From Corbicula japonica (lineage: Eukaryota; Mollusca; Bivalvia; Venerida; Cyrenidae), in the NCBI GenBank assembly GCA_038501625.1, contig JAZAYU010000011.1:12036849-12100848 (forward strand): a stretch of 64,000 bases of DNA. Reading direction: 5' to 3'. The translations under genes were made by a program, and so were the position numbers. Within the stretch, counting starts at the first letter, position 1; the number at the start of each line of letters is the position of its first letter. Positions 1-64,000 of this stretch are shown here, one piece after another. The notes beneath the pieces are model-generated. The model did no database searches and was not told where the DNA came from. It saw only the letters and a list, made by a program, of their open reading frames with translations.

Positions 1-2027
1 TTTACTGGTGTAAATGTTGCAAATTTCTAAGGCTAGTAATGCGCTATTATCCGGAAATCGTGATATGTCAACATCTGGTTACATGATATGTAGACAAAAA
101 AATACAATCTGAATTTGTTCATACTTACACAATTGAACAATAGAATTGTCCTAAAAATTTAAGGCGTTTATGGTCAACGAATAAATAATTTGAATATTTA
201 AAATGTTACGTATACTTCACAAGCAAATATGATTGATTCTGTCTTGAAATAAAACAGGATCGGAAATCTGATTGTTTGTTGTAGAAGTATCATTCGTAGA
301 ATAAAATCCAAGGATTTAGATGCCGGCTTCCAAAAAGATGGGAATATTTATATCACAATATGGTTGAATATCCAATTTAGATTTCTTAGGTTTGACAGAT
401 TGTAAATTTGGCATAAAAGCCCAAACTCTTAATTAAACATATATAAAATGTTTTGACAAGATTTGTTTCTTATTGACGGCTTTTGTTTCTATAACGTGTC
501 GTAATGTTGATTAAGAATCCATTTAAGTTCTAAATCAAATACATTTGCTGGCACATCCAGTAGTTAAAGGACTCCGAAATACTTAAGAATTGGGAGGTGT
601 AGATACCTTGCAAACAGAAATTACACGATCTCTATTGGTCAATGGTATCTGCCCCTTTAAGTAATTGACAGATGACCCCATGTGCGAGACAGTTTGACAT
701 GTTTATGGCATGCCGCCTTCAAAATCAATCGCCGCCGACATTATCACAACATGATGTCAGTAGTTGAATAGACACGCTAATCCGGAAACGAGACTCAATT
801 AAGCCGTGAAGAGAACCCTGCGACTGTCTGTTAGTTCAAGTCGTTTAGTGTTTAATGCGAGGAATAATGAATTGACACTTTTAGTCAGAAACCTGATTGT
901 TTTATCAATTATTTTCAAAAATATCATGACGCTGATGTATTATTACCAATTCAAAGAGAAAATAAATTTTTCAAAAAATAATTTTATGATAAAAATGAAA
1001 GTTGTAGGTACATATTCCCTATTACGTTATTACAGCGCCTATATATTTATAGTACTACTAAGTACTATTATAGTACTACTAAGTACTATTATAGTACTAA
1101 AGTACTACTAAAAAGTAATAATGTAATGAACACACATCAAGAGGCAGACTTATATACAAGTGTATGTGGTAGGTAATTTTGCATAACAAATACGAGAGAC
1201 ATTCGTATTTGGGTAACAAATTGGCTTTTGTTTTGATTATTAACATTAGTTACCAGCTCTTGTCTTACTTACACTTATATTAACGCATTCAAGTTTGTTA
1301 TTCAGATTCTGCACCGAACAAAACAATGCTTACCACTTCCACGGCAAACAGTTAAGGTGTTTGAACTTTAAAAAATTGTTCATTAAGTACCCATGTAAAG
1401 TGCAAAAGCCGTCGTAAAGAAATATATGCAAGAACTCGGTGTTAATTAAGCTTAAATAGGTCCAAGCACGGTATATTTTGACTAAAAATGCAGTTTCAAG
1501 TCACGCAATTTTCTATTTTCACTTTGTAAACAAACAATCTTTCAGTTTATACATTCAATAACTTTTTTGTTAAGGCCTCTAGAAACATAGGTTAAAAAAC
1601 CGAATGAAGCTTACATGTCTGGCCTCCGGGTAGGCGCAATTATATTACGATAACAGTGATATAAACCTACTTACCAGGTCAAAATATCTCAGGAAATGCA
1701 CAAAATAACGAAATATTCCGCCATTTTGTTCCGCACAGAACATGTCCCTCACTTATTTTTCCGCAAAAACCAAATACGTTGGACCCCCTGCTTTTCCCCA
1801 TGACGCGCCCCATATAATGGATTTGTCTCACCTCTGTAGGGAAGCCAAGTATATTGTAATGCTTTCACCTCAAGGCAAGTCTTCAACTACTCAGGAGTGG
1901 AACTGGGTTATTTGAACCCATGCAGCCAAAGCATTTTGATGGTAAATAAGTATCATAAATCATGCTGAAAAGCTTGCTTTTAACATGGTTTCAGGGCTTT
2001 AATTATTATTTCATGACATGAACTTAA
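1..2027. other. Intergenic, no gene seen
   Basis: AT-rich sequence with stops in all frames; the longest open frame (806-1111) is low-complexity and has no coding character. A short microsatellite-like TAGTACTACTAAGTACTAT repeat lies at about 1048-1108. Nothing else could be supported. Confidence 0.6.
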
Positions 2028-4335
2028 ACGAGAGGGCCATGATGGCCCTTTATCGCTCACCTGAGTACAACATAGTTATTTTTAGTAACAGTGACCTAGA
2101 CCAAGATGACCCATATTCAAACTCGTCCGAGAAATCATTGGGACAAACATCCTGACCAAGTTTCATGACAATCAGAGCAAAAATGTGACCGCTAGAGTGT
2201 TAACAAGAAAATTCTATTTTTAGTAACAGTGACCTAGTTTTTGGACCCAGATGACTCATATTCAAATTCGTCCGAGAAATCATTGGGACAAACATCCTGA
2301 CCAAGTTTCATGACAATCAGAGCAAAAATGTGACCGCTAGAGTGTTAACAAGAAAATTCTATTTTTAGTAACAGTGACCTAGTTTTTGGACCCAGATGAC
2401 TCATATTCAAATTCGTCCGAGAAATCATTGGGACAAACATCCTGACCAAGTTTCATGACAATCAGAGCAAAAATGTGACCGCTAGTGTTAACAAGAAAAT
2501 TCTATTTTTAGTAACAGTGACCTAGTTTTTGGACCCAGATGACCCATATTCGAACTCGTCCGAGAAATCATTGGGACAAACATCCTGACCAACTTTCATG
2601 ACAATCAGAGCAAAAATGTGACCGCTAGAGTGTTAACAAGAAAATTCTATTTTTAGTACAGTAGACTCCACGAAATCGGGTATCGGCTATAAGAATATAT
2701 CGGCAAATGGGGTACGATTTTCGAACACAAAAGCATTTCCTATATAAGCAATGTAAATTTTATCGGCCATACGGGTATCGGATAAGAGAATATATCGCCA
2801 AATCGAATAGAAAATTTGCAATTTTTTGGCCAAAACTGATTGAAATCGAATATTTTCATCGCCTGTTTACAGGAAATGACACCGGATGTACCGTTTATCG
2901 TCCGTATCAAAGCTTATGACACCCTTATTATTTGTCTATTGTCAGCTGATAAATCCAATTAAATATTTTGACAGCGATTAACAGGGACAGTGAAGCCTCA
3001 GGGCAAACAAACTGTAACCTGTCACCTCTTTTAAACAGCTTATTCAATCAGGCGTTAAAAAATCTGTTACAAATACACAGCAGCCTAGGACTATCCGTTA
3101 TCGAGACGTTATTGGTACATGTACTTACAATAATCCACGTTTAAATTCCATTGTCTCTTTTTAATTTTCGCATAAATTAATCCGCACAATTCAGAAACAA
3201 ACAAAAAGTAATTTCTCAATCATGTTTAAAAAACACTCATAGATTTTTGTACATTTCTTTGATCCGCCTTCCATCTTAATTTCATACGGAGACTGAATTT
3301 GATTGACAGTCAGTATGAAGGTAAACACCTATACCAACCCTCAATGAAATGCAACTTCAAAGGAAATTGTCGGCTCGTATCAAGACTGTGTTTTTTTGTC
3401 GGCTCTGCTTTGAAATCGTTTGATCTACAAAACTGTGTACTGACATTTCACATTTTTAGCTGGGTTAAATTGGTTGATGATGCAATAATACTGAACTATG
3501 ATACTTGAGATAAAATTGGGATGTAATTTATTATGGAATATGTTCGCATTGGTTAGTGTTTTAATACTTATTTCACATTCACGTTGTAAATGTCGCGGTA
3601 GCATAATATAATTTGAAACTTCGATTTTGTAGCAGAACATGACAGAAGGGTCTGTTAATCAATAAATAAACATAAAATAATGCATATTTATCCAGAACAC
3701 GATCTACCTGACCTCCCTTGTCAACAAATATATGCAGATTTCATGATGAATACGATTACCGGCCAATCGGGTACTCCGGGCAATAGAATATTTTTAGCTG
3801 ACAATTTGTGTATTCGATTTGCCGGAGTCTACTGTAACAGTGACCTAGTTTTTGGACCAAGATGACCCATATTCAAACTTGTCCGAGAAATCATTGGGAC
3901 AAACATCCTGACCAAGTTTCATAACAATCGGAGCAAAAATGTGACCGCTCGAGTGTTAACAAGAAAATTCTATTTTAAGTAACAGTGACCTAGTTTTTTG
4001 ACCCAGATGACCCATATTCGAACTCGCCTGAGAAATCATTGGGACAAACATCCTGGCCAAGTTTCATGACAATCAGAGCAAAAATGTGACCGCTAGAGTG
4101 TTAACAAGAAAATTCTATTTTTAGTAACAGTGACCTAGTTTTTGGACCCAGATGACCCATATTCGAACTTGTCCAAGAAATCATTGGGACAAACATCCTG
4201 ACCAAGTTTCATGACGATCAGAGCAAAAATGTGACTGCTTGAGTGTTAACAAGAAAATTCTATTTTTAGTAACAGTGACCTAGTTTTTGCACCCAGATGA
4301 CCCTCACCCTGAGCCAGCTCAGGTGAGCTAAAAAC
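2028..4335 (+). mobile_element. Composite element with 145 bp tandem repeats (GAGGGCCATGATGGCCC family), interrupted
   Basis: Begins ACGAGAGGGCCATGATGG followed by CGCTCACCTGAG and ends CTCAGGTGAGCTAAAAA, so the termini are partly complementary. Inside are about seven copies of a unit of roughly 145 bp (TTTTTAGTAACAGTGACCTA ... GTTAACAAGAAAATTC). The array is split by the pogo-like element at 2659-3834. It is the same family as 33411-35243 but with unrelated internal units. Non-coding. Confidence 0.75.
2659..3834. mobile_element. Pogo/Tigger-like non-autonomous DNA transposon (copy 1)
   Basis: Termini CAGTAGACTCC and GGAGTCTACTG are inverted repeats, with TA on both sides. The flanking tandem repeat TTTTTAGTAACAGTGACC is cut exactly at TA, and intact neighbouring units act as the empty site. 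Length 1,176 bp; no transposase frame survives. CAGT-type termini and a TA duplication are typical of the pogo branch of Tc1/mariner. Confidence 0.85.
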
Positions 4336-5246
4336 CCAAAGTTACATTGAAACAAACAATTGAAGTTTGTTATAAAACAATCACATGAACTTGTGTAAAG
4401 AATGCAGACAATTTAAAGTGTCCAAGTTATTTTTGGCAGTTTTTGCAAATTTTTGTCAGGATAAAAAGATGCTTACAATTTGGGCTTTGGTAATTTCCAA
4501 CTTCCTGACAAAAAATCCCCATGAAAATTGGGGTCCAAGCGAACCCACTAAATCACTCTTGCCCGACAGGTTGCTTCAATCACTTGGGTTAGATTCAAGT
4601 AACAACAACAGTATATGGAGCAGCATTTATTCTTTAAAGCAATAGACTGGCTCCATTTCTTTGCCATATGCAAATTCACCTTGTGGAATTTCGCAATATA
4701 AACATAACAGTTAAAAATGTATTGTCAAAGCAAATTCAGTAAAAATCTATACAATATGATAACAATCTTGTAATTTTGGCTTCAATGCGTGTTATTATTC
4801 TTGAAAAACTAAAAGCAGTAACAAGAATCACCAGTGTGCAAAAAGCCAGTTTGAGGATGTTGATAAAATTGTTACAATGAATACAAATATGTGTGTTCTC
4901 AACGTGTCTAAGTGTTGCATGAACGAGAAGTACTGTACAATGTTGCTCAAGATTTCAGATAGAGTGCCTGATCAAAATCTATACTGTTCACTTTCAGATT
5001 CATTAGGTTATTTCTTATCAAGATGCCACTGGTGCAGATTTACATCAGACGGCATTGATTAGTTGACTGATCTGGATCTACAACCGTCACAAGTGTTAAA
5101 ATGTTATACATGTGTATATGTGGTAAAGGGTTAAAGTAAAAATCTCTTCTTTTATCATTGCTCTCTGTAAGATGTGCATAAAAATAACACCAGTGTTTTA
5201 TTCTTCCCCAGATGTACATAACAGTGTAACTCTGATGAATTCAGTG
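4336..5246. other. Intergenic, no gene seen
   Basis: AT-rich; two open frames of 61-86 residues lack homology or coding bias. Near 5080-5130 a short piece resembles the end of the TTAA-flanked MITE family (TAAAGGGTTAAAG). Confidence 0.5.
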
Positions 5247-5370
5247 CCCAAGGTTATAAAACAGAGCATGGAAACCAGTCTCAAATCTCAAGGATCTGAT
5301 TGGCTGAAATGGCGACTGGTTGCCATTTCAGTCAATCAGATGCTTGAGATTTGAGACTGGTTTCCAAACT
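5247..5370. mobile_element. Short perfect-hairpin MITE (copy 1)
   Basis: The arms GGAAACCAGTCTCAAATCTC and its reverse complement flank a short centre with GGCTGAAATGGCGACTGG. Two relatives occur at 8855-8941 and 9478-9618. The near-perfect palindrome of about 110 bp would fold completely. Non-coding. Confidence 0.75.
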
Positions 5371-7958
5371 CGCAGCATTGTTCATTTTCAAGAAATGGTA
5401 ACTCAATAGACAGAAGCACTGAATGAATAGCCAAACCAAATAGTCACAAAAACAACCTGCCTCATTTTACAGTTTATAATGCCATAAGAAAATACAGCTT
5501 CTAAAGCAGGCAAACCCCCCCCCCCCCCCCCCAACAAATTATGGTAAAATTGGCTTGAATCAAAACTGAAAAGATAAAAATTACTGATAGTCACTATACA
5601 ACGGAGGCCAGACCAAACTTCATTATAATGACGCTAGTAAATTATCTAAGTGTGTTAACTGCAAAATTCCACAAGTTGGCTAGAACATACATCATGAGAT
5701 ATCTGCAACAATAAAAGAAAATGCATCACAGTCATATGACTCCAAAGTCACTGATAATCCTGAAACCTTGCACATAACCTCAACCATGTAGTTGTCAGTG
5801 CATCTCTGTACAATGCCATCTCTTACACATGTTGACTCATCTAACAGTCATTACAATAGCTTAACACTTTACTCCATATATATGTGTATTTACCCAAGTG
5901 TGACCAGTGTAGATCCAAATCAGCTGGCAAGTCTGTGGTGACTGAACAGAATCTACACTGTTCACTTTTTAATTTATTAGGTTATCTCTGACCAGAAAGC
6001 CAACAGTGCAGTTCCTGATTGGACAGCATGGATGTGCCAGCTGATTTGGATATACACTCGTTGCACATGTGATGAAATGCATATACATGTATATGAAGTA
6101 AAGGGCAAAATTTATAGTAACCAACACAATGATGGTTACATGATTTTCTTATATATCTTAACCGTTTAAATCTAAACCCCCAAATTATAAATATACCACT
6201 AGAAATGTAGTCCTTAGAAACTGTTATTCCAATTAACTAACTGAAAACATGTAATATGTAATATTCTAAACATAATTTTAAAAAAATGTTCTGTTACAAA
6301 GTTAAAACTCCCTTCCCCCTACCCCCTTGCCCTCAATCACTTGGCACTTCTCCAGACAGAAATACACTGAGCAACTTGGGCCACAAATTTACAGCACTTA
6401 AGCACAAAATATCGTGCAGTAACCCTAGAAGCATGATACTGCTTTTGCAACAAATACCCCTAAAAGGCCCTCAAGATAATGATTACCTAGACATTAAGTC
6501 CAAAAACTACTTCATTCAACTGGACTTAACATAATTACATCTGTGGCTATATTCACTTTTCAATCAGTTCTATATTTTGTGTATTTCAAAAGTCTGGACT
6601 AATCTATCCGCAAATATGAAGTAACTAATAAATTGCTTTATTTTTCATGTAATTCAAACCATTTAAGCGGATATTCAAAAGCCAAAGGTTTCTTAATGGA
6701 TTTTTTCCCCACATATTGAGAAAAACATCCTATAGCCACTTATATTTTCCATAGCTTAAACAAGGGAATATCATTTTCATTTTTAACTGATTTTATTATT
6801 AACAGTTCACTTGAGCAACCCCCTAAGCCAGTAACTGCCCATAAATTGTGCAAAACCAAAAATGTTAAAATTTTTGCAAAAGCAGTAACATACACTTCAA
6901 ACGAAAGACAAATAATTGTCTTTCTTTGCATAATGAGCAATTAATACATGTTAAATTTATCTTTTAAGCAATGGCACTGGTATGAAAAGGCAGATCTTCT
7001 ACTATTTTATCAATTTTTCTACAAAATATATTTATCCTGAATACTGTTATGAATAATAAATATATATATTTTTTATAAACAGGCTTACAAAAACATGTTA
7101 AAGCTAAAAGATCTTAGTTATCTAAGAATTCATTCGATGTGAAAAGAACAATTTTAAACTTAATTAATGAAGTGCATTTATACAGCACCAAAGACGAATT
7201 CAGACTTCATGCCACTGTAACCTAGCACTTTTCTGACAGAACATGCATTTTACTAAAAATTTATCACTTTACTACATAGATATGGTTTTTATCCCGGCTG
7301 TGACCAGTGTAGATCTAGATCAGCTGATCAAAGGTGCACTGGCTGATCTGGATCTACACTTTTCACAAATGGGACAACAACCATACTGCATGGAGTAAAC
7401 TATTTATGTAAGTACTTCTATGCCTGAACACATGTATGCAACTTAAATTAAGTTTATAGACAGTATTTGTCTTTCAACAACAGTAAATCATATAAACAGT
7501 AACAACACAAAGTACAAAAAATGAAGGCTTCAGGATTAAAGTAGCAATTTAATAAATTCTATTTGTTTTCTCCCTAAATTCTCCCATCATTTTCTCCCGT
7601 GAGTCCTTGTTCTCCCATCTCTCTCCCATCGATCTCACAATTATTTCCCAAATCTGAACAAGGCACTCTGGACAAGTTGGTCGCAAGCCATTGTAAAATA
7701 ATGTCTACAAATTCCTATGGTAACCAAGTGCATTTAATCTGTGGAAGTTCACTCTTTATTCTATATTAACACATTAGTCCAATGTGCCACCAGTGTAAAT
7801 CTAGATCTACAAGCAGAGGCATGCCATCTGATCTGGATCAACACTGGTTGCATTTTGGTTTAAAAAAATAACCTAATGAATCTAAAAGCAAACAGTGTAG
7901 CAGGCTAATCTTGGTCTACACCAGTCGCACACGGGCCAATGCTGTGCTTATTTTTTAA
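5371..7958. other. Intergenic with diverged palindromic MITE relics
   Basis: Contains a poly-C run of about 20 at 5514-5532. Decayed copies of the GACCAGTGTAGATCxAGATC palindrome family lie near 5860-6110, 7260-7400 and 7770-7930. No coding region is supported. Confidence 0.55.
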
Positions 7959-8192
7959 CCCTTTCCTGGATATATACGCATTTTTACGCATGTGCGACCA
8001 GTGTAGATCCAGATCAGCCGGCACATCCGTGCCGTCTGATCAGGATCTGCACTGGTCGCATTTTGGTCTGAAATAACCTAATGAATCAAAATGCGAACAG
8101 TTTAGATCCTGATCAGACGGCACTGATGTGCCGGCTGATCTGGATCTAAACTGTTCGCCCTGGTAATAAAGGTGTATCTGTACAGGAAAGGG
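7959..8192. mobile_element. TTAA-flanked 234 bp MITE, piggyBac-like termini
   Basis: Flanked by TTAA on both sides (7955-7958 and 8193-8196). Termini are CCCTTTCCTG and CAGGAAAGGG. It folds into two large hairpins built from GACCAGTGTAGATCC, GATCAGCCGGCAC and their complements. A TTAA target and CCC-start termini are hallmarks of piggyBac-derived MITEs. It is the best-preserved copy of a family with several relics here. Confidence 0.8.
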
Positions 8193-8854
8193 TTAAATCA
8201 CTTTCAATTATGCACCAAAGAATAGGTCATAATGATATATCTGCACACTGTCTAAAACCAGTGTGATGTCTTTTATCGTTTTCTTTACAAACTTGAACCA
8301 ATACGAACACATGAGTACCTTGTTCAGATTTTAACGGATTTGCCGAAAGACACTGGTTTGTTTGAATTACAATGTTAGTTTTGTTTTAACATGAGTCTCT
8401 GATACTGTGAGTCACCTTGACAATGAGATATATACAAGAGTGAATGCCGAGCTATCCTTTCTGTACATGAAAACATTATGTTAACAAGGAAAGTGAGGCA
8501 TTCATGTAAAAATCAAATCTTATTTACAAAAGTGAGGGTGTGGCAGTTTTAACAAAATCACTATAGAACAAATTACTAAAGCTTTAAATCAACACTTGAT
8601 TATATACAAATCCATGCAGGTTAATTATTAACTGTATTTCCTAAGCTATATCAAATCACATTTTCATATTCGGAATGGAAAAATTCAGTCTGCAAGACAT
8701 AATAATAGGGTGTGTTATGCAGATCAAATCTGTAAAACAAGAACATAATATGTACCTTTACCTGCATCAATTAATGCCTTATAGACTTTACCATAATCTA
8801 CTAACAGAACAGGTTTATCAATTTAATTCTAAAATCTCTTTACTAAATATGGGG

Positions 8855-8941
8855 GCTTGGGCTCAAGATCATAAAATCTGATTAGCTGAAATGCTTGAGA
8901 TTTGAGACTGGTCTCCAGATATATTTATGATCTTGGGCACA
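8855..8941. mobile_element. Short hairpin MITE (copy 2)
   Basis: Shares TTGAGATTTGAGACTGGT with copies 1 and 3 and ends GATCTTGGGC, complementary to its start GGGCTCAAGATC. Shorter and more diverged than the other two. Confidence 0.6.
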
Positions 8942-9477
8942 GATGGCCAGATACCAGCCACCAAGTTCCCAAGACGCTTACTGTAACACAGTGAAATGGT
9001 CCAATACCAGATTAAGTGTACCTTCAAAGCATTTACAGAACAGTATGGATTTATTGATAAAAAAATACATCTGATGATAAATGAAAAACCCTACTGTTGC
9101 AAAAGCAATTAAATAATATTACAGTGCTTGTACTGTTCTACTGGTTGTAAAAGTGTATCTGGATCATGCCCAACTAATCCCTAAATGTAAATATGAAACC
9201 ATAACAATTTTAAGTGCAGGTCACCCCTGATTACCAAAGGAAGTCTGTCAGTTGGCTGAAATCCCAAAAGAAGTTGCTTTGACATGCAGTGGTCAAGATA
9301 TTTGTTCGGGCCTGTTAAAACAATCACTGTATCTGGTTGCTGGACTAAAAACCTTAAAACAAATGGACATTAAATTTGATCTAAGCTGCCAGACAGTACA
9401 GATTTTCTTAATTGCTGACTAAACCCTTTATTCCATGGGATATGGCTATTACCCATGGGTGTATAGTGTTGATCCAG

Positions 9478-9618
9478 TGCCCAAGTATAAAACTGAGCAT
9501 GGAAACCAGTCTCAAATCTCAAGTATCTGATTGGCTGAAATGGCAACCAGTCGCCATTTTAGCAAATCAGATGCTTGAGATTTGAGACTGGTTTCCAATC
9601 TTAGTTTTATAACCTTGA
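9478..9618. mobile_element. Short hairpin MITE (copy 3), nested
   Basis: Starts CCCAAGTATAAAACTGAGCA and ends complementary (TTAGTTTTATAACCTTG), with the ACCAGTCTCAAATCTCAAG arm. It has inserted into the centre of an older palindromic MITE whose halves flank it. Confidence 0.7.
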
Positions 9619-9935
9619 AACCAGATCAGCTGGCACATGAATGCTGTTTGATCAGGATCTACAGTTTGTATGTGTCAACTAATTGGGATCGACAATGTTC
9701 ACACATGTGATAAACACCCATATATGTGGATGGTTAAGTTGCTGATATTACTTGGTTATCAAGCCTCTGAGGTAAACATGTATCCCTGTGTCACAATTCC
9801 CGACTATGTACCTGTACATTACAAATTATGAAAACAGCATAAATGTATGTCATTTGAAAGAAAATTGTACAATGTTCATGGAACTAAACAAAACATATAC
9901 AATTTTACACATCTTTGTCAATGTTACTGACAACA

Positions 9936-9941
9936 TTTATT
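9936..9941 (-). terminator. Candidate polyadenylation signal of NUP153
   Basis: The minus strand reads AATAAA about 147 bases after the NUP153 stop codon, which would give a short 3-prime UTR ending near 9915-9925. Another AATAAA lies farther on near 9427. No transcript evidence is available. Confidence 0.5.
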
Positions 9942-10087
9942 TTGTTGCTTTTTTCTCTATATACATGAAATACAGAACAACTCTTTACACAACTTGAGAT
10001 GAATGTACAGTAAATATTCAACATAAAGTCTATTTTTATGCAAAATGTCTTCATTTCCCTTATATATGTCTAGGATATAAGCCTCTA

Positions 10088-10157
10088 TCATCTTCGGATT
10101 TTTCTAACAGCCTTTTTAATCTTTCTACCATCACCCGGTGTATTAGAGCCCGTGGCG
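10088..10157 (-). CDS. NUP153: NUP153 coding exon 22, conserved basic C-terminus
   Basis: 70 bases including the stop TGA at 10088-10090. Codes TGSNTPGDGRKIKKAVRKIRR; vertebrate NUP153 ends in GRKIKTAVRRRK, an NLS-like, importin-binding tail. The acceptor is TTTTGCTTGCAG. Confidence 0.95.
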
Positions 10158-13100
10158 CTGCAAGCAAAAATTAGGTATGTTATGTTATTAAATTATTATT
10201 ATTTTTGGATATTTAATATACATTAATATGTGAATTCAGATAACCTTTACATTTATATGTGAATTCAGATAACCTTTACATTAATATGTGAATTCAGATA
10301 ACCTTTACATTTATATGTGAATTCAGATAACCTTTACATTAATATGTGAATTCAGATAACCTTTACATTAATATGTGAATTCAGATAACCTTTACATTTA
10401 TATGTGAATTCAGATAACCTTTACATTAATATGTGAATTCAGATAACCTTTAGCCTACTGTTACCAGCTAATCTCATAATTTAAATCACACACTCTATAG
10501 CAGGATCCTGTTTTCCAGACAAAGATGCAACAAAAAACTAATTCAGAATCTTGTTTTTCCAGACAAGGATGCAACAAAAACTTATATTTGACATGCATAA
10601 TCTCATCACCTTGAGAAACACAAGGACAAACTAGTAAATATCACTTAAATTGAAGTGTTGGAACTTTTGGAATTAAGCATTTTGATTAATTTTAATTGAA
10701 CAAGTTTCAAAACTGACCAACAGCAAGCTTGAGCTAAGTGACCGATATCATGTTCAATTAAATACGGTATTACAATTATATAAACTTGTGGTCTTATCTT
10801 TTACACAAGCAATAAGGTTTATGATTTCACTGACAACAAAATAAACCTATGAATCAGTTAGAAAGTATTACCTGAAGCTGAAAGCTGCAGCTGCTGGGGC
10901 CTGTGCAGAAAAGTTAAAGTTAGAACCAGACCCCAGTCCTGCTGGGGTGTTGCTGAAGTTAAAGCCAGCAGATGGCGCTGCTGGCGTCGACTCGCTAGGC
11001 TGAAAATGAAATGTCACAAATGTTGTGTTACGGTTGTTTTTGCTTGTATTAACAAAATGTCCTAGAAATGTAAGCTAGTTTGCTTTTTTGTATAGGTACG
11101 CACACTTAAAAGATTGTAAAGTTCAATTAAAACAAGAGCTATCACTGAAGGTGATTAATACCCCCGCAATATGGCTTTGTCAGAGTATACAGAAATAATG
11201 TTCGCATCTTTTTAAAATGCGACACAAATTGTGCATGTATGTCATCTATATATAAAAATCTAAGTATTCGGTAAACAGGAAGTAGGTGAGCAAGGAGCAT
11301 TAAATCGCTTTACACCATATGGGAATATATGATAAAGCAATAAGCAAAATATCAGGCGGCTGCATGTTTCAGTTGCTAAGAAAACTACAACGGAAATTGT
11401 GCATGAATGTCAAGTATGTGCACAAATCTAAGTATTCGGTAAACAGGAAGTAGATGAGCAAGGAGCATAAAATTGCTTTACACCATATGGGACTATAGGA
11501 TAAAGCATTATGCAAAATATCAGGCTGCTGCATGTTATAGTTGCTTAGAAAACTGCGACGGAAATTGTGCATGTATGTCAACTATGTGCACAAATCTAAG
11601 TATTCGGTAAACAGGAAGTAGATGAGCAAGGAGCATAAAATCGCTTTACACCATATGGGACCAATAAGCAAAATATCAGGCTGCTGCATGTTTCAGTTGC
11701 TTAGAAAACTACAACGGAAATTGTGCATGTATGTCAACTATGTGCACAAATCTAAGTATTCGGTAAACAGGAAGTAGATGAGCAAGGAGCATAAAATCGC
11801 TTTACACCATTAGGAACTATAGGATAAAGCATTATGCAAAATATCAGGCTGTTGCATGTTATAGTTGCTTAGAAAACTGCGACGGAAATTGTGCATGTAT
11901 GTCAACTATGTGTAAAAATCTAAGTATTCATCGAACAGGAAGTAGGTGAGCATAGAGCATAAAATCGCTTTACACCATATGGGACTATAGGATAAAGCAT
12001 TATGCATAATATCAGGCTGCTGAATGTTATAGTTGCTTAGAAAACTGTGACGGAAAATTAACATGCCCTTTGGTTGATGTAATGCACCTTTATAGTAACA
12101 AAACCTTAAATATTCGGCAAACAGGAAGTAGATGAGCAAGGAGCATGAAATTGCTTTACACCATATGGGACTATAGGATAAAGCAATATGCATAATATCA
12201 GGCTGCTGCATGTTATAGTTGCTTAGAAAACTGCGACGGAAAATTAACATGCCTTTTGGTTGATGTAATGCACCTTCATAGTAACAAAATCTAAAAATAT
12301 GCGGCAAACAGGAAGTAGATGAGCAAGGAGCATGAAATTGCTTTACACCACATGGGACTATAGGATAAAGCAATATGCAAAATATCAGGCTGCTACATGT
12401 TATAGTTGCTGAGAAAACTGTGACGGAAATTTTGTAACGGACGGACGCACGCACGGACGGACGCACGGACGGACAAGGGTAAAACAGTATACCCCCCTCT
12501 TCTTCGAAGTGGGGGTATAAAAACAAGAGTAAAGAAACTCGGTTCATTTGCAGAAACATCGGATATCTCATTACATCTGTGTAAGATCGACCCAATTACA
12601 CTACTCAAATTTTATATGGGCCACATTCATAGTCTGTAATTATTATTGCTAAGGTTAACAATTTGAACGGTTTATGATACATTTTGTTTGTTTTGTTTGA
12701 TAAAACCACATGAATAAGTCATCCGAATAGAATTATTGTACTTAAACAAAGTCTAAAATTATTTAAACAGGAAAACTTACAGACTACAAAAGGGGCCCTT
12801 ATCAAATTTTGAGTACTACCGTATACATTTGTGTTACATCATATTCAAGTTGGACTTGTCCTTAGTATCAGCACACGAACATTGACACAAAATAGTATTT
12901 TTAGAAAAACCACAATAATTAACCTTCATACTTATAATATTTGCATTATTTGAATGAAAAAACAGAATGAACAAATACCTTAGCACCAAATTGAAACAGT
13001 GAGTTGGTCTGGGTTGGAGCAGCTGATGGCTGACTGCTGTTATTAAATCCTGAAATATACAAAAGCAAAGTAAATCGCTGTTAACTGATCTCAAATCATC

Positions 13101-16100
13101 ATTGTTAAATTATATTACAATGAAACCAGTAATATTTACAAATTCTATTACACAAGAAAATGTGAAATTACTGAAGAAATGTTGTTCTATGTTATTTTTC
13201 TTAACCAGTGAGATAAAATTGACCTAAAAATTGCTGTGCAAAAGTATAACATAAACTAGGTAAATCGATGATTAAATCAAAAGATAGAGTATGGTAAAGA
13301 AAGAGGAAGAATAAAGAAAGACAACAAGATACCTCCACTAGAATACACGGCAGACAAGACAAACATAACACAATTTCTATGTCTTTCAACGGTCTTCTCC
13401 CAGGTCTATAGATGTCTAGGTCACTGAAATTCTGGAATTTTAGTGATTTTGAAGAATAAACAATCTTTCTACAGCAGCTAGGTTCAAAACCACAATCGTG
13501 TTTCATTATGAATGTTTCATGTATATTCCATGAAGGGCAAGCATTCCAGGATTTGTTTCCCCTTCCTGAAAACGCAGAGTAGTATTGTCCATTAACTTTA
13601 TCGTCATCATCAGAAGGGCTTTCGCTACTCGAAGAGGAGGACTCACTATCGTCACTATCTGACGATGTGCTGGTGTCACTGAAATTTCTGCTCAAATCTG
13701 TATTCGAGGGAGAGAACTCCGAGGATGTACTTGGCGAGGCCGGCACTAGCTCCTCTGTCATAGGTCGTCCAGAAAATGCAGATACTACAGATCGTCGTTT
13801 TTTTATGTTATTTTTTTTCTTTAATATTCTTCTGCCTACTGCCGGTGATTTTGCTCCAGCTGTACTGTTAGACATCTGAGAATCGGAAGATTTTGCCGGA
13901 GTTGCTGAGAAAACAAACAAAGCGGACGACGTTGGAAAATTAAATTTAGAGATAAACTCATTTGTCTTTTTGGCGCCTTGAGATGATACACTGGCTACAT
14001 TAACAGTATCAGAGAAACCTACTCGCGGGCTTGACTTGGGAAGATTATAAGATCCTTGATCTGAAGATCTAAACACCAAAGTTGACTGTCGTACTTCCTG
14101 ATTGTTAGTTGTTAATGACTTGGATGGCACTGATGCACTACCAGAAGTTGTTTCAGTGACGTCTGACAATCTGTTACCGAACCCCATAGATTTACTTCCC
14201 GTCACCTGGAAACTTTTCTTCCCGCCAAACACTGAAGATACTGATTGGGCTTTACTAACAACCTCTTTTCCCAGGCTGTTACCAATATTTGTTGTGTCCT
14301 CATCATCATCATCTTGTTTGTCAGAAGTAAATATTGTAGCAGCATCAAATGCTGATACCATTTCATTGGTTCTTGCTTTTAGTATAGATTTCATTGCTTT
14401 GTTGATGGGAGACGGTTGTTTCTTCTCAAAGTTATTACCAAAAGCAACCTGTGGTGGGCGGAACGAGAAAACCACTTTTCTCTGAGAAGTCTCTTCAGCA
14501 GGTTTGTGATAACTAGAGGTGCTTGGTGTCTCTGCCAGAATTCTGTCTTCCATTACCACATCATCAACAGTGTCTTGTTTCTGAAAACACGACTGGGTGG
14601 CAGATATATCCACTCTGGACTTCACTGCAAAAACTGAAGATCTGTTTTCACAGTTTCTGGAAGTTTGGGCTGATGGCCCAGGGAATAAGTACCCAAAAGG
14701 TACTAAGCTGCAAGATGTCTCACAAGGAGCATTGGTATCCATTTGTTGATGTCCACTGCTTTGAGAACCCAGATTTGCATTTAAACTACCAAAACATTTG
14801 AAGCCCTGCTCTTTAGCTGAAGCCACAGAAAAGCTGTTTGAAGTTTCCATCTGATGTTCTGTACTAACAGGTATGAATGTTGGAGATGTATCAAACAAGC
14901 CAGATTTTCTTGATAAATCACTGGGTGGTGGAAACAGAGGTCTAAAAGGCATGACAGGGGCACTTGATTCAGGTTTCATATTGACAGATTGTTTTCCTGT
15001 CATAAGAAAGTTTGGTACAATGCCACTCTTTCTGTTCAAAGCACACAATGCTCTAGATGTTTGTGTGAATAAAGATGAAACCATCCCCAAATTGTTTGTT
15101 GGTTTTTCTAGTGTAAATGGTGAAGAAGACAATTGTACATTTGTATCCATCTGAGGCCTGGATCCGCCAAACACAAACAGAGATGAGTTGGTACTTGCAA
15201 TACTTGATGTTACATTTGTATTCATCTGAGGCCTGCATCCACCAAACACAAACAGAGATGAGTTGGTACTTGCAATAGTTGATGTTACATTTGTATTCAT
15301 CTGAGGCCTGGATCCTCCAAACACAAATAGAGATGAGTTGGTACTTGCAATAGTTGATGTTACATTTGTATCCATCTGACGCCTTGGTCCGCCAAACACA
15401 AAAACAGATGAGTTGGTACTTGCAATAGTTGATGTTACATTTGTATCCATCTGAGGCCTGGATCTGCCAAACACAAATAGAGATGAGTTGGTACTTGCAA
15501 TAGTTGATGTAACATTTGTATACGTCTGAGGCCTGGATCCTCCAAACATAAATAGAGATGAGTTGGTACTTGCAATAGTTGATGTTACATTTGTATCCAT
15601 CTGAGGCCCGGATCTGCCAAACACAAACAGAGATGAGTTGGTACTTGCAATAGTTGATGTTACATTTGTTTTAATCTGAGGCCTGGATCCACCAAAAACA
15701 AACAGAGATGAGTTGGCACTAGCAATTGTTGATGCTTCGATTTTATCCATCTGAGGCCTGGCTCCACCAAACACAAATACAGATGGCTTGCTACTTGCAA
15801 TACTTGATGTTACATTTGTATCCATCTGAGGCCTGGATTCGCCAAACACAAATAGAGATGGCTTGCTACTTGCAATAGTTGATGTTTCGTTTGTATCCAT
15901 CTGATGCCTTGCTCTGCCAAACACAAAAACAGATGAGTTGGTACTTGCAATAGCTGATGCTACATTTGATTTAATCTGAGGCCTGGATCCACCAAACACA
16001 AACAGAGACGAGTTGGTACTTGCAATAGTTGATGTTACATTTGTATCCATCTGAGGCCTGGATCCTCCAAACCTAAATAGAGATGATTTGGTACTTGCAA

Positions 16101-19100
16101 TAGTTGATGTTACATTTGTATCCATCTGAGGCCTGGATCCTCCAAACCTAAATAGAGATGAGTTGGTACTTGCAATGGTTGATGTTACATTTGTATCCAT
16201 CTGAGGCCTGGATCCGCCAAACACAAATAGAGAAGAGTTGGTACTGGCAATAGTTGATGTTACATTTGTATCCATCTGAGGCCTGGCTCCCCCAAACACA
16301 AATAGAGATGGCTTGCTACTTGCAATAGTTGATGATACATTTCTATCCATCTTTTGCCTTGAATCTCCAAACACAAATACAGGTGACTTGGTACTTGCAA
16401 TAGTTGATACATTTGTATTCATCTGAGGTTTGGATCCACCAAACATAAATACACTTGACCTGGATGTTACATTAGAAATAACTGGTGGTTTTCTTCCAAA
16501 ATCAAACACTGGATTGCTTGCCGAGGTTAAAGTACAAACTCGATCAATGCTACTCAATGGCGGACTGTGTGCTGCAAAATTTGTGCATCTCATTCCTTCT
16601 GTACTGGATGATAATGTTGTTACTATTCCATATGGAAATAGCGAAGCAATACTTGTGCAACTAGCTCTATTTATCTCTGCACCAAAACTGGGCAAACAAA
16701 GCGGTGTTGGAAGGAGAACATTTTCAGGTACACGTCCAAATGAACTATTTGAGTCCATCATGGTAAGAGGTAATGGTGAATTTGCCCATGTGAACCCTGT
16801 ACTGGTAATAGCATCTGATCCTAGACCAGGTGACCTCATGATTAAGCTAGGATTTGCTAACACTGCTTTTGTAAAATCCAACTTTGTTAAGAGGCCAGAA
16901 CCACCTGGCTGATTATTATGTACTGTACTGCCCTGTTGTAAACTATCATGTCCTACACCCCAAGCCGATTGCATTGTAACTCTGCATATCATGATAGGTT
17001 GTGTAACCGATAGTGATAGCCTTGTCTCTGCTTGAACATTATTTTTTCTTGACTGGATTGTGAATGAGGAACCACATGAAGGTGAATGATTTCCTACTCC
17101 AGTTTTAGGAAGAACTAGAACTGACTTACAATTAGAACCAAGTGAATGGCTTATTTGATCTTTTACACTACTTGATTTTGCACTTGCAAAACTTTTAGGG
17201 CATTCTTTCACTGGAAAATGCTCAAATGACTGGACTAGCTTAGATTTTGTACAGACACAGGCAGAATGTGATGCCTGCTTATCAGTCTGTGTATCTATGC
17301 TATGAACATATGCTGAACACGTAAAACTGTTTTCATTCTTCAATGTCTCATGACAATGACATTGAGCTGGCCTATCTTGTGCTATCATAAGACACTTGTT
17401 ATTTGTGGTAGCTGGCATCAAGACATCAAGAGAGTCTGTCTGTATGCCAATCTCCTTACAGATCAATGTTTTCATGCAACATGTTTGACAAGCTACATCT
17501 TTCATTAGAACACACTTCTCCGCTTTCAGACTTCCTGGTAATGCATCCACCTGGGTGCCCTTCTCTAAAACCACTACTGATGACTTTCCCCCTTGGGTTT
17601 CCTTCCCAGAAACCACCTCTGCTGACATTTTGCCCGATGTTTCATCCACTTGAGTTCTTTTTACAGCAACAACTTCGGATGATATTTCCTCTGGTGCTTC
17701 TTCCACTGAGGTTGCCTTTGCAGCAACAACTTTGGATGTGATTACTCTTGGTGCTGCATCCACCTGGGTTGCCTCCGCAGCAACATCTGAAGTTATTTCC
17801 ACTGGTGTTACAACCACAGAGGTTTCCTTCTTGGCAATCATCTCTACCGTCATTTTGCCTGCTGATGCATCCAGCTGGGTTTTCTTCTCAACTACGAGCT
17901 CTGTTGACATTCCACTTGCAGTCACTAGATAACATTCTATTAATTTAGGTTCAGCATTTGCTTCCTTCACTTCACTGCTCTCCTCAATATCTAAAGATGC
18001 CGGGTCATGTTGCGGAATGTTTTCATCGGAATCATAACCCGACTCCTCCCAACAGTTGTGAAAGAAGCTCTCTTGTGAGCAGACAGTGTCAACTTCAGTC
18101 ACATAGCCCGACTTCTCATCCGAATCAGTGTTGGTCGAGCTGCTATCTGTCTGGACAGAAGCAACTGACTGAGTACTACCACTTGATACAACTTCTTTAA
18201 CTAGAGAAAATACAGTGACAGAAAGGGGAAAGAGAAGAGATGATTAGATGGTATTTCAAGAAAAACTAGAATTATCACTGAAAGTGATTAAATACCCCCA
18301 CATGTATGCTTGATAATTGAACTGGGAATGCTTCGAATCAATGGCATAATGTGTCCCACTTTCAATCCAAAGTGTCGTCTTCACAGTAGCCACATATTCA
18401 GCAAGTTTCATCACAATATCTCATTCCTTCTAAATTTATTGAGCAGAAATGGTTTAAATATGTTAGTAACAGTGGCCTTTATCTAACTTTTATCTAAGAA
18501 CTGTGTGCCAAACATTGTTTATGAGAAATCATCCAGAAACCATTTTTTCTATTTTTAGTAACAGTGACCTTGGCCCCATCAGGCCCAATTTCAATACCAA
18601 GTTTCGTCTTCACAGACACTACCTATATAGCAATTTTCATCCCAATATCTCATTCTGAACCAAAGATATTGAGCATACAGTTTATTTTCTATTTTTAGTA
18701 ACAGTGACCTTGACCCCACAGGCCTTGAATCCCAAAAGTCACCTTCACAAAAACCACCAATACACCAAATTTCATTTAAGAATCTCATTCCAAGCTATAG
18801 TTACCGAGTGGAAACAAAGTTTTGAAGTTTAAATAACAGTGACCTTGATCTTGAACCCACAGGCCCCAAAGTCAAACCTAACCTATATCTTGTTATGTTA
18901 CATCTGTGTCCCAAAAAATAATTAAATCTATGAAGTATTTCATGAGTTATAGTCCAGAAACAATTTTTCTTTTTTAAGTTACAGTGACCTTGACACTGAC
19001 CCCTCAGGCCCCAAAGTCGAACTCGACCTGTATCTTCTGATATTACATATATGTACCAAAAAAGGATTTAATCTGTGAAGTTTTTCATGAGTTATCATCT

Positions 19101-22100
19101 GGAAACCCTTTTTCTATTTTTAGTAATACTGACCTTGACATTGACCCCACCAGCCCCAAAGTCGAACTTGACCTGTATCTTGTGATGTTACATCTATTTA
19201 CCAAACAAGGATTAAATCTGTGAAGTGTTTCATGAGTTATCATCCGGAAACCATTTTTCTATTTTTAGTAACAGTGACCTTGACACTGGCCCCACCAGCC
19301 CCAAAATTGAACTTGACCTGTATCTTATGATGTTACACGTGTGTACCAAAAATAATTTAAATCTGTCAAGCCGTTCATGAGTTATCATCCGGAAACGAAG
19401 AATCCGACCGACCGACAGACCGACCGACCGACCGACAAGCTCACTCCTATATACCCCCTCAAACTTCGTTTGTGGGGGTATAAAAAACAAACAAATAACA
19501 GACAGAAAGAAAATAAAGCTAAAAAGAAATGGAAAACGAAACAGCAAAACAGGCTGAACTGAATATTGTTAGAGACATGTTCATTATGTATAAGAGGTAT
19601 TTTATTTAGGAAACAAAAAGTTCTGTAGATAAAGAAGGGAGAAATAAAGAGAAAAACAACAAGAGCTATCACTGAAGGTGATTAATACCCCCGCAATATG
19701 GCTTTGTCAGAGTATACAGAAATAATGTTCGCATCTTTTTAAAATGCGACACAAATTGTGCATGTATGCCATCTATATATAAAAATCTAAGTATTCGGTA
19801 AACAGGAAGTAGGTGAGCAAGGAGCATTAAATCGCTTTACACCATATGGGAATATATGATAAAGCAATAAGCAAAATATCAGGCGGCTGCATGTTTCAGT
19901 TGCTAAGAAAACTACAACGGAAATTGTGCATGAATGTCAAGTATGTGCACAAATCTAAGTATTCAGTAACAGGAAATAGATGAGCAAGGAGCATAAAATT
20001 GCTTTACACCATATGGGACTATAGGATAAAGCATTATGCAAAATATCAGGCTGCTGCATGTTATTGTTGCTTAGAAAACTGCGACGGAAATTGTGCATGT
20101 ATGTCAACTATGTGCACAAATCTAAGTATTCGGTAAACAGGAAGTAGATGAGCAAGGAGCATAAAATCGCTTTACACCATATGGGACCAATAAGCAAAAT
20201 ATCAGGCTGCTGCATGTTTCAGTTGCTTAGAAAACTACAACGGAAATTGTGCATGTATGTCAACTATGTGCACAAATCTAAGTATTCGGTAAACAGGAAG
20301 TAGATGAGCAAGGAGCATAAAATCGCTTTACACCATTAGGAACTATAGGATAAAGCATTATGCAAAATATCAGGCTGTTGCATGTTATACAGTAGAATCC
20401 ACTTAATTGAATAGCGCTTATTTGAATAATCCGCTTATTATAGTAGAATATTAAAACACAAAACCATTTCTATCTATTTCAATGATAAAAAGTATCTTTA
20501 TTTGAATAGGTCACCGCATGCAATCCGTTTATTATGATAGCACTTTCCCACCTTAAAACGCCTAACAACGCTAATCATTCTTGAAATTCACAAGTTTCTG
20601 CCCCAAGGCAATGTTCAATATCCGGTAAACTCGACAAATCTGTCATTGTTCATCACCTGTGTTACATAATGACTTCCGTTCACTGGCACGCATAATTGTG
20701 TTTACAGTATACATTTATAGCAGTGACGTCACAAAATGGGTTTCCCCGCATTGAGAATTTTCATTTGTTCATAAAATGATCACGTTTTCAGGAAACCGGG
20801 AAATTCCCGACTAAAAATAGATTAATCTTTAAACGAAAGAAACAGAAAAAAAATCAAATAACAAATAAACTTTGTACATGCTCGATAATTTGAACGTTAT
20901 TTAGATCATGCAAACGAATCTTTATTAGGATGGGTTTTAAAATATCGTATACGCAACGTTTTGGCGCCCCAAGCGAGATAATAACTCTTCAAAGAAAAGA
21001 TAGTGGTATAGTAATCGGATAAAGATCGTGAATTTCGGATACGAAAAGTTACGAAAGAAAATGAGTCGACTATGTCGGCAAAACGAAAATTTTTTGAAAC
21101 GGCGCAAAGTCGAAAGAATCAAACGTATACACAGCCCATTTACATAGTATTAGTTATCTTCAAACCGGATTTTATTAAACATGATGGCAGAATATATTTC
21201 TGAGCGCATTACCCCACCCACCACTGACAAAACTGAGAATTTGTAAGCTCCGTTTTTTATGATACTCCGCTTAATTGAATCGAGGATCCTGACAAATAGA
21301 CTATTCAAATAAGCGGATTCTACTGTAGTTGCTTAGAAAACTGCGACGGAAATTGTGCATGTATGTCAACTATGTGTAAAAATCTAAGTATTCATCGAAC
21401 AGGAAGTAGGTGAGCATAGAGCATAAAATCGCTTTACACCATATGGGACTATAGGATAAAGCATTATGCATAATATCAGGCTGCTGAATGTTATAGTTGC
21501 TTAGAAAACTATGACGGAAAATTAACATGCCCTTTGGTTGATGTAATGCACCTTTATGTATACCCCCGCTTCGAAGAAGAGGGGGGGTAATGTTTTACCC
21601 TTGTCCGTCCGTGCGTGCGTCCGTCCGTTACAAAATTTCCGTCACAGTTTTCTCAGCAACTATAACATGTAGCAGCCTGATATTTTGCATATTGCTTTAT
21701 CCTATAGTCCCATGTGGTGTAAAGCAATTTCATGCTCCTTGCTCATCTACTTCCTGTTTGCCGCATATTTTTAGATTTTGTTACTATGAAGGTGCATTAC
21801 ATCAACCAAAAGGCATATTAATTTTCCGTCGCAGTTTTCTAAGCAACTATAACATGCAGCAGCCTGATATTATGCATATTGCTTTATCCTATAGTCCCAT
21901 ATGGTGTAAAGCAATTTCATGCTCCTTGCTCATCTACTTCCTGTTTGCCGAATATTTTAGGTTTTAGTTATGTTATAGTTGCTTAGAAAACTATGACGGA
22001 AAATTAACATGCCCTTTGGTTGATGTAATGCACCTTTATAGTAACAAAACCTAAAATATTCGGCAAACAGGAAGTAGATGAGCAAGGAGCATGAAATTGC

Positions 22101-25100
22101 TTTACACCATATGGGACTATAGGATAAAGCAATATGCATAATATCAGGCTGCTGCATGTTATAGTTGCTTAGAAAACTGCGACGGAAAATTAATATGCCT
22201 TTTGGTTGATGTAATGCACCTTCATAGTAACAAAATCTAAAAATATGCGGCAAACAGGAAGTAGATGAGCAAGGAGCATGAAATTGCTTTACACCACATG
22301 GGACTATAGGATAAAGCAATATGCAAAATATCAGGCTGCTACATGTTATAGTTGCTGAGAAAACTGTGACAGAAATTTTGTAACGGACGGACGCACGCAC
22401 GGACGGACAAGGGTAAAACAGTATACCCCCCCTCTTCTTCGAAGCGGGGGTATAATTAGAAACAATTACCTCCAAAGACTGGGGCTGCCTGTCCAGTATT
22501 TGACTTGCTGGAACCAAATGCTGGTGGGGTGGCTCCAAATGCTGGAGCTGCAGATTGTGCATTGCCACTAAAAGCCCCTGTGGTACCCAGACCGGAGCCA
22601 AATGCTGGTGCAGCATTTGAGCTGAAGGTTGAACCAGCCCCAAAAACTGTAGGGGTGGTTGCAGCTGTTGGTTGTGAAGCCTGGGCACCAAACTTGAACA
22701 AACCCGAGCTGGATGTTGAGGATTCAGTCTTCTGACCAGAAAAGTTAAAGGATGGTGTGCTATTGAAAACAGGAGCTGTTCCACTTGCCTGAAAATATAA
22801 TTTAGTTTCTATCTTAATAAAAACCTGCCCTGTGAGTAGGTGTGTGAGGGGATCTCCACTGCTCTGCCATTACTGTTAAAAGCCTTTGAAAATTTTTGCG
22901 AGAAAGCTAATTGGCTAGATTGCTGCAGGTCTGTGGGTCAGGTGCTCTTTCGTGCCTGAAAAAATGTCTGGAGGGACACCTTGTTTGCTCATCTTCCAGA
23001 TAAAATACAGCAAGTCCATACCCAAGTATGTCATTTCAGAAAGGTATGTTACATCTTTAAAAAGTAGTAACATTACCATTATTATCTTCACCCTCCTCAC
23101 CATAAAATATACCTTAATCTTTGTTCATATCCCACTGCCAATTTAATCTCAAACTAAAAGAAATTATAATATATATGCTGAAAATCATTTACATTATGAA
23201 GTTTGGGCACTTGGATACAAACTATTCCAATATTTCATTTTTATGAAATAAAATTGTCTTTAATTTAAAAGAAATTACTTTAAAAGTCACTCCATTAAAC
23301 TGAAGGCATACCAAGACATTTGTTAATGTTACCTGTGTGGTACTGTTAGCTCCAAAAGAGAAAGGTGCTGGTGTATTGCTGGACTGTCCAAACTGGAAGA
23401 GGGAAGGTGTAGATGCTGCCGGCGCTGTGGTTGGTGCAGCTACAGAATTACTCTGACCGAACACAGGAAAGGACACTGAGCTGGTTGTCTTTACAGCAGC
23501 ATTGGACTGCTGACCAAACATAAAGGGTGAGCTGTTCACAGTGGTAGTAACAGGAATCGAGCTTGCCTGACCAAATACTGAACTGACTGGGGTAGTTTTC
23601 TGCTGGCCAAAATTAAACACTGCTGAACTGGCTACTGTTGAAGCTGGCTTCTGACCGAATGCAAACAACGAAGAACTTGTTGTAGATGCTGCAGACACAG
23701 CTAAAAAGAGAAATCAGTCAATTTTGGGATACACTCAATTCATTAATTGTCAATCACAATCCATTTAATGATATTCTTTATAAACTAATAGGACATAAAT
23801 ATAGTTTACAACAGACTTAGTAAATACAAATAAAAAACAAGATGGGTGTTCAGTTGAACACTTGTGTCACCATCTAGAACTATGTTGAAACAAAAATAAA
23901 TATAATAAACTCACATCCATTGGATGGTGAATTTTAAAGGACTCGAAGGCATGATCCTATGTTTCCCAAGTTGATCAAATAATGAAACTTACCATTGTTA
24001 GTCCCAAACTGGAATGGTGCAGTGGAGTTACTTGATGAATTCTGACCAAAACTGAATGGTGCCTGCTTTTTCATCGCTGGTTCCCCATTATCTGTAACAA
24101 CAAATACAAAATGCTCCAACACTGATTGATTGAAAGATAATTTTTTAGCTGTCAAATGAGAATATCTAAAGGTTCATGAAATTCAAAAAAAAACTTTGTT
24201 CACCTAACGTGTATTATTGCAGCATACTTGTAGATGATTTAATACTGTCCCAAATGATTCAAACCAACACTTCTCTTCTGCCTTGTATTGCAACTAGGAT
24301 AATGCTGACCCAAGTCAAGAAACATAATCTAACTTCAAGTTTTAACCCATGACAATAAGTTCGACATTTTATTATCCACTGAACAAATCATATCAATGAA
24401 TCAATCAGGGTTCTCCCCAGCACATTTTAGCGTAGCGGGAGCGCTACGCTTTGATCTCAACTACTGTACTTCCGCTACTCTTTAATTATCCTGCTATGCC
24501 TTAAACTGTTAACGCTTTGCCTTCCTGTTTATTGTAAAATCCAAGTAATCATGTGTCTCCTCTCAAAATTAGCCCCAGGCTATTTCCCTTATTAAGAAAA
24601 AAGCTAAAAGGCCGTTGTTTACACAAATCAATGTCCGATTGACGAATCAAGACTGGTGGATGGGGTTTAAGACCAGTCTTTGACGTCTGCAAATTTACTG
24701 TAATTTGCATTTTATTCTGGTTTGTGACAATTCCTGATATGCACATTTCACCTTTTTTTGAATGAAAAACCAAACTTATCAAACACCAGACAAATAATCA
24801 AGGCTAAAACAATAATAAAATGGTCTATGTTTTGAGTTTTCTGTTCGATTTTCTAATTCTTTTGTTGACAAATTGTTGCTGTTGATGTGTTGTCCAGGAT
24901 CGAGGTTAACTTCAGAAAACATTTTTTAAAGAATTTTAAAGATCGTTTAAAATGTAAAACATAGTAAAATATGTCAAAATTGGTTGTTTTATTTATTTCA
25001 AGTTGTTCTTTCGATTTATTTTGGAATGAATCAAGGAAAAATGCAGAAGTCATATATTTTGGCGACCATGCTATATTTGATACAAGTTATACTCGACTTC

Positions 25101-28100
25101 AGAAATTTATGTTGTAAAATTTATTTATCCAGGCTTTAATTAGTTTTGAAACAAACAATTTTCTTGTCCAAATAACCACCCTCTGTGTGAAATGGACTAA
25201 TTTTACTTAATATTTAGTCCAACACTCCAAACTGATGATACCAATATTGCAGCATATTAAAGACCATCAGACCCCTTGCTTTACAAACAACCTACTATTC
25301 ACTTGTGCATAAAAAATGACACAGATATTTTTAAAAGTGCTGAATGAATATATAAAAGATGCCTATTTATATTCAATACGCATTAATATCAGCTGCTTTT
25401 ATTGCATTTCCCATTTTTTATAGTTCCAAACCCATTATAAAACTAAACCTGAGGTTATTTTGGGGGATTTGTTTAGGGAAGAAGGTGAGGTAGTTGGTTA
25501 CATAACCTAGAGTATCGACTTCCTTCGCGGTCTTGATGAGCTATCCCTTAAACAATTTCTGGGGAGAACCCTGAATCAATGTATCATCTGAACTAACAGA
25601 TCTATGTACTCTCAAACTGTTAAGGTTAATCTAATTTAACTCAGAAATCCATTAATTAATTGACATAATTTTATCAATACCTACCTTCATCCCTCCCTCG
25701 TTTTGGTGATGTCACACCCACAGGTTGTTGAGCAAAATTACTTGTTGGAATTGAGGTATTTGATTCTGGTTTCTGGCCAAAGTTAAACCCTCCTGCTGGA
25801 GGTTTATACTCTGGAGGCTTGGACGAACCTAAAAAATACAATAATAATAATAATAAAATCTATATTTAAAGAAGAATTCCAATTAAGTGTATATAAAACA
25901 AAATTAAATGTAAACTTATTTTCAATTGGGTCTTCTATAACAAGAAACAATGAAAGAAATAATACAATCAGTATACCTCATTTGCATAATATTTATTTAA
26001 TATTATTCAAGGCTTTAATATGCATATTCATTTGTCATTTGCAGATTCCAGTCATACATGACACAAACTAGTATTTTTATGTCGTAAGATACATCAAATA
26101 ACTGTATCAAATAAAAGAACTGATAAGAAATAAAGGCTCAATTTATGAAAATAAGGCATTTTTATATAGAGACTTGTCTTGAAGTCCCCTCTACATAGTC
26201 ATTACCTCCACTAAGTCAGTAGATATACCTAGTATGTGACCTTCTCAATAGCGATATCTTGTAAGTGGCTCTACCAAGTCAATCCTTCTACTTAGTAGTT
26301 CTACCTAGTCAGTCCCTGTACCTTATAATTAGCTCCCTCAATCTAGTTAGTAGGTCTGCTGTCTGCAAACCTCTTTTTTCTACCTACCATTGTAGAGGAC
26401 TGCAAACTTAACGACTTAACAAAATAACATACCTGATAATAAATTAGAATCCGTGACTTTTGTAGCTACGAACTGAAATCCTCCTATAGAATTAGATGAC
26501 ACAGCACTAGAATTTGAGGTACTGTTCACAAAGTTAAATCCACCAACTGACTGAGTAGTGGTGATCACAGTTTTTGACGAGTCTACTGTATCGACAGATT
26601 TAGCACTAGTTGTAGAGTCTGAAGGTTTAAATGTGAAGCCACCTGGTACTGATGTAGTGGCTTGCACTGGATCTTTTAATAATGAAGATTCTGAAGTCTG
26701 TTCTAGGGCAAAGCCTTTGCCTCCTGGAGCACTAGATGATAAATTTGATACACTACTGTCAGAATTTCCAAACTGAAATCCCGCTGATTTTAATGGCTTT
26801 TGTGTGGTTTCTGATTGTGAATCACTGTTCCCAAATTTGAATCCTGCACTCTGTTTTTCATTTGATTCTTTTGTTGTTACACCAAATTTAAACCCTCCTC
26901 CACCTGCCCCTGACTTGTCACTTTCTGAAGTCAATGGTGCTCCAAATTTAAATCCACCAACCCCTGCACTGGACTTGTCATTTTCTGAAGAAGCTTGTAC
27001 TCCAAATTTAAATCCACTACCCAATGTACTTGACTTGTTTTCTGAAGCTTGTACTCCAATTTTAAATCCCCCTGCACTGGACTTATCACTTTCTGAAGAT
27101 ACAGGTGTTCCAATTTTAAATCCAGAGCCAGATGTTGACCCGAATGCTGATGAATCAAACTTGAAACCTCCAGTTGATGATTTTGCATCACCCAATTTAG
27201 ATGAATCATTAAAGGATTTCGATGTATCAAATCCAGACTTTGGTGGTTCGCTGGAGGTTGGTGCAGAGAATTTGAAGCCCCCACCACTGGAGATTGTGAT
27301 ACTAGAAGGCTCTGATGCAAAATTAAAACCCTTAGTCTGGGACATAGAGTAGGACTTGGCTATGCTGGGCACTGAAACAATCATGAACATAATTTAAGGT
27401 GATCGTTTAATGAGATCAATTACCATATAACCTTGTGATAATGTTTTTGAAACAAACTTAGCAGCAATCTGAATTTCATCAATAACTTTCATTTACCACA
27501 GTTAACCGGGATTATTCATAATACTGGACAAAAATTGATGGCTTGTTGTTTTGCATTTTTAACTATGAAATATTACTCTAAAATAACACTCAGGTATTTT
27601 TTAATTGTGTGATTTTTTGTGCTTTAGTAGTTTTATTATATGAAAAAAGGCTCAAAATGAAGGCTGGATGACAGCATAAAGACTGCTATTTAAGAAAGCT
27701 CAATTTACCAGACAGAGTTTTAATAAGTATTTTAAGTTTTTGAAGCAAAATTTGAAATTGTCTGCTTTTAAAACATACTTAAAAAACGTTCAGGCAGACT
27801 GATTTTCAAGGGGAGGAGGGGGATGAGAATCTAGGAATTAATTTTCTATTGCCTAATGGGTGAAAATTTCAGCAGTAAATTATTGGAATTAATATCTGTA
27901 CCAAAATATTTATATGTCATAAATTAGTTTCTCCAAAACTGGATTCTTTAAACTGTGCAGAACAATAAAATCTGTGTAATTAGGATGAGAAAAAACAAAC
28001 CTGCTTGTGTTCTAGGAGGTCCAGGTCGTGCATAATTACAGGCCACACAATTAACAGCCGTCTCCTTGTTATTAACAAGACATGTGTCACAGGTCCAGTC

Positions 28101-31100
28101 ACCAGATGGGTGCTTGAAGAACTTCAGGGGTTTAGGGGTCTGGCAAGCAGCACAGCTGTTACTTTCCAGCTTATTCTGCACCAAGCACACTTCACACTCC
28201 CAGGTACCAGCAGAGGGCTTTAACTTTGCAAACAAGTCATCAGACTTCTTAGAATCTGTGGCATTATTGCTGGACTTATCTGAAAGAGTGAAACGTTTAG
28301 TAATGTTGCATCATACATTTGGTTAAGCCCCATTAAAATATCTAATGTTAAGAAACATGCCCAGGACAGGCAAAGGCTTAGCAATTGTAATTTAGACTTA
28401 TCTACAAGAGTGAAAACATGTTGAGTAATGTCACTTCACATTATTGCTTTAGTATCTGTCCATTAAAATGAGTAACGTTAAGACACATGCCAGACATAGC
28501 CAAAGGCTTAGCAAATATAATTTATTTGTAACAATTTACAATTATAATTTAGGGTAGTCAGTATTCTCTTTAGCTTACTTTTCTATGAAATCAGGTAAAA
28601 TCTTGTTTACTTATAGGAAATGCAACATATACATATATTCAGGGGTGAAGAAATTTTTAAAGTAGCAGAATCAATCCATTTAGTAGTTTGCTGGTCTTAG
28701 GTCCTCCCCTCAGTGGGGATCAAGAGGTCAAGGCAAAATGAAATCAGATGTTAAACTAATGCTGTATTGGAATATTGGGAAACCAAACTTTATCAAGTTC
28801 ATTTCAACAGAGATAAATAATAAATAAAATTGATTAAAGTTTATTCTTGCTGCTGCAGGAAAAGTATCTGGGTAAAGATACTTAAGTTACTGGGTGAATT
28901 AACCAGCTCAAAGCCAATTAATACTACCATGTATATTGCTATAACATACCACTAGATTTGGGTGTCCTGCATGCCCCACAAGTCAGGTCATCTTTCTTGT
29001 TCTGGATAAGACAGGAACTACATATCCAGTTACCAGGCTGTATTGTGCTCACCAAGGGACTACTTGAGAAACCTAAATGAAAACAATAGTTATCACGTCA
29101 CTTCTGCAATTATGGTACACAAGGAATTTTTTTCACATATGGAACAAAGATAAGCTAAAACAAATCTTAACACAAACTAAATTTACTAAGTTAGCCCAAG
29201 CAATGACATTCAACAACCGCCACTCCCAAATTATTTTAGCAAACAGATGGTACACAAACTTGCAAACAATCCTATAAATAAGACTCAAAAATTCAATTAA
29301 TAATTACTACTCATCCATAGAAATTATTAAATGTAAAATCTTATTAAATTCTCAAATGACTATTTTTTATGAATGCCAGTTTATGCATAAACTGTACAAA
29401 GAAATTTTAATAAAAATGACCGAAGCATGTCTTCAATTGGTAGTTTCTTTACATATTTCTCTAAAGCTTTGCCACATTGCAGTAATGGCTGCTGAGACAC
29501 CATTATATATAACTCATTAACTTGTATGCCTCGTGCTCACATTACACTCCTTGTGAAAACAAGACTGCCATGTACACCTACCTTGTGACTTTTTCTCTCC
29601 CGGCTTTGCTGTCTGACATGCAGCACATTTTTCAACACCATCTTTGTTGTTTACAAGACATACTTCACATGACCAGCCTGATGTCTTGAACAGGGAACTC
29701 AGTGGAGCGGCTGTAGAGGTTTGACTTCCTGCACCAGCTGGCTTTGCTGACTGACAAGCCGCACACTTATCAACATTGTCTTGATTGTTCACTAAACATA
29801 CACCACAGTTCCAGCCTGATGGTTTGAACAATGTACTCAGGGCTGGTGCCCCAGATACTGTGGGCCCTTTGGCGGCATTACCACTGGAAGGCTTAGAAGA
29901 ATTACATGCCAAGCACTTCCCCACTTCTTCCTTATTATTGACCAGGCATACACTACAAGTCCAGCCTGATGATTTAAACAAAGTGCTCAGAGGTGTGGCG
30001 TTGGAGTTCTGGGTGGTCCCTGTGCCAGAGGTAGTGCTAGGTGCAGACACAGACTTGCTTCCACCTCCGAGAATATCCATCACACTGCCCTGCTTCAGTT
30101 CTGATGCTGCTTGAAACCCTCTTTCAGTTGGTTCAGAGGGACCTAAAATGCACCAATCACAGGAAGACATCAGTTTGAAGTCATTAACATGGTCTGAATC
30201 TATTTTCTTTAAACTGGTACAGAAAATCTATGCCAAATAAAAATTCAGTGCAGTATTCAATGTTTCCCCTGTGAAGATAGCTTTATTCACACTCTAATTC
30301 GTAAATATAAAATGTTTTGCGTTAAACTGCAAAATGTTTAGTTTGCAGTTTTGCGAAATTGTACCCACCCTTTAGAGTTATTCCAAAACAAGTTATGTTC
30401 AGTCACCATTAACAAAACGTGCTAAACATTGAGTTACCATTAATCTTTGGTTTTGGTTTAGGGGCTGTTGAGAAGTTGAACTCCATCTTGCTGCTAGGCG
30501 GGGCCAAGCCAAAGAGTGTCCCATCCACTTTCTTAGCTTCTACTGCTGGTTGCTTCTGGACACTAGATGTCACTTCATTGCTCTCTTTCTGACCAACATG
30601 AATTGGTGAACTAAATTGGAAACCCTGTAATATCCAGCTGCACATTTATATATCTGCACAATTACATTGTAAACGATTACTGCAGATTTATGGCTTGTAC
30701 AAAGTAGAGTTCATTAAGTTCCAAGTACTCAAAATGACACTAAATTACTTAATATTGTGGTCAATGCTTGAATAAGGTAATTTCTAATTAGGAGTAGGGC
30801 TGTCATAATTCACTGGTGCTTCATAGGACATTCAACTTGACATAAAATCAATTTACTCATTAGAATTGCTGTAAGGCTTGTTTTCTAAGATATAACTTGC
30901 AACATAAATACTATCTTCTTCAACTGAATTCTTTTCACAGCATAATTTGATTTATTATCCAGTACTTACTGTGTACACAATAAAAGTTTTGTTTTTAAAA
31001 ATGACAGAGAAAATAGTTATCTATGTATCTTGTATTCATATATTTAAATGGGAAGTTTTTTATTGTCCTCCAATACATTGACATTATTTCAGGAAAATAC

Positions 31101-34100
31101 AGTGGGGCTCCGCTATATCGCGAAATCCAATATAACGCGGTCGACCCTTGGACCCCGTTTTTTTTCATAAAAGATAGTAAAATTCTATCAATGGCCATTT
31201 TTTGTATATTTGGAAAGGCAAAAAAAGGGAAGTAACAACGTTAATACCGCGTTAATCGATAAAGACAATGACGCTCGTTCATTAACGTACCGAGAATCGT
31301 TAAAACAATTGTAAAATGTTTCTTTATGAACTGTTGATTGTTTCCTACGTTTATTACAATATCAAACTGTCATAAATTTGTTAAGTAATAAATTGTTGTA
31401 CAAACACTGGGGCACCTAATCACGTACGCGAAATGGTTACTGAATGGTTGTTTTTCGCACCTACTGCAGATAGCATGACAAAGGTGTTTTATGTTGTGAA
31501 TTGGCTTCTAATTTGAGAAGCTCATGCCTACATTTGACATGTTTTACAATATTATTTTAGAAATGATGATTGAAGATTCAAACAATAAAGATTAAAACTT
31601 CAAGAGTATTGTTTTCATTCAAAACAGCGTACAGGTAAAACATATACACGAGTTCCGCATTAGACAAACGCCCGCAGTATAAACTTTTGCGAGTTAAATT
31701 CACAAAGTAATAATTTTATAGCACCTGTTAGATAATAACAAAACAACATGCAAACAAATGATTTATTTTCAATAACCGATAAAATGTTACGAGTAATAAA
31801 TGTACGGAACTAATAATAGCATAAGTACTTTGTCCCGGATCCGATAATAACACGATTTGAGGGGATGGACCCCACGGACCGCGATATAGCAGAGCCCCAC
31901 TGTACTGCTCAAAATCTTGAAATAACACTTTCTATCTATACATTTTTTATGTTATTTAATTTCTAGAGTATTGAAATATGTTTTGAGTATATCTTAAACT
32001 GTAACACTATCAACAGATCATTAACACTGCTTTAAATTTAGATAAAGTATTTATGTGCTTGCAAATTTGAGAATTCAAATCGCAAGAGAGTATTTTACTA
32101 TAACAAATTTCAGCATAGAACTACAACATACTGTGTATTTTTCTGGAGATGGTGGCTTGTTTTCAGGTAAATGTTCTAGGATAGGGGAGGAAAAGCTGAA
32201 CTTCAGACCAGGGTTCACAGGTGACACAGTTTTCACTGGCATCTGATTGGTTGATTTCCCAGAAGTCTCTGTTGTGAAGCCAAATTTCTGGACTGGTTCC
32301 GCAGGTTTTGACTGAGCTGTTGTTGGGACTGTGAAGTTAAATTTTGGCATGGAAGTCACAGGTAGTGTAAACTGGGTCTGAAGATCAGGAATAACAACCT
32401 GTAGAGAACAAAACAGGTTTTCTGTGAATTTTTTGCACTTGGGTTACACCATAAACAACCATTATTGCCCTTGGGTTACAACATAAACAACCATTAAACA
32501 CTGCAAATTTCTTTATAAGGAAAAAACATACAACTGTATATAAAATATTGACCTGGATTGCTGTTTTGAAGAAAGATTTTAATCGAATTATAAACACTGT
32601 CACAAAAAATTTCAATGTAAAACTTGACCATAACTTTCAGACTTTGGTCACATAATTACGCTTTTGTCAAAATCATGTATACTGAAAGTATGAAGAAGAA
32701 ATTGCTAAGTTATAGACGATGTTTAAATTTTTTGACTGCCTGGCAATGGGTAAAGTAAGCCATTTGTATAAGGCAACACAAAAACTACTTCAATCTGGGC
32801 CCAACAGAGACAAGGTCATGAGCTCACACTAAAACTGGAGACTGGTCTGCAATATCAGTTATATAATCTTGGGAAGTGATCGTTTTGAAGTTAATTCCAT
32901 ATTTACTTACTGTATCATCTTCCTCCAATGTTGGCTTCACTGAGGCACTCCCTTTATGATATGATTTGTCTCTCCTCATTTTTCCGGATGCAATGGCCGG
33001 CTCAGGGTTGAGCAAAACCGTGTCCTGTCTCACAGGCATCCCCATCCCCTTTGATGGATCCTGTGAACAGCAAGTTTCTATTTGTTAGTTTTTGCTAACT
33101 TCAGTTTGACCATGATTTGGTCGTAATTAAAACTGGCAAATCAGACTTTAAGCACACATGTGACAAACTTGTCAACTTATCTGTGAGCACAATTGAAAAT
33201 ATGACCATTCTACCACACAAACAACTTCTGTAGATATGAGTTAATTACAGGGTAAAAGACAGCTGCAGCAATACAAGTTACAGTAGAACAAAGATGTATT
33301 ACTGCAGAGACAAGGTCATGAGCTCACATGACGACAGTGAAAGCATGAACAGTGTTTGCACCATCTAGCACATGGATGAATCACTAAAGAACACAGTTCA
33401 ACAACAACAAACAAGAGGGCCATGATGGCCCTATATCGCTCACCTGAGTACAAAAGTACTCTCAGCTTGTGGTTTCAGACAAGAAGATTTTTAAAGTTTT
33501 TTCTATTCAAGTCTATATAAAATGAAGTGACCCCTGGGGCGGGGCCAATTTTGACCCCTGGGAAATAATTTGAACAATCTATGTAGAGTTCTACTAGAGG
33601 ATGCTAAATGCCAAATATCTAAGCTCTAGGCCTTGTGGTTTCAGACAAGAAGATTTTTAAAGTTTTTCCTATATAAGTCTATGTCAAATGAAGTGACCCC
33701 TGGGGCGGGGCCAATTTTGACCCCAGGGAAATAATTTGAACAATCTTTGTAGAGTTCCACTAGAGGGTGCTAAATGCCAAATATCTAAGCTCTAGGCTTT
33801 GTGGTTTCAGACAAGAAGATTTATTAAGTTTTTCCTATATAAGTCTATGCAAAATGAAGTGACCCCTGGGGCGGGGCCAATTTTGACCCCAGGGAAATAA
33901 TTTGAACAAACTTTGTAGAGTTCCACTAGAGGATGCTAAATGCCAAATATCTAAGCTCTAGGCCTTGTGGTTTCAGACAAGAAGATTTTTTAAGTTTTTC
34001 CTATATAAGTCTATGTAAAATGAAGTGACCCCTGGGGCGGGGCCAATTTTGACCCCAGGGAAATAATTTGAACAATCTTTGTAGAGTTCCACTAGAGGGT

Positions 34101-37100
34101 GCTAAATGCCAAATATCTAAGCTCTAGGCTTTGTGGTTTCAGACAAGAAGATTTTTTAAGTTTTTCCTATATAAGTCTATGTAAAATGAAGTGACCCCTG
34201 GGGCGGGGCCAATTTTGACCCCAGGGAAATAATTTGAACAATCTTTGTAGAGTTCCACTAGAGGGTGCTAAATGCCAAATATCTAAGCTCTAGGCTTTGT
34301 GGTTTCAGACAAGAAGATTTTTAAAGTTTTTCCTATATAAGTCTATGCAAAATGAAGTGACCCGTGGGGCGGGGCCAATTTTGACCCCTGGGAAATAATT
34401 TGAACAAACTTTGTAGAGTTCCACTAGAGGATGCTAAATGCCAAATATCTAAGCTCTAGGCCTTGTGGTTTCAGACAAGAAGATTTTTAAAGTTTTTCCT
34501 ATATAAGTCTATGTCAAATGAAGTGAACCCTGGGACGGGGCCAATTTTGACCCCAGGGAAATATTTTGAACAATCTTTGTAGAGATCCACTAGAGGGTGC
34601 TAAATGCCAAATATCTAAGCTCTAGGCCTTGTGGTTTCAGACAAGAAGATTTTAAAAGTTTTTCCAATATAAGTCTATGCAAAATGAAGTGACCCCTGGG
34701 GCGGGGCCAATTTTGACCCCAGGGAAATAATTTGAACAAACTTTGTAGAGTTCCACTAGAGGATGCTAAATGCCAAATATCTAAGTTCTAGGCCTTGTGG
34801 TTTCAGACAAGAAGATTTTTAAAGTTTTTCCAATATAAGTCTATGTAAAATGAAGTGACCCCTGGGGCGGGGCCAATTTTGACCCCAGGGCTATAATTTG
34901 AACAATCTTGGTAGAGGACCACTAGGTGATGCTACACAGCAAATATCAAAGTTCTAGGCCTTGTGGTTTCAGAGAAGAAGATTTTTAAAAATTTCACGTT
35001 CAAAATCTATTTTTAACCTCTGTGACCTAGATAGGCAATGGACTGGAACCATTTGAACAATTTTGGTAAAGCTTCATGCAAGTAACATTCCTGCCAAGTT
35101 TCAGCAAGATTGGCCCAGGAGTTCAGGAGAAGAAGTCGTTTGAAGAAAAAGTTGACGACGGACGCACGCACGCACGGACAACGGACATCAGGCGATCACA
35201 AAAGCTCACCATGAGCACTTCGTGCTCAGGTGAGCCAAAAAACAAACAAACTTCCATGACACAATGCCATGTATATTGATAAAGTACATGTATATGTCTT
35301 TTCCATTTTGTGCTATATTTGTTACATAACATTGTATGTTGTAAACTGTAATGTATCCAAACATTAATACTCATTACAGTTAAAATAACATTAATAACCA
35401 CAGAAAACAGAGTAAATATACCTGACTTGTTGAAGGTTTTGGCTGACCTACTGAGGCAAAGCTGACCTGTCTATTACGGCTGATGGAAGCCTGTGCACTG
35501 ATGTTCAGCTTCTGCTTAGGTGGGCCTCTGGGAGTTGTGCGGGTATCTCGAGAGAAGAATGATGGACTCTCTGTCCACTGCCTAGGGACCATTGGTATTC
35601 TCTTCGCATCCTGAAATGAACACCATCATTGTTGACTAAGGTATGTAATAAATGTCTACACCTTCCTTCCATGCCCTTTATGTACACTGTTCTGATTTTA
35701 ATTTGTAATTTATTAACTATCCTATTAGATTCTCAATAAACTTACTAATAACTAACTTTAATACTTAACATCTTTAGGTAACACACACTCTATTAAGGCT
35801 ACTTCCCAGTTAGTAACTGAACAATTTGTTCTGAAAAACTTATAAAGGGAGATGTTTCATTCTATTTAATTTTACATTTCTTATTTCATATGCTTTATTT
35901 GTATTTCATCTCTGTCATTTTTTTATCTTTTAATTTTCACTTACACATAGCAGTTTTGCATTTAGTTGTACAGTGTTAAATATATATTGTTAATTATACT
36001 ATCAAAATCTTTCCCAGCTTAATTTCCACAGGTGTCCAATGTAAACATGCACATACATTGAGAGGTGTAGGCATTCTGTCAAGAGCCTCTAAGATTCTCT
36101 TGGCTGTAGAGCTGGTCACTGCTTCTTGGTTAGGAGCCAGTCTTGGTTTAGCTTTCATGAAAGCCTTCACTGGCACCGACAGCTGAAACAAAATCAAATA
36201 CAGTACGCTTATTTATTTTTCACAGATATTTTCATACTTTATGGGTTGTATGTACAATAGTGTATATTCTGATCAGTCTGCAGAGATAGCAAATTGAACA
36301 AAAATGTTACTTAGGGTCTTATAGGGTTATGATACAAGCATTTTAACGAATGACCTTTCCTAAATTCACTAACCACAGTTGATGAAGCACCAGTCCAACT
36401 TTTACATTTAGTAAAGTTACTTTGTCCTTCAGTGTTTTGAAAAAATCAGATGGTCACAATCAAATCAAGAAAATTAAGTCATTTCGATGAAATTTTGGAA
36501 ACAACAAAAAGAATTTTTTAACTTTGTATGAATTGAGTATTTAATGCAATACTGTAGGATTCTCTGCATCTCTAATGTTAACTATCGGCCATAAACCCGA
36601 TTTGATTTTCTTTTGATTTTGTTTACTTGTTCATTCCAGGCTTGTCTTGTTTTATAACCATGCCTTTCAGGCTCATCAATTATCTTGTGTCTTCTGGTCT
36701 AACCTAACATATTACACATTTTATGAGTAAACAATTTCCACACACCAAAAAAGTATCCTCAGTGATCACAAGCATATAATCAACATGTTAATATTGTTAC
36801 TCTGCAACAATATTCCAAAATTTTATGACATATGCAGTGGTTCATAACCTATCAAAGTGGATGAACAAAACAGAATGGCAGCTATTTCACTTAAAAATAA
36901 CTGGGTGAAACATCTAACACCGTACTGCCCTAGTTCTTACGAGACAAAGGTCTACGAACAATACATTGTATCAGACCGAACAGATGATTCGGAACTGGTA
37001 CATTCACACATGGGATATTAGTCAAATGCATGAAGTAACTGATTAAACTTGGGGAGAGATCTTACTCTGCTGGGAAGAGATTGGTTAAGATCAACTTTCT

Positions 37101-40100
37101 TCCTTTGATGCCGGAATGATAAAGATGACCGTCCTCCAAATGTAGTTTTGCCAGGGTAGAAACTGGACTCATGGAAACTTGTTCCTAGCAGGGATGACTC
37201 ATTCTGTAAAGCAAACATATTCTATGTACTCGTGCACGTGAAAAATCATGGTAAAAGGAATGCTTGTTATATGAACAGTATTATTTGACCATTAAAAGGC
37301 ATTTTAAAATGCTAATCCTGCTAAAATCCTCAAATGCAGACCCACCTCATTTCACACAAATAATATGAGACTTGCATTAGAAAACATCTAAAACCATTTT
37401 GTTCAATCAGTCATGTTAAACTGGAGACTTATTATGAAATACTTCAGACCTGACATAGAGAACAATACTTACATTTAAGGGTGATCCAAACAATGATGTG
37501 TTGAATGCTGGTCGGTTGCTTGCAGCCGATGATGACTGCTTGTTCACAAATGTGTCACTTAAACGTCTGGAAAATGTCTGGTTAGCTGCACCTATATTTA
37601 CTGAAATAAAAACATATAAATTTTAAAAAAAAACAACACATTTTTTAAATAAATCTACAACTTTAAAAATACTGGGTGAACAGTAGATAAAATCAGATTT
37701 GCAGTTTTGATCAATCAAAATGAATGATTAACACTTAAACAGGGTGATTAATTGTATTCGATCAGTTTAAGAGGAATCTGAAAATACTGGTTTATAAAAT
37801 GTTATTTTGTAACTTACATCTTTGTCTCTTGGCAGCCTGCTGTTCCTGTGGAGATGTTCTACCATCAGGACCAGTATCAGTTATCTTTCTTTTATCCCCA
37901 GGAACGTCTTTCCTGGCCACTTCCGTCTGTGGTATCATTGATGAGCAACCACTGGTTGACCGCGAACCATCACTCCTCTGTGACATTGTATCTTCTGCAG
38001 AAATAAGAAGTGTTTTCTTATCGTTTTATCAATATCATGGACTTTTGCTTAGATTCTATGAAACTAATCACTAATAAATGTGATGAAAATACACGTTTTG
38101 TTTTCCAGTTCTTCTACAATATTTATGCTGGAGCTTACTACCTGAACAAAAATTAGCATGTAGCTAAATTTAATTTTTTTTTGAAGACTTAGCCAATTAA
38201 AGCAACCTCAGCTTCTACAAGATGTCCACTACTCATTAAAATTAGATTAATATGTCCACTACTCAACAAGTTAAGAATAATACTCACCTTGGGCCATCAT
38301 ACTGTCTGTCTTCTCAGTTAGCCGCGTCAGTGGCAGCTGGGCCGATGTGAACTCTGATATAGGAGGTGGAAAGTTTCCTTGCTGATATGGCAAGGGCCCC
38401 ATATTGCTACCTGTACCCACTGTGGCAAAGTCCAATGTCCTTGGCTGACCATTTCCCAAGAAGGACCCCCTATATTTTAAGGGAGATTCTTGGCTGATCT
38501 GAGGCATGCCAGATGATCCAGGTTGTACCAAAGGTTGCTGTGCTGCTGGAAATCCAGATACTGGGACTGGCGGAGTAGCCTGACCAGAGTTCTGCAAATT
38601 TAAAACAAATATATAATCTATATGCTAAACCACTGGAGTTATTTTAATGCAGCAAAATAGGGGCCATTTAACCCTTACCCTTCACCCCATAAGATATGGC
38701 TGTTACCCATGTGCAGACATCAATTATCCATTTCCAGGGTTGCATGCAAGACTGTTGTATCTACACTGAAGTCAAGCAAATGTCTTGAATGTTCAAGTAC
38801 TAGATGGGTGTTCAGTTGAACACTTGTGCCGCCCTCTGGTGCTATGTCGGAATAAAAATGCAAGTACAAAAAGGGGCATAACTCCATCAAAGAATTTGGC
38901 GTCATCATAAGCGTGTTGTCATAAGCAATATAATTCGAAAGTTTGATGTAAAAATATTAAGAAATGACAAAGTTATAGCCAACGTTAAGTTTTTGTGTAA
39001 AATTCCAAGTACAAAAAGGGGCATAACTCCATCAAATGTGACCTTGACCTTAAGAATTTGGCATCATCTCGAGCGTGTTGTCATAAACAATATAATTTGA
39101 AATTTTGATAAATAAATATTAAGAAATGGCAAAGTTATAGCCAACATTAAGTTTTAGTGACGGACGGACGGACTCCATCAAAGAATTAGGCATCATCATG
39201 AGCGTGTTGTCATAAACAATATAATTAATAGTTTGATGTAAAAATATTAAGAAATGACAAAGTTATAGCCAATGTTAAGTTTTGTGTAAAAATCCAAGTA
39301 CAAAAAGGGGCATAACTCCATCAAATGACCTTGAGAGTTTGGCATCATCTCGAGCGTGTTGTCATAAGCAATATAATTTGTAAGTTTGATAAAGAAATAT
39401 TAAGAAATGGCAGTTATAGCCAACGTAAGTTTTCGTGACGGACGGACGGACAAAGCGATCCCTATGTATCGCCATTTCTTCGAAAGGGCGACACAAAAAG
39501 CAGTTACAGGAGAACACACTGTGGAGAATGTGTGTATATTCTTCCAACCAAGTATTACTAAATAACAATTTTAAAAGAATTTTTCTTCAGAAAAATATCT
39601 AAAACCTAAGAACATAAGACAGCTGTTCTGTATTCTAAAACATACCCCAGATATGTTCTGGTCTGGAGAGAAATCATCTTTTGATGGAGAGTTCTTCTTG
39701 ACAGAGTGCACAAGATCTGACAGCCATGATGGAGACAGCATATCTCTCATGGAATCCTTCATTTTAGAAAACAGTGACTGAAAAATGAAAGTTAAAAATG
39801 TTACACATTAATATAATGATAAGTGCCGTCAGAAATTATTAAAGTTTTGTAAAGATGGTTCTAGAATTTTTTTATAATTATTCTTATAGAATTATGCAGT
39901 GTATTTTTTCACATTTACAGGAAATATAACATTTTTTGTTTCTTTGGCCCCTTCACCTAGCAGTATATAAAACCTCAGGGCTTTTTCAGGGGTTTTGGGG
40001 AAAAAGGCCCCAGCCCAAATTGGGAATTTTTGATGTGGTAAATAGTAAAATTTGGGAAAAAAGTATCGACAAATCAAACCAAATTGGGAAATTTCAACAT

Positions 40101-43100
40101 TAATTTATCTGCACTATAGCTTGATTTGCGTTGCTTTAGTGTCCCTAGAAGTGTTACAAATCTCTTCGAGAGTTTGTTCTGACAGCTTTACAGATGTGTC
40201 ACTTATACAGTTTATGTAGAATGACCATCATCTGATCCTCAGAAACTTGGCAAGAACTTTCAGGGACATTAAAATTTTGAAAACATTGGATGTTTTGTTC
40301 CTCAGAGAGTTTAGTTCTGGAGTACCCTTGGCATCTTTTTTTTCGCGGCCTTTTTGCATTGTTTTTAATATTATACATTTTTAAATTTTCATCACTAGTT
40401 TTCGCGGGTCAGTATAAAAGCCGGTACTGTACATACCATTTTTGATTCATCCTTTGTTTTGTACGCAGTCAAACAATTATCGCAAAACATTTGTTCACGA
40501 AATAAAATAATTTCTGTTAATATTCAAACCATAAATTGACCATAACGTAAGTTATCTGGAAAATGAGCGCTGTGATCCATCTTCAACTTGCTGTAAGGTG
40601 AATACCGGTTTTTACCAGTACATACATTTTTAACGGAAAGTAGTTTTCACAGATCGTCGATTAAACGTAAACAAATGATTCGTGATATATTTGAAAAGGC
40701 TTGATTTTATAGTTTCTCGTTTAATCATTTTTAAAAACAAACGGGGTTTCGGTTCAAAAGGGGAATAAATTTACGAGATTGGGAATTTTTTTCTTGAAAT
40801 TGGAAAAAAATGGTCGCTATTTTGCATTGGGAACGGGGCCGAATATCGGCCCTGTGAGACAGGCTGAAAAAGCGCTGAACCTTGTTATCAGTGTCAAATA
40901 CTCTTTTAATAAAGAGATTTCTACTATTTTTGTTCAGTTTTTTTTTCTTTTTTAGCAGCAGCCTAGCTAATACTGAATAGGCATCTACCTCTACAACATA
41001 TCTATGCAGATTTTCTCAAATTCACACTACATTAACTTTTTTCAAAAGAGGCTTTATCACGCTTTTTTTCCATAAAATAGACACAAAAGGTCCTTTCCCC
41101 TAGCAGTGAACAAATCCCTGGTGTTGATTTTTTCCCCAATTCATCCTTTCCGTTTGTTAGTCTGTAGATAATGCAACAGGAAGCAGTTTGGTGAACTTTG
41201 ATGCCAGTAAATTAGATAAAGTCCTGTTTTGAATTATTAAAACAAAACTATATCTCACCCTTAAAAACTTTTAATACAATAGACTGGTGTAAAACAAAAA
41301 TTAAAACATTGGGTTGTATATGAGGAACTACTGTTTTCTCACCCTTATATTACTTCTTTCATACTGATATTGTAAATGAAATACATGAATACATTCTAAA
41401 GGTTACTAAATATTGGGGACACCTGCAGTTTACCAGTATGTAAAATTTGTTGTTGTCGCCCCATTACCCCGTTGGCATTTTAGTTCATACCGTATTTTCC
41501 CGCTTATAAGACGGGTTTTTTCCTTGGATAATAACCTTAACCTTTTCCCTGATAAGAGCGGCTTCTGCCGTGATTGCCTATTACTCGATAGAAGCAGTTT
41601 CGCCGAGATTATCTATTCCCTCATGGAAGCAATAATTGACGGGATGCGTAATCTCAATGGAAGCGGGTTTCGGCGGCTAACATTTTTACCTGCTTTAAAA
41701 TATCCAATTTCTGAAGAAAACAAGTCTTTAAAGTTTATTTTCGTAAAGATTGAACATTTGTGCGGGGTTTCCATGTGTAAAATCATGGTGTTGCTATTTA
41801 AAATGTTGACGTAAAATGCAACCAACCGAGATGGGTATAATTTCATAAAGGTCACGCAGTTTACGCATGTGACGTGTAGGAAAATTACTAGCAAGTACAG
41901 GAGATATTTTTATCAAGTTTGGTTGGAAACTGGGCCAGTCTGTTTTAAAAATAGAAAAATGTAAATTTAGCTCGTACAAGGTCACTAATTTATCACGTGA
42001 TCGATGGGGAAAAACAGTCATAAAACATACATGTTTGTTTTTTGTTGACGAGGGCTAGCCTGAAGCTACAATTGTAGACAGACCGCAATAAAATATTTCC
42101 GGTACCTGCAGAGTTGGATTGACCCAACAGATTATAAAAAAAAATCAGTTCAATTGATGTGTTTTATTGTTTTGACAGCTGGCACAGTATGGTGCTTAAT
42201 TGATTGCGTAATCAAGCTGATCATACCGCACACAGTCTTTGATGTCGGCCCAACAGTCTTTGATGTCGGCCTCCTGGTGGTGTGGCCTGGATATGGCTGG
42301 ATAATATTTGCATTTATTCTGTTTTTTGTCTGCTTTAGTCTCCTAATACAAAGAAGAATTATTATAAATTACTGGGTAGATAACCAACAAATTATCCAGC
42401 CATAACTGAACGCTCTTGCCTTTTTTTATGTTTTTGACATTATTTCAATAAAACTATTTTCTTTACAAAATAAATGTTAAAATTATCATGCATATATGTG
42501 TGAATATCATTTTCAGTGCTGAAATATATTATATTATGTTGTACATGTATTGATGAATAAATTATAGCTACAATTTGATAAAAATAAAATAAATATTATG
42601 TTATTGTTGTTTCCTTGCACAAAAATTGATGCTGTATCATCCAAAAAACCAACCAATAAAGGTTTCATTTTGCAAAATGATTTCCCTACAATAAACACAC
42701 CAACACCAAAATAGAAAAAAAGTATTATAACAATTTGTTTTAGTTTTATTATAATTATTGTAGCCTAACTTCCGGTAGAGTCACAATCACAAAATTTTAT
42801 ATAGTTAGGGATTATTCTAGCGCGGAATAGAAGGGCGCCCCGCCCTGCCCCTTTTAAGACCCGCCCTTTTGCCCGAACAAAGCTAGCAAACCGCGCCCTC
42901 CTGCCTTAATAATGCCCATCTATAATTGCAATCATAGATGTCAATCACTTCTTTAATGATCGTAATGCCCCGATCTGACACCTTTTTCAATCCTGGCTAA
43001 CACTGCTTTAAATGATCGTACCGCGCAATTTCCGCTAACTGATTGCATCCAGCGTACATGTAGCGCGATAAAACTGATTGAGAATAAACAAGTGAATAAA

Positions 43101-46100
43101 CAAGACTGATTGATGACAGCTTTGACCATAACTCGAAAATTGTATCACGGTAAAATGAATGACGTTAATCTAAATTTGCAACAAGGGTTGTAAACAGCGT
43201 CCCTTGATACATGTATATGTCGGCTTTCTTCTTTGATCTGTGTCCCGTGCAACCGACAAATAAAACAAAAACCGTACGCGTTATTATTGAATCTTAAGTT
43301 ATGTGCTTGTATTTGAGGTAACATTAATGAAGACACATAGGTATAATAGGGATAAACTTTTATGTCGCCGTCAGTAATACTAGGAATCTAGAACATCAAC
43401 GTCTTAATATTTCTGATAATACGAATTCTTCTTGCGGGGTTTACAAATTGTTGCGCAAAGCGTAAATACCGACGACCGAACTTTGAATAATAATTCTGCA
43501 ATTATTTTCAACTGAATTATAGTTTAAAATGCGAAAGAAATTGCAATTTTGGTAAAAGCTTTATCATAACTTTTTGAACAGTCAAGAAATCGCATCCGAA
43601 TCGTAACACGAAGTTCACGGACGTCGCTCCGTTTTTGCCGATTTATTTTAACAAGTTGCGTTTAAAATTAATAGGAGAGATTGCTTTTTATGGAATGAAG
43701 ATTTTTTTATCGAGTAATAGGATAAGCAAAGCTATAATTTGCCGAAAAAGAAATATATTCCACGTTTAGTAATGAAAACTGGTGGATTTGCCTACATTCT
43801 GCTTTTGATTTTGTCCGCTAAAATAACACAATTTAAAACTCAATTCAACAGTCACAAATGTTCTAAAATATTATGATCACATATTTCTATCAATGCAATT
43901 AATTTACTGGCGAAAAACTTTATCAACACACCGAAAATCTATAGTTGGGGTAAGTGTACATGATTTCGGATAGTCCGAATTTCGGATACGAATTTTAAAC
44001 ACTTTTTAAATCTAAAATTAATTAAATAACCCGAATGATAAGTTTTATGTATCTGCAAGACAGCTAATGATGAATCAGTTTAAACATATAGAATTAAATG
44101 AAGAAATATAAAACTGTTTCCGTGTCAATTAACCATTCCAGTTTTGATACCCAAATTCCAGTTTGATATCACATGTATGCAGTTCTAGCAGGTTTTCACT
44201 ATTTTAAGTTAGCACTTTTTACTGGCTAGATCCCTTAAAAAATAAAGGATTAAGCTCATGGCATTATGCATCACTAACTATTGTTTGTGATTTTTATCTA
44301 TAAAAAGTTAAATAAGTGACAACAATACAATTTGAAGCATCAAGTAATAATCTAAGGAAAAGCATGCACATAACTTGTACATTAACAATTTTAAGCATTT
44401 GTTTTCTAAACAAAATCACGTTGGCGAAATATGCCCTGCCTGTGAGCAGTCAGCACCCTGCCCGTTTTTGTGCCACCCTGCCCCTTTTTGAGGTCTAGAA
44501 TAATCCCTAATAGTTATATTGTTTACAGCTCCTATAGCTATTTTGGTAAAAGTGAAAAAAAATTGAACTGGTATCATTAGAAAGATTATTTATTTATCTA
44601 CAAATTTTACATTTACAAAAACAGTGTCAAAACAATATTTAAATCATTTTCTCCAAGTTAAAACACCAGTTTCCCTGTAAATTTTGAAAAATAAACACAA
44701 ACTTTACCAAGTATCATTTTTGGTAATGCATGTAGCAATATTAGTATAAAGCCCACAAATAAAAAAAAAGTACCATTGAAAAGAGAATTTAATTGTCTAC
44801 AAACTTTACATTTTCACAAAAATGATTAAAACACAACTTGATACATTAAATTTAAGTTGAAATACATAGGTATCAAATTTGGCCATATTTTCCAATATTT
44901 TAAAAAACCATATATGGGAATGGAGTAGTTATGCCTTATCAGTCAGTATTGATTATTGGTTATATAACTGGCTAGTGTGCTATGGAGATAAAGCAGTATT
45001 GTCTATGGAACTGTATCAGGGAAAAGGTTAAGAGTAGGGGACCCGTCTTATAAGCACGATCTACAAGAAAACCTCATTTTTTTGACATTTTTTTTAAGTT
45101 TCTTATAGAAACATACGATTTTTTAAATCTTGCCATTATCTATCGGTAATTTTTCGGTAATTAATTTTCGACGAGCATTTTTAATATAAGTGTGGCCAGT
45201 TTTTTTCTTGGGTTAGTAATAAAAAATTTATAAATCTTTTTCATATTGAAGATATAATTTGGAAATTATTATGGACAGCAATCGATGTTAATATAATCAA
45301 TGTTTGTTGTAAGGACTATTATTTATTATGATATATAAGCATAGTTCACTCCAGAGTAATAATGCTAATTGAATATTTTAGCCAGTTGGCATAATAATTT
45401 CAATTGTTATAATCTCAAATTTTCCCAGTGCTTTTCAGTTTGAAGAAAATTCTCACAGCCTTTATAATCACCTAATGCTGTGTTGTTTGAATCTGTCACC
45501 AGGTATTGTTAATTGATTAACAGACATTGCTGTTAACACCTCTTGCAAACTCGATAATTCAGATTATTTGACATAAACTCTGCATGAATTGACATGACAG
45601 GATACAGTTTGTTTGCCCCGAGGCTTGATTGTTCTCGCTATTCGCCTTTGACAAAGTTTAATTGAATTTAACATCCGCACAATAGATAAATATTCGAGTG
45701 TCAAAAGCTTGCATACGGGCAAAGACTGAAATTAACAGTTAAATGCGCAGTGGTGACACACAATCATCAATAATCTTAGAGGTATCACGATAGAGAAAGA
45801 TCTATAAAAAAAACTTTTAAGGATGTGTTCCAATGAATGAGCGTTAAAGATATCAAGTTTACCAAATAAATTGCCGATTTTTTTTGCGAGATTAACACCT
45901 ATTAGAATATGTATCAATGACCGAGCTTACACTTGCCGAAAACATTGCCGATTGTTCGCAGATTTTTTTTGAGAAATTCACAGTAATTAGGATATGTTAA
46001 TGAATGAGCTTCGAAAGTATTAATCTTACCGAAAAAATTGCCGATTTTTTCGCTGAAATTTTTCGGAATTCACACTTATTAGGAAATATTCCAATGACGG

Positions 46101-47081
46101 AGCTTCAAAAATCTTAAATTTACCGAGAAAAATTGCCGATTTTTCGCCGATTTTTTTTGCGAAATTCACACTTATTAGGATGTGTTCCAATTACGGAGCC
46201 TCGGATATCTTAAATTTACCGAAAAAGTTACCGATTTTTCGCCGATTTTCTTTGCTAAATTCACACTTATTAGAATATGTTCCAGTTAAGGAGCTTCGAA
46301 AATGTTACATTTGCCAAAATTTCGCCGATTTTTTTGTTGCAAAATTAAAAAATTTCGGGTCCGAACTCACTGAAATTTCACCCCGTCTTATAAACGGGTC
46401 TATACAAAAAACTCAGATTTTTGCGGCAAAGTAGGGGTCCCGTCTTATAAGCAGATCGTCTTATAAGAGGGAAAATACGGTATATTTGTTGAAAAGTTAG
46501 TTCAGAATATACTGGTTAATGGGGGCTGCTGCCCCCGCTTGAATTAAATTATTAATCTGTAGTTATAACGCAAGCTCTAGTAACTGCATTCTAGCCAAAT
46601 ATTGTATGTCACCAATGAAACCCTGTTACAAAGACCACCTCTGGGACTTGTAAATGGATTGGTCTTAATTCTCATGGTAGAAAATAGTGAACACTATCCT
46701 AAAAGGACATTGAAATAGTGGTGTAATTATATGGTTGGTCTTAATTTAGGGGTTGTCTTTATAATGGGTTTAACAGTAATATTGTATTCAACTTTTCCTT
46801 AGTTCATATCGGGCATAGGACCATGCGGGCAACAGTAGACAGTGTTGTGTGTGGAGAAGCTGACAACACCAGATTGCTCTAAACTTCTTGTAAACAGTAA
46901 CTCTCTTACAAAAGCCACTTATAATGCGTAGCAAGTAAACAATCAAGCGTCTTAAAATTGAAACGAACAAAGATTTGGTAAAAATTCTAAGGAACAGTTC
47001 AGATTTCATGTTTTTTCTAACCTTTCTTCCTTCCTTCCTAGCATAAGGAACTTTTTGGGAGTGGGAACTTGGTCGATCCAT
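10088..47081 (-). CDS. NUP153: NUP153-like nucleoporin gene, 22 coding exons (overall span)
   Basis: This is a nuclear pore basket nucleoporin, which in other animals anchors the basket, binds Ran and transport receptors, and takes part in import and export. I joined 22 exons by hand. Every junction is GT-AG and every phase matches, giving 4,959 bases: 1,652 residues plus a TGA stop (human protein about 1,475). Order: N-terminal targeting region (about residues 1-64), conserved YPGKTTFGG and VTSSTAKRIL blocks (about 300-355), six W-x-C-x2-C-x10-C-x2-C zinc fingers (about 640-935), FG/FxFG repeats (about 945-1630) and the basic tail GDGRKIKKAVRKIRR. The motif order and tail match vertebrate NUP153 as I remember it. 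Introns are inflated by transposons. Exon boundaries are my own prediction; an extra alternative exon may lie in intron 19. Confidence 0.93.
10227..10452 (+). repeat. 29 bp minisatellite in last NUP153 intron
   Basis: About eight head-to-tail copies of TATGTGAATTCAGATAACC + TTTACATTWA. Copies differ only at the last positions, so the array is young or homogenised. It lies in the intron between exons 21 and 22. Confidence 0.9.
10872..10999 (-). CDS. NUP153: NUP153 coding exon 21
   Basis: 128 bases, phase 0 in and phase 2 out. Codes AGFNFSNTPAG, SNFNFSAQ and AFSFS, parallel to the vertebrate FNFTNNSPSG and GGFPFNQ segment just before the end. Confidence 0.92.
11131..12521 (+). mobile_element. 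Composite element with 170 bp tandem repeats (AACAAGAGCTATCACTGA family), copy 1
   Basis: Starts AACAAGAGCTATCACTGAAG with a small palindrome (ATCACTGAAGGTGAT) and ATACCCCC. About seven to eight tandem units follow (TCTAAGTATTCGGTAAACAG ... GCTTAGAAAACTGCGACGG). Then comes a GGACGGACGCAC microsatellite (12437-12475) and a 3-prime hairpin ACCCCCCTCTTCTTCGAAGTGGGGGT. The long minus-strand open frames here come from the tandem units and are not genes. It is in NUP153 intron 20. Confidence 0.85.
12979..13049 (-). CDS. NUP153: NUP153 coding exon 20
   Basis: 71 bases, phase 1 in and phase 0 out. Codes FNNSSQPSAAPTQTNSLFQFGAK, resembling the vertebrate SSSAFQFG stretch near the C-terminus. Acceptor GTATATTTCAG; donor GTATTT. 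Confidence 0.88.
13647..18200 (-). CDS. Giant FG-repeat/LC8-motif block, probable alternative NUP153 cassette exon
   Basis: An uninterrupted frame runs from an acceptor (TTTTCTCTAG, exon edge 18200) on past 13647. A good donor core (GTGAGT) at 13641-13646 would close an exon of 4,554 bases, exactly 1,518 codons, phase 1 at both ends. It would therefore fit between NUP153 exons 19 and 20 without a frameshift. In order: VQTD/TQVD motif array, Cys-rich stretch, Ser/Thr-rich linker, 18 tandem FG repeats of 25 residues, more VFSF/FG linkers, basic GRRILKKKNNIKKRRS and a Ser/Asp run. The frame itself stays open to 13201, but the last 100 residues look non-coding. It might instead be a nested gene or an alternative 3-prime end. 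The strand, phase and FG content favour NUP153; the donor has A, not G, at -1. Confidence 0.7.
15112..16460 (-). repeat. 18 tandem 75 bp units coding 25-residue FG repeats
   Basis: Each unit codes a variant of SSLFVFGGSRPQMDTNV followed by TSTIASTN. I count 18 units, the first (near 16460) one codon short and the last degenerate after MDTNV. Units differ by a few bases, and some share diagnostic variants (KPSLFVFG, PQIK-NV), which implies local duplication and conversion. VF-FG is the phenylalanine-glycine motif of FG nucleoporins; the Arg/Lys and Asp between motifs are unusual for NUP153 linkers. Confidence 0.85.
17281..17886 (-). other. Tandem TQVD/TQTD (LC8-type) motif array inside the giant block
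   Basis: A repeat of about 19 residues carries KKTQLD, EATQVD, KRTQVD, KETQGG and KGTQVD, with decayed forms KKETSV and KATSVE between them. GIQTD and DTQTD follow, and SVQTD sits upstream near 18135-18150. LC8 dynein light chains bind short motifs anchored on TQT, TQV or IQV/IQT. Spacing is 18-19 residues in the first six units. Motifs are directly visible; LC8 binding is inference. Confidence 0.6.
18261..19485 (+). mobile_element. Composite element, TTATCACTGAAAGTGATT family
   Basis: Starts ACTAGAATTATCACTGAAAG, then AATACCCCCA. Internal degenerate units of about 140-170 bp each contain TTTTTAGTAACAGTGACCTTGAC. A CCGACCGACCGACAGACC microsatellite (19406-19436) and a terminal hairpin ATACCCCCTCAAACTTCGTTTGTGGGGGTAT follow. 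Related in ends, not in internal units, to the element at 11131-12521. It lies just upstream of the giant FG block. Confidence 0.8.
19656..22455 (+). mobile_element. Composite element AACAAGAGCTATCACTGA family, copy 2, rearranged
   Basis: Nearly identical to 11131-12521 over its first 700 bases, so both derive from a recent common source. It is interrupted by a pogo-like element (20390-21325) and carries an inverted fragment (21557-21966) of the same family starting with its own terminal hairpin and GTCCGTCCGTGCG tract. It ends about 14 bases before the exon 19 donor. Confidence 0.82.
20390..21325. mobile_element. Pogo/Tigger-like non-autonomous DNA transposon (copy 2)
   Basis: Termini CAGTAGAATCC and GGATTCTACTG extend to TTATTTGAATAG on both arms, with a TA duplication. 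The empty site CATGTTATAGTTGCTTAG is intact in the related copy near 11858. Length 936 bp; no transposase frame. AT-rich interior. Confidence 0.88.
22470..22788 (-). CDS. NUP153: NUP153 coding exon 19, FG repeats
   Basis: 319 bases, phase 0 in and phase 1 out. Motifs LFKFGAQ, TVFGAG, PAFGSG, PAFGAT and PVFGG. The donor (GTAATTG) begins only about 14 bases from the end of a transposable element at 22455. The phase-1 end fits both exon 20 and the large alternative block at 18200. Confidence 0.93.
22789..23332. other. NUP153 intron 18
   Basis: Intron of 544 bases between exons 19 and 18. No repeats or open frames of note; acceptor ATTTTCAG. Confidence 0.8.
23333..23700 (-). CDS. NUP153: NUP153 coding exon 18, FG repeats
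   Basis: 368 bases, phase 1 in and phase 0 out. Repeats LFAFGQK, VFNFGQQ, SVFGQ, PFMFGQQ, LFQFGQ and PFSFGAN in a Ser/Thr/Ala background typical of FG nucleoporin tails. Confidence 0.94.
23838..23885 (+). mobile_element. Truncated GTGTTCAGTTGAACAC-family element
   Basis: About 48 bases, ACAAGATGGGTGTTCAGTTG then AACACTTGTG, matching the 5-prime end of the element at 38795-39499. Only the 5-prime palindrome remains, within NUP153 intron 17. Confidence 0.6.
23993..24091 (-). CDS. NUP153: NUP153 coding exon 17
   Basis: 99 bases, phase 1 at both ends. Codes MKKQAPFSFGQNSS and APFQFGTNN, two FxFG motifs. The intron upstream holds the hAT-like element at 24406-25573. Confidence 0.9.
24406..25573. 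mobile_element. hAT-like non-autonomous transposon
   Basis: Inverted termini CAGGGTTCTCCCCAG and CTGGGGAGAACCCTG, flanked by AATCAAT (24399-24405 and 25574-25580). If one adjacent G is shared, the duplication reads as the 8 bp GAATCAAT expected for hAT. 1,168 bp, subterminal palindrome GCGTAGCGGGAGCGCTACGC, no transposase. It lies in NUP153 intron 16. Confidence 0.8.
25685..25828 (-). CDS. NUP153: NUP153 coding exon 16
   Basis: 144 bases, phase 1 at both ends. Includes GGFNFGQKPE and a basic TSPKRGRDE end. Donor GTAGGTAT; acceptor TATTTTTTAG. Confidence 0.9.
26433..27371 (-). CDS. NUP153: NUP153 coding exon 15, FxFG repeats
   Basis: 939 bases, the largest canonical exon, phase 1 at both ends. 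About ten GFKFG/GFQFG/GFNFV motifs separated by Ser/Thr/Lys linkers (such as SSAGGFKIG). This is the FG-type barrier and transport-receptor docking region. FKFG-rich repeats also follow the fingers directly in vertebrate NUP153. Confidence 0.95.
28001..28279 (-). CDS. NUP153: NUP153 coding exon 14, zinc fingers 5-6
   Basis: 279 bases, phase 1 at both ends. Fingers GTWECEVCLVQNKLESNSC and GDWTCDTCLVNNKETAVNC, each followed by xxC. The FAKLKPSAGTWEC lead resembles the vertebrate GDKFKPVIGTWDC lead. Brings the total to six fingers. Confidence 0.96.
28950..29072 (-). CDS. NUP153: NUP153 coding exon 13, zinc finger 4
   Basis: 123 bases, phase 1 at both ends. A single finger, GNWICSSCLIQNKKDDLTC then GAC, keeps all four cysteines and the Trp. 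A symmetric phase makes this finger skippable without a frameshift. Confidence 0.95.
29582..30142 (-). CDS. NUP153: NUP153 coding exon 12, zinc fingers 1-3
   Basis: 561 bases, phase 1 at both ends. Three RanBP2-type fingers: GWTCSVCLVNNKEEVGKC, GWNCGVCLVNNQDNVDKC and GWSCEVCLVNNKDGVEKC, each followed by xxC and a Lys-Pro end. Known fingers of this type in NUP153 bind Ran. The lead-in SEPTERGFQ...GSVMDILGG matches the vertebrate EILKEGSVLDILKS linker. Confidence 0.96.
30438..30624 (-). CDS. NUP153: NUP153 coding exon 11
   Basis: 187 bases, phase 0 in and phase 1 out. Codes GFQFSSPIHVGQK... to a Pro/Lys-rich end (PKPKPKING), including LFGLAPP and FNFST. It lies directly before the zinc-finger exons, as in vertebrate genes. 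Confidence 0.9.
30625..32131. other. NUP153 intron 10
   Basis: About 1.5 kb between exons 11 and 10, more than half of it the pogo-like element at 31100-31902. No other feature. Confidence 0.75.
31100..31902. mobile_element. Pogo/Tigger-like non-autonomous DNA transposon (copy 3)
   Basis: Termini CAGTGGGGCTCCGCTATAT and complementary ATATAGCAGAGCCCCACTG, with TA on both sides. The next subterminal bases (CGCG, AACGCGGTCGACC) are also typical of Tigger elements. 803 bp, no intact frame. A different family from copies 1 and 2. Confidence 0.88.
32132..32398 (-). CDS. NUP153: NUP153 coding exon 10
   Basis: 267 bases, phase 0 at both ends. LPVTSMPKFNF and GLKFSFSSPI match vertebrate LPITSSSLPTFNF and FKFSSPI. 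These are the first scattered FxF-type motifs before the zinc fingers. The donor ACA|GTATGT lacks the usual G at -1. Confidence 0.88.
32911..33060 (-). CDS. NUP153: NUP153 coding exon 9
   Basis: 150 bases, phase 0 at both ends. The GKMRRDK and LEEDDT segments parallel the vertebrate GKMRRE...LEEEE region. Donor GTAAGTAAA; acceptor GTTCACAG. Confidence 0.9.
33411..35243 (+). mobile_element. Composite element with 155 bp tandem repeats (GAGGGCCATGATGGCCC family)
   Basis: Starts ACAAGAGGGCCATGATGG then CGCTCACCTGAG, and ends CTCAGGTGAGCCAAAAAAC. Inside are about ten copies of a unit of roughly 155 bp containing GACCCCTGGGGCGGGGCC and CTAAGCTCTAGGCTTTGTGG. A GACGGACGCACGCACGCAC microsatellite lies near the end (35156-35180). 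It sits in the intron between exons 9 and 8. Units are highly similar, suggesting recent expansion. Confidence 0.85.
35422..35610 (-). CDS. NUP153: NUP153 coding exon 8
   Basis: 189 bases, phase 0 at both ends. It begins DAKRIP, identical to the vertebrate motif directly after the VTSSTA block. The rest is Ser/Pro/Arg-rich and probably disordered. Its donor lies about 180 bases from the end of the composite repeat at 33411-35243. Confidence 0.92.
36057..36182 (-). CDS. NUP153: NUP153 coding exon 7, VTSSTAKRIL motif
   Basis: 126 bases, phase 0 at both ends. Carries VPVKAFMKAK and VTSSTAKRILEALDRMPTPL, matching the vertebrate APVRRQMKAK and VTSSTARRILQSLEKMSSPL blocks of the RNA-binding/pore-targeting region. 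Confidence 0.95.
37066..37203 (-). CDS. NUP153: NUP153 coding exon 6, YPGKTTFGG motif
   Basis: 138 bases, phase 0 at both ends. Contains SSFYPGKTTFGG, a diagnostic NUP153 signature (vertebrate form FYPGKTTYGG), in the pore-association region. Donor GTAAGA; acceptor TTGCTTTACAG. Confidence 0.95.
37473..37600 (-). CDS. NUP153: NUP153 coding exon 5
   Basis: 128 bases, phase 1 in and phase 0 out. The end NRPAFNTSLFGSPLN matches the vertebrate KPAFNLSAFG block just before the YPGKTT motif. Donor GTAAGTATT; acceptor TTTTTATTTCAG. Confidence 0.9.
37818..37994 (-). CDS. NUP153: NUP153 coding exon 4
   Basis: 177 bases, phase 1 at both ends. Ser/Arg-rich start (SQRSDGSRSTSG) and basic Lys/Arg end (QQAAKRQR), possibly a nuclear localisation signal. 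Donor GTAAGT; acceptor TTTCTGCAG. The phase-1 T joins TA of exon 5 to make Leu. Confidence 0.86.
38288..38591 (-). CDS. NUP153: NUP153 coding exon 3
   Basis: 304 bases, phase 0 in and phase 1 out (CAAG|GTGAGT). Codes a Pro/Gly/Gln-rich, probably disordered segment (NSGQATPPVPVSG... to ...DSMMAQ). Low conservation is expected for this part of NUP153; the case rests on open frame, strong splice sites and phase match with both neighbours. Confidence 0.85.
38795..39499 (+). mobile_element. Composite element, GTGTTCAGTTGAACAC family
   Basis: Starts TAGATGGGTGTTCAGTTGAA (palindromic), then TGTGCCGCCCTCTGG. Contains degenerate units of about 140 bp (AGTACAAAAAGGGGCATAAC, GTTATAGCCAACGTTAAG). Two GACGGACGGAC tracts follow, with a terminal hairpin ATCGCCATTTCTTCGAAAGG and GGCGACACAAAAAG. 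The 5-prime CCGCCCT and 3-prime AGGGCG are complementary. In NUP153 intron 2. Confidence 0.8.
39646..39777 (-). CDS. NUP153: NUP153 coding exon 2, amphipathic N-terminal region
   Basis: Codes 44 residues in phase 0 at both ends. The stretch MKDSMRDMLSPSWLSDLV aligns with the vertebrate NUP153 helix followed by a P-x-W-L motif, a region linked to inner nuclear membrane and pore targeting. Donor GTATGT; acceptor CATTTTTCAG. A 7.2 kb intron containing hAT-like and 5 kb TA-flanked elements separates it from exon 1. Confidence 0.9.
39976..40877. mobile_element. hAT-like non-autonomous transposon (diverged)
   Basis: Termini CAGGGCTTTTTCAGG and CTGAAAAAGCGCTG are imperfect inverted repeats, flanked by AACCT on both sides (39971-39975, 40878-40882). 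902 bp. The longer duplication expected for hAT is only partly kept, so the family call is tentative. In NUP153 intron 1. Confidence 0.6.
42805..44510. mobile_element. Nested 1.7 kb element with TTAGGGATTATTCTAG termini
   Basis: A 16-base perfect inverted pair, TTAGGGATTATTCTAG (42805-42820) and CTAGAATAATCCCTAA (44495-44510). Both ends continue into GCCCTGCCCC-like C-rich sequence. Flanks share TAG, so the duplication is unclear. It lies inside the 5 kb TA-flanked element. No transposase; superfamily not assigned. Confidence 0.7.
45830..46330 (+). repeat. Degenerate tandem repeat, about 105 bp unit
   Basis: Four to five units, each with TTCACACTTATTAGGATRTG, AATGAnngAGCTTCGAAA and ACCGAAAAAATTGCCGATTT. 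Units vary in length. Part of the 5 kb element. Confidence 0.7.
47022..47081 (-). CDS. NUP153: NUP153 coding exon 1 (start codon)
   Basis: Codes 20 residues starting MDRPSSHSQK, and ends phase 0 at AAAG|GTTAGA. The basic, tyrosine-containing stretch before the exon 2 helix resembles the N-terminus of vertebrate NUP153. The ATG at 47079-47081 is the first in frame after a promoter-like region. The donor is weaker than the others in the gene, so this exon is less certain than the rest. Confidence 0.72.
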
Positions 47082-47196
47082 TTTCCCACTTCCCTATGGC
47101 TAGTTTTATTGGACTGTCTTCAACTAAATCGATCTATTTATCCTTAATTTTACAAAAGTATCTCAATATTTCGCACATGTAGACTTTCCACTGAAT

Positions 47197-47246
47197 AAGA
47201 TGGCGGCAAGTCTGTTGTTCTTTGATTGGTCTACTTTTACCACGTG
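47197..47246 (-). promoter_or_regulatory. NUP153 proximal promoter motifs
   Basis: Read on the minus strand toward the gene: an E-box CACGTG (47241-47246), a CCAAT box (47225-47229) and GCCGCCATCTT (47197-47207), the YY1-type element common at housekeeping transcription starts. They lie about 115-165 bases upstream of the NUP153 start codon. The motifs are seen; binding and the exact start site are inferred. Confidence 0.5.
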
Positions 47247-48101
47247 ACAAAGTCGGTCAATGCCAAGGGAGAGCACTCATCTAATACGTCTTATCCGGAC
47301 TTGTTCGTGTTATTGGAAAGCTAGGCTGCTTCACTGCAATTGTAGCAAAGATAGATAGCAGCTATTTGGTTCTGTGTCAAGAAGCAAGCTGGAGACATAT
47401 GCGGACATGAACAGACCTGGGATCACTCACACGCATAAGTTTAATTAATTCTAAATATTCCCATTCATACATGAAATAATGAGTTGCAATCGGCCACTAT
47501 TGTAAATAAAAAGGAAATATATTATGTTGTTAAATTATGTAATGCTCATCGTCGGAAACATATGGCCGATTCTATAACGCTACTCTCCATTGCGATGAAT
47601 AGACAGCAAAGATAAAAAAATCAACCGTGAGTTTCTGACACATTGTTTTTTTAAGTATCTTGCCATATGGTGCTTTCATATCATTTTTAAAGGTTATGGA
47701 AGATGATCCTAAAAAAGGAGAAAAATTAAGGGGTGTACAAGAAAATACATCCTGTATATCATAGCAGATGCCTGAGGCAAACAGGAGATACATCATAAGG
47801 TTGATTAAACAATACTTAAACACCTCTGCTGAAAGTGATATGAGCTTATCAGGAAAACTGAGTGCGGGGATAAGTATACCTTTTACAGCCACGACGGAGC
47901 ACATACGACGCTTAGAAACTGTTATATTGAGATAGATTAAAAGGTAACTTTGAAAGGAACCGAACTCGACATAAATGGAAATATTGCAGGCTCAGCTGAT
48001 TTAACCTGCTCATTAACAATTGAATGCTAACGAATTTTACTGTTCCTACCAGGTAGCCCTGTGCTGAGCAACTTGCAATCAACTTGGAGACTGCACAGAC
48101 A
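47247..48101. other. Region upstream of NUP153, no gene seen
   Basis: About 850 bases between the NUP153 promoter motifs and the inverted-repeat element at 48108. Short open frames on the minus strand run into the element and are not supported. Before that insertion this region would have joined directly to 54426. Confidence 0.5.
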
Positions 48102-48482
48102 GATCCCACCCTGACGTAACGTTACCGGTTCAAGTGGTGGTGTAACGATGGTTTTGTGGTTGAATAACGCCGGTTTTGCGGTGTTTAGAGGGAATCCGGT
48201 AAGTAAAATCAAAAAAGTATTCGACATAGTTTAATATTTTCAATTAAAAAGTGGCCTATTTGGTACCTAGACGACTGGGCTATCAATGCGTGCAGTCCAA
48301 ATACATCATAATCATGTACGTTTTTCAAACATTCAATGATAGTTCGACCATGTTGCTGTAAAATACAAAACCGGAGCTAAAATAGCCACAATTCTCATTG
48401 TTAAGCGAATGTGGAATGGAACAAACGCTTCGAGTTAGTATGTTTATGCATAAGGTAACTAGTTTTAACATTTCTTAACATT

Positions 48483-49190
48483 TTAACTCCCAGGCTATCT
48501 TCTGCGTCTTCTGTCCATATTCCGGCTAAATTAAATACTTTCAAATACATGCAACCGTCAATTTGTTTATCTCCAATAAATTTATCTTCGGCTACTTCCG
48601 TCAATGTGACCGGTTTGCAAAGTGCACAATGTACCCATTTATTTAAAAATAATTTAAAAATAAAATTGTCACCTATCAAATCTCATATTCTTAAAAAATA
48701 TAACATTTCCACGCCTATAAAACTAAACGACGGAAGACGCAGATCGTATCCTTTTATATACAAGTGTAATTTAAAGAGGTGTAGGTGCTGTAGTTTTTTA
48801 AAATGTAGCTCGACTATAAAATCAACTGTTAATGGAAGAACTTTTTCAGTAAATATTAATTCAGATATTGATTGACAAACAGATAATATAATTTATGTTT
48901 TAACTTGAAACGCTTTAAATTGTGGCATTCAATATGTAGGACAGACGGGACGCCCTTTAAAAACACGTTTTAGTCAGCACTGTTCTAAAATACGAAACAA
49001 TAATAAAATCAATACATATTTATATAAACATTTTAAACAATCAGGCCACACTTTAAAACACGTTAGTATTCAACCTGTGGAAAAAATTATATTTGATAAC
49101 AGTGCTTCAAGAGCATTTAAAATTAGAGCAAGACTTGTTTCAGAAGATAATTGGATAAAAAACTACAAACTCCTTATCCACTTGGTTTAA
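48483..49190 (+). pseudogene. Naiad segment 1: zinc finger and GIY-YIG endonuclease
   Basis: In one frame: an N-terminal part, the finger CNLKRCRCCSFLKC (about 48774-48815), then TGA at 48873-48875 and TGA at 48906-48908. The endonuclease core follows: GIQYVGQTGRPLKTRF (48924 on), the SQHCSKI helix, and the SEDNWIK end. GIY-YIG enzymes nick target DNA for priming. Both TGA codons lie in the Cys-rich lead just before GIQYVG. The frame breaks in an A-run near 49156-49161, where one more A would rejoin it to the WIKKLQTPYPLGLN end. Confidence 0.8.
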
Positions 49191-50107
49191 ATGATAATAT
49201 TTATCAAGAAGGCAACATTTCAAAAAACCCTGATTTTGACATTTTTGGATTGCTTCAAATACGAAAACGAAAATCGAGGTCACATGGGATAAGGACTAAT
49301 GGTAACATCAAAAGAAAATCACGTGTTCATTGTTCTATTCATGACCTTCAAAATATTTTAAAACATTCTGGAAGACATGCTATGCTGTCGCGTTTAGCTT
49401 ATCTTTCTATTTCAAGTTTACAAAAAGTTGATAAGGAAGCCGATGATATTGTTATTAGAACTCATCCACTTTATGAGGTTGCAAGCCTTACTCAGTGTTA
49501 CACTCGGCATGTTCTAAGACCACATATTGACTTGGAATCTGATCACCAAAGACATTTCCTTAAAATTTCATTTTTAAATAAAGGCATAGATTTTATTGAC
49601 CTTCCAAGTATATTTAAAGATAAAACTGTTGAATCGGCTATACCTAATTATTTCAAGAATACTGAAACACCCAGCGTTTGTTATAAATATAACAAGCCTA
49701 ATAGAAACACAATTTTCAATTACAACAAAATTACCTCGGATTTACAGATTGTTGAAAACACACCATTATCTTGAGACTGTTCTAATTCAAAATTTTGCTA
49801 TCAACCTGCCGGTCATATCATTACAGGGGATCTAAATGTTATCAAAGACTTTAGAATCCGCAATTTAATTTCAAAAGGTCCAAAATACAGAATTCCATCG
49901 TACATCGACTTTATTACCTGTCGTGCGGAAATTGCAGAGTCTTTAAACTCTTTTTGCAATAAATGGTGTAAACGAGAACATGCTGAGCCTAATGCTCTTT
50001 CAAACTGGAAAAAACAAATATTCAAAATAATTGACTCTCGTATATCCTTCTATAAAAGAAACATAGCTTTACTACCACCTCGACCTCGTTTTAACTTTCG
50101 CATTTGA
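49151..50107 (+). pseudogene. Naiad segment 2: linker and start of reverse transcriptase
   Basis: Starts LQTPYPLGLND, the usual end of the GIY-YIG unit, then a basic linker (RKRKSRSHG, NGNIKRKSR). After a TGA at 49772-49774 comes FCYQPAGHIITGDLNVIKDF, a conserved lead into the RT core, as I recall from related elements. It closes at a TGA (50105-50107) after a one-base loss near 50098. Confidence 0.75.
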
Positions 50108-50682
50108 AAAAAGGTATTCAAGATTTTCACAACAAATTTGTTTTAACACCTGCTGATAAGGCTTCAAATAATGTTATTATAGTGTGACGTATACACTATA
50201 TAAATGTTCAAACTGAAGAGCTTGATAGCACTAATGCTTATACACTGACTTCTTCATCTGAGAGTGATATTGTTACTGCACACACTCTACAAATTACAAA
50301 ATTTAGAATTAGTGTTGAGCCTAAACAAGACAAAGTACCTACTATGTATTGGTTGCCTAAAATGCACAAAACACCGTACAAAGCAAGATTTATCGCTAAC
50401 TCTAGTTCTTGTACTACAACAAAGTTATCCGTGCTCTTAACATCTTGTCTTACAGCTATAAAAAAACATGTAATTAGGTATTGCGAAAAAGTTTTTGAAA
50501 CTACTGGCAAAAATTTATTTTGGTCTATAAAAAATTCAAATGACGTTTTGAAGAAACTTAAATCAAATAATTTTCAGGCGTTCTGTTTGTCTACATATGA
50601 TTTTTCTACCTTGTATACTTCTCTCCCTCATAATTTAATAAGAGACAAGCTAACCAGTCTCATTGAAAAAAACTTTTGCTAG
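50100..50682 (+). pseudogene. Naiad segment 3: reverse transcriptase palm, first part
   Basis: Reads FVLTPADKASNNVIIV, TGA (50185-50187), then YWLPKMHKTPYKARFIANSS and CLSTYDFSTLYTSLPHNLI. KxHKxP-x-RFI and the DFS/TLYTSLPH block are RT motifs of Penelope-like elements. Frame lost in an A-run near 50667-50673, which has one A too many. Confidence 0.82.
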
Positions 50683-51658
50683 AGAAAATAAAACATTTAT
50701 TGCTTGTAATGAACATAGGGCATTCTTTACAGATGGTTCTTATGATAATTATACTTCATGGACCTGTCAAGACCTTATCCAGGCGCTCACATTTTTATTG
50801 GATAATATTTATTTGAGATTTGGTACCTCTATTTATAAACAAGTAATAGGCATTCCAATGGGTACTAATTGTGCACCCCTTGTTGCTGATCTGTTTTTAT
50901 ACTGTTATGAAAGAGATTTCATGTTATCTCTTTCTACCGAACATTAAGATGATATTATTACAGCTTTTAACAACACCTCGAGGTACCTTGATGATTTATT
51001 AAATATAGATAATAACCATTTTCCATCACTGGTTAATAAGATTTATCCTAAAGAACTACAGCTTAACGAAGCGAACACTTCAGAAAAGCAAGCAAACTTC
51101 CTTGATTTAAATCTATCCATCGAAAATGGTTACGTCACTACTAAAATTTATGATAAAAGAGATGATTTTAATTTTAATATAGTAAATTTTCCGTTTCTAG
51201 ACGGCGATGTTCCTCGTGCAACTTCTTACGGGGTTTATATCTCACAGCTTGTTCGCTTTTCAAGAGCTTGCAACGATGTGAATGATTTCAATGAACGTAA
51301 TCTTTGCATTACAGAAAAACTTTTAAAACAAGGTTATCGGTATCACAAATAAAGGAAAACCTTTTGCAAGTTTTATCGCCGATATCCAGATCTAATTCAT
51401 AAATACAGCTGCAGTTTAAAATCACTATTGCAACAAAGAATTTCACAGCCAGTTTTTTATGGAGATTTAATTTATAAACTTAAGAAGATAAAAGGCGATG
51501 TTAATTTCTCCCGGTTATTCGTAAAAACCATCTGTAAATTTAAAAAGAAAGGTTACCAACATGATATTTTACAGCGCTCTGCAGGCCTGGTGATTAACCC
51601 ATCTACAGTTGATCATTATGCTTACCTCTTTGGTTGCACGACGGTGGCAGGGGTGTAA
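50663..51658 (+). pseudogene. Naiad segment 4: RT catalytic core and thumb
   Basis: Contains IACNEHRAFFTDG, GIPMGTNCAPLVADLFL, the catalytic RYLDDLL (YLDD at 50984-50995), KQANFLDLNL, NFPFLDGDVPRATSYG and VYISQLVRFSRACNDVNDF. Two TAA codons interrupt it, at 50945-50947 and 51350-51352, and the frame ends at 51656-51658. All the RT signatures are intact between the stops, so this copy looks young but inactive. Confidence 0.85.
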
Positions 51659-52772
51659 GAGTTTATGAAAGTTTATGGGGAAATCTTTTCTTAAAAGAAC
51701 CTAAAAGCTCGATTTGTTTCTTTTATCCCTGTCATCGTGTTCTTGCTGATTTTACTCCAGGTGCTCTGGTCTCGGAAAGATCATTGAGTACCCGCCCTTT
51801 GGCTTTGCAATTCTATTAAATTCTTATGTTTATATGTTTGTATGCTTTTGCATGCAACATTGTTGAGCTGATGGGTGGGTTGGAATTATTTCACCAAGAC
51901 AATTTGTACTTGTTTTGTGATACGAGAACCTGTTGGGGCAAGTGTGAGGTTGGTGCACCCTAGAACCTGGTTTAAACCCCCAGTGGCAATTTGTTTTGCC
52001 ACTGACCGTTCCAAGGCGGTATCCCCAAAGGTTCTCTTGTTTATTAATTGTTTGTGGCGTCCTATTTGAATTGACATACATATATAAAACATGCACTCTC
52101 TCTATCTTCCTCTCTTCTTTTTCGCTGCGTGGGGAGGCTGTGTTTTTTGAGTGTGGCGATTCCTGATATGCATATGTTGCTTTTTTTGGATGATCAACGC
52201 ATATATTTGTACTTATAAACGGTTTTCCACAGTCACACGCAGTTACGTTGGTTCATGTGGTGTATGTGTAACGCAAGTGTGGTTCAAGTGGTGTTTAGAA
52301 AACTCTTTTTGGCCTCTTAGAAGTTAAAAGAATGTCTTTTTCGTTGATTACGTTAAAATACACGTAGTTTGCCAATATTGGTATTGTTTGCTAATCTCTT
52401 AAAGATTAAGGTTCTGTTTGGTCTTTAAGTAGATTATATCATAAATCGGTTACATCAAATAGCCAGTCGTGTCGGCAATCCTGATGAATTTAAATTTAAA
52501 GGCTCACTAAGAGCCTCCCGCGTAAAACAAAATTTTAAGAACCCGGTAGACTGAGGCGGCGAGGGCGAGGTTTACATCACCTAAGGTTGCATATACTGCA
52601 TACATGACATCGGAAAGTCGTAAGATAGAAATATTTCATTTGGGTGTTAAATTGATTTATTGTATATTCAAGAGTCAATTATATAAAACATGTTCATTTA
52701 GTTTCTTCCGCTATTTCTAATTCTTTTCTTAGTACATAGATCTAAAATCCAATGAAATTATGTAATATAAAA

Positions 52773-53582
52773 TTATACAGTTCCTACTTTCACTTGATGA
52801 GGTACTACAAAACTTATCAGTATTGTAATTATAATTGTATCTTTGTTCCTATGCATTGAAAATAAAACTGCATGTTTCATCGAATTGTTTATCCGTTTCA
52901 TTTCATTTGTTTTGGTATTCGGTACGGCAAAATTAATTCTTGATGTCTGTGGGTCAATACAGCGCGTGGTATTTTCAGTATTATCAACAATATTTCTCGG
53001 ACCACTCATAAAATATAGGAATTTGGCATGAAATAAGCGGTATCCTGTTTTCCAAAAACGTTTTGAAGTTGAACTGTAAGTCATTTGTGTTGTTGTTCTA
53101 CAGTTATAAAATTTAACAGTATCTAAGAACAGGAGAAGTGCGATGTTTGTAAGTGGGTATGAAGTAGATGCAACTTGGTTCATAAATATGCGGAATACAT
53201 CCCAGAGTTCAGCAGCAACTAGCTCGTTATTAAACATTTTGAAAAGATTGCAGTCATCGTCACAGTTAACAGTAATTTCTGTGCTACCTAAGTCTTCCCA
53301 TTCCTCATGGTCTGCATGCTCGTGTTGTATAGATGGTGGTGTGCGAGTGCGCAAAGGCGATGCAGTAATTTTCTTCGCATACAGCAATGGTGATGCGATC
53401 CTGACGCGTTTCGAGCGTGGTGTGCAACCTGATGGGGTTGATGCTGGAGATATAAATCGGGACTTCTTACTACTTGTACCGGTGCCTTTGGAGATTTTTT
53501 GAAAGTCATGTCGAGGTTTGGTAAACCTGCTTACAAAGGGAACCTTTTTCTTGTACAGCGTAAGGTGTGAGCGTTTCCTCAT
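52773..53582 (-). CDS. Unrecognised 269-residue transposon protein
   Basis: The only sizeable frame in the interior of the 6.3 kb inverted-repeat element. Basic N-terminus (RKRSHLTLYKKK, RFTKPRHDFQK), a Ser/Thr-Pro-rich linker with SPSTPSG-type motifs, a short acidic stretch, then a conserved-looking block NIALLLFLDTVKFYN ... SKRFWKTGYRLFHAKFLYFM. A splice acceptor (TTTATTTCAG) lies just upstream at 53592, so the ATG may be internal to a larger spliced gene. I suspect an accessory or transposase-like role but recognise no DDE triad or nuclease domain. Possibly complete, possibly a 3-prime exon. Confidence 0.55.
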   Translation of the reverse strand: MRKRSHLTLYKKKVPFVSRFTKPRHDFQKISKGTGTSSKKSRFISPASTPSGCTPRSKRVRIASPLLYAKKITASPLRTRTPPSIQHEHADHEEWEDLGSTEITVNCDDDCNLFKMFNNELVAAELWDVFRIFMNQVASTSYPLTNIALLLFLDTVKFYNCRTTTQMTYSSTSKRFWKTGYRLFHAKFLYFMSGPRNIVDNTENTTRCIDPQTSRINFAVPNTKTNEMKRINNSMKHAVLFSMHRNKDTIIITILISFVVPHQVKVGTV

Positions 53583-54489
53583 ATCAATGCCTGAAATAAA
53601 ATTGTTGTGTTTAATGCAGTATTATCAGTTAATTGCATATCCTATTTGTATGTGTGTATGCCATTGTAAAACATTTCAACATTATCGCTTTTATAATCAG
53701 ATGAATTCGTTTTTCATTTGCAGAATTACTCAAACCTTTGCATGTAAATGTCCGGTATCAACATGGCCATCTTGTGTCAAAACATGTGACAAAAGACGAC
53801 ACGACGAAAAACTTAAGATAGTAGTTTTATATTTCGAAGATGATACGGAAAAAAGAATAGTATTATGAAAAAAAAACAACAATCAAATTGACTTTATATT
53901 TAACAAAAACTTTTCTTTTTCGTAAGAAAAATAGTTTTCTAAACACCACTTGAACCACACTTGCGTTACACATACACCACATGAACCAACGTAACTGCGT
54001 GTGACTTTGAAAAACCGTTTATTAGTACAAAAATATGCGTTGATCAACCAAAGAAATGCTAAAACTAGTTACCTTATGCATAAACATACTAACTCGAAGC
54101 GTTTGTTCCATTCCACATTCGATTAACAGTGAGAATTATGGCTATTTTAACTCCGGTTTTGTATTTTACAGCAACATGGTCGAACTATCATTGAATGTTT
54201 GAAAAACGTACATGATTATGATGTATTTGGACTGCACGCATTGATAGCCAAGTCGTCTAGGTACCAAATAGGCCACTTTTTAATTGAACATATTAAACTA
54301 TGTCGAATACTTTTTTGATTTTACTTACAGGATTCCCTCTAAACACCGCAAAACCGGCGTTATTCAACCACAAAACCATCGTTACACCACCACTTGAACC
54401 GGTAACGTTACGTCAGGGTGATCCCCAGCCGTAATATTTTTGCCAACCGGTCGTCTCCCTACAACTCCAATCTTTAACTTTTTGACACA

Positions 54490-54597
54490 ATGGATTCTGA
54501 TACACAGTTTTCAAGAAACCGATGTGGGTTGCTTTTCTCACCTGAAAATGTGCAATTTCACGATGGAGAATCAACATTGATACTTCTTGTCTTCAAG
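54490..54597 (+). CDS. Possible first coding exon of a plus-strand gene
   Basis: 36 codons from ATG (MDSDTQFSRNRCGLLF ... LLVFK) to a phase-0 donor AAG|GTAAAA. Read-through stops ten codons later. The composition looks protein-like, not AT noise. Without the 6.3 kb insertion it would begin only about 1.1 kb from the NUP153 start on the opposite strand, a head-to-head layout. No following exon was found and the family is unknown, so this is tentative. Confidence 0.35.
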
Positions 54598-54766
54598 GTA
54601 AAATCAAATCTAAGTAATGACGGAAGATAAACTCCAATCTTCCATTACGCGTTTCAAGTTTATTTGGCTCTTCTTCAGGTGGATGATATTATATCAATAT
54701 TTTTATGAACAATGTCATGACATTTATTCGAGTCGAACTACTGTGTAACTGTTTTATTACGTGATC

Positions 54767-54955
54767 AATTCAATGGGGGAATCCTCTATGACTTTAGAGC
54801 GCGCGAGGGAAACAGTCGAAACTATTGACCGGTCAACAGTTCGATCAACAAACCACGCGCTCAAACGGGGGAGGGGGGGATCCTCTTTGACGTCAGAGCA
54901 CGCGAGGGAAACAGTTGAAACTATTGACCGGTCAACAGTTCGCGAACGTGGACAT
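54767..54955 (+). repeat. Imperfect direct duplication with GACCGGTC palindrome
   Basis: Two copies of CGCGAGGGAAACAGTYGAAA followed by CTATTGACCGGTCAACAGTTCG, about 118 bases apart. Each copy is led by GGATCCTCT/GGAATCCTCT and a GACTTTAGAGC/GACGTCAGAGC stretch. Function unknown. Confidence 0.75.
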
Positions 54956-55060
54956 TTTAAGAATTCCAGAAAACAGTAAGAAATACCAAATTACATTTAT
55001 ATAAGGTATCAGGTTGAATTATGTTTAGCACACAATATGTGTACTGTACAGTGATCATAA

Positions 55061-55113
55061 TGACGTCATTATGTCATTGACGTCACGATGACATCAATAT
55101 CGACAGTGACGTA
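55061..55113. promoter_or_regulatory. Cluster of CRE/ATF-type sites
   Basis: TGACGTCA occurs at 55061-55068 and 55078-55085, with TGACGTA at 55107-55113. A further TGACGTCA sits at 54888-54895. Full 8-base palindromic CREs twice within 25 bases is unusual by chance. They lie 1.6 kb upstream of the start codon at 56749, so a promoter or enhancer role is inference. Confidence 0.45.
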
Positions 55114-55764
55114 AAACACACAATATTGCCAGTTGATTATACTGTCTTGTCAGTGTTAAGACAACACGGACACTCTGGTTTGTAAAGGGAAGGTTTACAG
55201 GTTAGACAATTCACACACACATTTATTTGATTTACTCCGCATCCATGCGGGTAAAACATGTTGTTAATGTTTTGGCCGACGCATGAAATGATTCAATCAG
55301 AAAACCTTAGGCCTACAGAACAGACACACTTTTTCGGCGTTAGCTGTCTAAGCTCACTTTTGACCTAGTTTTTCGACCAATGAAATATTGTAAATAAAAC
55401 TTATTATGCAGCGGGAAAATCAAATAGATTATTTTGATTGGTTATTAGTGGGTCTCGTTAATGATTACCGTAACGATTTTTATATTGTGTGTTAGTATTT
55501 ACATGGCACTTATATGTTCGGGCATTTTCGTTTTTAAAAGCGATAATTGTATTGGAGAAAAAGATATTTACGGTATAAATAACCAGATAAGTCAATTGAT
55601 GACTTAAATACGATTTTATATGGAATATTCATGGGTGTCAGGTAAACACTCGAGTACAATACACAGTGTAAAACGACAGAGAAGTGCAGATATTTCTGGT
55701 TCTTACTGGTTCCTTTCTAGTTCCTTTGATACTGATTGTTAATTTCAATTCCAGACATTCAAAT

Positions 55765-55835
55765 CGCCTTGGTGTAGTGGTTATCACACTCGCCTCTCAA
55801 GCGGATGCCCCTTGTTCAATACTCGGGAGGGACAC
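55765..55835 (+). pseudogene. tRNA-Glu-like relic (CTC anticodon position)
   Basis: Box A-like TGGTGTAGTGGTTATCAC and a degenerate box B (TTGTTCAATAC) at normal spacing. A 7-base anticodon loop CTCTCAA would give CTC. Acceptor and T stems are poorly paired, so it is more likely a decayed tRNA or the head of a tRNA-derived SINE than a working gene. Confidence 0.55.
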
Positions 55836-56748
55836 TTATTTTTAAGTTAGTTTACGTAAAAGTTGGTAGATTTCGCTCTTGTAACAAGTTGTTATTATTT
55901 TCATTTATTGTATTTAAATAACATTTTTTTCGTCATTAGTGTTAACTCTACAAGAGGTATTTTACTGAAACTGAATAAATGTACAGTTAACGTTAGACAT
56001 TCTTCTTTAATCGACGTATTATCACCAGACGAAATTTTTGCACGCTCTTTATTTCTTTCTTTCTTATATTTAAAAATCTTTTCCATCAACGCCGTTTATC
56101 TTTTTTAAAGATATTTCTTGTTCTATATCATACTGAAACAAACGGTTGAAATTTATCGAGTAAAGTTTTGTATGCTTACGTTATCATGTTTACTACTATC
56201 GACTTATATCTTTTTTTTTCAAACCATCACTTGAATCGGATGTTAGCCGTTGTAGATTTAACTTCACAAACGCCGTCTTTCTTCTACTTTAATTTCATCG
56301 TACTTTCTTACTTTTTCATATTCCGCGAATAAAGAAACACGCATTCTACTGAAGATGCATACATTAAACTTAAAACGGCATATGCATTTTCGAAATAAAC
56401 TATTAAACAAATATAAAAGTACTAATGAACTCACTATTTTCAAAATGATTGCCACTAACGTACTTTTTCGATAACTGGAAGAAAGCAATCAACTTGGTGT
56501 TGACCGTGGACCACAGCTCTTTCTTACTTTATTTTAAAATGAATACATGCATGCGCTTTCAGAGTGCTTGACCATGCTCTATAGTATTCTGAATAAGTAA
56601 ATGTCGACGCTCAGCGTATAATTTTGATTAAGGATTTATCAAACAAAACTTATCGTCGAGGTTCTTTAAAAGGATTATATCAAATTTTTAGTACGCGGTA
56701 GTGTTAAATCAATTTGTCATTAATTGAACCAAGTGTTAGATTGTGAAC

Positions 56749-57064
56749 ATGGAAGGAATATCTTTACATGTGGATACTGCCATGCATTTAACGCCGACGA
56801 GTGTACATGGTGTAAAAACGGATTATTTTCGGCCGTCGTGCATGAAACGCTCGGTCACAGATCTTAACTCGTTACCAAAGAAGCGCTCCGACAGAGCGGA
56901 CTTAGAAACGCGGCAAAGCGCACGCGGGAATCACGTGCCGGTGGTTTCAGTTCTCTACGACGTGCCAAAAACTCCACCAAGTCCGCTTATGTACAGATTT
57001 AGACGTTTGCACACCCCGCTGTCGGGACAGGCTGTTGGGCGCGCAAGAAGCGAAGAAAGAATAA
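56749..57064 (+). CDS. Unknown gene, exon 1
   Basis: ATG in good context (GAACATGG); 105 codons plus one base, ending at a perfect donor A|GTAAGT. Codes MEGISLHVDTAMHLTPTS..., a basic stretch LPKKRSDRADLETRQSAR, then VVSVLYDVPKTPPSPLMYRF. The GC content is clearly higher than the surroundings, as expected for coding sequence. Basic, Pro/Ser-rich and probably disordered; the nucleus is a guess. No family recognised. Confidence 0.75.
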
Positions 57065-57976
57065 GTAAGTTTTATTATTGTTATTTTTTTTAATTCTGAT
57101 GAAGGGGTTGTCTCAATATATTTAGGAACTGTCAACTGTTGGTTCTTTTGTCGGCGTGACAATGCGTTGTAGACAAAACGTATTGTTTAATGCTTTTGCG
57201 GTCAATGCCACGAAGATTAAATAGACAAAAATAATCATACAAGTAGATAGATGGTGATGATAAACTGCAATTTATAATTTATAATGAGTCATTTGTTGTC
57301 ACATTTGTTCAAGTGTGCTGGATAATAGTTTACAATACATATTATAATAAATGTTGTAATAAATTCTTTTGACTGAAAGCTAGTTCAAGTTTATAAACAC
57401 TTTTTATATCCTTTGATTTTTTTTTTCAAATTTATAAAAGATCTATAAGATCAGTTCCATTTTTTTAAATTATTTTAATGTGTATTGTTGTTGCTATTAA
57501 CCAGCATTGATAAAACATAAACTTTGTAATTATAAATGCTCTTAACTTAATATAAGGTAAGTAGCTGCTGTTTCTTTAAAATAAGGTAAGTAGCTGCTGT
57601 TTCTTTAAAATAAGGTAAGAAGCTGCTGTTTCTTTAAAATAAGGTAAGTAGCTGCTGTTTCTTTAAAATAAGGTAAGTAGCTGCTGTTTTTTTATAATAA
57701 GGTAAGTAGCTGCTGTTTTTTAAAATAAGGTAAGTAGCTGTGGTTTCTGAAAGAAACAGTTAATTCTTAAAAGTGAATGAAATTAGACACCAAAGCTTAG
57801 AAAAAATAGAATGAATTTAATTTATTCACTAAAGTTGGTAATGTAAAACGGAATATGTATCTACTTCTAAAATAAATATGCTTTTGTCTTTCTTGGCTTT
57901 TTTGGAGAGTGATTTTGCTTTTTCTTCTAATTTCTGTCTCTTTTTTTACCTTTCTTATGTTTAAACAAAGTTTCAG
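57065..57976 (+). other. Intron of the plus-strand unknown gene
   Basis: 912 bases, GTAAGT to TTTCAG. Its middle holds the 29 bp minisatellite at 57552-57750; otherwise T-rich, including a polypyrimidine tract from 57880 to the acceptor. Confidence 0.7.
57552..57750 (+). repeat. 29 bp minisatellite carrying splice-donor consensus
   Basis: About seven copies of ATAAGGTAAGTAGCTGCTG + TTTCTTTAAA. Each unit contains AAG|GTAAGT, the ideal 5-prime splice site, except one unit with AAGGTAAGA. Located inside the intron of the 56749-58113 gene. Confidence 0.9.
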
Positions 57977-58113
57977 CCCCGTCTTGCACCCATGTCATTG
58001 ACTACCCGCCGGCAATATATGACAGCTTGCCACAATACCCACTAAAATTGTCCGCCAGATTGGAAAAGAGGATTGACGAGAAAAAGCGCATGAAACAGAC
58101 AGAAGGTTTTTAA
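57977..58113 (+). CDS. Unknown gene, exon 2 (stop)
   Basis: Acceptor CAAAGTTTCAG. Its first two bases complete a Thr codon with exon 1, then PSCTHVIDYPPAIYDSLPQY and a charged helix (SARLEKRIDEKKRMKQ). The frame ends TAA at 58111-58113, total 150 residues. GAAG|GTTTTT just before the stop could be a weak donor leading to a longer form. Confidence 0.7.
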
Positions 58114-60769
58114 ATGTCCCAAATAACCTAAATATAACCAGAAATCTAATACAATATATGTTGTATGTGGCTGCAATGGTTCTGTTTAAAAGATGTTTCC
58201 ATAATTTTCAGAAAAGGGGTATTTTTCCTCATTTAAGCATGCAAATATTCAAGATAACAATCTTTTATAGCTGAATTTCCATTGCAAAATTTTCTTCTGT
58301 GTTTCACAATAAAAATTTATCACATTTTATGCTGCAATCTCCCACATTTCGCAGGTATGACCTTTTCTGGATTTACTGGAATATATTGTCACCTTAGTGC
58401 AAAAATAATATACGTGCCTATGAAATAAAGAGTTGTACCATTTTTAGCTCGACTATTTGAAGAAAAGGGAGATATTCTGCTCACCCAGCACTGGCATAGG
58501 TGTCTGTCACAGACTTCCCGAAAGTTGTAAAAAAGTGTCAGACATGAGGTCAGACAAGATGTGAAAATCTGTCTGACCGAAACAATTTCTGTCTGACTGA
58601 AACATTTAACACATTAAATAAGCAAAACACAGTATTAAGGGTGTTTGTTTTTTTTCAGTGGTACAAATTGTCATTATGACGAATACGTAAAATATTTCAT
58701 TTGGATATCCTCACTCATTTCCCTTGGAACAGTCTCGAATCAAAATAGCGAGTAAAATTGTAATTTAGCGAGTAAAATTGGAATATGCAGATCAAATTTT
58801 TGCCGGACATTCGGTCCTACAACATTGGAAATCACATCAGACCAGTCCAAATTTTACCGGACAGGTCCGACGGTCCGGCGACTTTAAGGAAGTCTGCTGT
58901 CAAACAAATACAGCACTTGGGTCTTTAATTTTAAAACTACTTGAGATATCATCATAAAACTTGGAATATATATTCACCACCAAAATCTTCATCATTACTA
59001 AAAGACCCATAACTCTGCTACAGTTATTTTTCAAATAATCTCCCTTTTTCACTGATTTTTGTGACAAGCAAAATATGCACTTGGGTCCATAACTTTAAAC
59101 TACATGAGATCTCAACTTGACTCTTGGAATATATAATATATATTTACATTAAAATCTACATCATTTTTTTTTTCAAATAAAGCATCTGTTTCACTTAGAT
59201 TTTGCATTGGTGTTGTTGTGCACTTGGCCTATTACTTTGAAACTACTAAAGATGTCAATCTTCAAATTTTAAATACATTCTCTCCAGCATAATGTACATC
59301 TGCCACCGTTTAATAAGTGGACCCCGCTTATTGTTACATAATAAAATTAAAAAAAAGTAAAATAAAAAAAAAATTAAAATAGAAAGTTAAAGTTTAAGAA
59401 ATGCAAATTTGATAGATTTAGTCTTAATAATATTTTCTACATGTTATTGGTAAAAAATTAAGTTTATCAAACTTCTTTGTTTGACAATATTATTGCTTAA
59501 GGGTATTTGGTTTTTGACAGACTAAGTAAATTATCTCCAGAACTTATTTCCTTCTGTCACTTTTATGGTTTTAATAGCTTGGCTGCACAATGATATGTAT
59601 TTGATTAATTATTGATAAGTGTCAAGCCACAGTCTGATTAGGGTTTTAGGGGTTTTACATTTGCATATTTGTTACATTGAATTTTATTGGTTTAAAGTGT
59701 AATTAGTTTTCTAATTTCATTGGTTGTAAAAGAAAATCTTAATTTTGATATAGAATGATTTTGTATAATTTAAGTCAGTCTTGATATAACAATAGTAGAG
59801 AAAACAACTTGGAAATTGTAACTTCATTTTAAAGTCTTCAGATTTAATTATTGAAACATTACTTGGACATTACATTTATTTGGATATTTTGGAACTTGGA
59901 TACATAAAAAATTTATAAGAACTATTTGCTGTGTTGAGTTTGACATTGTAATTTAGTAAATGAAAAGTACTGCTGTTACACTCTGCTAAGTAACTGGCCG
60001 AGTCGACCCCTGGACCGAATGAGTGGATGTTATAGAGGTGTGTCTACACAACACTATAGAGCTAATCAATCCCCAATCCCCTGGTCTGCTCTAATGTTGA
60101 AGTAGACCCAGTGTAGACCCCAACAAGTAAACAGACAACAACAACAACTCATCATCATTTCATTCCGGTCGCACATCACTTTTACCAGGACCTATTATAT
60201 TTTTAAGGTTATGCATCTCCTTTACTTAGAGTTGGCTTAAAAGTTTTTTTTTTATTCAGTTAGTTCATGATTTTAACATTAGGTAAGGGATTGATATGAA
60301 ACTAAAAAAATGTCTCCAGTCATGACCTACTTTGTTTTCAAAAAGTATATAGCTTTTATAACAATTCATTTTCCTAAATTACTTACAAGTTTTCCAACTC
60401 TTCCAAAATATTTTAAAGTTATTCCCCTTTTCAGTTAAATATTTATGGATCATTAAGGAATTAACTGTTATTTTAAATCGTTTTTTGTTCTTGTATCATT
60501 GACTTTTTAATATCATACTTGTTTGCACATCAATGTCTGGCCATAGTTGTTGTACTTTTAATCTAAATATGGATTAACTACTATCTCAAAGTCGATTATA
60601 ACAAACAAAAATCATTTTCAAAATTGCTTTTATTTCAAATGAATAGTCGAGTGTGCTGTCTCCTCTTGACAGCTCTTATTGCAAAAAGGTGATAATATTT
60701 TACATGAATATTTTTAGCTGTAAGAACCACAGAAAAATACCCATTCTTTTGTATAAACATTTAATAACA
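58114..60769. other. Intergenic or downstream region, no gene seen
   Basis: AT-rich; no open frame above background. It contains the small element at 58510-58896. Later exons of the upstream gene cannot be excluded. Confidence 0.5.
58510..58896. mobile_element. 387 bp element, 6 bp duplication CTGTCA
   Basis: Termini CAGACTTCCCGAAAGT and ACTTTAAGGAAGTCTG form an imperfect inverted repeat, with CTGTCA on both sides (58504-58509, 58897-58902). It contains several internal GTCTGACCGAAAC-like repeats. Non-coding; CAG termini are hAT-like but the duplication seen is shorter than 8. Confidence 0.65.
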
Positions 60770-61178
60770 ATCACAGACACCTGTTTAGAGGTCCTTTTCT
60801 GGCCAGTATGTCAGTAGAGCTATATAGGCTTAAAACAGAGCTCTAGTATCAAGTTTGGTCAATTCCAGCTAATAAATGAGCGATCTGTATCACGAGATGC
60901 AACTTCAATCACCCAGAACACAAAATATCCCCGTTTTCAAAAAAAAATTCTTGTTGTATTAAATAGTTATGTTATGTATGAACTGTTATTTTTTGAAAAC
61001 TGGGATATTTTGTGTTCTAAGTGATTGTAGTTGTATCTCATGCTGTAGATCATCCGTTTATTTCCTGAAATTGCCCACTTTTGGATCTAGAGACCTGTAA
61101 GCCTATATATAGGCCTATATAGCTCTATAGGCATATAGGGCCAGCAAAGGACCCCTAAACAAGTGTCTGTGATAACAA
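60770..61178. mobile_element. Foldback element, arms about 190 bp
   Basis: Starts AATCACAGACACCTGTTTAG and ends with its near complement (CTAAACAAGTGTCTGTGAT). Arms continue through GAGCTATATAGGC and AACACAAAATATCCC, meeting near 60965. It would form one long imperfect hairpin. Non-coding. Confidence 0.8.
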
Positions 61179-62092
61179 TGTTCTTCGAAGCAAAACCATT
61201 TCAGCTCTCTAGTGCAATTTTTATGGTTTATAGTTCCAGTGGTTTATGTAAGGGTGATGGATTATAACTGCATGTACGGAATTAATTGATTTATGTGATT
61301 ATTTAGTAAATGTTGTATTATTTTAATTTTTTAATTAATTTTAGAAATAGCAAGTCCAAATTTGAGTGGGACAACATCCTTGCCTCTAGAACTCTATTGA
61401 GTTTTAGTATTTTCCCCTTGTTCAAATGTTTTTGTGTTGGTTTTTTTTGGTTATTTTTTTAGCTTACCCACTTGCTATTAATCCCTTAATTACTCCATAG
61501 ATACACCTTCAATGCATGGGCAAACATTGTTTATAACCTTATCAACCAAAAAGCTAACAGTGCAGATCCTTATCAAATTAGATGCATCCCTGCTGTCTGA
61601 TCATGATCTACACTGCTTAGCCATTTGATAGAGGCGTAAATAAGGAGTTGAGGTATTTAGCTTAACCAATGTTCCCTTCTAAGTTTTCTCTTCCCCTTTC
61701 AACAAAAATTCATTACTTTTTCCTCTAATTTGTTTTTTGCATAAAGTAATATCATGAAATTATTGTTCAGAAAATTTTCTTGCAATTAACATTTCAAATG
61801 TTATATTATCTTCACGGAATATAAGCTGTAAAGGGAAGTAACTCGTTAAAAGGGAACCAACCTACGCATAATTTTATCATATTAACAAAGCATCATTAAG
61901 ATTGACATTAGACAAAATAAGTTTGAAACAACTGGGTATTTGAATTTGTGTTTAATTCTACATAAAATTTAATGTTCAAAGTAAAATATTTATTTGGACA
62001 TAAAAAAATTCACATACCTCAACCAGAATAAACGTTTTACCATATAGTTAGTGTATCCAATATGACCATGTTTTGATCTTTACTTGTATTAT
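61179..62092. other. Intergenic, with one decayed palindromic MITE
   Basis: Near 61480-61650 is a relic of the palindromic MITE family (CATGGGCAAACATTG ... GCAGATCCTTATCA ... GATCATGATCTACACTG). No coding region. Confidence 0.5.
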
Positions 62093-63085
62093 ATATCCTT
62101 TCCGCGCCCGACCCTGTTTTCATGACGGACGTCCGTAACGTATTTAAACGTGACAAAATTTTGACTTCCCAAAACCCAACCCTGTTTAACTGGAGGACGC
62201 CTGAAACGTATTTAAACGCATGCTTTTTTCACGATTTTAAAACCCATTACGTAAATCTACGTAAATTTTTTTTAATGCCCGTTGATAAGTGTAAGTTTGA
62301 ATAATGCATATACGCTTTTGTCGGTTACTGGTATTCTACCTTTTAATGAAATTCAGAATTTTTAACATGGTAAGAAACCCGATAAATAACTAAAACATGT
62401 TATCTAACGTTATGGTCTTTCTTCTGTAAAAAAGGTGGAAAATGCATATCAAGAATGGTGTGTTAAAATCCCGAATTTCAACACTCTTACGTAATGGGTG
62501 AAAAATTCGATTTATCGCAGGAAGACTGTAACGTAAAATTCCATAAATTAATTAATCTAATTTACAGTCATTAATTTTTATGCCATTGCAATTATGTCAT
62601 TTTTAAGTGATTACTAGGTAGATATAGGTTTTTTTTAAAATAATGAATAACTGTTTTGGAGCCACTTTTTTATTTTGACAATGAAAGATGAAGAAACAGC
62701 AACACATGTAATTGGATTTTTTTTCTTAAAATTGAACTTTTTAAAATTACTAATTTTCTTATCATATCTAAGTCACATGTATTCAATTTCTTACTAAATA
62801 ATATTTGAGAGAAAATATGTGATGTGTTCAAAGGGCTAATAGTGTTAAAATACTGATTGATGATTCCGTGTTCTTCTAAATAAACACCAAAGTAAGGACT
62901 TTTTTGAAAATGAAAAATGAATCGACGGGTTTCTGACGAAAAAACAGGTTGGGGTTTTGAAAAACGATTTTTTTGATACGTTTAAATACGTTTCAGGCGT
63001 CTTCCCATAAAACAGGGTCGGGTTTTGGGAAGTCAAAATTTTGTCACGTTTAAATATGTTATGGTCGTGGAAAGGATATAACAAT
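62093..63085. mobile_element. Inverted-repeat element with ATATCCTTTCC termini, arms about 150 bp
   Basis: The left arm (TATATCCTTTCCGCGCCCG ... AACGTATTTAAACG) and right arm (complement, ending GTGGAAAGGATATAAC) share ACGTGACAAAATTTTGACTT and GACGCCTGAAACGTATTTAA. About 1 kb overall, interior AT-rich and non-coding. Two short frames in the arms (62122-62304, 62845-63084) are mirror translations of the repeat, not genes. Confidence 0.75.
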
Positions 63086-64000
63086 AATACATCCTAAATA
63101 GCTTTTGTCTTGAAATTTATCACTGAAATGTTAATTAAAGTTCCAATAACTTTTAAGAATAATTTTCTGATAGAAAAAATGTTTTTTGCATAAATGTCAG
63201 TTATACAATCCAAAACAATGATCATTCTAAATCCGAGAGCTGCAAGCTTCCTTAAAGATAAGGAGATCCTGGGAAATCCATTTGGAATCCCTAGGGCCTA
63301 ACAGACAGGCTCATTTTTTGACTGTGTACTAACTATTTTTGTAAACCAGTTTTTTGGATGATGAATGTTTATTTGATACATGTATCTTGTGATTAACTCT
63401 TGAAAATAGAATTGTATCATTAACCATTTTTATGTTAAAAAAATTTGTTGTCTCTTTCACCAATATCAAATTATAAAAGGTCACAGAGTCTTTAATTTTG
63501 TTACTAACACCGATCTTAATGTTGTTCAACTGATATTTCATAAATGAGATCTTAATATTTAAAAGATCTTTTAATAGAATAAGGTAAGAACAAGCTCATT
63601 GCAAAGGTTAGCTGGTATTTTGTTAATATATGTAAGCAACAGTGAATAAATGGACATGGAGCCGGTAAAATCATGTGGTAACATAAACACCCTTGCCTGC
63701 TACAGTGAAAATGAACTTGTTTTTCATCATGCCTGTTGAAAACCAAGATTGTGATTGCTAACGTTATCAAATGTGGTTATCCCATGTTACAAATTTATAC
63801 AAAATGACAGTAGCATTGTGTCCTCCAACCCCTATAAGCGGATTTCTACACCCCTTGTATGACCAAAGTTTTTTGGTCTCAACATTTTTTCATAAACAAG
63901 TGCCACCCACTCTAGCAAAGCATAACCCTTGCTAAATATTTTCCATATGTTAAAACTAAGAATGACATTTCCATTTCCAAGAGCCACCATTTGTTTTTTG
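63086..64000. other. Intergenic, no gene seen
   Basis: AT-rich sequence up to the window edge with no supported coding, RNA or repeat feature. Confidence 0.5.

Follow-up and report, generated by a model that had tools for sequence, protein, structure and literature searches.

Four in-frame TGA codons at conserved cysteine positions very probably specify selenocysteine in a Naiad-type retroelement family of Corbicula japonica

The window analysed here, a stretch of 64,000 nucleotides of Corbicula japonica DNA, carries on its forward strand a copy of a Naiad-type Penelope-like element (48477..52187) whose coding sequence contains four in-frame TGA codons. At the level of the family, these codons very probably mean selenocysteine and not stop, because nearly all sister copies keep them and relatives have cysteine at the same places. 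We hold with high confidence that this is a young, high-copy Naiad family in which the four UGAs at cysteine columns are read as selenocysteine by the host machinery by means of one SECIS hairpin at the stop codon, and that the copy in the window is dead. The window copy is truncated, frameshifted and stopped, so that only the family would encode a selenoprotein. The insertion of selenocysteine itself, and the action of the hairpin at 51657-51724 as a SECIS element, are what we infer from the sequences described below.

TGA codons in the window copy and its sister copies

A preliminary description, made from the letters of the window alone, had placed TGA codons at 48873, 48906, 49772 and 50185, with in-frame coding resuming after each. 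All four were present, in the contexts SDID-TGA-QTDNIIYVLT-TGA-NALNCGIQYVG, TPLS-TGA-DCSNSKFC and NNVIIV-TGA-RIHYIN. A further TGA at 50105 had been left out, correctly, as it is a by-product of a frameshift. The first two codons share one reading frame, the third lies in a second and the fourth in a third; this spread arises because the window copy carries frameshifts, located near 49150-49190, 50104-50107 and 50650-50680. Two in-frame TAA codons are also found, at 50945 and 51350.

We searched the genome (1.07 Gb in 1630 contigs) for sister copies, and alignments from 27 loci revealed that TGA is nearly fixed at the four sites, being present in 16/16, 16/16, 26/26 and 27/27 alignments at sites 1 to 4, respectively. 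The two TAAs of the window copy were shared by 0/32 (50945) and 0/30 (51350) alignments. These counts agree with the earlier proposal that the TAAs are separate, ordinary damage and that the TGAs are not random decay. Sister copies with ordinary cysteine codons at the sites, which the preliminary description had named, together with the lack of a SECIS element in the family, as what would speak against selenocysteine, were not found in these alignments. Nor was there a cysteine-only copy when the genome was searched with a cysteine-type relative (P0029) and the best 46 of 15,051 candidate places were scored: all 46 hold three to five in-frame TGAs, with exactly four in 42 places, five in three and three in one. 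One TAA or TAG is also held by 5 of these 46. Because only the best-scoring places were scored, older copies are under-represented in this sample. A second set of 12 copies, drawn from these best-scoring places and overlapping the first set by two places, showed TGA at sites 1 to 4 in 11/12, 12/12, 12/12 and 12/12, respectively; the exception at site 1 is a TAA in one copy (L041).

Five loci (L004, L009, L010, L016 and L028) possess a single unbroken frame of 1084-1088 codons, free of TAA and TAG and ending at a TAA, in which the only TGAs after the first methionine are the four under study. Another locus (L017) is 5'-truncated like the window copy; its frame also holds the four TGAs, additional ones being confined to the flank. 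The remaining 21 of the 27 loci are shorter or broken. In the three copies with five TGAs, each extra TGA is private and stands opposite a leucine, arginine or tryptophan of the query, which is what decay looks like. A fifth selenocysteine column, for which these copies were the candidates, is ruled out by the same observation. The cleanest internal control in the data is this contrast: TGAs at cysteine positions are shared, and those elsewhere are private. The agreement among sister copies is in part shared descent, because the copies are young and near-identical.

We also counted the other relevant codons in five copies. Four copies of the main family each contain 31 ordinary cysteine codons (TGT or TGC) and 6 TGG codons, and the fifth contains 30 and 6. 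The coexistence of these codons with the TGAs indicates that TGA is not simply a cysteine or tryptophan codon here.

Conservation of cysteine at the TGA columns

To place the TGAs on the protein family, we searched a protein database with the element protein, in which stops and frame breaks were written as X, and aligned the query with 120 listed relatives out of 402 found at E <= 1e-3. In the query numbering, TGA 1 (48873..48875) is column 109, TGA 2 (48906..48908) is column 120, TGA 3 (49772..49774) is column 409 and TGA 4 (50185..50187) is column 547. The preliminary description had regarded all four as likely cysteine positions, and the alignment bore this out: among the matches listed, 92 of which were counted as far relatives, those with a residue at the column had cysteine in 56/58, 59/59, 91/91 and 92/92 cases, respectively. 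Tryptophan occurred in one far relative at column 109 and in one at column 411, again among the matches listed.

Thirteen of the 1036 query positions are cysteine-rich columns. The probability that four random codons would all fall on such columns is about 1.5e-8, and it is about 4e-5 when the choice is limited to 142 codons, namely the four TGAs and the 138 that a single substitution would turn into TGA. The recurrence of TGA in sister copies is nevertheless the strongest evidence, above these statistics.

The four columns differ in their surroundings. Three of them lie in or next to conserved groupings of cysteines, namely the N-terminal set, the pair that leads into the GIY-YIG domain and a CxC motif in the linker, while column 547 is a lone cysteine at the start of the reverse transcriptase part, after NNVIIV. 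Column 120 is the first cysteine of the pair that precedes IQYVG. Column 409 is the first position of CxC; the second, column 411, is an ordinary cysteine codon in the window copy, and the two columns are cysteine in 91/91 and 90/91 far relatives, respectively, among the matches listed. In a structural model of the relative P0029, columns 109 and 120 are predicted to flank the first GIY-YIG strand, the former just ahead of beta-1 and the latter at its end, and column 547 comes after the strand that opens the reverse transcriptase part.

When 346 relatives were fetched, those of at least 42% identity showed tryptophan at columns 109, 120, 409 and 547 in 3/3, 3/4, 8/50 and 8/27 cases, respectively, compared with one tryptophan in all at the nine other cysteine columns (column 775, 1/134). 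We read the tryptophans at the four columns as TGA translated by genetic code table 4, a reading that rests on the behaviour of gene callers and not on the DNA of the relatives. A second protein search with query residues 1-409 found 219 relatives, and the 120 listed were 51-93% identical to the query. Among these listed matches, 68/120 predicted proteins ended at residue 408, 37/120 at residue 546 and 15/120 elsewhere. The end points come from local alignments; where up to 11 residues (mostly 0 or 2) at the end were left unaligned, they were counted ungapped. The lengths accepted by the search, 0.55 to 1.75 times that of the query, bias it towards fragments, so that these proportions are not frequencies; this limit does not generate the exact end points 408 and 546. 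No close relative open across all four columns was present among the 120 listed of the 402. One relative of 53% identity (P0003) has cysteine at columns 409 and 547, and starts at residue 191.

To follow the state of column 409, we built a FastTree phylogeny of 169 rows (184 covered the region, 16 of unclear state were dropped and the query was added), for which long branches were flagged. In this tree, all 73 rows that stop at column 409 fell within one clade of 114 rows, alongside 41 cysteine rows, and the query was placed in a clade of 39 rows that all stop there. The distribution of stop and cysteine requires a minimum of 18 changes, at least 8 of them on well-supported branches; shuffled labels required about 55, and 0/500 shuffles were as low.

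Some relatives are filed under prokaryotic names. Among GTDB contigs, a distant Naiad of 29% identity was found on NYSS01000008.1 (L001:2045-4856), filed as a Planctomycetota MAG, which is probably eukaryotic contamination, and one short fragment was found in a Thioglobus MAG. No relative was found in the viral contigs scanned. Other relatives are filed as 'symbiont of Lucinoma myriamae' (P0206) and Candidatus Thiodiazotropha (P0269, P0311). Both names belong to symbionts of lucinid clams, and we take these entries to be host contamination of MAGs.

Identity and limits of the element

The main sister alignments span 48477-52190 and are about 98-99% identical. Past 52187, the sequence differs in 6/6 copies compared. 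Upstream of 48477, the sisters share sequence (7/7 compared) that is missing from the window copy, which is therefore 5'-truncated. Elsewhere in the genome, full units of about 4190 bp are arranged head to tail, with a spacing of 4190 bp on one contig (C1093) and 4185 bp on another (C247).

The element has split a repeat of 494 bp. The left part of this repeat (48107..48476), which is target and not element, is 97.8% identical to 54420-54051 on the other strand, and the right part (52181..52310) is 94.6% identical to 54056-53927 on the other strand. The two copies of the repeat are thus inverted, 1.6 kb apart and 95-98% identical. The inverted copy (53927..54420, reverse strand) is uninterrupted and therefore gives the empty site. 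We also considered an element of 48107-52310 with 53927-54420 as an internally deleted Naiad; this was ruled out, as the sister copies show that the outer parts are the 494-bp target repeat.

Three other features of the window were recorded. An open frame of 1680 amino acids occupies 13201-18243 on the reverse strand, with 17.6 copies of a 75-bp repeat at 15136-16451; its repeats may be nucleoporin FG repeats of the Nup153 kind, but in Pfam they score as Kelch (PF24681, 63.6 bits against a cut-off of 50). The adjacent frame at 29517-30227 encodes RanBP zinc fingers, and we read this gene as nucleoporin-like. A tandem array at 33466-34989 consists of 9.2 copies of a 166-bp unit with 95% matches.

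Within the element, a GIY-YIG endonuclease domain is N-terminal (48909..49190; Pfam PF01541, E 2.5e-5, 24.9 bits against a cut-off of 22.6), and the frame breaks near its end. It precedes the reverse transcriptase part (50188..51655, with RYLDD), which is itself broken by the last of the frameshifts and by the two TAAs; precomputed annotation gives several relatives both PF01541 and PF00078. The genuine end of the frame is the TAA at 51656..51658, which is a TAA in 30/30 sister alignments, and a relative of 94% identity (P0241) ends at the same residue. An AlphaFold2 model of P0029, a full-length cysteine-type relative 39% identical to the query, had a mean pLDDT of 84.8. Its top 14 PDB matches were all telomerase reverse transcriptases (best E 6.7e-11, TM-scores 0.25-0.33 of the query), and no GIY-YIG entry was present among its best 50 structure matches. 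The model of this relative points to a telomerase-related reverse transcriptase. Searched by sequence against the PDB, the C-terminal piece returned only two weak, unrelated chains.

Naiad-type Penelope-like elements have a CCHH motif in the endonuclease, are not known to carry a hammerhead ribozyme and possess an insertion-in-fingers domain. Columns 120, 125 (cysteine), H144, H161 and H167 of the query align with C124, C127, H146, H160 and H166 of P0029, and are candidates for the residues of the CCHH motif. Rfam gave 4 matches to E 5 in 47800-53600, a region that covers one truncated copy, and none of them was a hammerhead family. The order with the endonuclease first, the CxC linker, the telomerase-like reverse transcriptase and the tandem units fit a Naiad-type Penelope-like element.

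A candidate SECIS element at the stop codon

The preliminary description had called for a search for a SECIS element in 51659-52184, behind the coding sequence, and in the family. A SECIS_1-like hairpin was indeed found at the stop codon, right where that proposed stretch begins, with its core retained in most copies; its score lies under the Rfam gathering threshold. In a cmscan of 51656-52420, RF00031 (SECIS_1) scored 19.4 bits against a gathering score of 35, with E 0.68 over 4227 families, or about 1.6e-4 for the single family by division. SECIS was not listed by the Rfam scan of the longer region 47800-53600 (E up to 5), and none was listed in a 10-kb background stretch.

The candidate (51657..51724) has a form-2 shape, with AUGA at 51665-51668, AAA at 51681-51683 and GA at 51711-51712. 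The final two bases of the stop codon fall within the match, and AUGA starts six bases past the stop. The predicted fold consists of an open AUGA/GA core, a 9-pair helix containing a single A-A mismatch, the AAA and a ministem of six pairs, and the apical AA lies at 12 nt. The hairpin is no more stable than its shuffles (z +0.59). We also scanned for a strict pattern, AUGA followed by 10-13 nt, AA, 8 or more pairs and GA, with thresholds set when the candidate had already been seen. Across both strands of the window it occurred once, at the candidate, and shuffling of the 3' UTR reproduced it in 11/2000 cases. Distinct from the candidate is an extended, base-paired hairpin region at 51924-52036, also in the 3' UTR, which is visible on inspection of the letters as well as in the fold; the whole of 51656-52310 has a fold z of -2.9 relative to 20 shuffles.

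Across copies, AUGA is present in 43/45 and GA in 44/45 alignments, of which at least two pairs come from one and the same place. In a diverged copy (L020:940-835), base pairing persists at three altered positions of the main helix, and the ministem and outer pairs are lost; a diverged copy at L020 scored 14.9 bits for SECIS_1 (E 3.4). The core is gone in a second piece of L020 and in L025, which reads AUAA and gave no Rfam SECIS match.

In relatives with a longer C terminus, all 40 matched tails have a methionine followed by methionine (35), threonine (3), asparagine (1) or isoleucine (1), so that the letters AUGA are forced at the aligned place. The UAA stop would there supply the AA at the right distance. 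Several relatives, including P0001, P0245 and P0250, end in a conserved SDSM[M/T/N/I]xxx tail ahead of the stop, and P0345 has Val-Met instead at this tail position. The tail appears to encode the AUGA core within the coding sequence, and the SECIS and the stop codon may overlap in this subclade.

Host machinery and proposed decoding

Four genes for tRNA-Sec scored over the cut-off (78.8 bits) in the same genome, and the anticodon is TCA in the two that were checked. In a control on 14 known genomes, this family gave a signal in 14/14 and exceeded the cut-off in 5. SepSecS was represented by seven collinear pieces over the cut-off on one contig (C7), and the control gave a signal for it in 3/14 genomes.

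An intact copy would be transcribed into a full-length mRNA and translated from an ATG upstream of the point at which the window copy is truncated. A single frame would then run from this start to the TAA, with the four UGAs decoded as selenocysteine. The SECIS at and just past the stop codon would recruit the selenocysteine factors, and decoding would be carried out by tRNA-Sec and SepSecS, whose genes were found, together with SBP2 and EFSec, which are assumed.

Alternative explanations

Three other readings of the TGAs were weighed. If they were random nonsense mutations in a dead retroelement, the state of the window copy, with two TAAs and three frameshifts, would be in keeping with them. 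However, ordinary decay would have to place TGA at the same sites in every sister alignment of the first set when the TAAs are private, give exactly four TGAs in nearly all of the best-scored places, and end the listed relatives of the second protein search at the same columns; the TGAs that do stem from decay, in three copies, are private and at non-cysteine positions. We attach next to no probability to this explanation. A reading of UGA as cysteine or tryptophan, through an altered code or ordinary near-cognate readthrough, might draw on the tryptophans that some database translations show at these columns. These are best explained by table-4 gene calling, and the far relatives have cysteine, not tryptophan. 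Ordinary codons for both residues stand beside the four TGAs in the five copies counted, and the host has a tRNA-Sec with a TCA anticodon, all of which leaves this reading highly improbable.

The UGAs might instead be real stops, so that the family would make several short proteins or would be non-autonomous and expand on the machinery of another element. A family can amplify with fixed stops, its copies are indeed near-identical, and the SECIS support is modest. On the other hand, all four shared stops fall on cysteine columns, the frame is otherwise open over its full length at five loci, stop and cysteine alternate at column 409 within one clade, and a cysteine-only copy is missing from the best-scored places. 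We therefore consider real stops a slim chance, if a better one than the two preceding readings, and retain selenocysteine as the meaning of the four codons in this family.

More tentatively, a large and old clade of retrotransposons may need the host selenocysteine machinery for a single multidomain protein, with selenocysteine and cysteine exchanged repeatedly, only at the four columns, and with the SECIS core inside the coding end in part of the clade. If this is true, selenocysteine would either benefit the enzyme or act as a brake, coupling transposition to the selenium available from the host. The family itself offers a natural experiment on the exchange of selenocysteine and cysteine and a direct route to testing the selenium dependence of transposition.

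Comparison with known systems

Selenoproteins are few per genome and are normally host genes. With its many near-identical copies, the element may rank with the most numerous selenoprotein reading frames of its genome, and standard annotation will probably label such copies pseudogenes or fragment them, as was seen in the relatives. Craig, Yushenova, Rodriguez and Arkhipova reportedly described in 2021 the independent evolution, in spider and clam Naiads, of selenoproteins with several selenocysteines. Those elements reportedly share with the present family an N-terminal GIY-YIG domain, a CxC linker and a telomerase-like reverse transcriptase, as well as several selenocysteine codons, a tandem arrangement and a high copy number. 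That our family is a further case of the selenoprotein Naiads reportedly already published is well supported. The present analysis documents exactly which four columns are involved, a SECIS candidate located at the stop codon, and stop and cysteine replacing one another repeatedly at column 409. Craig et al. 2021 (Mol Biol Evol 38:5005-20) is cited in PMC11167929, PMC10941475 contains both 'Naiad' and 'Penelope-like', and a literature search by titles and records returned no paper on selenocysteine in Penelope-like elements.

Other systems share parts of this arrangement. Penelope, Poseidon and Neptune, Penelope-like elements with a C-terminal endonuclease, also combine a GIY-YIG domain with a telomerase-like reverse transcriptase and form tandem units, whereas here the endonuclease precedes the reverse transcriptase. 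Selenoprotein P and other host selenoproteins with several selenocysteines likewise use multiple UGA codons for this residue, as the present family is inferred to do, and have their SECIS in the 3' UTR. In contrast to selenoprotein P, the putative selenoprotein described here belongs to a multi-copy mobile element, and its single SECIS candidate starts at the stop codon.
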